This document shows positions 1-64,000 of a stretch of DNA of 64,000 bases, one piece after another. Below the pieces are notes generated by a model. The model ran no database searches, was not told where the DNA came from, and saw only the letters and a list, made by a program, of their open reading frames with translations. Origin of the DNA: Henckelia pumila. Lineage: Eukaryota > Streptophyta > Magnoliopsida > Lamiales > Gesneriaceae. The position numbers and the translations under genes were made by a program. Location of the stretch: contig NW_027331840.1 of assembly GCF_033568475.1 (NCBI RefSeq), positions 248,001 through 312,000 of the forward strand, in the 5' to 3' direction. The number at the start of each line of letters is the position of its first letter. The first letter of the stretch is position 1.

Positions 1-544
1 AAGGCATCTGATTTTTTGGTTTATGATATATTCATGTTTTTAAGTTATATATAAATTCCTGAGTCAATAGTTTTTATCTAAATTAAATAGTGAAGTAAAT
101 AAATATTAAAAATACATAATATGTTTTACAAAATTTATAAAATATTAATTACTATATATTTTATTATTAGTATCATTTTTAGTTCAATCATATAACTAAT
201 TGGTTATAAAAATAAGTGATAGTATTTTACTGATGTAAATAAAAGGCCACGATGAAGAATAACCAGAGCAATAATTGCGTCATAATTTTGCCAGAGTGGG
301 GATTACCTGTATGCATGAATTTTACAAGTGGCCTCGATCCGTAAATAAATAGCCATGAAAGGGCACCAAAACCAAACAAGCCTCCAAAGATTCCATTCTC
401 TTAAAATTGAAAATAAAAAACAAAAAAAAAATTGAAGCGCTACAATTGGTGTGGGGGTCGCTGTGTAAGCCAGACAAAACCACTCTGCATTTACGCCTTT
501 TATTTTGAATATTCTTTCAATTTTCATCGCATATTTTGAAAAAC
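1..544. other. AT-rich flank and presumed promoter of the CIP1-like gene
   Basis: No gene is visible. The sequence is AT-rich up to about 240 and less so afterwards. A weak TATA-like stretch (aaataaatagc) lies near 340. The pyrimidine-rich part from about 560 on looks like the transcribed leader of the next gene. The true transcription start cannot be fixed from sequence alone. Confidence 0.4.
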
Positions 545-2398
545 AATAATCCCACACCACACTTGCCTTTCTCTCTCTCGAACAAGTTTGGCGTTTTCTC
601 TGCCGCTGCTGTGCTGTGCTGTGCTGTGCTGTGTTGGAGGACTGAATTTGCCAGCTTTGATTCTCAGGTGATTGATTGGTTGATCGCTGATGTTTTTGAA
701 TTCATCTCGGAACTCAATTTCACTTCTCGCTCTTTAGCTTTTGGATTGATTCTTTTCACTTTTGATGATGTCCAGTTATGATCTCTGCGCTGGGGGATTT
801 GAATTGTGCGCTCTGATTGTGGCGGGATTTACGAGGTTTGATTGCTGGAATTTTTTATCAACTGTTGTTTTTGCCATTTTTTTAGCTTGTGTGCTAAGCT
901 GATGTTAAGAATTGATGTAGAAATTAGCTTAACTGTGCTCTGGTTTGATTTTTTTTTTTTTTTATGCTATTCAATCATGATCTCTCAACTTCTAATATAA
1001 GATTAGAATTGTCCTCTATGATTTTTTGAGAAACTCTGCCAATTGAAAAACAACACCCAGTTTTCTTAATTTCAACGAGATTTTCGTGTTTACTGCTTGC
1101 TAGATTTGTCAAGAAGTTTTGTCTCTATTCTTGCTATCCTAATTTGCTATTTTTATTGTTATGAAATCTTATTAATTTAAATGGTTCGAATAATTTTGGC
1201 AGCTAATTATGCGTTTTCCTTTATTTTAATTTGTCTCCATCTTTTGTTTCCTCGATTCCTCTTGATGTTCTAGTTAAGTAAATCTTTTTAATTGATTTTC
1301 AAACAAGGATCTGTGTTTAAAATAAAAAAAGAGTTGTTTTTCAATTGACAGATATTAAAATAAAAACTTTTGGACAGATATTAAAACATAAGTAAATAAA
1401 GGTTATAGTTTTTTTTTATATGTATAATTTATATTTATTAAAAATCAAATGCCGACAAGATGAGAATTTCATTAATAAGATTATCAAAAGAAGAAAAATC
1501 CTAATAGAGTCACTTTCTTCGAATTAAACGAACGAAAAGGAGAGCATTACGCGCTGTTTACATTATTGTTTACACATATTTAAAGAGCAACTTAATTAGC
1601 TGGTCCTTTCTTTGACTAGGGACAAACTTGTGATTTCGAATTTTTTTCTAAGTATTGATCCATCTGACTTTTTGGGTGTCAAATTTGGCTATTTCCAGGA
1701 TTTATGTAAAATTGAGACATTTATTGAAAAAATAGAAAAAAAAAAAACTTGTTTGCTCAACAGTTCTTTCTTATTTATATATATTTTTTTTGCGCCAATC
1801 GTCGTCCATCCAGCATTTTGATTTAATAGTGTTTTAGCTTCATGTCATGAAAATGGTGGGCCCGATCTGTCGTATACTTAAATTACATAGCATGTTGACT
1901 CTGTCGTCACGCATATTTTCCAGCCCCACCCAAAGCGAGTTGAGAACAAGGTTCACTGGCCGGCTTCTATATCATCGCCTGAAGAGGAGCGAAGGTTTCA
2001 TAATTCATTTTATTCTTTTTCGTGATGGGCATTAAATGATTAAAATTCCTGTCCGATCTTTGAGGCTTTGACTGTCTGGGCTTCGTGTATTTTTTTCCTT
2101 GCCAGCACAGACTGCTTATAATCCTATTGTCAATGGATAACTAAATCTAAACCCCTGAATTACCGCAATTTATATGAAGAAGAGTTTCTTGGCGGTGGTC
2201 TGATTCGTTCTCTCCTCGGCAAAATCATGAATGGATGACTAGGGAGGGGGTGACATTTTTTTTTTTTTGATCTTTTGAGAGCCATCCCATTACCATTATT
2301 GGCCCTTGGGCAAATTTGCTATCTATGTGATTATGCCTTTCAAATCCTTCATACAATGCATCAGTGCTTCAAATAATTGCTATATTTCCCTGTTTTAG
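545..2398 (+). other. 5' leader exon and long leader intron of the CIP1-like gene
   Basis: A non-coding first exon appears to end at 667, followed by a GT donor at 668. A polypyrimidine tract and AG at 2397-2398 would close a leader intron of about 1.7 kb. The second exon then runs to the start codon at 2550. The leader holds a short TGTGC-type repeat near 606-638. Long introns in the 5' leader are common in widely expressed plant genes. This model is inferred from splice consensus only; the 5' end is a guess. Confidence 0.45.
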
Positions 2399-2549
2399 AT
2401 TTGCACTGATCGTACTTTTTACGCGGGAAGCGCTGACCCAACCAGATATCGTCAGTCATTTTTCTTGGGCTCTAGGTTCCTTCTCTCCAAGATGAAGATT
2501 GCCTTGTGATTGAGAAGCTAGACCATTTGCAGAGAAACAAAAAGAAAAA

Positions 2550-5500
2550 ATGCCTAGGCGTCGCTGGCGGGAGTCATTTAAATCCTTCTTTGGTAGTTTT
2601 GATACGGAAAAAGATGAGGAGCTTAAAGAAAGCAAATCAGGTAATGGTTTTTAGCTATAATTTTCCCATGTAGATCAAACTACAAGGAAAGTTGAATGCA
2701 TAATGCCATCAACATTTTGTTTCAAGAATTGCAGTTGTTTCCAACTTTATATTTACTCCATTCACTTACAAAGCTAAAGATTAGGTGAAGCTCAATTCTT
2801 TTTAAAAAAAAGCCTCATGACTGCAGAAATTGACAGCAAAGTCCAGAAGATTTTTAATCTTCTCCAAGGCGATGGTAGTGCTCAGAGCGAACCTCTTACT
2901 TATTTGATGGAGGATTTCAACAATAATTACCAGTCTCTTTATGCTCGTTATGTTCATCTTACTGATGCGTTGAGAAAGAAAGCACAGAGCAAACATGGGA
3001 AGGACAGTTCCTCATCCAGCTCAGATTCCTCAGACTCGGATGATTCACCACGGAAAAAGAGCATAAAAAATGGTGAAGTGGAGAATAAATTGGAGGATGC
3101 TGCCAGCGTCGAGCAAGAACTTGAAATGGCACTTTCTGAGGTTGCTGACTTGAAGAGAAAGCTGGCAGTCACTATTGATGAAAAGGAGGCATTATCTCTG
3201 GAATACCAGAGGGCTTTGAGCAAAACGCAAGAAGCAGAGAAGATTGTAACAGATTTAAATGCTGAGGCTGAAAATTGGAATAATGAGAAATCAATTCTTT
3301 TGACTGAAAAGGCCGACCTCAATGAAGAACTCGAGAGTGACCAGAAACTAATTGCTGAACTGAACCATAAACTTGAAGAGATGAAGAGCACCAGAGAAAG
3401 CTTACTCACTGAGAAAGATGCTGCTATAAAAAATGTCGAAGAAGAGAAGAAAGAGGCTGAAAACTTGAGAATCTCTCATGGTCAGTTACAAACTGAGAAA
3501 GAGACCCTACAAGTGGAACTAGAGGGCGTGAAGGAAGAATTATCTGTGTTAAAAGAGAAATTGGAATCAGCAGAAAATGAAGTTTCTGGGCTAAGTCAGG
3601 CATACGAGGCTTCCAAAGAGGAGAATACAACTCTTTCCTCAAAAATTTTACAACTTGAAGATGAAGTAAAACAGGCTGAAATCAGAATTGAAGCGATTTC
3701 CACTGAATCAAGCCAATCGAGTGAAAAATGGAACAGTGAGAAATCTAACCTGTTGAGCGAGAAGTCTGATCTCAATATGGAACTGGAGAGTGTCCAAAAG
3801 CTACTAGCTGAACTGAACCAGAAATTGGATGAGGCAAATCGAGAGAAAGATAGTTTAATTGTCGATAAAGATGCCGCCGTCATCAACATTGAAGAACATA
3901 GGAGAACAGCTGATGAATTGAGGACCATTCACGGTCAGTTAGGACAAGAGAAAGACTCCCTACACCTGGAACTGGAAGCGGTGAAGGGGGAATTGTCTAC
4001 TTTAAAGGAGGAACTGGAATCAGCAGAAAATGAATTTGCTCGGCTAAATCAGGCGCACAAGGCTGCCGAAGAGAAGAACTCAACACTTTCCTCAAAAAAT
4101 TTTCAGCTTGAGGATGAGCTCAGACAGGCAGAAAACAAAATTCAAGATACTGTCTCTGAATCACACCAGTTATATGAAAAATTGGCTGTGAAAGAAAGAG
4201 AGCTTTCAAATCACCTAGAGACTCATGAAACTCACAAAGAGGAAACATCAACTCGCCTGAGGAATTTGGAACAGGAACTTGATCTGTCGCATTCTGAGAG
4301 AAGAGAAATGGAGAATCTGAAAGGTGATGAACTTTCTGCATTGGTGAAAAAGCTTGAGAATCAAGAGAGAGAATCATTAGATCAAATGAATGATCTAACC
4401 ACACAGATCAACAGTATTCAAACCGAGATGGAATATTTAAAGATTCATAAAGGCAAGCTTGAAGATCAGATAGTGCATGAAGGTAATGAAGCTGCGGCTC
4501 GAGTAAAGGAATTGACAGATCAAGTCGATGCTAAGAAGATGGATCTGGAGTCTCTGCTCTATCAAAAAATGGAATCAGAGACACAGCTGGAGAAAAGAGT
4601 ACAAGAAGTTTCTGAGTTTTTAATTCAGATTGAAAATCTGAAACAAGAGTTGGCTAACAAAAATTTGGAGCTAAAGACGAACATAGACGAAAAGGATACT
4701 CTTGCTTTACAGGTCGAGCATCTGGATCTTGAACTCAACACCACATGCAACCTTAAAACTGAACTGGAGGAACAGCTAAAACTCAAAAGTCAGGAATTTT
4801 CAGAATCCCAAATTCAGATAAAGAACTTGAATGAGGAATTGGAGAACAGTGCTGTGGAGCACCAGAAAGTAAAAGAAGAGAGAGAACCTTGTGTTGGAGG
4901 TGAAGCGAAAAGGTGAGAACCTCAGTCAGTTGCAAGAGGAAAAGTTAAATCTGGAAGCTAAAAGTTTAGAGATGGAGAGGGCATTAACTGAAAATGAGAC
5001 TGAACTCTCCACTTTGCGGAAGAAATCTGAAGATGAAGAGAATGAAGCATCTGCTCAAATATCGGCATTGACTGCAGAAGTAAACAGTCTTCAAGAGCAA
5101 TTGACGTCCATGACTGATCAGAAAAGTGACAGAGATCGTATTCTTGAGAAAAAGAGTTGTGAAATATCAGAATTCATGATTCAGATAGAAAAGCTGAAAG
5201 AAGGACTATCAAGCAAAACAGCAGATGGAGAAAGAATAAAGGAAGAGAAGGAAAGTCTAGTTGTACACATAAATGAATTACAACAGGAGCTAGAGGCTTT
5301 TCGTCACCAAAAAAGCGAACTTGAAGATCAAATAAGTAGTCAAATTGATGAAGGAAACCAGTTGAGGGAGGAGAAGGGAGTACTCGAGACCAAGATTTCT
5401 GAATTGGAAAAGAATGTAGTTGAGAAAGGAGATGAGGTAACTGCAATGCAGAAAAAACTGGAGGATGCACAGAATGAAGCATCTACCCAGATTGGTGCCT

Positions 5501-6657
5501 TGACAGAACAAGTCAACTCCTTACAGCAGCAGCTGGAATCACTGCATTCTGAGAAAAGCCAATTGGAAATGCAAATGGACAGAGCTAAGCAAGAGTATTC
5601 AGAAAGATTAACTCATGCTGAAAATCATAGTACTGAATTGGTGAACAAGATCGTTGAACATGAGAGAAATCTGCAAGAAAAGGAAGACTCCTTCATCAAG
5701 ATGGGCGATGATCACCAGCAACTGCTAGTGCGGCTCCGAAGTCACGAGGGAAATCTCAAATCATCGGAGCAAAAGATTAAAGAGATAACAGAACAGTTCC
5801 ATGAAGAAATTGATGCAAAAAATAACGAAATTACTCAACTGGAAGACACTATCGAAGATCTGAAGAGAGATCTGGAGATGAAAGTAGATGACATCAGTAC
5901 ATTGGTAGAGAATGTGCGAAATATTGAAGTTAAGCAGCGGTTAACGAGCCAGAAGCTCCGTATCACCGAACAGTTGTTAAGTGAGAATGAGCAGAGCCAT
6001 TTGACCAAAGAAAAAAAACTTCAGGAAGAACAAAAATTACTTGAAGAGAAAGTAGCTAAACTGGCAGGGATAATTTCTGTTTATCGAGAAGCTCAAGCAA
6101 AAATTGTAGCAGGGATTTCAGATAAGGTAAATGGCACATTGACCGGTATTGATACATTTAGTGTCAAGTTTGAGGAGGACTATGGTCACTTAGAGACACG
6201 GATTTATGAAATCATGAGCGAGCTCAATGTTACAAGAAACTGGATCAAAGAAACTAATATCCAGAAAAATCAGCTAAGAATGGAAATTGCAAGTTTAGTT
6301 AAGCAAATAAAAGATGAGGAAGAACAAGAGTTGGTGTTGAAAAGAAAGATGGCCGAACTAGAGGCAAAATTGCAAAAAGATGAAGAGGAAAAGAATAGTT
6401 TGATTCAAACCCTGGAACACCATGAAGAGAAAACTGTAGAGCTCAAGAAAATAATATCAGAAAGGGATGGAACGATGGGAGAGTTGCAAAGAAAAATAAG
6501 TGAAAAAGACGAGGAAATCTCAGGCTTGATCGAGGAGAAAAGAGAGGCCATAAGACAGTTGTGTGTGTGGATTGATCACCACCGGAACCGCTACGATGAT
6601 CTCAAAGGCATGATGACGAAAACAAGAGGCGGCTCAAGGAGGCAAATCGCTACTTAA
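2550..6657 (+). CDS. CIP1: COP1-interactive protein 1-like coiled-coil protein, with an apparent frameshift
   Basis: This is a long, highly charged coiled-coil protein resembling plant CIP1, a cytoskeleton-associated partner of the light-signalling E3 ligase COP1. Exon 1 (2550-2640) begins MPRRRWRESFKSFFGSF, a match in style to the CIP1 N-terminus. Exon 2 (2827-6657) carries the rest, and the junction restores a Glu codon. After an N-terminal block and a Ser/Asp-rich stretch (around residues 90-108) nearly everything is heptad-like Glu/Lys/Leu coiled coil. The C-terminus (REAIRQLCVWIDHHRNRYDDL) is the conserved CIP1 tail, so the family end is present. The gene spans about 1,300 codons, near the length of CIP1. 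One break: the frame changes near 4877-4890 inside an AG-dinucleotide run. One AG unit too few would explain it, so it is either a sequence error or a disrupted allele. Without correction the first frame ends at 4916. Residues 150-450 contain a tandem duplication. Confidence 0.85.
3276..4181 (+). repeat. Internal tandem duplication in the CIP1-like coding exon (two units of 453 bp)
   Basis: Two neighbouring coding units align over their whole length with a period of 453 bp (151 codons): about 3276-3728 and 3729-4181. Shared landmarks in the same order are ELES.QKL.AELN.KL, a KDAA..N.EE block, HGQL..EK, LESAENE and LSSK..QLEDE. The period is a multiple of three, so the frame is kept. It lengthens the coiled coil by one module and has diverged, so it is not recent. 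Confidence 0.8.
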
Positions 6658-9600
6658 CACCAAGTGCACATCAACTCTCCTTCTGGTACGATTTGTTTCG
6701 ACGTGTATTTCTGAATTTGATTAGTTGCTGTATCCATTTGAGCAAGGGGTTAGTCCTGTTTAATTCTAGACAAATGTTTAGAATTAGAATCTGAATCTTC
6801 ACTTCCAGTATAGGAACATTTTCCAGTTTGATCAGTTGTGTAATTATATCTATTCAAATTTTGGAGTGCTGCAGCTATTGCACTGTGGTTTTTATAGCAA
6901 ATCTAGTGTGTGGATTTTTATTCTTGGCCAATTTATATTTCCATTCAAATGCTTTCTTCAATTGTTTCTAATGATGCTCCCCGATATTTTGTTACAGTGA
7001 CACACATAGAAAAACGTTTGGCAGGAAATATTATATCGATCAATCTGTGTAGAAATGCCGTATTGCCTTATCGTGTGCTAAGGATTTACCCCCTGCGCTC
7101 CCTTAAGCTTCATACTAGTATAAATACAATTTATACTTCCAAAATTTTATGTAATAAGGAGACCCCTACAAGTATTTCCCATTCATTTCAAAATACTGTA
7201 TCAAAAGAGATCGTCCTCAAAGACGTACCCAAGATTCGGAGACAGAAGAGCCAGATCAAATTAAAAGACGATATATATATTCCAGTAAAAAAAAAAAAAG
7301 ACGATATATATATATATATAATGAAATTTAAAGTTTAATAAAAAAAATGTGCACGAAATTTAATTTTTTTCGATTCAGAAATATGATGAGCAGTTGCAGT
7401 GGTCAAATCACCAATGTCTATAACATGGTCCCAACTCCTAATGCTCTTGGAGGGGTCTACGTGAGCTGTCGCCTTGCCAATTTTCATATGGAAAAAACAA
7501 ACAAACAATTATTATATCGTTTTTTAAAATATTATCTATTCTAATCCAAAAATATATTATTTTAATGTTTTGAATTAGCATCATCCAATCATTTGTGAAA
7601 TAATTTGATAAACAATTATATTTGATGTCCTTTTAACAAGATTAAACGCATATTTCCTCTTATCAAAACAATTTTTGAATTATTACCTGATGCTAAAACT
7701 ATTTATCTTATAACTCTCAAAATAAAATAAAATAAGCCCCATTATCCCTTTTTTTTATTTGTAATTATTATTATTGGTCAGATGGGTCGTATGTTCATCG
7801 ATGAGTAATATCTCACATGAGTCACATGCCAAAAGATCACTCTTCTATCATTGGTTAAAATATACAATTCATCCATGTTTTTCTTTCCGCTACATCATAG
7901 AATCAATAAAATGCATGCACTCTATAAAGTTTAAAATAAAATATATGAGAAAATCACCTCAATGAGGAAAAAACAAGTTGAGATTTTTTTTTTACGTTTT
8001 ATTTTAGTCGGGGGAGTGTACTTGTTATAATAGTAAGTTTATTGTGAGACTATTTAACCCTATTCATAATTAATTTTTTTTAAAATATTTTTAATATAAA
8101 AAATAAAATTTTTCAAGGTCATGTCAAATAAGAAACATTTCTCATAAAATTGACTCGAGAAATAAATTTTTAAATTGTTACAGATAGGATAGGGGTTAAA
8201 CTCGATATATTATCTTAAAATTGAATATTAATATCATACAAAGTATAAATGACCGAAAGTTTATGAAGAACATTTTTTACTCAAATAATAGAGTGACATG
8301 TTGAGTGGAATAAATTATGGTCAAGTGTGAAGTGGCAATCATAAAAAAATTGTATTAGTAGATGGAGAACATATTGGAGCACAAGATTTCTCGGAAACTG
8401 CACAAGGCATATATTTAAATCAATCAATCAACTGTCTTACATGTTTAATAATATTTGTATCTTGTTATATATACAGAAAAATTCCAAGTAAAGTTTATAT
8501 TTTTCTTCTCTTTACCTATTATTTTGATTAGTTTATAACGGTTCTGAAAAAATTTTTTTATTAGAAATCTATCTCTTAACATAATTTGTATCTTCCAAAC
8601 TATAAATTTCAAAGAGTTCATGTTGTACTTATCGTTTGAAAAGAAGCGATGCTTCTCAAAATATCCACCTACTTTTAACATTTGATCAAATAATTATAGT
8701 ATAATGACAAGTATAGAAGAAATTTATCTCATAACTTATAGTTTATCTGTCGTCAAGATCTCAAAATTTAGGTAGTGTTTATAATAACATATATAGTGAA
8801 TAGAAAAGCAAATTAAAATGGAAATAACTCAAATTTTCTTCAAAGAAACCTAATGGAGCTTTTTGGTAATTTGAATAAAAAAAAAAGAAAGGAATCTTGA
8901 CAGTGGATTAACGGCTTGTGTCAACAAAGTTAGCATTTTCCTTTTGCTTTTCTTTTTAATATTAATATTTTTTGATTTCAAAAATAAAAAAAGTATGCAT
9001 ATGCATCCGATTATAAGATCAAGCTTCTGCCAAAGTGGCGAAAAACGACGTCGTAATGACGACTACGTCGCCGAAGAAAGCAACCGAAGATAGAAAATTC
9101 GTCGCACAAAAGTAAAGAAATGTCGGGAATCGAGTCGCCACCATATTCCCTTCCCTCCAAATCCCAGCTTCTCCTTTTCTTGGGAACGCAAAAATCTCAG
9201 CTTTGAATTAAAGTAAAAAAAGACAATAAAATAATTTCCTGTTTTTACTCTCGCTCATTGTAGGCAAGAATCAGAGATAGGCAAAAATCAGAGATAGCCA
9301 AGAAAAACAAACAAGAAACAGAGTACCGTTTTGTTTGCTTGTTTTTGGACTCCATTTTGCTGTGTTGTGTTGTTCCTCAAAGCCACTGTAATTTCAGAAG
9401 CAAAAAGTCAAGCAATTCCTACTCTTTTTACGCAGTAGTATCCTCACGTCTTGATTATGACAGTTCACTTGTTTGCATTTATTTTATTTGAAACGTTCTG
9501 AAAATCCCATTTTGAGAGCAATTTTATTTGTGGTCAGCTGGGGCATTGTATTAATGATATTTAGGTGTGGTGGGCTTCAAGATTTATGTTGACTTTTGGG

Positions 9601-9700
9601 AGATTATTTATTGAAGTTTCTTGTTTTGATTAACTCTTGACGACCTGTTTAATTTACACCATAAAATATTCAATCAATAGTTAAAGATTTGGTGAAGTAA
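6658..9700. other. Intergenic: 3' flank of CIP1-like gene and promoter/leader of the EDR4-like gene
   Basis: No convincing gene. 6658-6910 looks like 3' UTR. Around 7265-7325 a short unit ending in (AT)n is present twice after A-runs. 7500-8900 is featureless AT-rich DNA. Near 9045-9054 there is a perfect ACGACGTCGT palindrome containing GACGTC, a bZIP C-box core, followed by more CGTCG motifs. It lies about 650 bp upstream of the next start codon and may be part of its promoter. 9240-9700 is probably transcribed leader. Confidence 0.5.
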
Positions 9701-12700
9701 ATGGGGCTGGATGATAGGAAGACTGCGGAAGCCGCAAAGGTACGTTTGGTTCGCTGCCCCAAGTGTGAGAATCTCCTTCCAGAACTCCCGGATTTTCCTC
9801 TGTATCAATGTGGTGGCTGTGGTGCTGTTCTCAAAGGTACAATTCACACTCTGTGTTAGTCTGTGTGCAAAGTTTAATACAAGGGCTATCCCATTACCCA
9901 ATATTGGGAACTCTTAGTTTGGTCCTTGGCTAGTTTTTTTATTGTTCATTAGTATAGATTTTCAAGATTATCAATCATATTGATGAGGAAATGGTCTTAT
10001 CGGAATCTTTTTTCAACTAAGACAATGCAAAGGTAGCAACTGTGTTAATTTTTTGGAAAAATATTGTGAATCTTGATCTAAGAAATGGAATGTTTATATA
10101 TTAGCTGCGGGAGATTTATTTTTTCCATTGGTTAGACGAGGGGCATGTTAGAACTTGTAAACTTTCTTCTTCAATTTTTGGGTGATATTCTTTCCTGTCA
10201 GCGAATGTAATTTTTTGATTGTCTGATGTTGTTCTATAGCGAAAAAGAAGGGGATTCTGGAAGACAGATTGTCTGAGAAGACTGACGATGTGAAGGGGCC
10301 AAGAATCTCCGAGGAAAGTAGTATAGCTCATATTTCGGAGGTTGAAACGGAAAAAGAAAATGGAACCGAACTTGGTGTGGCAGAGAGGAGTCATAACGAT
10401 AAAGTGTCTTCCGATGGTAATTCAACTTTGCGAGTTGAAAATGGAGGAGCGAAATCTGATTCTGAAATAAGTAGGCGAGGAAGAGAAAGGGTGGCAATAA
10501 TGGAAAGCAAGAGTGATGATTATGGGTCATATGGTTCAGGTCTGGCTCGTGACATAAATCAGGGAAGAGACCGTGATTTGAATGCCAATGGGCTACAATA
10601 TACTAATTTTAATGGTGAACGTGGAGTTAAAGAATTGGGGCCTCCAATGGAGTCTTTAAGGTCAAGGCCATTACCTGTGGAGGAACTGGATGTGGCAGCC
10701 TCTATAGGTCCTGTCAAAGGTGTTGCGGCACAGGTGAGGTTTAATGACTATCCTTACCGTGGTGAGGGGCCATCGAGTCATGGAATGAACTCTTATTATG
10801 AATATGGTGAGAGGGCTAGATATCAGGATCCAGATATCGATGGGCAAGCTAGAGTTAAAAATTTGGAGAACGACCGAGCCGAGCTCCTGAGGAAACTAGA
10901 TGAGTTGAAGGATCAAATTAGTCGGTCTTGTGATGTGGCTGACAGACATAAGGAAAGAATTGTTCCTGATCGGAGGATGGTTTCTCCAACTCTGTCCGAT
11001 CATTATGGTAGATATCGTGCTCCTTATGTTCAAGAAGGCTTGACTAGTTCACATGGCATAGACAAGAAGCCACTTTCTCCCTATGATTTAGAATCCCCAT
11101 ATTTAGGTCATATGGCAGGATATAATCCTTACACAGATAGATACGGTTCAAGTGGTCGGGAATCATATCCTCAAAGAGGGTTCCCCCACGAGTTTTTGGC
11201 ACATGGTGACACTTACCATCAAGAAATGCTTCGGGGGCGGGCTCTCCAATCAGAGTCTCAATACATGCATCTGCCATATAATGAGCAGTTTCCTGGCTAC
11301 TATGCGAATGCCAATCAAGACAAAATCATGTTACACTCACACGAAAACTTTTTCCACCAGCCCGCATGCTCGTGTGTGCATTGTCGTAATAAGAACTTGC
11401 ATTTACCTCCTAAGGTCGATCACTTGGGTGTTCGTAACCAAAGGACTCAAAATGAACCTTCTAATCTGAATTTTCATGGCTCTATAAATCCTACTCCACA
11501 GGGACTGCAGGGTTATAGTTTTGGAGGCTCAGGACTGCATCAGTTGAATTCTCGGCAGCCTTTACATATGAATTCAAGTGACATTGATTCCGAAAATATT
11601 CGTTCCAATTACCATCATCCCAAAAAGATGGCGGTAAGTCATAGAAATGGAGGGGTGTGTCGTCCCATTGCAGGTGGTGCACCATTTATTACCTGCTGCA
11701 ATTGCTTTGAGTTACTGAAATTGCCCAGAAAATGCATTTCTTCCCCAAAAATGCAACACAAAATGAAATGTGGGGCTTGTTCTTCGATAATATCATTTGA
11801 GGTTGGGAATAATGGATGTATTGGATCAGTTTCTGTGCATGTTGATCAAGTTCCAAATGAGATTGACGAGGGCTCTAGTGGCACAGTGGATGAAAACGTG
11901 ATATATTGGCCTGGTGATACTAATAGTGCAGATTTGAACTGTGACTCAAATGATTATGATGATTTGCATGCCAAGTTTTCTCCAATAGATAGGAAATCTA
12001 ATTCTGTTGAATCTGAGAAGCAGCAGGATCCTCTTTCTTCAACTTTATGTCACCTCAAGAACGAGCAAAGCCCAGAAAATATAACATCAAGTAAACATGA
12101 TTCCTCGTATATGGAGTCACCTTTAGAAGAAATTAAGTCCTCACAAAATCCTGAATTGCCTTCTAAAGAACGGGCCAATCGTTTTCCTGATACTAAAGTG
12201 ATGGGGCAATCTGATGATGGAAACAGAAGCAAGCGATCCGAGCCTGAGAGAATTGCCTTTGGTGGGACCAACTTTCGGCAAAATTCTGCGACAGAAGCAA
12301 AAGTGGCAACTGAGATGGACGTGTCCTTCAACGAATTTTCTAACAGCTGCGTTTCTCAAGACTCGGTGGAAACAATTAAAGAAGATCACCGTAAGGTCAA
12401 CAAAGGGGGTGAGTCTTTCTTTGCAGGTCTCATCAAAAAGAGTTTCAGAGACCTCACAAAAAATAACCAAAGTATACAAGATGGTGGATCTCTAGTCTTT
12501 GTTAATGGGCATGTCATACCGGATCGTGTGGTCAAGAAGGCTGAAAAGTTGGCTGGACCAATCCAACCTGGAGAATACTGGTAAATACACCTCGAATTAG
12601 CTTTCATTTATTTCAGTGCATTATTTTGTCCATCTACAATTTATTAACATATCGTTCAATAAATGTATCTTCATTATAGCATGGCATCTTGCTATGTTTT

Positions 12701-14149
12701 CCATTTAGGGCATAATGAAATTTGGAAGAGTAAAACAGAAAAAAGACTAGGTTTGGTCCGTGGCTCAGACAGGACATTGAGGAAACACTATTGACACTAG
12801 TAGCTTAGTAAGTGAACATGTGCTTTGAAAAGTCTGAGAAATAAAATAAAACTGAAACATTTTCATGACCAAACCTTATATAAAAGTCTGAGAAATAAAA
12901 TAAAACTGAAACATTTTCATGACCAAACCTTATATTTACTGTGGCTGTATTGCAAGGTAATTGGGAAAAAAAAAAGAAGGTAAACTGAAACATTTTCATG
13001 ACCAAACCTTCTATTTACTAGGTTTCATGCCTCGTTTATAAATGCTGTTTTAGCATGATTCATGCAACTGATATAAGGCGTCAGACAGTAGTGTTCATGT
13101 AGAAGTGTTGGGTGAAGAATTTGTTTTGTTGAAACTGCATGGCACGACCACTTAACCACAGGGTTCACATTTCCATTTGAACATATTCACCTTGTCTTTC
13201 TCATAGAGTATTTTGAGAAGCATGGCTGCAATTATTTTCATTTCAACACTAAACATAATGAATGATTTTGCACCCTTTTGTTAAACCAGGTATGACAAAT
13301 GTGCCGGCTTTTGGGGTGTGATGGGCCACCCTTGTCTTGGCATTGTCATGGTGAGTTCACTGAGTATCTGAAGTTTAATCTTCAGTTCTTAAACTGGCTT
13401 CAAGTTTTTGAATTATCACTATATTTCTATACTGAAGCGTTAGATCTTCAATTCTTGATTAAGTTAGACTGATGTTATGCAGCCAAACATTGAAGAATTC
13501 AACTATCCAATGCCAAAAAATTGTGCTGCTGGAAATACTGGAATTTTCGTTAACGGACGGGAACTTCACCAGAAAGATTTAGATTTGCTTTCTAGCAGAG
13601 GGCTTCCCATCATAAGACAACGGTCTTATAACATTGAGATATCAGGGAAGGTGATCGATGAGCGCACTGGAGAGGAACTAGATCTTGGCAAACTCGCTCC
13701 AACGTAAGAATTACGACTTCTTTCTCGAAATTCCAATTATATATGTATGATCGGAAATTTTTCCACGCAAACAGACATAGGCACCTCTGTATGAATTCAG
13801 GGTTGATTCATCCTACATTTGAGAAAGAGCTTCCAGTCTTTTACCCTTGACTTGTAACTCTTAATTCACATTCCTTTGGTTACATGCTTTCTTGGTTGGC
13901 ATAATTGTATCTCGAAAGCACAGAGAAGTTTCTTGTTAGAGTATCTTTCATCCCTCCGATCTGGAATTGCTTCACACTCTCCCTATACTCTGGTCTGAAA
14001 TATACTAGTCAGGAATAGCTCTACCGATTTCTACGAACGTATTCACTTGTAAACAACCACACACACAAGCTAACAATTCTTGATATTTCGACAGGGTCGA
14101 GAGGGCCAAGCACGGATTCGGCATGAAAGTTCCAAGATATCTTGGTTAA
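9701..14149 (+). CDS. EDR4-like / DUF3133 zinc-ribbon protein
   Basis: Five exons (9701-9836, 10240-12580, 13290-13350, 13483-13703, 14095-14149) join in frame into about 937 residues. The N-terminus has a CPKC...CGGC zinc-binding pair (residues about 19-40, sequence VRCPKCENLLPELPDFPLYQ followed by CGGCGAVL) typical of the ENHANCED DISEASE RESISTANCE 4 family. A predicted coiled coil lies near residues 250-285 (NLENDRAELLRKLDELKDQI). The plant probable zinc-ribbon domain (DUF3133, Pfam PF11331 by recollection) lies near residues 518-568 with CCNC and CGAC pairs. The C-terminal 150 residues include QPGEYWYDKCAGFWGVMGHP and end GFGMKVPRYLG, a region shared with proteins annotated extra-large G-protein-like. 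EDR4 of Arabidopsis limits EDR1 signalling and salicylate-dependent defence; whether this member does so is unknown. The ATG at 9701 is chosen because the zinc motif follows at once. Confidence 0.88.
12829..13017 (+). repeat. Tandem repeat in intron 2 of the EDR4-like gene
   Basis: A unit of about 52-55 bp with the core actgaaacattttcatgac is present twice almost exactly (about 12829-12880 and 12884-12935). A third, shorter copy with a variable front follows at about 12980-13017. It lies wholly in the intron between exons 2 and 3. Nothing suggests a coding role. Confidence 0.85.
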
Positions 14150-14616
14150 CTGCTGCATAAGATGCGAGGCTTCCCAGAACGTTCTGAGTTGTTTACATGA
14201 TACAAACTATTTTGTCATAGTTTGATTACCTCAAGAAGTTCACCTATGTTATATCTGTTATCAGTTGCATATGTGATATATTAGTATATTTTTTTGTCCG
14301 TGTTTATTGCGATTCGTGGGATGAAAACAAATGCTGTATTTAATTTGATTTCTGCAACATGGTATTCATTGTATACAAGTGAACTCTTGAGCGGGTGAAT
14401 CAGTATTTTAAGACGGGCTGTAAATTGAAAGTGTGTTTTTGGGCTTTTTTCTGGAGCCCGTAATATTATATTTTATCGGATGCTTGAACCCGGCCCAACA
14501 CAAACTCATATCCGATTATATCAAAATCGGGTCGGATACTACCGAAATAATTCGGGTACACGAATACTGCTGCTATATAAGCAGCAGGCATCCGCCGCCG
14601 TTCCTCGGGAGGGAAT
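14150..14616 (+). promoter_or_regulatory. Short spacer with TATA box of the MADS-box gene
   Basis: The first 250 bases are probably 3' UTR of the EDR4-like gene. A good TATA box (tatataa, 14574-14580) sits inside a small inverted repeat, gctgctatataagcagc. It is only about 40 bases before the first ATG of the MADS gene, so the 5' leader would be very short. The second in-frame ATG at 14629 would leave a more usual leader. Confidence 0.6.
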
Positions 14617-15123
14617 ATGAGTCCTGCGATGTCGAAAAATCGTCCCAGAAGAGTGAAGGATTGCGAGGAAATCAAGGAACCCAGAAAGAAGAGAAGGATG
14701 GGGATCAAGCTGATCGAGAACAGAGAGGCGCTGCACACGACCTTCACAAAACGGCGTCAAGGCCTCTTCAAGAAGGCCACTGAATTATGCGACAACTTCG
14801 CGGCCCAGACGGCGGTCATCGCTTTCTCTAGTTCCGGCAACGTCTACGTCCAAGGAGATCCTAAATTCGACCCGCTTTTGAAGCGCTACCTCGCCGATCC
14901 CACTACTTCCGTGGCGGCGGCTTACAATGGTGTGAATGGAGGAGGGGTCGTGGTGGCAGCGATGACGAACTCGGAGAATAGAATTAACGAAGCTTTGGGG
15001 AAGGGGGAGTCGGCATGGGATAGGGTTACTATGAATTTAGGGTTGAGTGAGCTTGACGACATGGAGACGGCTATGAAATATGTGAAAAGCAAGGTGAAGA
15101 TGCGCGAATGTCTGCAGAACTAG
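14617..15123 (+). CDS. Type I (M-alpha, AGL62-like) MADS-box transcription factor
   Basis: One uninterrupted exon encodes 168 residues. A MADS DNA-binding domain occupies about residues 27-86: RRMGIKLIENREALHTTFTK, then RRQGLFKKATELC and an IAFSSSGNVY core. There is no keratin-like K domain, and the gene has no intron; both are marks of type I MADS genes. Spelling of the domain (KATELC, FSSSG, followed by a D/P-rich linker) is closest to the M-alpha group of AGL62, AGL61 and relatives, which act as heterodimers in female gametophyte and endosperm. At 168 residues it is somewhat shorter than AGL62 (about 300). Start: 14617 is the first ATG; 14629 (MSKNRPRR) is an alternative. It follows the EDR4-like gene on the same strand but has its own TATA box. 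Confidence 0.88.
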   Translation: MSPAMSKNRPRRVKDCEEIKEPRKKRRMGIKLIENREALHTTFTKRRQGLFKKATELCDNFAAQTAVIAFSSSGNVYVQGDPKFDPLLKRYLADPTTSVAAAYNGVNGGGVVVAAMTNSENRINEALGKGESAWDRVTMNLGLSELDDMETAMKYVKSKVKMRECLQN

Positions 15124-15946
15124 ATTTACTGTCGGATTCCAGTGAGGCCATCTTCCAATTATTAAAGTTTTGATTTTTTTCTTGGAGAAGTAACTGATGG
15201 ATATTGATACTTAGTATCTGCAGATAGAATCAGAGTTACAACGATGAGTAATGAGAATATGGATCAAGAGCATTTGTATGCGTAAAAGATCGATTGCAAC
15301 ACAGAACTATCATATATAATCTAGAGAAGCATGTCGAATTATGAATAATCCATGCATAATTGAAGGAAGTAACATGTCACCTCCATTGTTACTATTAGCT
15401 GGAGGTGTATATCTAATCTACTTCTTAGGATGATTAAAATATGATCCGAATCTTTATTATCAATGGATAATGGTGAAATGTGATTATCCCTTGTGATTTT
15501 CATGAAGATTTGCTCAAGGCTTATGGTAGTTATCTCATTTTTGCAGCTTTAACTTCGAAATTTTCGGAACTTGCTTTGTTTATCCGTTCAGATGTTATGA
15601 TTTATTGGTTCCTGATTGGTAATCTTACAGCATTTTGTGCTCTGATCTTTGACTCAATCCACATTTAGAATGTTGCTTAAGAGGATATTATAATGCCTTT
15701 TCTTTTTTTCTTTTTGGTTGAGTTTCTAGATATGAACACTTAAATTTGAACTAGTAACTTTAGAAGCTTGTTCTTCCTGGTAAATGACAAAAAGTAAAGA
15801 AAGAACTACGAACACTGAATATATATATATATATTCTAAACCCATAACATAGAACATTATATGCTAGAATGATCTTCCTCGGATTTTAAACCCTTCAGAG
15901 ACCATACACCAGGGAAGTAGAACGGCCACTTTATTTCCTATAATTT
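15124..15946. other. Spacer between the converging MADS and WRKY genes
   Basis: No gene is seen. It should contain the 3' UTR of the MADS gene on the left and of the WRKY gene on the right. A short (AT)n run lies near 15820. Confidence 0.6.
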
Positions 15947-17414
15947 TCAACATTCAAAGTTCGACTGGGTGAAAAATTCTGTGCTGTGGAATGGGAAGTT
16001 TGGGTCGAGAACAGGATCAATCGAGAACTCCACACCTCCAATCGGGGAATTAGTTGTTGAAGCATGGGCTGACATGATCTCAGCAATATCAGCTTCTGCA
16101 TGCTGCAAATTAGCACCTCCCCAATTGCTCTTCATGGAGTTATAAGTCCCTGTAGTGAAGTAGTTCGACTCTGATGCGGCTGGAGATAAAAACAGTGACG
16201 AATATGTTCCTGAATATGTGCTCTGGTGGTGGTTTCCATCAACAAGATCAGATAATGGAAAATAGCAGTTTTCGCTGTCATAGGAACCAAATGTTGATGG
16301 AAAAGAGAAGTGGACCGGTGTTTCATCATTGTTTAAATCCTCAGTGTTGACTCTGAGGTTAGATTTCAAGCTAGAAAGTGTCTGGTTCAGCTGTTGTGGT
16401 TGAGGATGACAGTTAGAAATAATATCACGTTTCACCTCTTGTTTCTCAGGTGATGCTGGTGGTGGGACTGCAACAGTGGAGTGGTTGCAAGTGTGTGTTC
16501 CTCTGTAGGTGATATCGAATACGGTCGGATCATCATCAGATCTTTGCACTTGCTTCGTTGCCCAACAATCTTGAACCAGACGGTACGTACATCTGTAGTA
16601 GCTCCTACAAAATAGATCCACTTGCATCAGTTTTGTTCGGACAAGAACAATATCATATAGGAACAAGATCCACAAGCCAATACTCCAGAGTCAAATATCT
16701 CTCATATTTAGAGGTGTATCTAGAAATTCGAGGGAACAGTTGTCCACCTTGCCCCTCTGCTTGATCACCCCTCTTCTTGTGTAAAGAAGACACCTATTGA
16801 GTACAAGTGTGCACGTGTCTTTAGTGAATGAATGCGTTTCTAGTTGGAAACAGAGAGTATACCTTGGATATTTGGCTCCCAAGATGTCCTTTTGTCCATA
16901 CTTTCTCCAACTAAATCCATCGTCAGTAGGGCCTTCGAGTCCACTTTCAGAGTTAACTTTCACTTGTTCTGTCCAAGTGGGCTGCAGCTTTCTGTTATAT
17001 TAAATCGAGTAACAGAATCAACACACACGCGCGCACAAACAAACAAATAATGTCTACCAAATTCCCATCTCTAATTGAATTTCACCTTTTCTTTGAGGGA
17101 TTTACGTAATCCTGATGATCCCCGAGATTCTTGTTCAGACCCTCACTTCTTGGACTTCCATCAACCGATACGGAAGACTCGGGCGCAACTGATGTTGGCG
17201 CCGTCGCCACAACTTGATCTTGCTGTTTCGATCCCGTCCATTTCAGAATCAGCAGAGCCTTTTCATAAGAAGACAAAATCCTCTGCATCAGCAAGTCTTG
17301 AGCTTGGTTTTGAGAAGTCGTGCACAGATGAAATCGAAGCTGCTTCGTTTTCTCCATTCCTTGAGTGAGCTCATTGACAAGTGTCTGATATTCCCAGTTT
17401 ACAGGACTCTCCAT
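15947..17414 (-). CDS. Group III WRKY transcription factor (WRKY41/53-like)
   Basis: Three exons on the minus strand (17414-17086, 16991-16863, 16604-15947) join into 371 residues. The N-terminus (WEYQTLVNELTQGMEKTKQL ... ILSSYEKALLILKW) is the conserved leader of WRKY41/53/30/46-type proteins. The single WRKY domain reads SWRKYGQKDILGAKYPR, with the intron at the usual group III position, directly before SYYRC. The zinc finger is C-X7-C-X23-H-X-C, which defines group III. The C-terminal half is Ser/Thr/Asn-rich, as expected for an activation region. Members of this clade control senescence, salicylate responses and defence, and bind TTGAC W-boxes, often in their own promoters. Four W-box cores lie in the 1.25 kb upstream. 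Sure of family, less sure which of the paralogues it matches. Confidence 0.93.
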
Positions 17415-19059
17415 TTCTTGTTTTTTTCCCCCCCTGCCTATTCTTGTATAGGAAATATGGATTTGTCTTGGAACAAATCTCAGTTCATTTTAAGAAAGAC
17501 TAGGATCTGGAAAGTTCAGAAAATTAGGTAACTGGATAAAACAGCATACATAGGACTAATTGTGGGCTATTTTCAATTTTTTTAAGGCCGTTATTTCTGC
17601 TGTGAAATGGGTTGTTTTGGATGTTATATTTATAGGAAAGGAGAAGAAGGGGTGTAGGCATATGTGTAAAGGAGACGCTGTGGAAGCTTTTGAATTTAAA
17701 GAAACCTGAGAAAAGAAAAGAGTGAATGAAGAGTTGAATTTTGACTGAGAAACCGAGTTTTTTTTCTGCGTGGACCAATCTTTGGTCATAAATCTCATTC
17801 ATAAATGGGGATAGTTAGGAGAGTAGCAAAAAGTCAAGCGCAGACCAATTCAAACCTTTAAAACATCTCTTTTCCGTATTACACTTTCTGTAGAGTAACA
17901 CAAACGTCTCGCATCCATCGATTCAAGCATAATATGAAGTTATTGTATTAAATTCAATATTTTATTTGTAATTCTTTTGAAATTGCAAAAAAATCACCGT
18001 GTATCTCGTCAAGATTCACTAAATTATCTCTCCTAAATTATTTTGTGATTTCTTGAGTGTCAAGAAGCATAAGATAATAATTAAATTAATGTACTTGGTG
18101 GAAAAGTTTCGAGTCATTAATTAAGTTAAATAAGATTTGACTCGAGAAATTAAAAAAATTCGCTCGACAATAAAATATTTCTGTCTTGTGATAAGCTAGT
18201 GGGCGAAAGCATGTGTAAGAGACAAACAAGACCTATAATAAAATAGAGTGGAAGGTTCAAGTGCTGACCAATTCAAAACTGAAAAAAGGATCATGTGGGG
18301 GAAGAAAATAGAGTCAAATATTACAATTTTGAAGAAAGTGATGGATTTTATAATAAGGCATGAAGAATCTTCAAATGCCGCGTTATTTGTATCATTGAGT
18401 AAATGAGAGGGCCTCAATTGGTGGGTGTGTTCACTGTTTCCCTACTTGTCACGACGTCGTTTTGTACATGTAAATGAATCAATGAAATTACAATATCTAC
18501 GTGATGAACCAGAAAGTTGAATTCAAGGACTATGTTTTCTTAAATTTATAAATCAACCTTATATAGTGTTTTTTCTTAGAAGATTGAACTTCTATTGTCA
18601 AATTAGAAATTGATATTTTTGAAAAACCTTAAAAGTTACAACCAAATTCGAAAAAAAGGGGGTCAAACCTATAAATTGTAAATATAGGGACAAAATCCAT
18701 GCAAAATTTATAAAGTTACATAATTTTTCCGGATTAGTTAATTTATAAAATTAAAGCACATTTACCTCATTTGCGAATATTTTGCGTCTGATTTTGAAAA
18801 ACGTACGGTGGTATAGTTAAACGGCAAGTTTTTTGTTTGGGAACAATGAAGTAATTCATCTCATAAATTATTTGAAAATAAAATAACCATTACGAAGAGG
18901 AAAGGTTAAGCCGACGAGTGAACTTGTTTGAATACAACAAATCAGCCTAATAATTTGGTACCTGAGAATACGATAAGACGTGATCGAAAACGATTTTGTC
19001 TTGTGCGCATTTCATTTACAAGTTGGATTGTTTCTCTTATTTCTTCTAGAAGAGGTATG

Positions 19060-19100
<41 letters not shown>

Positions 19101-19255
19101 TTATTATTATTATTGTTATTATTATTATTATTATTTTCTTGAGGATAATAAGAGGTATGTATTTATGTGGAGGGAATAAACATCAACTTTGAATAAGTTT
19201 GTAGGAAGCTAATGTTCGATCACAATTTTGCAAAATGGCATCCAAAATCTGTTTC
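17415..19255 (-). promoter_or_regulatory. Upstream region of the WRKY gene with W-boxes; ATT microsatellite at far end
   Basis: W-box cores TTGAC(C/T) occur at about 17832-17837, 18312-18317 and 18661-18666 (minus strand) and 18137-18142 (plus strand). Such clusters are usual in promoters of defence WRKY genes and fit self- or cross-regulation, but TTGAC is short and some copies will be chance. A GACGTC palindrome lies near 18452. A long interrupted (ATT)n microsatellite occupies about 19063-19135. No gene is seen. Confidence 0.55.
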
Positions 19256-19537
19256 TGTTGTGAAAAAGTAAAAATTTACGGTAAAAAGTAAAAACTCAAA
19301 AACTCAAAATTTATCAAATTCTACACTTTATAAAATTTTTCTCTCTTCACAATTGTGTTTTTCTACACAAATGGAGAGACCTATTTATAGATCTCAATTG
19401 GAGATTAGTCAAAAATTAATACATCATTAATTACATCATCACACACTAATTTTCAATATTTTACAACTCAATTTTCAACTTTCAACCTTCAACATTCAAC
19501 AATAAATAATAATATATATTTATATATATTTTCAACA
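19256..19537 (-). repeat. LTR of the copia element (3' LTR in element orientation)
   Basis: 282 bp, starts TGTTGTGAAA and ends TTTTCAACA. It is identical to the copy at 25332-25613 apart from one difference that I can see. The polypurine tract lies immediately inside it. Confidence 0.95.
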
Positions 19538-22500
19538 CTCCCCCTTGTGATGATGATCATGATAGAATGACTATCTCCATTACGTGTTGTATACTGCCTC
19601 GTTAAAAACCTTACTAGGAAAAACCCATTGGGACAAAAATCATAGTAAGGAAAAAAGAGTGCAGCCACGTAAACTCCCCCTGATGTCAACATGAATGATT
19701 CTTCACATATTTCGTAGATTGCGCATCCCAATATTATAAATGTGTTTTCTGAATATCGCCGTGGGAAGTGCCTTTGTGAAGAGATCGGATGAGTTCTCAC
19801 TTGATTGAATGTAACAGATATCAATATCTTTATTCTTCTCCAGCTCTTGAGTGTATGCAAAGAATTTAGGAGGAATATGTTTAGTTCTGTCACTTTTGAT
19901 GTATCCTTCTTTCATTTGGGCAACACATGCGGCATTATCTTCATACAGTGTGATTGGATTCTTGTCCACTGATAATCCGCAAGAAGTTTGGATATGCCGA
20001 GTCATTGATTTAAGCCAGACACATTCACGGCTTGCTTCATGTAGTGCAATAATCTCGGCATGATTTGATGAAGTTGTAACAAGTGTTTGTTTCTGTGATC
20101 GCCAAGAGATTGCAGTGCCTCCACGAGTAAATACATATCCGGTTTGGGAACGTGTCTTATGTGGATCAGATAAGTATCCAGCATCAGCATAACCAATTAT
20201 TCTCTGATTTGTATCTTTTGGATACAAAAGTCCCAAATCCGTCGTTCCTCGTAAATAACGGAATATATGTTTAATTCCGTTCCAGTGCCTCTTCGTTGGA
20301 CATGAACTGAATCTTGCCAATAAATTTACTGCAAAAGATATGTCTGGTCTAGTGCAATTTGCAAGATATATAAGGGCACCAATGACACTTAGATATGGTA
20401 CTTCAGGACCAAGAACAACTTCATCATCTTCACATGGACGAAATGGATCCTTTTCTATATTCAATGATCTGACAACCATTGGAGTACTTAAAGGATTTGA
20501 TTGATCCATATTGAAACGTTTAAGGACCTTCTCTGTATAATTAGACTGGTGAACAAAAATTCCACATTCTTTTTGTTCAATTTGTAAACCAAGACAATAC
20601 TTGGTTTTTCCAAGGTCTTTCATTTCAAATTCTTCCTTCAAGTATAACATCACTTCTTGAATTTCTTTATTCGTTCCAATGATGTTTAAATCATCAACAT
20701 ATACAGCAATAATCACGCATCCCGATGTTGCTTTCTTGATGAAAACACAAGGGCATATTGGATCATTTACATATCCCTTTTTCATCAAGTGTTCACTTAG
20801 CCGATTATACCGCATTCGGCCGGATTGCTTTAACTCATACAATGATCTTTGTAATTTCACAGAATAAAATTCTCTGGGTTCTGAACTTTGTGCTTCTAGC
20901 ATCTTAAATCCTTCAGGGATTTTCATGTATATATCACTATCAAGTGATCCGTATAAATAAGCTGTAACAACATCCATTAGACGCATGTCCAAGTTTTCAG
21001 ACACTGCTAAACTGATCAAATACCGAAACGTAATTGCATCCATAACAGGAGAATATGTTTCTTCATAATCAATTCCAGGTCTTTGAGAAAAACCTTGTGC
21101 AACAAGTCGAGCTTTATATCTCACTATTTCATTTTTCTCATTTCTCTTTCGAATAAAAACCCATTTGTACCCAACAGGTTTAACACCTTTAGGTGTAAGG
21201 ACTATAGGTCCAAAAACACTACGTTTATTTAGCGAATTTAATTCAACCTGGATGGCATCTTTCCATTTTGACCAATCCTTTCGAGTTTTGCATTCACCAA
21301 AAGATTTTGGTTCATTATCTTCATTTACGATGTCACATGCCACATTGTACGAAAATATCTCATCAATATCTTGTACATTCTTTCGGTTCCATATTTTTCC
21401 AGTATTAATATAATTGATAGAGATTTCATGATTCTCGTCAGTTTGTGGTTCTGACAGAATATTTTCATCATCGTGTGTTTCTTCTGGAACACCATTTTCT
21501 ATTTTCTGATCATCATTTTTCTCTATGTATTTTCTTTTCCGAGGATTTTTATCCTTTGAACCGATTGGCCTTCCACGCTTCAGGCGTTTTATGACATCAT
21601 GAATGTCTTCATTTTGTTTCTTTGGAATTTCAACTCGAGCAGGGGCATTTACAGCAGGTATATATGATTTTGTTACCCCTTTTGTGTCTACAAATGCATC
21701 TGGCATTTGATTTGCTATTCTTTGCAAATGCACAATTTGCTGTACATCTTTATCACATTGTTTAGTTCTAGGATCCAAATGTAATAATGATGGTACATAT
21801 CATGTGATTTTTTTTTCGATGTGTTTCTTTTCTCCCCCTAACATTGGGAAGTTATTTTCATCAAAATGACAATCAGCAAACCGTGCTGTAAACACATCGC
21901 CTGTCTGAGCCTCAAGATATCTAATGATTGATGGACTATCATAGCCGATATAAATACCATTCTTTCTTTGAGGTCCCATTTTTGTTCTTTGAGGTGGTGC
22001 AATAGGCACATACACCATACATCCAAAAATTCTCAAATGAGAAATATCTGGTTCTTTGCCAAATACAAGCTGCAATGGGGAGTGTTTATGATATGCACTT
22101 GGCCTGATGCGAATCAATGCAGCAGCATGTAAAATTGCATGTCCCCATATAGAAATAGGGAGTTTCGTTCTCATAATCATTGGTCTAGCAATCAACTGCA
22201 GACGTTTAATCAATGATTCAGCTAATCCATTTTGTGTATGAACATGAGCTACAGGATGTTCAACAGTAATTCCCATCGACATACAATAGTCGTTAAAAGT
22301 CTGGGAAGTAAATTCTCCAGCATTATCAAGTCTTATTTTCTTGATCGTATATTCGGGAAATTGATTCCGCAATTTTATTATTTGAGCCATCAATTTTGCA
22401 AATGCCACATTCCGAGTGGACAATAAACATACATGTGACCATCTGCTAGAGGCATCGATCAATACCATAAAGTATCGAAATGGTCCACATGGTGGATGAA

Positions 22501-24749
22501 TTGGCCCACAAATATCACCTTGAATACGTTCAAGAAATATGGGTGATTCCTTTTGGATTTTAGCTGGTGATGGTCTTATAATAAGTTTCCCCAGAGAACA
22601 TGCCTTACACTGAAACTTATTATTCTGAAAGATCTTCTGGTCTTTCAGTGGATGACCACTTGTATTTTCTATAATCCTTCGCATCATTATTGAACCAGGA
22701 TGTCCCAATCGATCATGCCAATTTGTTAGTATTGAAGAATTTCCAATAACCATATTTGATTCGATTGGACTTATATGTGTATAATGCAATCCAATAGGGA
22801 GCATTGATAATTTCTCAACTACATATTTCTTTCCTGATTTATATGTAGTAAGACACATATATTTCTCATTTCCTTCGGTTATTGTTTCCGTATCATAACC
22901 ATGAGAATATATATCATTAAAACTCAACAAATTTCTTTGTGATCGTGGTGAATATAAAGCACTATTTATCAAAAATTTTGTACCATTAGGTAACAAAAAT
23001 TGTGCTTTGCCACATCCTTCAATCAAGTCTACAGGACCTGATATTGTATTCACCATTGTTTTTGTTGGTTTTAATTCCAAGAAATATTTTTCATTTCTGA
23101 GGATAGTGTGCGTTGTACCACTATCTGGTATGCAAACTTCCAGTGCATTATTTCCATCTTTGATCATAGCATTTTCCATAATGATCTTCAAAAACAATAT
23201 GCAATAAAATGAATTAAGAAAGATACATGCAAATTATAATATGTTTTATAATATAAAAATTACATTGTTACATTCTTTTCCCACCAGTACATTTAATCAA
23301 TATCTTCGAAATCATTCAAAAAGTAGGCAGCATCTAAATTCATTGAACCACTTGCATGGTCAATGTTTTCAGTAAAATTGGTCTCTTTTTCTTTCCCCTT
23401 TATTGAATCTTTATAGAGCTTACACAGATGCTCAGGGGCTCGACAAGTTCTTGACCAATGTCCTGGAGTGCCACATCTATAACAAACACTCTCAGTTCTT
23501 TTTGGATGATTTTCATTTTCACCCGTATTATCATGCTGCCTCTTTTGTGGGTGGTTCGTGACGTTCCTTTGAGATGAGTTATTGAAATAACTATCTCTTT
23601 TATTTTCAAATCCACGGCCTCGACCACGACCGCGATCATTTCTACGCCCACGTCCACGCCCACGTCCTCGTCCACGACCTCGACCAAAATCTTGTCTATA
23701 TCTTTGATTTTGGTTTTCATTTTTACTTACGACATTTGCTTCAGGAAATGCCGTTGAACCAGTAGGTCTGGACTGATGATTTCTCATGAGCAATTCATTA
23801 TTCTTTTCTGCCACGAGTAAACATGCGATGAGTTCTGAGTATCTTGAAAATCCACGCACTCTATATTGCTGTTGTAGAGTTATATTTGATGCGTGGAATG
23901 TGGAAAATGTCTTTTCAAGCATTTCCATCTCAGTAATATTATGCCCACAAAATTTCAGCTGTGAGACAATTCGATACATCGCAGAATTATAATCACTCAC
24001 CTTTTTAAAATCTTGGAATCTTAAAGTATTCCATTCATCTCGTGTGGTCGGAAGTATAACTTCCCGTATATGCTCAAAACGTTCTTTTAACCCTTTCCAC
24101 AAAATCATTGGGTCTTTTTCGGTCAAATATTCACATTTCAACCCCTTATCAAGATGTCTGCGTAAAAATATCATCGCTTTTGCTTTATCTTGTGAGGATG
24201 ATATGTTATTTTCTTTGATAGTTTCGTTAAGACCCAATGACTCGAGATGCATTTCTACATCGAGGGTCCATGGCATATAATTCTTTCCGGTTATATCAAG
24301 TGCAATGAATTCGAGTTTCGCCAAGTTCGACATGGTGGTACTAGAAAATAACAATGCATTTTATTAGTTAATTTCCATAAATATGACAATACAAAATAAT
24401 GGAAGAACGTAAATTACAAGTGCGTATACAAATAGAGAAAAAATATGTGTTGGAAAATCGCTGGTGAGTAAAAGACTCGTGAGCATGATGATCATAGTCG
24501 TTATGAAAAATATCCTTATAAATGTCATCATCTCCATCTTCGAAAAAACCGAGGATAAAATATTTTGAGAGAAAGAATGAATTTGGTGTGATTGAAAATG
24601 AGTTTGAGTGAACATATTTATAGGGCAAAAACTAGCCGTTTTGTTACCGTTTGTGACCGTTGGGGGTAAAGAAAAAATTGAGTATGTGTTGAATAAAAAT
24701 TCGTGATAATCATGTAATGCATATAATGATAATCATAATTAAATAATTA

Positions 24750-25060
24750 TGTATATCATATCACATTATTATAAGGTCAGTGTCGTAGACAGCCTTTTAT
24801 ATAATGTTGTGAAATTATACCAATATAGTTAGTATAAAGTCAGGTATAGTATATCATATCACATTATTATAAGATCGGTGTCGTAGACAACCTTTTATAT
24901 AATAACATGAGATTATACAAATATGGTTAGTATATAAATACACAATAATATATATCATATCACGTTATTATAAGGTCAGTGTCATAGACAACCTTTTATA
25001 TAATAACATGAAATTATATATTAATATAGTTAATATATATATACATAATAAATATATATC
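24750..25060 (-). repeat. Tandem repeats in the leader of the copia element
   Basis: Three copies of a unit of about 105 bp, plus a partial fourth, lie between the right LTR and gag. Each has the landmark atcatatcac.ttattataag followed by a gtcgtagaca-type block and ttttatataat. They are diverged by some percent and non-coding. Confidence 0.8.
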
Positions 25061-25331
25061 ACGTTATTGTTTAAAAACCTTAGAGGCTTTTATACTTGTC
25101 GTATCCCTTACCGGGAGTGTGGGATGTCGTCTTAACATCCTCCCAGGATTTATAACAAGTTTTGAAAAAAACTTATTTTTTCATAACATGATATTATATA
25201 TTAATATATACACAATAAAAATATATAAACAGTAAAATAAAAATTCTTACTTGTTGAATATTTTTGACTTCTTCTTGTATTTTGGAGCGTCGAAAAATAT
25301 AGAGAACCTTCGAGCGATCGTGCTGATAACG

Positions 25332-25613
25332 TGTTGTGAAAAAGTAAAAATTTACGATAAAAAGTAAAAACTCAAAAACTCAAAATTTATCAAATTCTAC
25401 ACTTTATAAAATTTTTCTCTCTTCACAATTGTGTTTTTCTACACAAATGGAGAGACCTATTTATAGATCTCAATTGGAGATTAGTCAAAAATTAATACAT
25501 CATTAATTACATCATCACACACTAATTTTCAATATTTTACAACTCAATTTTCAACTTTCAACCTTCAACATTCAACAATAAATAATAATATATATTTATA
25601 TATATTTTCAACA
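25332..25613 (-). repeat. LTR of the copia element (5' LTR in element orientation)
   Basis: 282 bp, the partner of 19256-19537. It contains the presumed promoter of the element. The primer-binding site with TATCAG follows directly on the inner side. Confidence 0.95.
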
Positions 25614-26443
25614 GAAAAGATATTTTGGTGTGCGAAGTTATTGTTCCAAAATATTGCATTAAATGACACCGAAAAGCGTTAAACGATAAAACTAAGAAGG
25701 ACCGATTTACTGTTCGAACTGCATGACGGCCCAGATTAAAGCCCAATTATATATAGCATAAGCCACAAGCCCACAGCGCTATTTTTTTTTTTTCAAAAAT
25801 AAATAAATAGCAATAATGCGTGGAACGATTAATTTATCCCGTAGCATTTTATAAAAGTAAAAACATACAAAGAGCAATTTACAATGATGTGACTTATGAT
25901 TAATCTGCTGAATGTTTGAATTTTTAACAAACTAAATTTTCAAAAATTGGTCAAAATGACCTGTTTATCATAATATATGATATTAAGAATTTATGATTGT
26001 GCGAGTATATTATATTTATATATTTATATAATCATCGCGCAGACTATATAATTTAAAACACGGAAAGACACAATAAAATAGTAACAAAACCTTTCGTTTT
26101 TGAGGGGATGGAATCATTATTACACACAAATTTTTTTTTTTTTTTTTTATATTTAGAGTACACTCCCAATACTTGTAGTAATAATAAAATTTGACATTGA
26201 AATTGTGTTATTATGGGAAGGGGACTGTGCAATATCAAACTAGGCATGCGATTCGAACTGCAGTTTTGAAAATCATTTCATATAAACGAGACCACCTCCT
26301 CTCTTTGTCCTTCAACTCTTAATTCTGCATCCACAAAATAAAAAGCTCAGTTGTATTTTATTAGTATTGAGCAATCACTTCAGATTTCCTATATATGAAT
26401 AATAGTAACAACAAATATTTGGGTGGAAAGAGGTACACTGAGT
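25614..26443. other. Spacer between the copia element and a small gene
   Basis: No gene is seen. It has A/T runs (near 25780 and 26130-26150). The right end should include 3' UTR of the small basic-protein gene. Confidence 0.5.
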
Positions 26444-26821
26444 TCACACCTTTCTTTTAGACTTCTTCTCATCATCACTGTCACTGCTGCTCGAGCCGCC
26501 GCTATGGCGATCTTCCCTGTTCTTCTTGTTCTTCAGGTTCTTCATGTGTTCCCGCACTTTCGGCAAACAATTTCCTTCATTCCCTTCTGGTTTTTTTACC
26601 TTCTTCGTCGTCGTCTTCTCCGTTTTTACGCCAGATTGTGCAGTCCCATTTGATGGGAGATTTTGCGTGTGATTATTTTTGACAGATTCCTGGTGATGCT
26701 GAGGAGTGAATATTTTACGAGCGGATTGTGCCATTTCCTTCACTTTGTTAGTAAAAGAGTGCTCGTTGTTATTACTGGTTTTAGTTTGCTCTGAGGGCCT
26801 GTGGCTCTTGATTGAGGCCAT
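26444..26821 (-). CDS. Small basic, Lys/Ser-rich protein of unknown function
   Basis: A single exon would encode 125 residues starting MASIKSHRPSEQTKTSNNNE. The protein is hydrophilic and rich in Lys, Ser, Asn and Glu, with no membrane segment or signal peptide. It ends in a serine-acid run (GGSSSSDSDDEKKSKRK) that resembles the phosphorylated S-segment of dehydrins and casein kinase 2 sites. There is no dehydrin K-segment, so I do not call it a dehydrin. The frame stays open further upstream, but the start at 26821 is preferred. A TATA box (TATAAAT, 26984-26990, minus strand) would place transcription start near 26955. It is divergent from nothing and sits 600 bp from the hydrolase gene on the same strand. 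I do not recognise a named family. Confidence 0.6.
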   Translation of the reverse strand: MASIKSHRPSEQTKTSNNNEHSFTNKVKEMAQSARKIFTPQHHQESVKNNHTQNLPSNGTAQSGVKTEKTTTKKVKKPEGNEGNCLPKVREHMKNLKNKKNREDRHSGGSSSSDSDDEKKSKRKV

Positions 26822-26983
26822 AGGATTAAAAGTTTGTGAAGGTAATGCTCTGGTGTTTTGGTTAGTGATATGGTTTGAAAAGATTATCTTGCATATAAAT
26901 AGTGATTCTTGGAATAAAGAGATTCTCTTACTTTGTGTTAAATCAGACTTTGCATCTACTTTTACTCGAGAAAAAAAGGGCCG

Positions 26984-26990
26984 ATTTATA
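26984..26990 (-). promoter_or_regulatory. TATA box of the small basic-protein gene
   Basis: TATAAAT in the context gggaatataaatcgg on the minus strand, about 165 bases before the chosen ATG. Position and sequence fit a plant core promoter. Confidence 0.5.
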
Positions 26991-27440
26991 TTCCCTTGCA
27001 GGTGGTTACAAATTACAATGCACAGCAATGATAGCATGTTTTAGCATCAATCTAGTTGAAACTTTATATGATTCGATGTTTGTAGTATTTCATGGGGCAA
27101 TGTGACTCACTAATTTATATATTAAGTGGAGTGTATGAGACGAAAAATGGAGTGCAAATAATAATATGATTAATGCATCAAGTCAAATTTACAAGTAGAT
27201 CAAACAGGATCACATTCCCTTGTAACTTCTCAGCAAAGAGAAAAGTTGACACTGTTTAGAAACTTAAAAATACCAAGTACAGGTTCCCTACAAATTACAT
27301 ATTAAGTTATTAATTAACATCAAAATAGAAGGTAGCCATAGTTTTTCCCAAAAGCAATCACATTAAGACCAAGAAACGTCCTTGTGAAAAGTTTGATCTG
27401 CAGGCTAATTACTGTTACATTCCAAGAGATTAGCTCTCTC
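26991..27440. other. Spacer upstream of the small gene and downstream of the hydrolase
   Basis: No gene is seen. About 27200-27440 is probably 3' UTR of the hydrolase gene. Confidence 0.5.
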
Positions 27441-30063
27441 TTACAGTACGGAAACAAACGTTGCTATTGCCTCGACAGCTTTGTTTTCTTTTTCTTCTTG
27501 ATTGGATCCAACAGACTGTAGATACTTCTTCCCGATTTTGAAAGAGTGATCGCCACCATCAATCACATGCAATGTGTTAACGCATTTCATTTTCTTCATT
27601 ACAGTTTCCAACTTGTCCAGTGGACAGAGTCCATCTTTACTACCCTTCAAGAAAAACAGTAGGTCATATGATATATCGAAGTTTGGTACAATTCTCATTT
27701 CCCAAAGGCGATAAATTCGACCAGAGAATTTAACACAACTTAGATTTAATTGATAAATGGAAAAGAAAAGTTAGAAATGAGCCAATAAACTTCTAAGAAT
27801 TTTTAACTAGTCAGCATGCATCAAAGTCCTAATTAATTTCCGAGCTTTGACATTCTTGAATTTTCATCCTATATTAAAAGCATTTCAATAGTAATCATAA
27901 ACAGAATATATGTTCTTTACCTGCACAAACATAACAGGGACGGTAAGTTGCAGAAGGGTATCATCTCGTAACGCGCCATTCGTGCCCTAAAAAATTCACC
28001 ATGTTGTGTAAGATGTCACCCTTTAGCACATGATAATTGTAGAAGGCATCACACTGAAAGACTTTAGAGAGCTAAATTCATGACACTTTTGAAACAACTG
28101 CATATCAATTTTGCTATGCTTTGATTTGTGTTATTATTAAAATCTGAATAGTTCAACAACAAAATGTTTCGCACATGGTAATACAGATCGATGGATCCAT
28201 GAGTTGATTTCAATATGACTTAGGTAGTTATATCAAACTTAAAATTTTGAGCGTAAAACATAAATACTCGAGTAATTAAGATGAAATCTTATAGCATTGA
28301 CCAACAAAATTACCTAAACCATATCAGTTTGCAGTTTATGATGCTCACATTCTTTTAAGGGTTAAATGATATGCCTTCAGTTCATCCGGATCACTCATAT
28401 CGGGACTAAAAGATACTGCGACGAAAAAGTTTATTACTGGAAATCTACAAGGCAAGACTAGATTTTGTTGATAAGAAGGGGCGCAGAAAGTGAAATAATC
28501 TGGTATCAAGCCATATGAGCATCATGAATACCCACTTAACATCAGGTTCTAAGATCATAAACATGCAGATCCATCAAGACAATGCATATCCAGGAAGCTA
28601 CCAGAAACATGCTACTAATTGATGCTTTCACAGGCATCACGACTAGGGGCAGCCACAGTTTACGTCTATGTAAAAGGGCACACTAACTGTACTCTAAAAA
28701 AGCGGCCAACCTTTAGTGGGTATCCCAAACAAATTATAGCTGAAGCAGAAATGCCACTTTCTCCAGCAACCATGCAGCTGACCCTAAACATTGAGAGAAG
28801 AGATACATGTAATTATTGGAAGGGTTCCTCTGGTGAGAATCATACATGCGAATTTACCTTGATCCCATAGATTTCCCCGCCAAGATTAATGGATGCCCTG
28901 GGTACTTAGAAGTGGCCTTCTTTACCACGTCACAATGAAAATCAACTAATTTTTCGGCCTTCGGAGGTGATCTTTTCTTGCCTCCAGAAAAATCTGTCAA
29001 CAGCTCAATCTATAATCAATGAGATATTTGGTCTGGAGCACAAAATAGTAAATCGAAAATCTATGCAGATGACAACGATTCATCAACCTTGAAATCTCTC
29101 CAACTTAGATAGATATGTATTGAAACCCTTATCCAAAATATGAGACTGCAAAATCAATAGTTTTATAGTTCAACAGGCCCCTTAGTACGGGGAAATATAC
29201 ACCCAAAAATTAATATAAAGGCATACATTTGCAAGCTGGTCGAGTATTGGCGATAAAGGCCACCCTGCCAATGAAAAAGCCCGAACTAACTGTAACACTT
29301 TAACAGTATGATCTTACAATTGTAATGTGTCTAACCTTACTCCAATACAAATATTATCACTGCAAAGACACTGAAAATCTAGTGGATGCATACACACACT
29401 TACAAGGGTAGTCAAATGTCACTACTTCAACAGCATTTAAGGCCTCGGCCAGCATATCTTTCCATCTGCACAAGATATCAAATCAAGACATAACCTTCTC
29501 AGAATTATGAAACAGGCAAGTGAACTAATCTCATTCTTTAGAGAACCCATTTTAGTTGGCAGAATATATGAGAGAACATTTTATCCTGCTTATTTTGGAG
29601 AAAATTTTTGTTTATTTTGAGTCTCCGAACTCACAAGGGATAACCTCTCGCTCATCACTCGCACACACACGGACAAACAAACCCGGAGCCATTCTGCGAA
29701 GCAAAATCCATTACTTGAAACAGAAGGCATCACAGCATTTAATGAAATATACAAAAAAAGATGCGTCACCCCGCCTGCACTTCCTTCAACAACGCGACAA
29801 AAGACACCTCATACTCCACAATGAACAAACTCATAACTCAGACAACACACAAAAATGTAGTGGATTGATAGAACCTACCTGATCATCCAATCCGACGAGG
29901 AAGGAGCACCGGCCCCATGAGCAAAGACGATAACAGGTGCTTTCTCTCCCTTCTTCTGAGTTATCGCACAAGTTTGTTCAGCTCCCTCCACTATAAGTGG
30001 TTGGCCTTTAGTTTCTTCTTCTTTAGGTTCGTTCCTGTTAATGCGCTTGCGCTTCGAAGTCAT
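27441..30063 (-). CDS. Alpha/beta hydrolase of the TEX30/KANL3-like family
   Basis: Six exons on the minus strand (30063-29879, 29465-29404, 28993-28858, 28783-28711, 27986-27921, 27644-27441) keep frame and give 241 residues. After a basic N-terminus (MTSKRKR) come the hydrolase landmarks: VIVFAHGAGAPSSSDWM with the oxyanion HGAG, the nucleophile elbow GKSMGSR (Ser about residue 123), a strand-turn GSKDGLCP carrying the acid, and DGGDHSFKI with the His. The triad is complete. The product matches the short plant proteins annotated as testis-expressed 30 or KAT8 NSL complex subunit 3 homologues (Arabidopsis At5g41850 by recollection). The substrate is unknown. All junctions follow GT-AG. An open stretch in intron 2 (29221-29276) is not an exon, because direct joining of exons 2 and 3 gives the family's YPYFSGGKK. 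Confidence 0.92.
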
Positions 30064-31800
30064 TTTGTGACACACTGTTGAAACAATTTTTTTCCGGGTT
30101 TAGTGCGACTGAATCGAATTGGAATTAGAAACCCTAGCTCGTCTGCTCCAATCCCAAATTCGCAGTCGATTTTCGCGCCAATCAAATTGGGGATTTTTGA
30201 CAAATCCACACGTGTTGCTATTGATTGCCCATTATTGCATGATGATTACACGAGGAACCTCAATCGACGGTCCGTGGTAACTACACATTATTATTATATA
30301 AATTAAAGTTTTCAAAATATTACGGCAAAATAATTATTATAATAAACACAGAATGAATATTTTAAAATGAAAATTTTATTTTTTTCGAAAAAAAATGCAA
30401 ATTTATTATTCAGCCTCTTAATTATATAGCTTTAATTTTTTAAATAAAGTAATTATGCAATAGAAAAGTTTGTTTGTAAAATTTATTTTCTTAATCTATG
30501 TAAAACTAAATAAGCTTATTTATATATTTTGAGCGTGACTAATCTATTTGTAATCTTTACTATGTTAAGGAGAGTGACGTACATTCACCGTTCATGAATA
30601 ATCACGATCATCAAATAAATATTTCTTATTTTAACTTTAATTTATTGATTATGATTACTTAATTAAAGTGCCGTTTTATCCACTGAATAAAATAAAAATT
30701 CAAAACTACTGTCTAAGTTTTTTTAATTAAATAAACACCCTTACATTTTAATTTATATGAGATTTATATATTAAATCGAATTAAATTTAACATTATGCAT
30801 ACACAAAACGCTTACTATTTAATATATACAGATATATATAAGCCACTTCACTATTATTTCATTTCATATAGCCAAAGTAACTCATTCAAAGCCACTGGCT
30901 TCTCGTCAATGGGAGAGGTCGATCTTGGGTTCAAGATCTTGCGTCGCTAAATATAACGACGGTTTTCATTAATTCGTCGCTAAACACACGTTTTTTTTTT
31001 AGCCAGAGCCAGCATATATATAGATGGTGGATAATATTAATACCGAATTAAGATGCCATTTAGGTGCTGCGAATGGGGATATATATGATTCTGCGACCCC
31101 TTCCCCTTATATCCCGTCTGCATGCAACAAGTGAATGGATTGGGTGGCTATATATAAAGAGATTCCAAGAACAAAATCAAGATATTATATAAGTCAATAA
31201 AGAAGGAAGCAAAGAATGTCAAATATTGATTAAGAAATGAATATAAATTAGGTTGTCTACTCGGTGTTCTTAGGAGCCAATCTCTGTTTCAAATTGAATC
31301 TCATTCAATATTAATTTAATTTGTTTGAAACTTTTATTTTTGCTCTCGCAATCGTGGGTACGTAGAGTAAAGTTATTTGCACTCAAGCTACTTTGTGAAT
31401 AATATTAATTATAACTATAATTAATTATACAATATCAGTATCACGTGGTCGAATGTAATATAGATTAATACATAAATTTATGATTCCATATATTTGATAT
31501 GAGATGAGACAGAAACACGTAACTAAAATAATTATTTGGATATATTAATATATTTTTAAATTGGATGGAGCGCCTCATTATTGATATCAAGATCTGGAAA
31601 TTCGATCCATTGGATAAAAAGCATATCTAACAAATTGACTTTAATCTTTTTAGCAAATCTTGGACCTTTTTAAAATAGGATATGGGGTAGGTTGTGTTCC
31701 AATAGTGCCAAAGATATGGAAACCCCACCATTCAATTTGCCGTAGAATTTTCCTTTCAAATATTATTTATTATTAGTACGCCCACCACCCCGTTTTTCCA
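30064..31800. other. AT-rich intergenic region
   Basis: No gene is visible. The left end is the hydrolase promoter. Around 30950-30995 a motif family gtcgctaaa / acgacggtt appears in both orientations, as in subterminal repeats of some plant CACTA elements, but no element ends are visible. Confidence 0.5.
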
Positions 31801-31813
31801 ATTAATCTCTCAG

Positions 31814-31834
31814 ATTATATATATATATATATAG
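31814..31834 (+). promoter_or_regulatory. TATA-like (AT)n stretch upstream of the MIR477 hairpin
   Basis: A tatatata run ending in tagcatg lies about 80 bases upstream of the hairpin, at a distance that would suit the core promoter of a microRNA primary transcript. AT repeats are frequent here, so this is a weak call. Confidence 0.3.
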
Positions 31835-31894
31835 CATGTAAGAAACTAGCCAAATATTAATTCAACCAATACGATTTATATATATACGATTTCA

Positions 31895-32035
31895 AAGCAT
31901 TGGTTGCTTCCTCTCCCTCAAGGGCTTCTGATCTTAGCTAGCTAAGGCATCTGTATATAATCACATTCATTGATGTTACCATGGATATTGGCTAAGTTCA
32001 GAGGCTCTACAGGGAGAAGGAACAAATATTGTTTT
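31895..32035 (+). ncRNA. MIR477: MIR477-type microRNA precursor
   Basis: The 5' arm (about 31911-31931) carries ctctccctcaagggcttct, which I recognise as plant miR477-5p. The 3' arm (about 31999-32020) carries agaggctctacagggagaag. Folded back, the arms pair over about 35 positions (ttgcttcctctccct... against ...agggagaaggaacaa, and ctgatcttagc against gctaagttcag), with about three mismatches and two G:U pairs in the mature duplex. The loop is about 60 bases. Location, arm length and a small number of mismatches fit a plant precursor. miR477 is reported to target GRAS-type and other transcripts, differing between species. The exact mature ends cannot be known without small-RNA reads. Confidence 0.85.
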
Positions 32036-34555
32036 GGCTACAGATTTCTGCAGTTTGCATTAATTATTAGGTGCGTGTACGTTTACGATATCTTTTCCAG
32101 GCCACGGATTTAGAGGGTTTACGACAAGCGTAAGTCTCGGGATCGGGTCTACGTAGGTTCCAGAAAAGTTAATGAATAATATTATTATACATACTGCATT
32201 GCATATATCTCGTTTTTATATACTTTTTATATATATATTTGTTGATGATATGTAATGAGATATACTTGTTCTAAAACACCAAGTTATAATTAATGAAATG
32301 AAAGCCCATACATGATACATGCATGCAATCGATTAAAGCAAAGCCCATTCAATATATATAAATGGATAAATAGTAGCTTTTGTTGATATAAATATTATTT
32401 ATAGGGCTTCTACGTACTTGGATTTTGATGATGGTTAATTTTAAACTTTTATGAGCATTATTAATGTAATGTTGCACGTCGTCCTTTGAATGAGATTGGC
32501 ATGAGTTTTTAATTATATATACTTCACACACACAAACACACACACACACACATACACATATATATAATATGTTAATCTTTGATATATATGTGACAGACTA
32601 GGAATTATGAGAAAATTGCTCCAACCACCCTTGTGAAGGTACGCATGAGCTAATACATCCCTGTGTAACGAGTTTGAACATTTAAGCTCCTATGTTATAA
32701 TTGTTTTTTTAACATAAAAGTCCCTATCCATACGAGAAAATAATACCAAATACCCCCGTGAAATAATTGAAGAGCTAATAACTCCTGTGTTTCGACAAAA
32801 TATATTTTTTTCGCTGAAATTTTTTTACATATCATTTTATTTTTTTAAAATAATCACAGTTTTTTTTTTATGTAGCTAATATAAGATAATATAATATAAT
32901 CATAACATAAGAATTGATTGATATTTGTACGATTTAAGTGATAATAAATAAATAAATAAATCCTTGCACAACAAATTTGATGGATCGAAATATATAATAT
33001 ATCAATTGATAAAATGATAGAGTATTATTTTTAAATGGATATATTTTTTGTTTTTTAATATATATTTTAGACAAAATATATTTTAAGAAGAATGAGCTAA
33101 AAAAAATATAACACATGGGTTCATTTGCTCAAATCCATTGCACAAAGGGGTTAATTTTTTTTTTTTTTAATAATTTCACGGGCATATTTTTTGCTATTTT
33201 CTCTAGGAATTATATATGTATATTCAGAGTGGTCGTCATGTTAAGTTGCTCTTTCAAAAAAAAATAAAAATCATGTTAAGTTGCTCACACGAGCGCAATT
33301 AAGAGTGAAGGTGAAGAAGTCAAAAGTACCATGCATATATATAATATTTGCACATTGCGAGCCATGCATTTAATTAAATATAATTTAATGAGCAAGTATA
33401 TGTTATATTATATTTCTTTAGTAAATGAATTAATAGAGCATGAAAAAAATCCACACTCCAGTTATCACTGACTCAATAGCCAGGGACGTGCACATAGGAT
33501 CTGGAAGTTTTAGTTTACTGATCTGTATGTCAAACGACACCCACCTATATTATATTGTATTATATTATATTTTTACCTAAATAAATTACCCTAATGACTA
33601 GAAATTATATAATAAGAATTAATAATACCGGCCCCCCCCACGTTAACCTAATGAGTCTAACATGATTAAACTTAATTAATTAGATCCAAATCTTGAACAA
33701 AATAACCCAATTAACGAATACCTTAGTCTTTTGCCAGCTATTATATAGTAAATATTATATTGAATTTGTTAAAGTATGTCGTCTCTTGCATGAGTATGTA
33801 GCTTCGGATTCAACTTGTCTTGTCATAATTTAGGGTATACCACTAAATAATCAAGCCGCACATTGACCAAAAAACTAGCAAGAGAAAGATAGTCAATTCT
33901 CTTAATTAGCTTAAAAAAAATTCAAATATATATATTTTAAACTATTATTACTTCTTCTTTTTTAAAGAATACTCACACACACAACTGATCATTTTTTACC
34001 AGTTCAAAGAACACATTTAAAAAAAAAGGCGTGGGAGTGAAATTAATTAGGACATTAATGACAAAATCTGTTAGAAAATAATTAATATATATAGTTCATG
34101 TGGGGATATATATGGAAAAATAAAAAAGTGGGGACATGAAAAATTGAAAATGATGTGTAGTTTAAAATTGCATCATTGCATGTGATGTGGGCAATAGTAG
34201 GAGCAGGAAGAGGACCCCCCACGAAGGAAAAAAAAAAAAAAAAAGGAAGAAAAATGGCAGCCTTTTTCGTTTCGAACTTTGTTGAAAAATGGAAGCACAG
34301 TGGGAGTAATGGTGTCTTGTTCTCCTTGTAACCTTAACTATATAAAGTGTGATTCTGAAAATGCGATTGTACATGAAATATTGTATCACATCCCGTATTG
34401 ATATGACCATATTTGTTTGATGCTAAGCTTCAACAACAGACTCATTGCTTAGCTAGCTGCAGGAATCTGCCCTTTTTCTTCTCTCTTAATTTCTTTTTTA
34501 CCCTTTAATTTGTCCATTGCGGATCATGCCGATCGACGGCTCTCCATTTTCTTTA
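32036..34555. other. AT-rich intergenic region with simple repeats
   Basis: No gene is seen. It holds a (CA)n tract at about 32528-32556 and many A/T runs. 32605-33210 contains a repeated motif set described separately. Confidence 0.5.
32605..33210. repeat. Possible degenerate fold-back (MITE-like) element(s)
   Basis: The motif gagaaaat...cc(c)gtgaa occurs at 32608 and again at 32738 in the same orientation, and inverted at 33165-33206 (cacgggcatattttttgctattttctc). The inverted pair 32738/33206 could be the ends of an old non-autonomous element of about 470 bp. No target duplication is evident and the pairing is imperfect. Confidence 0.4.
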
Positions 34556-34868
34556 GGGAAAATTGCAAATTTAGTCCTGTATGTTTGTCACTTTGCGATT
34601 TTGGTCCTTTATGTTTTCACATTTCAGTTTTAGTCCTGTATGTTTCGATTTTTGGCAATTTCGGTCCTTTTTCTTCGAAAATGCTGACGTGGCACTGTAC
34701 ACGTCAGCTCCACATCAGCATTGAATTGGTGCCACGTCAGCGCCACATCGGAAAAAGGACTAAAATTGCCAAAAAAATAAAGATAGCGGACTAAAACTGC
34801 AATCTGAAAATATAAAGGACCAAAATCGCAAAGTGACAAACATACAGGACCAAAAAAGCAATTTTCCC
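34556..34868. mobile_element. Mutator-like MITE with 9-bp target site duplication
   Basis: A 313-bp fold-back element begins GGGAAAATTGC and ends GCAATTTTCCC. The inverted repeats extend for about 130 bp at each side, nearly to the centre, with landmarks tttgtcactttgcgattttg and caaaatcgcaaagtgacaaa. Both sides are flanked by the same nine bases, TTTTCTTTA (34547-34555 and 34869-34877), a perfect duplication. Nine-base duplications and long inverted repeats are the mark of Mutator-like elements. No transposase is encoded. Confidence 0.88.
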
Positions 34869-36730
34869 TTTTCTTTATTTTCTACCCAGCTAGCTAGGGC
34901 CTAGGCGTCATTTTTATCATATATATGTAATAACGGAAATGAAACTTTAGATTTCATAAAAATGTTGCAAATATTTGCCTCCAACCCGGCCACCATCCTC
35001 GCGGTGTGGCATAGACTTAGATCGAATCCACCTTAAAACAAAAATATCTTGCATAATTTTCAAATTCAATTGATCGCCCTATTGCTAGATCTAGCACCGG
35101 TTTTGTACGCATTATTCCTTTCTTGATTACTAGTGAAGACTTTGCAACGTACATGGCAAGTCCTCTTCAATAAAATATTTTTAAATTTATAATTGTACTC
35201 AAAATTCATAAAAGAATTTGCTTCAGAATACTTGAACCTATATATCAATAATTAAAGCACACCAATTAGTTTTGTGTGTGTGTGTGTGTTTTTTTTTTTT
35301 TTCAGCTCTATATATATATATTTTAAGTTTATAATTTATCTATTCATTTTAATTTTTTCTACGGTGCATATGTGCATCGGAAAATGAACGTGTAATTTTT
35401 TCAATTTTAGTCAATTTTCATTTGAGTGCATGTGTGCATCGAAAAATGAACGTATCATCGAAAAATGATGACTACAAATAAAAAATGTGCAATTACAAGA
35501 CCGAAAATGAAATTGATTTCCCAGGCATTTTTATTACTTCATATGTTGATTTTATCCTGGTGATGGTTGCTAGAATAATATCGGGAGTTTGTGTGTCTTG
35601 TACGTACATGCAAGTGGAGGTTTGATATCGATTAATTGGAATATAAAGTGATACGATTAATTACAATGAGTATAATATTGGGATATGAAATGTTTTTCTT
35701 AATTAGGAAAACTTTGGGCCCATATTATATTTTACATGATAAATTATAAAAATAACATTGAATCGAATTATATTTCTTTTATTTTTTTAATTACCCTTGA
35801 AAATGAAAAATGTCATCCTCGAAGGTATAACCTTACATCAAGCATGATTATTTTAACTGAATCTTCCAATTTAAAATTTTAAATGCATATTTTATAAGAC
35901 TGCGGACGTTCATGCAAGTTTTAAAATTAAATAGAAATATAAATAAATACATTTTTGAGGAGAAAATATAAATAAAAATTAGGTTATCAATACAACGTAC
36001 ACTTTATTGATGGAATCAGTTCTTGATTTGATTCGGTAAGATTAGATTCATATTCTACAAATTGACATGCCAAATTTGAACTTCACGGGCCGGGGTTGAA
36101 AAAAAAAAATTCAATATTTACTTCAGAGTTTTTATTTTAAATTTTTAAATCTCAGATTAACCAGAGGAAAGAGATAATATTTTAAGTAGATCTAAAATCA
36201 AGAAAGCGAATATTAAAAACAATATTATATATCAATTAGTGATAACAATGAACAACATACAATATATATACGTACATGATCGTCCTTGTATTAACACATT
36301 ACAGTTTGATGTTTTCGAAATATAAATAGTTTTTTTTTTTTTGAAAATTAGAAATATAAATAGTTAATTAAATATACAAAAACATGGAGAAACATGTACC
36401 GCTGCCATTTATTTTTTTTTATATATATATATACGAGTTACGATCGGATAAAATGATCAGTATGTAGTGTCAAGAAACGCTAGCTAATTACACAATATAA
36501 TTAATTAATCAATCCCAAGTCTTCGTAGACCATAATCACAAGATCCAATAGCTTACATTACACGACATTGTTTGAAAATTGGGAGGAAGTTGTATAATAA
36601 TATTATAAACCCAACTTCTTTTAATTTCATCGATAAAACTTCTTAACAATAGCATTTGAAATTGCCATTTTTGGTAATAATAATAAAAATATATATCAAT
36701 ACTCAATGGGCCTTGCTCTCATAATTCAAT
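34869..36730. other. AT-rich intergenic region
   Basis: No gene is seen. It contains a (GT)n/(T)n tract at about 35272-35302 and a short duplicated motif gtgcatcg.aaaatgaacgt near 35370 and 35437. The right end should be 3' UTR of the I9 gene. Confidence 0.5.
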
Positions 36731-37298
36731 TCAAGCCAGTTCTTGATTTTTCTCCACAATTCTCACCTCTTTGTCAGATCTAAGTATATTTGCCTGTAAA
36801 TACAAACACAGAAGAAAAGTGAATTAGCAGCATAATTATGTAATTCCAACCCCATAATTAACATACTACATATATATACATATATCAGAATTTCTTTTTT
36901 TTTTTTAATTCATTTTGTAAGTAATGCTTTTGTTCTCTTAGCCCATACGACCTGATCATCCGTAATTTCGACCGCGAACCCATCGACGATCACCAAAGAG
37001 AGGGTTTTGTTATAAGTTCCGGGCTGGAAGTTCTTGGCCAAAAGCTGGTCATGTTTTCTACTCAAGTACACATCAAGTTCATTTCCTCCTCTCTTTGTTC
37101 TGATAATTTTACACAATTGTAACCAAAAAAAACCCCAACAAAGTTGTATCTGTCAGATATTGTATGAGAACAAAGACAAACACACACAGAAGCACTTAGT
37201 GAAGGTGAGAAAAGAATTTACTTGGTAGATCGGAGCCTTTCATACTCTGGATCATAGTTCATGAAAACGAAATGCAGCTCACTTTTTGTGTCATCCAT
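36731..37298 (-). CDS. Stand-alone inhibitor I9 (subtilase propeptide-like) protein
   Basis: Three short exons on the minus strand (37298-37222, 37099-36952, 36793-36731) join in frame into 95 residues, starting MDDTKSELHFVFMNYDPEYE and ending KEVRIVEKNQELA. The middle part (YLSRKHDQLLAKNFQPGTYN, then SLVIVDGFAVEITDDQANIL) follows the pattern of the I9 fold of plant subtilase propeptides: His-Asp before a Leu pair, a hydrophobic strand, GFAV, a T/D-D-Q helix, then a V-x-x-V/I-E end. No protease domain follows, no signal peptide is seen, and the gene has its own stop. Free I9 proteins in plants (SPI-1 of Arabidopsis) and fungi inhibit or chaperone subtilases. Its partner here is unknown. The exon 2 frame also runs on past the donor to 36910, giving a shorter alternative end. 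Moderately sure of family, based on pattern rather than a match score. Confidence 0.72.
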
Positions 37299-38350
37299 GA
37301 TCACAATTCTTGGGCAAAAGAAATGCCTTTATCTGCCTCAGAATGTATTAAATTTTGACTCCCTACAAAGGAATGGTAGCAGTGGCAGTAGGTGCCTATT
37401 TATACATGTTAAGTAGGCTATCTTGTGAAGGAATACAATATGAGGTGTTTGGACTTTTGTTGCTAGCTCTCTCTTTTTTCCAATTTTATGAATTTTTTTA
37501 GCAAATTTAAATTTATTTATTTATTGATTGATCTAAGTTAGAGGATAAAATTAAGTTGAATATAGAATTCTCTCACACACACACACCCCTCCCCCATTTG
37601 CTTGGATGCTTCTCATAATTCATAAATAATATTTTACTAGCACGTATGCAATGATACTCATATAATAAGAGTACGTAACTCACAAAAATTGTGATGCGGT
37701 AGTATTTGTTAAATAGATATTCAACTCGATTCATGAAAAATATTACTTTTTATATCAAAAATATTATTTTTTATATTAAATATGAATGAGATACACCCGT
37801 CTCTACTCTAAATAATTTTATATTATAGGTTCATAGTAAAAATTTAACCCTAATTACCCTAAATTTCCAATTGAGTAATGTATGTTAATTCTGGATACCG
37901 GTGCGCACCATGTATCCAACCATGATTCTGACTCCAACTTTCTCCTTCTTTATATCAGGTTTTGTACAATCACACATACAATATTGTCAATCACACGCTT
38001 GTGCTTGTAAAGTCAACATTAAATAGAATCAGTAGACTTGGTAAATTAATTAATTAATTATATATGCGACTTTAAGTCCAATGTATGTGTCATTTCATTC
38101 TAGCTTGTGGCGATAAATATATTCGTCAAGGAAAACTAAAATTTTCATTTTAGCTTGTGGTGATAAATATATATGTTATAGAAATTCAGTTTTAGTTTGT
38201 TATTTTGATTTTTTTTTTGGTAATTTTAATCATTTTTCTTTGTGGTGCTAATTAATGTGATACTGACATATATGTTGTCACGTCAGTACTTAGCGAATTT
38301 TTTTTTAAATTGCTCAAAAAATTGAAAGATGCAGTACTAAAATTGAACGG
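37299..38350. other. Spacer upstream of the I9 gene
   Basis: No gene is seen. It contains a short (CA)n tract near 37574 and a near-repeat of tagcttgtgg.gataaatata at about 38101 and 38152. Confidence 0.45.
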
Positions 38351-38648
38351 GATTTTTGGTCCATTAACTTGTCCATGTTTTGATTTGGTTTTGATCCATT
38401 AACTTCTTAAAATTTGGTTTTGATACACTAACTTTTAAATTTTGAGTGATTTTGGTCCAACTGCATACGTGTCAGCTAGACATTGACACACGTCACTTGG
38501 AAAATGCTGACGTGCGCCAATGTCTAGCTGACACATGTGTGATTGGACCAAAATCACTGAAAATTAAAAATGAGCGTACCAAGACCAAATTTTGAAAAAT
38601 TAATGGACCAAAACCAAAACATGAATAAGTTAATGGACCAAAAAAATA
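38351..38648. mobile_element. Fold-back MITE, Mutator-like by resemblance
   Basis: About 300 bp with long inverted repeats: tttttggtccattaact at the left and agttaatggaccaaaaa at the right, with inner pairing around tgattttggtcca / tggaccaaaatca and a central cagctagacattg / caatgtctagctg. Layout and base composition resemble the element at 34556-34868. A clear target duplication was not found because both ends run into A/T tracts. Confidence 0.7.
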
Positions 38649-38926
38649 TTTTTTTTCAAAATTGAATTTGGTCGATATATATATAGAACCTATCAAAATT
38701 TCAGTTTAGGTTCAATTAATCATTTATATTTAATTGTATATGTAGTTTCAACTTAACAAAGTCTAAAAACCACACCGTTGAAAATGTCAATATATTCCAT
38801 AATGCTATCATTCTTAGATCTAACGGTGTTGTGTGTACATTAATTTCTTCAAAAGCTCAATGATACATTCTCAAGGACATCCATTGAATTACTCCAAATA
38901 TTACATAAAATCATTTCTATTGTACC

Positions 38927-39154
38927 TAGGGCTGTCATATAGAACCAAAATATCGAATTTTCGGGATATCATAACGAATTTTTTTTTGATATACAAATAT
39001 TTTTTCGGTTTACGGAATTATTTTTTAGTATCTATATATATGGTATTAATATGGATTTTTTGTATATCAAAATTTTGGAATTTCATTATCGGTTCCGGTA
39101 TGAATTTTTTTCATACCGATATATTTGATACGATATACCGAAAACCCACCCCTA
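38927..39154. mobile_element. Possible hAT-like MITE
   Basis: The segment begins TAGGGCTGTC and ends CCACCCCTA, resembling the TAGGGGTG-type ends of plant hAT elements. ATTGTACC precedes it, and TTTGTACC follows two bases after its end, an imperfect 8-bp duplication. The inside is AT-rich with ggtttacgg / ccgaaaac-type fragments. The ends pair poorly, so this is tentative. Confidence 0.42.
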
Positions 39155-40693
39155 AATTTGTACCGTTAATTTACAAATACAAGATCGTTCATTTTACTCG
39201 AAGTGTAATGACTATTTTTAATCTAAAAGTGATTAAAATCAATTTTGTTATCAAAATGCCGTATTATATACGTGCATATATCCCTAACACTTTGGTGTAT
39301 TAGCTTTTAATTAACTTTTGGTCTGATTCTTGTTGCGACGCTAGATATAACTATGAAACTTTAGCATTTTCGGATATTATATATATAAATATGTTAGCGA
39401 TCCGACGAAATAGGACTAAAAAAAATCAAAGTTATTTTATCAATATATACTTGCACTAAAACCCAAATTAGATATATAGATTAGTTCATATGTGTGTGTG
39501 TGTGTGAAAGTACTAGGATCGGAGTGATAGCATTATAAGAATCACTATTCCAATTTCGATCCACACATATATGCTAATGAATTGAGCTCTACTCAAATTA
39601 TTATAAGCTTTAATATATGCTTTAAAAATTCATCATAATCAATAAAATACTCTTAAAAAGCATTATGTATTTATTAATAGAAGTAGATCACTACATAGGA
39701 TCTCAATAATTTAAAATGATTGAGATTAATATATAAGATTTTATTTTATACTCATGAATGTAACATTTAGTACTTGAATTAGTATCTGACCTTGAATTAG
39801 TTATTGCAGCTTATTATTTTGTTGGATTAATTTATATATATATATATGCTTCACCTGGAGTTGATATCTCCACGAATCCACCCAAAAATGGGTGGGAGAT
39901 ACCATATTTCAATGGAAAATCACATCATGGTGATGACATTGACACCGAGTCCAATTAATTTAAAATTTGAGGACAATAGCTAGTTGGCATCTTTGGAACT
40001 AATTGGGAACTCTTTGGTTTTCGTCGTACAACGTCAGATTGTGATTCCACGTGCCAAACATACAATCCATCAAAATGGGGGACAGATGAAGGTGCATGGG
40101 TGCTTCAATCGGAACCTGTACGTCATTCAGTAATTGGTCCAATGTACAAAATGATCTGTCACCCACAAGGGAATTGATGATCTATTCGGAAGGGTGAGTC
40201 CATGCTACAAATATCTGTTTATATAACATGATAGTACGATTATCTAACTTCAAAAAAAAAAAAAAAAACTAAGTTTATAGGTGTTTTTTTTTTTAAAAAA
40301 AAAGTTATAATAAAATATTCACTAGAACATCTTATATAAACACATGTATCGAAAATTCTACTCGCGTTGTGACATAGACTCACTCGATTTCTTGTCCAAC
40401 GAGAGATACAAATTGTGTGGGTGATTTCTTTTCATTTCCATTGAATTTTCCACTCTTTTTACTAAGATATTTATTTATGTAAAAAAAAGTTTGAGATGGA
40501 ACACATATTCTTTAACATAGAAACATTAACGTACGGCGCCCATATATATATTTGGAGACCTTGTGTAATATATTGTTTGAGATGGAACACATATTCTTGC
40601 ATGATGTCCAACAAATACAAAAATTTTACACGGTACTACTAAAAATTATATTCTACATTGATCTGAAGATTCATAATATTAATCATTACAAAA
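39155..40693. other. Spacer downstream of the pseudokinase gene
   Basis: No gene is seen. It holds a (GT)n tract at about 39489-39507, a palindromic G-box core CACGTG near 40049 that belongs to no nearby gene start, and A-runs near 40252-40310. The right end is probably 3' UTR of the pseudokinase gene. Confidence 0.5.
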
Positions 40694-42066
40694 CTACATA
40701 TATAATGTATCTTCTAGACAAGAAAGGATTTGTTGTATGGTAGGTCTCGCATTCGACACACCATCAATGCATCCCAAGGCGATTTCGTAAATCATGTTGG
40801 CTTGCTTTAGATCTCTTCCCTCCACGCAGAACTCAAACAAGCAATCAATATTCCTTTTCGCCTTCGATGAAGTGCCGGCCTTGTTAGGCCATCCAAGGAT
40901 ATCCATCAACACAACGCCCAAGTTATGTACGTCGCTCTCGCGCGACGTCGTTCCCGTGCATAATACTCGCTCCGGTTGTGTTGAAAGCTGCACCATCTGC
41001 CCCGGATCGTCGATGTCCACGACGTTTTCCGCCAGCTGGACGAAACCGTAGTTGGACAGATGGGCGGTGAAGTCGATGTCGATCATGACATTGGAGGATT
41101 TGATGTCTCCGTGGACGTTTACTTGCAAGCGTTTCTCTCTCGGAGGGTTTTGGGAGTGGATGTATCCGATTGCTTTTGCAATGCATTGGATTATCTTGAG
41201 GCGATGCTTCCATTGTAGGGCAGTTTGGCCTTGTTCCCTTGCACCTAATCAAGAAAATTAATGTTTTGGGATATATATATATATATATATGTACTTTCGA
41301 ATATATATATATATATGTTTCAAACTATATATAATGCATCATATATAGCTTCCAGCCTTCTTGATAATTAAACAAGAGAATATTTGGAAAAGTATAGATT
41401 CAATAGAGCACATCAGATGAGAGTTATTTTTAGATGAAAATTATTGTTAAGATAAAACAATCTAGACTTCTGTGTGATTCTATGCTACACCGGGAGCAAA
41501 CGAGATATTGACATACAATATGATCCAAAAATTTAAAAACATATACCAGCAAGCAAATCAGCGAGACTCCCCATAGGATAGTAGCCACAAACCACAAATT
41601 TGATCCTCTTTGTGTACAAATAAGCTGAAACAGGCACCAAGTATTGACACTGGTTCCCAATCTGTGCCACCCTTTCGATCCTCCTCCCGAACTCTCTCTT
41701 GCTTATCAAAACATTCCTAAATCTTTTCACCGCACAAATAATCCCTCCTTGGAGAACTACTTTTTCAGTCATCCCCAATGGACTTTCCCCTAAAACCCCA
41801 ACTGAAGCCCTCAAAACCTGCCTTAGTGTCATCTGCGTCGACTCCGAATCATTACCAATATTTCTAGTATTTTTACAACTAAACTTCTTGCTGACCGAGT
41901 TACAGCTGTAGCCAATGTCGTATCCTTCGAACGAGGTTAAGGGGACGTCATCCATGTAACCTAAGGCGAACTCTTCGTAGCCGTAAATGGAAGACGTGGA
42001 CCGGAGGCTACATTCTCCGGCTTGAGGGCTTCGTTTAGGTCTAGTGTTCAAAGCTCTTGATAACAT
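40694..42066 (-). CDS. Receptor-kinase-like pseudokinase, no ectodomain
   Basis: Two exons on the minus strand (42066-41547, 41244-40694) give 356 residues. A unique N-terminus of about 80 residues lacks a signal peptide, leucine-rich repeats or a membrane segment. The kinase-like domain (about 80-350) resembles those of LRR-RLK III proteins named probable inactive receptor kinases. The Lys of VAVK is kept (CAVKRF, residue 114). The glycine loop is degenerate (SVGVLGESPLG), HRD reads HGD (218-220, in HGDIKSSN), and the DFG metal site is replaced by NYG (238-240). Without the DFG Asp catalysis is unlikely, so a scaffold or signalling partner role is inferred. Its position beside a polygalacturonase gene says nothing of function. 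The intron falls between subdomain V and the catalytic loop, a usual place in this class. Confidence 0.85.
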
Positions 42067-42842
42067 CTTTCTTTCTTTAGTACTTGAAATTTTGTTTTAA
42101 AATGCTTAGTTTTTTATGTTCGGGATCATGGTTTGCAAAATCTTGAGGGTGTGGATACCTATTAAATGATCGAACATGGGTTGATTCTGATTGGTTTCAA
42201 GTGTTTTTCTTGGTATACAAAAGAAATGAGTTTTGTTTGTATAGGATATATGACTGTTTGTATCAATCTTAAATGCATATGTATTAACGAGCTAGATTTA
42301 GGAAATTCCGTGATTTGAACTGTCTTTGTATTGTATGTAGTTAATAAATTAAGAGTCTTAATTGGTACAACAATATTTGTATATATAATAATTCTTATAA
42401 CACAAAAAATTCATGAACACAAATTTTAAATTTATCAAAATCTCATTATAAATTCAATAATAGTAAAATCTCCGTGATTCGAACTGTCTTTGTATTTTAT
42501 GTCGTTGATAAATTAAAGATTTCATTACGAGTTTGGTTCAGAAATTCTAATTAAAAACAAATTTTTAAGGTAGTTTTGCAAATAATAATAATAAAAGTTA
42601 TAGTAATTATTTACTTCAAAAAATGAAATGAAGTTTTTTGGTGGCCTCTGCATCAACTATTTTTAAAATATATATTTGAACATAAAATTATTGTCATTTT
42701 AATTTCAGACTATTTTGATCTCATTATTAATTATTGAGGTGATATCAACAATTTTTAATACCAACTCAGCATTTTCCATTACGTCATCAATATTTTTTGG
42801 TGAACATGCATCAACAATTTGGTGAAATTAAAATGTCTAAAA

Positions 42843-42876
<34 letters not shown>

Positions 42877-44354
42877 AAGTAGTAATTACTATATCAAAAG
42901 CAAAACTTGAAATATTTAGTTAACAAAAACTCGGATTAATGAGACATGCCAGTGGACAAAAAAATTATTTTCTCTATGAAATATGTACCTACAAATATCT
43001 GGTTATTATTACAAAATCTGATTTTAGCATTGAATATTGTTACAAAATAATCAACACTTCATTATTCTTTATCCAATAATTGTACGTATAGAAAGCTGGT
43101 TATGAAAGAAAAATTAAAATGTAGTTAAATTTGCTTGGTTATGAGGTTAATTATCTCAACCATTTGCTGTGTTGATCATGTTTTTATTTGATTCGAATAA
43201 GAAACGTCACCGAATAAAATATTTTTTATTTTAAATGTCAACGCAAAAAAGGAAACTCGAGACCTCAGCTTTTCCTTCACGTGACTCGAAATTATTTAAC
43301 TCAAATAACTAAGTCATAATCTATAAAATAAATAAATAATAATTCCGTGACAGATACGAGGCATAAATGTGTGATCATTTCCAGTAGTACAGTACAAGGA
43401 AATTTTATGAATCTACTGTCCACAAAAGTTGTGCTCGATAGGAAATCATGATTAATTTCAAATTCTTTGATTTATTTGCATCAACCATTTCAAAAGCCAC
43501 GCTAAAATTTCAATAATTAAAAATTTATTAAATGTTCCTTCAAATCAAATTCAACAAACTAAACATTTTGTGGGGAAAAAAAAAATCACGACGCATTTAA
43601 TGGGCGGCAGAATTAATATATAAATTTAATATGAATCTTGTTATTGGAGCCAGCGATGTAATATTAACGAATAGATATAGACAAACAACAACATTCTTAT
43701 TTGGCTTGCCCTGTTATTCCGTGCTTTGTCTTATTATTTTCGGTACGTCAATTATGAGACATTCTTATGGATTTACATCAATGAAAAATTAATAATTCAT
43801 GCTTTGTCTTATTATTTTGAGTAGGTGTATAGTAGGGATTTACATCCATGCAAGGAGTTAGTCTTAATCATATTTGCAATTAAAATAATATTTTTATATA
43901 AAAAGTAAAAAATTTCAAGGATAGAGATGGATTTACAAAATTGCCCGAGCTATTTACAAGTGCTTTTGTTATTTATTTTTGTATCCCCTATCAAGTGCAA
44001 GTAGATTGCCAAACTTCCTATGCATATATTTTAATCAATCATCGAAAAAGTTGGTTATAGTTCTAAATCAATCATCAAGCGATTGACTTTTATTAGTTTC
44101 ACAAATACGAGCATAATTTGTTTCCTAGGATCATTTTTACGACCACTAGACCATATTCAGAGGTCACAAAATGTCCTCTTTATCTTGTCCCATGATTGTA
44201 AAGAAATCTGGAAAATGAGAGGTAACGGACATAATGTTAACAAAGAAACTTAAATATTTATACATAGCCACTCAAATCCATTTCTTGATACATTGAAATA
44301 ACCATAATTTCTCACATAATTTTAATCAAAAGATTGAACAAATTTCAAGAATTC
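42067..44354. other. Intergenic, AT-rich
   Basis: No gene is seen. It contains an upstream region for the pseudokinase, a direct repeat of about 58 bp (42305-42362 and 42470-42527; core gaactgtctttgtatt) and a (TTA)n microsatellite at about 42847-42876. A short near-duplicate (gctttgtcttattatttt) occurs at about 43722 and 43801. Confidence 0.5.
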
Positions 44355-47300
44355 TCAGAAAGAAGAAGCGCAAGCACCGAGCTGCTGACTGCTGGTCAAT
44401 TCAGAACATGGCCATGGGCTAACTTCGACAGCAGCTCCACTCACATCAGAGCACTGCCATGGAAGATTTCTCGAACCCGGGGATCCACGGAGATTTATAT
44501 TCGAAAGACAGATCCCAGTAAATGGTGCATTCTTCAGCCCGTGAATCAAACCGGGTTGCAGAACCTTCTCGCCCCACACGTCCTTGATCGTAATGTCTTT
44601 CAAAGTTGGAAGAGCATTCGGATTATAGTTCTCGTCAGGGTGGTCTCCAACATCGCCCGAGATCTTGATCCCCTTTCGTGCATTCTCTATGTAAATGTTG
44701 GAGAAAGTGATGTTTCGTATAGTTCCTCCTCGGCCTACATTGGTTTTCAAATGGATTCCGACTCCCATATTAAATAGATTTATGTGCTCTGCTAAAACGT
44801 CTTGAACTCCACCGGAGGTTTCACTTCCAACAGCAATTCCGGCAAATGGTGATGAACCAGTTACTCGTCTAATTGTTATACCTTGACTAGGGCGATTATA
44901 AGCGATTCCGTATTCATCCCACCCACTCTTCACTGCCACAAGGTCATCTCCTGTCGATATGTATGAGTCCTCGATGCATACATGGGAGCTCGAGTCTATA
45001 TCAGTAAATAGCCAAAAAAAAAGATAATATAGAATATCAGTCATTTTTCATGTATAATAAATATACCACGAAAGAAATACTCCCCCTCATAAAAAACATT
45101 CCTTGACACAACTTACCTGGATCGATTCCATCAGTGTTGGGAGAGTCTGCAGGAGCCAGGATGGTAACGTATTGAATGACAACATTGCTGACAATAGCAA
45201 AAAAAATGACTTAAACCAGATGCTCTGTTTTACCGTTTCAAGGTTCCAACTTTAAACCGAAATAAAAGGCCAGAAGGGATAACAAAATTACTTGGCACGA
45301 CAATACATAAGCTTTAGGACAACTGTCTCGATATTCTTCAGTGGATTAAAACTAAATCACATACAATCACTAGCGCAGTAAGACAAATACCCATACCTGC
45401 AATACACGGGGTGTATGTTCCAAAAGGGCGAGTTCTTGAAAATAACATTGGAAATTGTTATACTTCTGGAGTTCATCAATTCAACGAGGTTAGGCCTAGT
45501 AAACTGAAGTGTTCTTTGCCTCCACATATTCCACCAGACTTCACCTTGACCGTCAATCGTCCCATTTTCACCTAAAAAAGTAAATAAATGAGCAATGGTT
45601 GAACAAAAACTAAAATGTTCCTTTACAAAATATAAAACAGAAGGGTGACAGCATTTTGTTTATTTAGTCCTTCAGATGATTCCACTCATACTGACCTGTG
45701 ATTATCACATCATGTAGCCCATCGCCATGGATGAAGCTCATATACCTTCCCCCAGGCAGTTCTCTTCCTCTTCCATAAGAAGGCAAGGGATTTATCAACG
45801 GCCATTGATCGGTATCCTAAAGCATTGAGAATGAAAACAAGGTGAGAGATTCACCCCATATGTGTAAGAATAATAAAGGATGAGTAGAAGAAATGATAAC
45901 ATTGGTTTAGACATACAAACACAATAAAGTTCAGAAGTCTCATTATCGTAAACACGCAATCTTATACTAATTTAATATATAACAGACTCAAAGCTATAAC
46001 TAAAAATTTAACAGATGACGGAATCTAGCACACGCATGCAGTATCACCATTGCACATTTAAGACCATGCATTCAATGTATGCGTGAATAGTTAGCAGAAG
46101 CTATGCTAATACGACATCATTGTTTAGATTTTCCAAACGTATGAACAAAAATTTGACCTTTCATAACAAAGGTGACTTATCCATGTTGTCTTACCCAAGG
46201 ACATAGAGAGAAAGTGAGCAGAAACAGTCACATATTTCTATCGCATTTTACCATATCTACGTATAATCCTGTGATAAGCTACACCCAACATAATATGATA
46301 TTTCACTCTCTATACTCATTTTCTAGCTCCTCCAATAATCTTTATACAGTTCAGATATTTACTATTTTTTAAAAAATATATTATCATGTTGTCCACTAGA
46401 TAGCTAGCAGGCCATGATGCATTGATTAAGTAGAAAAAGGAATAAATATAGTGATAATTTGATTGTTCGTCGCCGTAGTAAATAGACGAGAAAATAGAAT
46501 TTCTCTCCAGCATCTCTTCCAAGGTGATGTTCCAATATCTTCATCTTCTTTCTTTTATCACTTAGGAGCCGTGTGAGATGAAAGTCTCATGCACGGTTTT
46601 GAAACTCCCAATTCTCTAGCAAATATAGCCCTTTTCATCATTTCTTCGCATGTACCCGCAGTAGCATTCAAGTAATGCCCTTTGACTTGCTCCTACGGAA
46701 CCAAGGTCGAAAAGATTGAGAAAATCAGTCATTCACAACCACTAATGAAGGATTCCTCGAAAAGTTAAGGAGTCCTACTCATGGTGACTTAGTTGAATTG
46801 GGCGAAGCTGTACTCACTTACGATCAACATCTTGTGAAGTTCTTCTTGAACGAATCTATTTCTATGTAAAAATAGAACATCTTGTGAACGTCTTTGTTAA
46901 GGTGATCAATATTTGACAATAATATGCTCAAGCCAGCTCCTCGGCCCGCACCCCTCCTTTGATGTGCCCCCTAACATCTCATTCAACGCCATTCAATCCC
47001 AAAATCATGTAATAGCCTCTTATACCAACTCAACGTCACTCCATTAAAATCTCATGAATCAACATGCATATTGACCCAGTCAAGTTTTCCATCAGAACTT
47101 TAATCACATCGTCCTTGTATGTTCATTCATGAAAACCAACTCATCTAATAAACTGATCAAAATTATCGACATGTATAACTTAGATTAGATAATTGGAGGA
47201 ACCAGAAACGTGATGCATAGGCAAAACAGAAAATTAAAAATATTTTAAAATAACACCAGGGGAAAACCATTTGCTTCTTTTTTAAAAAAAAAATCTAAAA

Positions 47301-48143
47301 AGAAGGGCGTAATCGGTTCCAGCTTATTTCCCTCTCACTTCACCAGTATCTTACAACTTACCGGCATAACCACTCGCACATCAATTAATTTCACTTTGGC
47401 GTAGCCGCGTAGGAGTATGCAGATTGGTTATGGGATCACAAGTTCAAAATCCTAAGGTACATAACTCTATATAATTCTTAAGCTGGTCTCCCGTGCTTAA
47501 TATCACACATTTGTTGCCTAATGCCCGACCAATTAGTGTGTGAGTGTGTGTGTGTCTTAATATTAACTTCTGGCATATGATTCACATCTTCCACTTGGGG
47601 GCATGTTAGGGCACAGTGTTATTGTTTGAAATCGCAAAGGGAACTTGATGATAGAGAGGCTTTTTCCCACAACAAAATCCTTAACAATCCCAGAAACAAT
47701 TTAACGAAATATTCTTACTTCAAAATTTTAACTATCAAGACGACAGTAACTATTCCAATGAGATTATGAAAAGGAGAACATTTGTATACCGTTGTAGCTT
47801 TGATAACAGCATTTCTAGCCAAGAACAGAGTCATGTGGCTGGTGAGATTAAAGGGTCCTGTTAAAAACTCTCCAGCAGGAACATAAAGTAGAGAGCCACC
47901 CGGCCTCCCCAAATGCTGGATTCGGTAAATTGCCTCCTGAAAAGCTTTCGTGTTCAAAGTCACTCCATCCCCAACAGCACCAAAATCCTCTAGCGATATG
48001 ACATCGCTTCGGTACCTGATTGGTACAATTCCCGAGCATGTAACCCACTCGGCATTGGCAAATCTAGAGCAATTTATCAACAGAGATATAACCCCAAAGG
48101 ACAGCAAAGTCGAAACAGCAAATGCAAACGGGTGCTGCTGCAT
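44355..48143 (-). CDS. Polygalacturonase-like pectinase, GH28
   Basis: Five exons on the minus strand (48143-47790, 45816-45696, 45571-45397, 45187-45117, 44995-44355) give 453 residues. An N-terminal hydrophobic segment ([17 protein letters not shown]) looks like a signal peptide or anchor, so the product should enter the secretory pathway and act in the cell wall. The beta-helix starts with [19 protein letters not shown]28 landmarks: NTDGIDPD near residue 235 and [10 protein letters not shown] near 257 hold three catalytic Asp. The usual GHG is replaced by [13 protein letters not shown], and the RIK site reads [10 protein letters not shown]. Both changes are shared by the clade of Arabidopsis At4g23820 and At5g41870 as I remember it, so they are family traits. 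Substrate activity is not established for that clade. Intron 1 is about 2 kb and holds plastid DNA. Confidence 0.92.
46430..46905. other. Mosaic of plastid DNA fragments (NUPT) in intron 1 of the polygalacturonase gene
   Basis: Several plastid gene pieces lie side by side. 46430-46486 (+) reads [17 protein letters not shown] and stop, the end of rpl2. About 46550-46602 (+) has gagccgtgtgagatgaaagt followed by ctcatgcacggttttgaa, the domain V-VI end of the ndhB group II intron. 46603-46685 (-) reads [20 protein letters not shown] followed by FARELG, rbcL. 46777-46812 (+) reads [12 protein letters not shown], rpoC2. 46814-46904 (+) reads [20 protein letters not shown], matK. The pieces between (46490-46550 and 46686-46776) also look plastid-like but I cannot name them. 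Genes that are far apart in a plastid genome and lie in both orientations cannot come from one collinear piece. Confidence 0.88.
47396..47570. repeat. Possible degenerate tRNA-derived SINE
   Basis: The stretch ggcgtagccgcgtaggag ... ggttatgggatcacaagttc resembles the A and B promoter boxes of plant tRNA-derived SINEs. It is followed by about 100 bases with no homology I know, ending in a (TG)n run. It is far from perfect, and no target duplication is clear. Confidence 0.3.
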
Positions 48144-53631
<5,488 letters not shown>

Positions 53632-54397
53632 CCAGTGTTATATATACTCCACTCGGTTTCTAATCCGGTTCTGTGATCAAGAATTGTGCAGCTATACAAG
53701 ACAGTGATCAAGAATTCGACATTTCTTTTTTTCTATAGTTTCTGTGAATTTGAATTGCCTGTTGATTTGTGATCTCGGTCGGGCAACGTCGAAACGGGAG
53801 ACGAAAGGAGAGAAGAGACGATCTAAGACACAAGTGCTCATCCTCTTTCTTCTTCACTTCTTCTGCCCTATAGAATGTGTATCCAGACAGTACTGGAATA
53901 TACCATGAAAATGTGAGAATGAGAAGTCAAAAGTCTTGTTGATTTGTACTTTATGGCAAGCCTGAGAATTCCTATGTTGCCATTATTTGTGTCTGACGAT
54001 GTTGCATGCATGTTTCACATGATTCTTGTTTGAGCAAAATAACTAGTGCTTTTTGTTGACCTTGTTATAACATTCTTAATTATATATAGCAAAGTTACAT
54101 GTTTGCAGATAAATAAGAGAGCAAAAGCAAATAAACAACTGATCTGATCGAAAGTCCACATTTATTAAAAACTCGTCATAACTCCTACAACTCCTACTTT
54201 ACAAAAACGAACTGTAACAAAGAAACCGAATCCAAGTCAAAGACTTGGAAAACTTTTAACATTCAACTCTAAAAGCTACCAAAACAAAATAATAACAATA
54301 AATAAATAAAATTACAGGCAACAGCAAAAGGCAAACGAACACAAGTTTATTCGAAAAAAAAAAAGACAAATCGCAAACGAAAGTTGATACAGATCAT
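53632..54397. other. Spacer between the converging GH9 and PP2C genes
   Basis: No gene is seen. It should hold 3' UTRs of both neighbours (left to about 53900, right from about 54150). Confidence 0.6.
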
Positions 54398-56138
54398 TCA
54401 GTTCAACTGCACAACTATGACGCTGATGTTGTCTCTACTTCCTCTGGCAATGGCCACCTCGGCCAATGCCGCCGCCGCCGCCTGAGCACCGGTTCCATCG
54501 CTCCACATCCCACCTAGACAGTTCTTCACGACTTGACAGGCGACCCTGTTGCACAAGACATCCCAGAGGCCATCTGTGGCTATTATGAGGAAGTCGTCCG
54601 ACTCTGTTCTTTTGGTGACCATGACCTCAGGCTCCGATATTACATACGGTTTCAGAGAGTAATCACCTGTGATATGGGATCATACATTTGGATCAATAAA
54701 CTTGAAGCAAGAATATGACTACACATTTTTTTGATACGCTGCGCACCCCATAAGTGAGCGTCACCTCAACGGTGGATATGGTGTCGACAACATATCAAAA
54801 CTCTTTTAAGTATATATATATAAAGATTTTTGGCCATCTTATACCTAAGGATCTTGAAGTGGCAAGAACTCCTTGTACACGCCAGCCGTTCCAGTTTAAG
54901 ATGTTTCCTCCTGCGGCTTCTATTCTCTGCTTCTCATCTGGTCGGTCCGGCTGATATAATCCCAATTTAAAAATATATATATATTATATGAACACATAAT
55001 AAAATATGAATATCCGGTCTACCAATCATGAAACTAAATATCAAAAAATATTATAATATGAATCTTTGGAAACATAATAGACGGGACATTACTTTCAAGT
55101 GAAATGTTCATCTTTTAAGGATGGAACTTATAAAGGTAACATGTCACATTGGAGCGAAATTAATTAAGGTGGCCTCCTTAAATTTAGTTAAAAGTTTCTA
55201 AATGACTGCCAATATAATTCATTACTATAAAATTTACAATTATTATTTACATCGTAAAGCGTGTAGCATGTAATAAGCTGTTTGGAAGTATCTTCGACCA
55301 TTTCAACGTAAAAGATATTCTACATTTCATGCAATATCTCGTTGTGAAATAAAAAATGTTGTAAAAACAAGGATCGAGAGAAAATTATTAAAAAAATATA
55401 TCATTACTTTAAATTTAAAAAATTAAATTAATTTTAAAATAAATAAATACAAAAAGAAGGAAACAGTGTCCGTGTGACCTTGTGATCCTTGGACAAAGGC
55501 ACGGCAGCTCCACTCCGGCAGAGCACCGCCCTGGAATCTCCACAATTGGCCACCACAACCTCCTCCTTCCCCACCAGAACCACCAGCGCCGTCGACCCCA
55601 TCTCCGCCGCATTCTCCTCCGCCGCAAACTCTTGATCCACACTCCTAAAACACTCCGCCATCACCTTCTCCCAATCAAATTCCTCCTCCAAAGGCGCCTT
55701 TTGGTCCATTATAAGCTTCTCCAAACAAATATGCATCCTCTCACAGCAACTCTCGGCCACCTCCGCACCGCCGTGCCCGTCGTAAACAGCAAAGAAAGCG
55801 TACTCCCCAGAAAACCCGACAGGCGGCGCCACCACCGCGGAATCCTCCATCACCCTCCGCCGCCCCATCACCGACACGTGCCCAAAAGCCAAGCCTTCAT
55901 GAGTACTCTTCCTCTCCGACATCCCTTCTTCTGTATCCACAGAAGAATGGTGATTCTGAAATCCGTGGGCCTTCAAACTCAAAGACTTGAGGCGCTTGAT
56001 CTGCAGCCGATTCCTACGGGCTCCACGTGTCCTTCTGACATGCAGAGAAGTCTCCTTGCCGCCGGAACCTGACGTCATATATTCAGAGTCATATTTTCGA
56101 CTCATGCATGAAAAAACATTCGAAGCGGCATTGTACAA
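54398..56138 (-). CDS. Protein phosphatase 2C, clade A type, RDO5-like
   Basis: Three exons on the minus strand (56138-55479, 54950-54845, 54666-54398) give 344 residues. A basic N-terminus of about 80 residues precedes the PP2C domain. Landmarks in order: [33 protein letters not shown] (metal-binding Asp), [39 protein letters not shown] and [14 protein letters not shown]. The metal-binding Asp residues are kept. The stretch [20 protein letters not shown] holds the NWNG tryptophan equivalent to the lock residue of ABI1-type phosphatases, which contacts the ABA receptor gate. Place beside GH9C and LACS genes suggests an orthologue of Arabidopsis RDO5/DOG18 (At4g11040), a dormancy gene reported to lack detectable activity. 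This copy appears catalytically equipped. No signal peptide is seen; it should be nuclear or cytosolic. Confidence 0.9.
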
Positions 56139-59100
56139 ATGTGAGATGGTGTGGTATAAATATATAGAGCTACGTGTCTTTGTGGAGAGGAAGAGAATGG
56201 ATGTTGGGAGAGCGACACGTAGAGCAAGGATTTTTTTGCTTAGCCGCTCTTGTTTTTTGTTTTTTGGTTTTTCTTAATTTCCATAAAAATATAAAAAAAT
56301 TTCTTAGGGGTAATATTTCGTTTCATTTCAAATATTTTTAGAGGATAATTAAGTATATTTTTTTTGTTATTTAGATCGATGACAATATTCGTTATCTTTT
56401 GAAGCGGATTAGATAACCTCAAACTAACAAAATAGTCTGCAAAATACATTAATTATTATATTATATGAGATAAATGTACAACAAACTATTGATTTATGGC
56501 CAAGTTGTTCGAGTGGAACCTCTTTTAGGGTTTTTACTTATTTTTGAATCATTGATTTTATTTATAACAAGTATATTTATGATATAATATAAATCATAAA
56601 AAAAAAATTTTATAAAACGATAGCATTGGTCATTTTTGTGAGAAATATCTTTTATTATTTTTCATGTCAAAATTATTATTTTTATCATAAATATATAAGA
56701 GTTTCATGGATCTATTTTTAATTATAAATATATAGCTAGATTAATTTGTCTTTCGGATCCGTGACACCGGCTCCATATAAATTTATAGAAATGCAAATAT
56801 AATATACAAAAAAATCATACAATCGCAATCTCGTACCGCCTCATCTTTCATTATTTCGGAAGCCGGCGGGCGAGTCCGTGAACAGGAAGAACAACCTCGT
56901 AATGGGTCAATTATGTAGATACAATGTACAACAGGATATTTAATATATATTTACATCAGTTGTGACTTGTGCAGAATACCTCTATTTTTTATATACCTGA
57001 AAAAACACGCACACACACACACAAGAATGCCTCAATTATATATAATATATATTACAGTCTTTACTGTATTAGTTTTCGCTGTTTCGGGGAAGTAGGTGCC
57101 ACGGATCTATTTTCATGTGACGGATCAATTCGACTTAAATTTATAACTAAATTTAATATTCCAACATAAAAAATTAATATTTCTTACATCGAGTCTAATA
57201 TATATAATTAAGACTATATCACAAAATTAACTATCAAGTCGTCTACTAAAAATTTTTGTATTTAATATTTGTGCATGTCATGCATGCTATCCGACTCATT
57301 CATATTTTTTCCAAGGCTTGACTTGTCGAAGTATAAAAGGATATAGAATGTGATGCTTAAATGTTTTTAACTGAAATCATAAATTTTCATCCTACAATAT
57401 TTTATCTTTTGAAGTATTTGTATTTCCTAAACATTTATCTCTTTTTGCGGAGTACTTAAGTTTAGATAATTAGACTCTTGAATTTAAATATTTAAATCCA
57501 TTAGATTTAATAATCATATTTATGTGAAGTTTTGTTATTATGTATTTAAATTAAAATAATTTTTTTACCAGTAAAGTAAAACATTCTTATTATTATTATG
57601 TGCTTTGTATTTGTATTTAATTATTTTGTTACAGAACAATGGGTTAGATTACGCTACCATTAGTCGTGGGGATCCTTCACATTTTTTTATGGAATTTGAC
57701 ATATGTATTGATGATCCAAAGGTTAACATTTGACCACATCATCAGAGAAATACTCCAAATATAGCATAGAATGTTCCATTTATAATGTTGCAAAATAAAA
57801 AACCGGAGTTGGTCATGTTGATAAGGTTTCGGTGTATAACATTTTTTATAATATTTTACTTCAACCCGGTCCGAACCAACCAATCTACCATAATTGACAT
57901 CCTTACCCTATTTTATAAGTTCAAACCATCTTAGAAAATTTGTAACTAATATATAAATATTATATATTATATCTTAATAAATATTTATTTTTCTTTGTTT
58001 ATATTTTTAAATTTTTAGATGATCCTATCATTCATAAAATAAAAATTTTTATGAAAATACTTCATTTGTCCCGATTATATAGTCCTATTTTTTTCACACA
58101 GATTAAAAAAAAATATTGGGAAAACAAATTTTATACAAACTTTTTATTTTATCTCTATTTAATGTATTAAAAAATATTATTAAATATGGTATACGACTAT
58201 ATATTTGGAACAAATAAAAAAGAAACGTGGACTATATAATTGAGATGGATTGGAGTATATTCTTAAAAGTTTTTAAAATAATATTCTCAATATATTTTAC
58301 ACAAAACTTATCTAACACAACAAAATAATAATAATATATGTACATGTATCTCAATATATACATGTAGACAAATACACGCAGTAAAAATTAAAAACACCAT
58401 TTTTCTTGGAATGTTATTCTCAACAGAAACCAAGGTGTTCCATAAGATTTTGGTCCCCCTCGATATATGTTTCATCAATTATATAAGTAGTTTAGATATT
58501 TTTCACCATATCTTATATCTTTCTTTCTATATAACATAAAGCCAACAATATTTGGTGGCAGAAGCAAATTCAAATTAATAAAAAAAAAATTTAAAAAAAA
58601 GGGAAAAGAAAAGCAGATGCAACTTTGATATATATATTTTTAGTATGATTTATAAATATATATTTTTAAAAAAAAAAACTACATAAAAAAATAATTCAAA
58701 GGCTCCCATTATTCACCTTCCTTTTATCAATTTCATTTCATACTTGATTAGAAATTGGATTGGAAAGTTTGAAACGAACAATCTAGATCAACCACTTCGA
58801 AAAATTATTATTTTCTTTCCCAATAAATAACTTATTAAAGCAGGGTCCCACTCGTTCCTAGGATGCAGATCTTTTATGGACATATCGATGAAATAAGCAA
58901 CGATCCCCATTTCGAAGACAATTTTTTGTGTCAAAAATTGAGATTTTTTTGGAGCACAAACCATAAAATTGTCGGTTAGCTAAATTAAACAATTGCAAAA
59001 AGTTAAGTTTATTTCGATTTTTAAGATGTGTTGAACTGTATTTTGAGATTTTTTTCCTATCTTATTTGACTTAAATCATAAAAAAATTTATTTATTTTTA

Positions 59101-59985
59101 CATAAAAACACTTACGAGACGATCTCAAGATAAATATCTTATTTAGATCACCGATAAAAAATATTTTTTTTATTATAAATATGAACATAGTTATCACGTC
59201 ACACTGAATAAAGATAAATAAAATCTTATCCGTACATCCAAAAAATTATCATCAATCGTGATGGTTTCAGGTTTGAATGTTTGAGAGGGGCGAAGGGTCG
59301 TCTGTTTGAGACTTGTCCCTTTCACATAGATATGAAGTACATTTGTCACCCAGATACATGTGCCATAAAAAACTTTTGTCCAAATCTTCCTTCACGTTCC
59401 CTTGCTAAAATTTGTCAGATAAAATATCTGAATGCACATACATTAATCCATATCCAAATTTAGATGAAATCAACATTTTTAAAAGAAATCAAAAAAATTG
59501 CACGAAACTAAATATTTATTCTACAATATACATCAAAGGGAGACTTCAGCTAAAGAAACACTGTAAAATTTGACATTTTTATTCGAAACCAATTAGAACA
59601 TGAATGGTTTTTAAATCATTACGTTTCCGGGAATGCCATCGATGGTGTACAATGTTTAATCAAACTAAATGCAGTTAAATTAACACAAAATAAATAAAAA
59701 GAGCGCAATTCCGTTCTTTTCGTTTTGTAACACAGAAAATCAAGGAAAGCGGAGTAATAAAATGACATCATGACAAAAGAAAAACGATAAAGTTGTATAG
59801 AATTATGAACCAGACACAATAATAATTTCAGAGGAACTAACATCGAGTCCATTTTCACAGTTCTAACTCTACATTTTCTTCAAGTCAGCTGGGCAACAAA
59901 AGTTTACCAAATGAAAGCGAAAAATATAGGGTTGGAGCAAATTCTTTATCGGGGTTATATGCTTATGTATCTTGGAGTAGCCTGT
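56139..59985. other. AT-rich intergenic region between PP2C and LACS genes
   Basis: No gene is seen in 3.8 kb. The left end is the PP2C promoter. 56300-59600 is AT-rich with simple tracts ((CA)n near 57007-57024). The right end from about 59520 is probably 3' UTR of the LACS gene, and its last part lies directly before the stop at 59986. Confidence 0.55.
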
Positions 59986-60104
59986 TTATTTCCCACTTTT
60001 GTACATGCCGTTGATGATGTCCTGCACAAGAAGATGTGATGTTATTGGGAGGATTACTTGAACAAACTCCTGAGACACAACGCTTGGCGATATTCCCCAC
60101 CCCT

Positions 60105-60149
<45 letters not shown>

Positions 60150-63100
60150 AAAAAAAAAAAAATCCACCCCTTGAAGGGGCCAACAAACAAAAGGCAGTCG
60201 CAAATTAAACACGAGTGACACATTTTAAGATAAAGTATATATACAAGGTATTGCAAAAAAGGGTAATTGTTCCAACACGATACCACTAATGGTAGCAAAA
60301 AAATTAAAATGAAAATTTACTGACCTGGTAATACTTGAGCATCTGGGGCCTTTTCTTCTTAAAAGTTGGAGTAATGAGATCTCGTTCCATATCAAATGGT
60401 ACAGGATCGAGGTGCACGGCTTTAATAAATTCAAAACCCTTCAACTGCAAGAAGAAAACAGCATATAGGGTTTAAGAACAACGAGAAAACTTTCAGAAGT
60501 TGGCCGGTGATTCCTGTTGCACAAGGCAACCAAAAACTGATTGAAAATGTCAAGAGCTCGAATGTTTTGATAAATAAAGTAGCTAGAGAATAGAGAAACC
60601 TTCTTTTCTTTTGCAATCCTTGCGAGTTCCCCAAGAAAGTATTCTTTTATTTCGACATTTTCACAGAGGGTACCAAAATCACCAGATATGTCAGCCTTTT
60701 CAGCCAATTGCTCCACTGCTTCCTTGTTTGGGTTAATAATCGCAATAAGAAAAGACTCAAAGCTGTTGCCATAAATCCAAACCTGCAGTTTGAATTATAA
60801 GCAATTTGTGACATGCACACAACGGCAAAGCACCAATATAAGAAGTGAAAATTCAGTAGAAGAAAAAGTAAATAAAAATCACCCAAATTTACGTTCAGGA
60901 ATAACACGAGGAGTCCAAGTTATCTAATAAGTCGATAGTGTCTAAAGAGAGAATGTAGAAGAGGTTAGCCATTCCAACTCATAGCTAATGTTTTCAAACT
61001 GTTGCAGGCATTTACTCCAAAGTGAAAACCATTAAAGCCCAATCTCACAGAGGGACAAGAGATAAGGATACAACAAACGCAACAAAACTGCTAACACATA
61101 CCGAGTCGATATCGGGAACTAGACCATAGATATTTTCCAAGTTCTCCACAGCAACATATTCTCCTTGTGAGAGCTTAAAAATGTTCTTCTTGCGATCAAT
61201 AATTTTCAAGCTACCATCCGGTTGCCATTCGCCAACATCCCCTGACAGAGCAGAGTTTCATCAAAATTAGATTTCATACATCACATACTAGACTTAAAAT
61301 CAATTCCAAAATGGTAAGGAAGAGCAACCTGTATGAAACCAGCCATCAATTAAGACCTCATTGGTAAGGTCTTCCCGCTTGAAGTAGCCCGAAAATAAAG
61401 TATCCCCCTGTATACATACTTCTCCACGCGGCGTTCTTGAGATAGCATCATACCCCATTTCAGGAACAGATTCCAGGCAGACATCCACATTGGGTACCGG
61501 AGGGCCCACAGTGCCTAGCATATTAATCTCATTTGGAATTGAAACAAAAGTGCCAGCACAAGTTTCTGTCAAACCTACATCACCGAAATTAACGCAAAGA
61601 AGAGATCAGGCAGATCAAGAAATAAAAAATTACAGCATAAATGAATAGGGTTTAGAAAGCAATAAAAATGCCTCAAACTGAAATCGACAAAAACCTAAAA
61701 TTCAATCCAGAATATATTAGATCGATAAAAGCAACTCCCTCTCCACAACTTTTTCATTTATGTTTCACGTGGAAATATTAAGATGAGGATTCTGACGTGA
61801 GCGTGTGCAGCCTCCATAATACTAGTGGATATGATATGCAAACATTTTCGAGTTAATTATTGGTAAATTTTCCAGTTGAAGTTTCAAAGCCAAATGATTG
61901 GGTGAAAACATATTATTCGCAATGTCAACAAAAGTAAGGGAAAAATTGGGTTACTAACTAAGAGAGAGCTAATGAAAAGGTAAGCTGAAATCTTCACAGA
62001 AAACAATGCATCCAATCACAAATGGCTATGCCAATCTATGAACAAATAAAGACAGTTCATATGCCAAATGAACAAAATGCTTTAAAATGTGAATCGTTCA
62101 ACAAAATATGTTATTTGTAATATTCAACCAAAGTTAATGAAAAAAAACAAGTTATCTTTTAACAGATATAGTGAAAAGGTAAGCTGAAGTATTGTTCACA
62201 TGCATATGCTGAATGACAAAGTTCTTTAAACCGTGAATTGTTCAAAAACACAAAACCGGTTGCTAACAAATTTCATAGAGTGATTGAGAAATACCATATC
62301 CCTGAAGAACATGACAACATGACACCACTCGCAGAAATTCTTCCACATGAGATGCTAGAGGTGCTGCTCCGGATAAAATAATTCTTACGTTTCCGCCTAA
62401 GCCTTGTTTTACCTAGAAACATGTCGGAACAACGGCAGTCACACTCATGTGAAAGTTCGAAGAGCATAAATAAAATACAAAAGGCCAGCGTGGACAATGC
62501 TGATTACCTTCTTGAAAACAATTTTGTCACAGAGTGGAGATGCATCTGAGTGTTTACTGCCCTTCCTCATACTACGCAGCTTTCTGCAAAAAAGTTTGCC
62601 AAAGTGCAAAAATATTGAAAGTCAAGAATTTTGACCCCATTTTCAGCCATGGTCTACTGAGAAGGTGAATATCTCAGCTTCAAAACAGACTAACCAGGGG
62701 ATCAGGGCTCCAAAAGGTCTAATTGCTTACGATGTAGTCAAAGCTAGTATGATGGATTTCAAGAACGGTTTGTACAACTAAAAAATGATGCAAAAATTCT
62801 CAAGAAGACCGCAAGAAAAGAAAACTTTGGACAAAATGCAGGTCACGCTCAGATATAGCTAACCTCCATAAATTTTTCCCTACCAAGAGGACAGTGAAAT
62901 TGACACACACACACACACAAAAACTTACAAAGAGTAAGCAAAATTAAACATGGTTTGCTTTATGAATCCCCCAGCCGAAATCTTCTGTTGCAAACCTGAA
63001 ATAGAAAGATAAGTTACAACATAACCAAGACTGACTTGAGACCATAATTATGCATCACAAGGCCGATTGAATTATTTCTTCAATATTGACTATTTCTCAG

Positions 63101-63770
63101 GAATTATATTGACTTTACAATCATGAAATTTTGAAATGCAGAAGGGTTCAAAATTTAACTATTAGTAGTCAAGATATATCATGAATAATGGAACCGAACC
63201 TGAATATATTCTATCTAATACCCGAGGAACTGCACAGAAAATAGTGGGTTTTAGCTCTCCAATATCTTCTACTAATAACTTCACATCCTGCAGATATGTA
63301 ATAGCATAAAATGTAACTAGAATTCTCTATAATCTAACACTAGGCAGATAAACAAAATTTTACCCCACGCCAGAATCCAATTGAAGCCCCGTGATTGATG
63401 ATACACTCTTCAATGATACGATCAAAGATGTGCGCCAAAGGAAGGTATGAAAGATATACGTCACTGACAGTCAACTACAAAAAAAATGTGATTCGATCAA
63501 CTTTAATCGATTGTGTGATGCATCCCGCATATATCCATATAGCATGCCATTTAAGAAATTTTTTATGATCAAGACAAGAAAAACAAATAGATGGACATTT
63601 ACCGCTTCATTAACACTCTTTAGAAGATGCTGCACTCCAGCTATCATAGCAACAATGCTGTTGTTGGAAATCATGACACCCTTAGGGTCACCAGTAGTTC
63701 CACTAGTATACATAATCGTACAAATGTCAGTTTTCTTTTTCACCGGAAGATCGTAGTGCTTATTTGCGCC
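59986..63770 (-). CDS. Long-chain acyl-CoA synthetase, LACS4/LACS5-like, 3' part
   Basis: Eleven exons on the minus strand join in frame into 450 residues: 63770-63603, 63474-63364, 63287-63200, 62995-62929, 62583-62508, 62412-62295, 61574-61329, 61241-61102, 60782-60600, 60444-60325, 60021-59986. The first seen exon carries the ATP/AMP motif [12 protein letters not shown]. Later come a gating region (LAHIFDRI), [10 protein letters not shown] for adenylate binding, GWFHTGDVGEW with the hinge Asp, and [16 protein letters not shown], with the catalytic Lys region. The tail matches LACS1/2/4/5-type enzymes, which activate C16-C18 fatty acids with CoA for glycerolipid and wax synthesis, probably at the ER. 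Full-length members have about 660 residues, so roughly 210 N-terminal residues lie beyond the right edge of the window. The last intron holds a long C-run and A-run. Confidence 0.93.
60106..60162. repeat. Homopolymer block C34-A23 in the last LACS intron
   Basis: 34 consecutive C (60106-60139) run straight into 23 consecutive A (60140-60162). It lies inside the intron between the last two coding exons and does not touch coding sequence. Length is likely to be unreliable. Confidence 0.9.
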
Positions 63771-64000
63771 CTGTACAAGGAAAAGTAACAAAATAATATG
63801 TTGTGTAACTACCAAAGTATGACATCAGGTGCGTGCATAAAATGATACAGAGAGAAAATATTGATGACTTTGTTCATATCAACAGGAATTGAGTTCAATC
63901 ATTAAATAAGTAGATGAGCCAAACAATCAAATTAAAATACAGACATTCTGGATAGCTAAATACATAATGACAACACACCATGTAAAAGACAACAAGCATA
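63771..64000 (-). other. Intron of the LACS gene up to the window edge
   Basis: Minus-strand intron sequence upstream of the first visible LACS exon. No exon is seen before the edge. Confidence 0.7.

Follow-up and report, generated by a model that had tools for sequence, protein, structure and literature searches.

A 475-bp block at positions 46428-46902 of the window, the 64-kb stretch of DNA analysed here, consists of seven plastid pieces of ~38-90 bp each, which succeed one another as in a relay, with sharp ends, in the order rpl2, rps2, ndhB intron, rbcL, ndhB intron, rpoC2 and matK (Table 1). The block is very probably a complex (rearranged) NUPT, an unremarkable example of an established class whose pieces here are rather small, and no observation argued against this classification. 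The explanation best supported is that short plastid fragments were ligated while a break was being repaired. Several plastid fragments lie at one nuclear locus, they are non-collinear and differ in orientation, their surroundings are nuclear (an intron of a glycosyl hydrolase 28, GH28, gene, with flanks present in two contigs), and the readable inner joints are blunt or have short microhomology. An initial annotation of this DNA had described "five or more" plastid scraps at 46430-46905. The five genes that it named (rpl2, ndhB, rbcL, rpoC2 and matK) are all present, as judged from nuclear copies, Rfam, Pfam, PDB and the plastid contig; its count rises to seven, the rps2 piece having been missed and the ndhB intron being represented twice, and its span is refined to ~46428-46902.

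Table 1. Positions, strands and best support of the features at the insertion locus (window coordinates).
Feature	Position	Strand	Remarks
Host gene, glycosyl hydrolase 28 (polygalacturonase-like)	44355..48212	-	Pfam frames
Piece 1, plastid rpl2 3' end	46428..46504	+	stop ~46487; following spacer probable
Piece 2, plastid rps2 5' end, antisense	46505..46542	-	38/38 vs L026 and L027 (nuclear)
Joint rps2/ndhB	46543		one extra base, matched by neither side
Piece 3, ndhB intron 3' part with group II domain V	46544..46603	+	60/60 vs L023 (nuclear, C1)
Joint ndhB/rbcL	46603		overlap 1
Piece 4, rbcL, antisense	46603..46683	-	81/81 vs plastid contig C133
Joint rbcL/ndhB	46683		overlap 1
Piece 5, second ndhB intron piece	46683..46771	+	88/89 vs L023
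Joint ndhB/rpoC2	46769-46771		overlap 3 (GGA)
Piece 6, rpoC2 (14 residues)	46769..46812	+	44/44 vs two copies in L025
Joint rpoC2/matK	46812/46813		overlap 0
Piece 7, matK	46813..46902	+	right end ~46902 by codon comparison

The window corresponds to bases 248001-312000 of contig C86, in a genome of 885 Mb and 133 contigs, of which C1-C4 measure 183-234 Mb. One contig, C133, of 127.5 kb, appears to be a plastid contig: the part that was compared contains an rbcL frame and eight tRNA genes, together with further frames that we take to be atpB, atpE and accD. Direct plastid comparison covered 45 kb of C133, about a third. The rbcL piece was the only one compared directly with C133, and for the other six pieces the references were nuclear plastid copies or entries of Rfam, Pfam and PDB; matches below 26 bits were left out, and the identity count used the best match for each piece. 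The longest exact match between the block and the compared part of C133 was 81 bases. None of 200 single-base shuffles gave more than 18, and none of 132 further 475-bp tiles from the window exceeded 17; the block is therefore not a product of chance. The rest of the window gave no further match to the compared part of C133 at E 1e-3.

Each piece could be assigned to its gene. The first part of the rpl2 piece (46428-46464) is identical over 37 of 37 positions to L024, a nuclear copy of rpl2 located on C3. Translated as a whole, the piece yields the 18 C-terminal residues of chloroplast L2, as found in PDB 5h1s and 5mlc (E 2e-4); positions 46488-46504 probably belong to the same piece, an assignment made by position only. 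The rps2 reference L026 corresponds to chloroplast S2 from end to end (PDB 5mmj, E 7e-134; Pfam PF00318, E 2e-76). The first ndhB intron piece was recognised by two Rfam families, RF04357 (Plastid-ndhA-ndhB-2; E 2.6e-10, 50 bits, gathering threshold 53) and RF00029 (E 9e-8, 45.8 bits, gathering threshold 40), the latter match extending to 46638 within the rbcL piece. We take L023, the reference for both intron pieces, to be ndhB in particular, partly from the start of its exon 2. The rbcL piece translates into 27 residues that match Rubisco large chains in PDB (E 5e-13) and Pfam PF00016 (E 6e-5; 22.9 bits, which does not reach the curated cut-off of 30.1), and the reference frame for rpoC2 (L025) matches the plant RNA polymerase beta'' subunit in PDB 8w9z (E 4e-122). 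In the matK piece, positions 46813-46859 are identical to a nuclear copy, L028 (47/47), and the translation contains 29 contiguous residues corresponding to positions 231-259 of MatK_N (PF01824; E 1e-6, 29.2 bits, cut-off 31.4); a PDB search with this piece gave no match, and Pfam returned no L2 family for the rpl2 piece or for the L024 peptide. The scores below curated cut-offs for matK, rbcL and RF04357, and the lack of a Pfam match for rpl2, are in keeping with the shortness of the scraps. Translation also shows that the rpl2 and matK pieces extend past their nuclear copies. Poorer copies of the pieces exist elsewhere, including matK at 89% in L029 and the second ndhB piece at 97% over 70 bp in L037 and 94% over 51 bp in L031. 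The same matK scrap occurs at L028 (3092-3138) and L029 (2733-2778) with similar flanks at both loci, which indicates that it travelled there within a duplicated nuclear segment or repeat.

The arrangement of the pieces departs from that of their relatives. In L023 and L031 the sequence of the second ndhB piece comes first, followed by 81 bp and then by that of the first piece; in the block this order is swapped and rbcL lies between them, so that two pieces from one 230-bp stretch, on the same strand, flank the rbcL piece. In the nuclear copies L025 and L026, rpoC2 and rps2 run in the same direction, ~3.3 kb apart, and the block has rps2 in antisense and rpoC2 in sense orientation, giving one clear relative inversion. 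Judged from these nuclear copies, the swapped ndhB order and the rps2 inversion make the block neither collinear nor uniformly oriented, and the compared third of C133 gave no collinear plastid match. Joining in both orientations, as originally proposed, is thus borne out most firmly by rps2 and rpoC2. The rbcL piece does lie on the opposite strand, as had also been noted, in its full-length match to C133; on the standard plastome map, rpoC2 and matK have the orientation opposite to that of rbcL, and consequently the rbcL, rpoC2 and matK pieces all derive from the same strand of the plastome. That the rbcL piece (79-81 bp) is nearly as long as the 81-bp ndhB gap in L023 was taken as chance.

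Five of the six joints are readable, and the rpl2/rps2 joint is not resolvable to the base. At the readable joints separate plastid genes abut directly and share 0-3 bases, in agreement with the earlier proposals that unrelated fragments were joined before or during insertion and that the joins have no long homology. When the joint with the extra base was left out, a summed overlap of at least 5 over the remaining four arose in 16-22% of simulated blunt joins. The overlap is therefore within the expectation for blunt joining, and a microhomology-dependent pathway is not needed; microhomology above chance was not found at the four joints, a comparison of low power. Random placement of seven pieces on 127.5 kb gave any pair like that from ndhB in 2.6% of simulations and a pair flanking one piece in 0.6%, figures that serve as a guide only because the pattern was noticed after the fact. 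We regard the paired ndhB pieces, from one stretch and flanking rbcL, as mildly unusual, and random ligation would make such a same-strand pair less likely.

The host gene has open frames that match PF12708 (47715-48212, E 5e-8) and PF00295 (two frames, at 45360-45659 and 44358-45047; best E 6e-22, the other 3e-6), and on sequence grounds is consistent with a polygalacturonase gene whose matched frames are open, as expected from the initial annotation, which had placed the block in an intron of a gene that could be normal. Alignment with a paralogue on C4 (18.38 Mb) places the block within intron 1, ~45826-47786: exon-like blocks align on either side at 75-87%, and the paralogue's own intron 1, of ~620 bp, does not align and lacks the block. 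A partial copy of the gene, made up of exon 1 and part of intron 1, is found at ~223.865 Mb of C4 (L044) and corresponds to window positions 47180-48120; it is 88% identical over 963 columns and begins at 47180, downstream of the block, and the later exons are absent from the 3.7-kb stretch examined. A search of the genome with both flanks found no empty (pre-insertion) site.

The whole block and its flanks are also carried by a second contig, C131. Its identity to C86 is 98.96% across 10 kb; the 10,025 aligned columns contain 34 substitutions, and there are 15 gaps. Two of the substitutions are inside the block, both in the matK piece (46879 and 46881). C86 and C131 may represent a pair of alleles or else a recent duplication, and most simply the insertion is older than the split between them. 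The locus lies on smaller contigs in both cases, and a near-identical match is absent from C1-C4 among the scored candidates; the two contigs may be unplaced haplotigs or a recent duplicate. Among 21 genome matches the whole joined block occurs only at C86 and C131, and hence no ready-made source was seen; searched separately in the genome, the rpl2 part and the matK tail were likewise found only there.

The pieces differ from their references at one of 396 aligned positions, counted with the best match for each piece (391 distinct window bases), and the single difference lies within 46683-46771. This suggests that the insertion is young, a possibility raised at the outset. Assuming a neutral rate of about 7e-9 per site per year, such a divergence would correspond to an age of roughly a few hundred thousand years, a figure with wide error that serves as a sign of youth only: six of the seven references are nuclear, the closest copies were picked, identity defined the edges, and the count excludes the remainders of the rpl2 and matK pieces, which have no DNA reference.

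Short plastid scraps occur elsewhere in the genome. A 7.5-kb plastid query gave 39 nuclear matches, with 40 of 121 candidates scored, and the size survey left out three of 42 rows (the plastid contig and the two block copies). The median size was 144 bp, 11 of the 39 matches were no longer than 100 bp, and one exceeded 1 kb. A clear second patchwork was present at L037 (2867-3058; C3, ~31.735 Mb), where an ndhB intron piece of 79 bp is followed by 17 unassigned bp and three pieces of 31, 38 and 33 bp; the pieces each reach 97-100% identity and the joints of the three share 3 bases (TGT and ATT), one overlap becoming 6 with other scoring. At another of the matched places, C2:31806280-31806382, plastid pieces of 73 and 32 bp adjoin in opposing orientations and overlap by 2 bases, and their plastid source positions are ~3 kb apart.

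In the explanation that we favour, a chromosomal double-strand break would have occurred in intron 1 of the host gene, and seven short plastid fragments would have been joined end to end as filler during its repair, mainly by end joining and presumably in a single event of recent origin. Complex nupts have been classed in nine plant genomes, with inner joints described as blunt or microhomologous (Portugez et al., 2018; PMC6215612), and ligation of plastid fragments during break repair is the published account of them (PMC6215612; PMC7037861). In tobacco, inactivity of individual break-repair pathways is reported to increase plastid-to-nucleus transfer, and the authors' explanation is that breaks, as sites of integration, are then more numerous and persist longer (PMC12181080); this result supports breaks as entry sites and singles out no one joining pathway. 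Copying in place of ligation is unlikely on present evidence, but the ndhB pair and L037 keep it in contention. A polymerase (Pol theta, or another form of template switching) would have hopped between plastid molecules and, once rbcL had been copied, gone back to the ndhB intron, which would fit the small size of the pieces, the simulated rarity of an ndhB pair on one strand around another piece, and the origin of the three L037 pieces from one 2.3-kb plastid region, on the same strand and with 3-base overlaps. Arabidopsis T-DNA shards at induced breaks have also been attributed to Pol theta with other donor molecules (PMC10923293). However, the joint overlaps (1, 1, 3 and 0, plus one extra base) are not beyond chance; the same source assigns 0-1 bp of microhomology to classical end joining, and gives a mean of 2.4 bp for T-DNA left-border joints, which it calls typical of Pol theta (PMC10923293). 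The ndhB pair could be accounted for just as well by both ends of a single broken fragment, or by the reopening of a small circle made up of ndhB and rbcL pieces.

The other alternatives concern where and when the patchwork was put together, and all are very improbable. Plastid pieces are common in plant mitochondrial genomes, and the block could have been built there and moved ready-made to the nucleus; against this, the joined block was found nowhere else among the 21 matches. A COX1 search of the genome gave partial matches only, at 4 places (best 53 of 436 positions), so that the sequences compared seem to include no complete mitochondrial genome, and mitochondrial DNA could lie at the edges of the block. 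Slightly less probable again is a long NUPT that was inserted whole and later broken up by nuclear deletions and inversions. Decay of NUPTs into fragments has been described (PMC3989485), but the pieces come from separate genes and abut directly, and so many rearrangements are unlikely to have left point differences at one of 396 positions. An assembly chimera is the least probable reading of all: near-identical sequence is indeed missing from C1-C4 among the scored candidates, yet C86 and C131 both carry the block and its flanks with substitutions of their own, including the two in the block, and the joints are base-clean.

The block is a clean and probably young case of repair filler derived from organelle DNA, in which joints can be read and two sequence versions exist; by itself it leaves established views unchanged. 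A more speculative thought, which we consider rather doubtful, is that the block and L037 represent a class of "micro-mosaic" NUPTs, formed by repeated template copying at breaks with the end returning to a template already used (ndhB-rbcL-ndhB; L037) and missed by surveys with a 100-bp minimum. Should pieces below 100 bp often form patchworks, NUPT surveys that apply length cut-offs of this kind would underestimate how frequently organelle DNA takes part in repair.

With filler DNA, templated insertions and T-DNA shards, as these are described in PMC10923293, the block shares short pieces from a foreign donor in a repaired break; unlike T-DNA shards, its donor is the plastid, its microhomology is not above chance, and its break and pathway are ones that we infer. 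A numin, a mosaic of mitochondrial and plastid DNA, contains at least one mitochondrial fragment; the pieces recognised in the block, by comparison with plastid and nuclear sequence and with family models, are all plastid. The pieces, all of ~90 bp or less, would go uncounted in one survey of NUPTs that used a 100-bp minimum (PMC3989485). In Moringa oleifera, NUPT clusters are reported from 122 bp upward, and one of two NUPT episodes there has shuffled clusters of up to 11 integrants; those clusters are defined by a spacing of less than 5 kb, whereas the pieces here abut directly (PMC10789010). The closest likeness is to the rearranged or complex NUPTs as characterised in PMC6215612 and PMC7037861, in which non-contiguous plastid fragments lie at one nuclear locus and are connected by blunt or short-microhomology joints.
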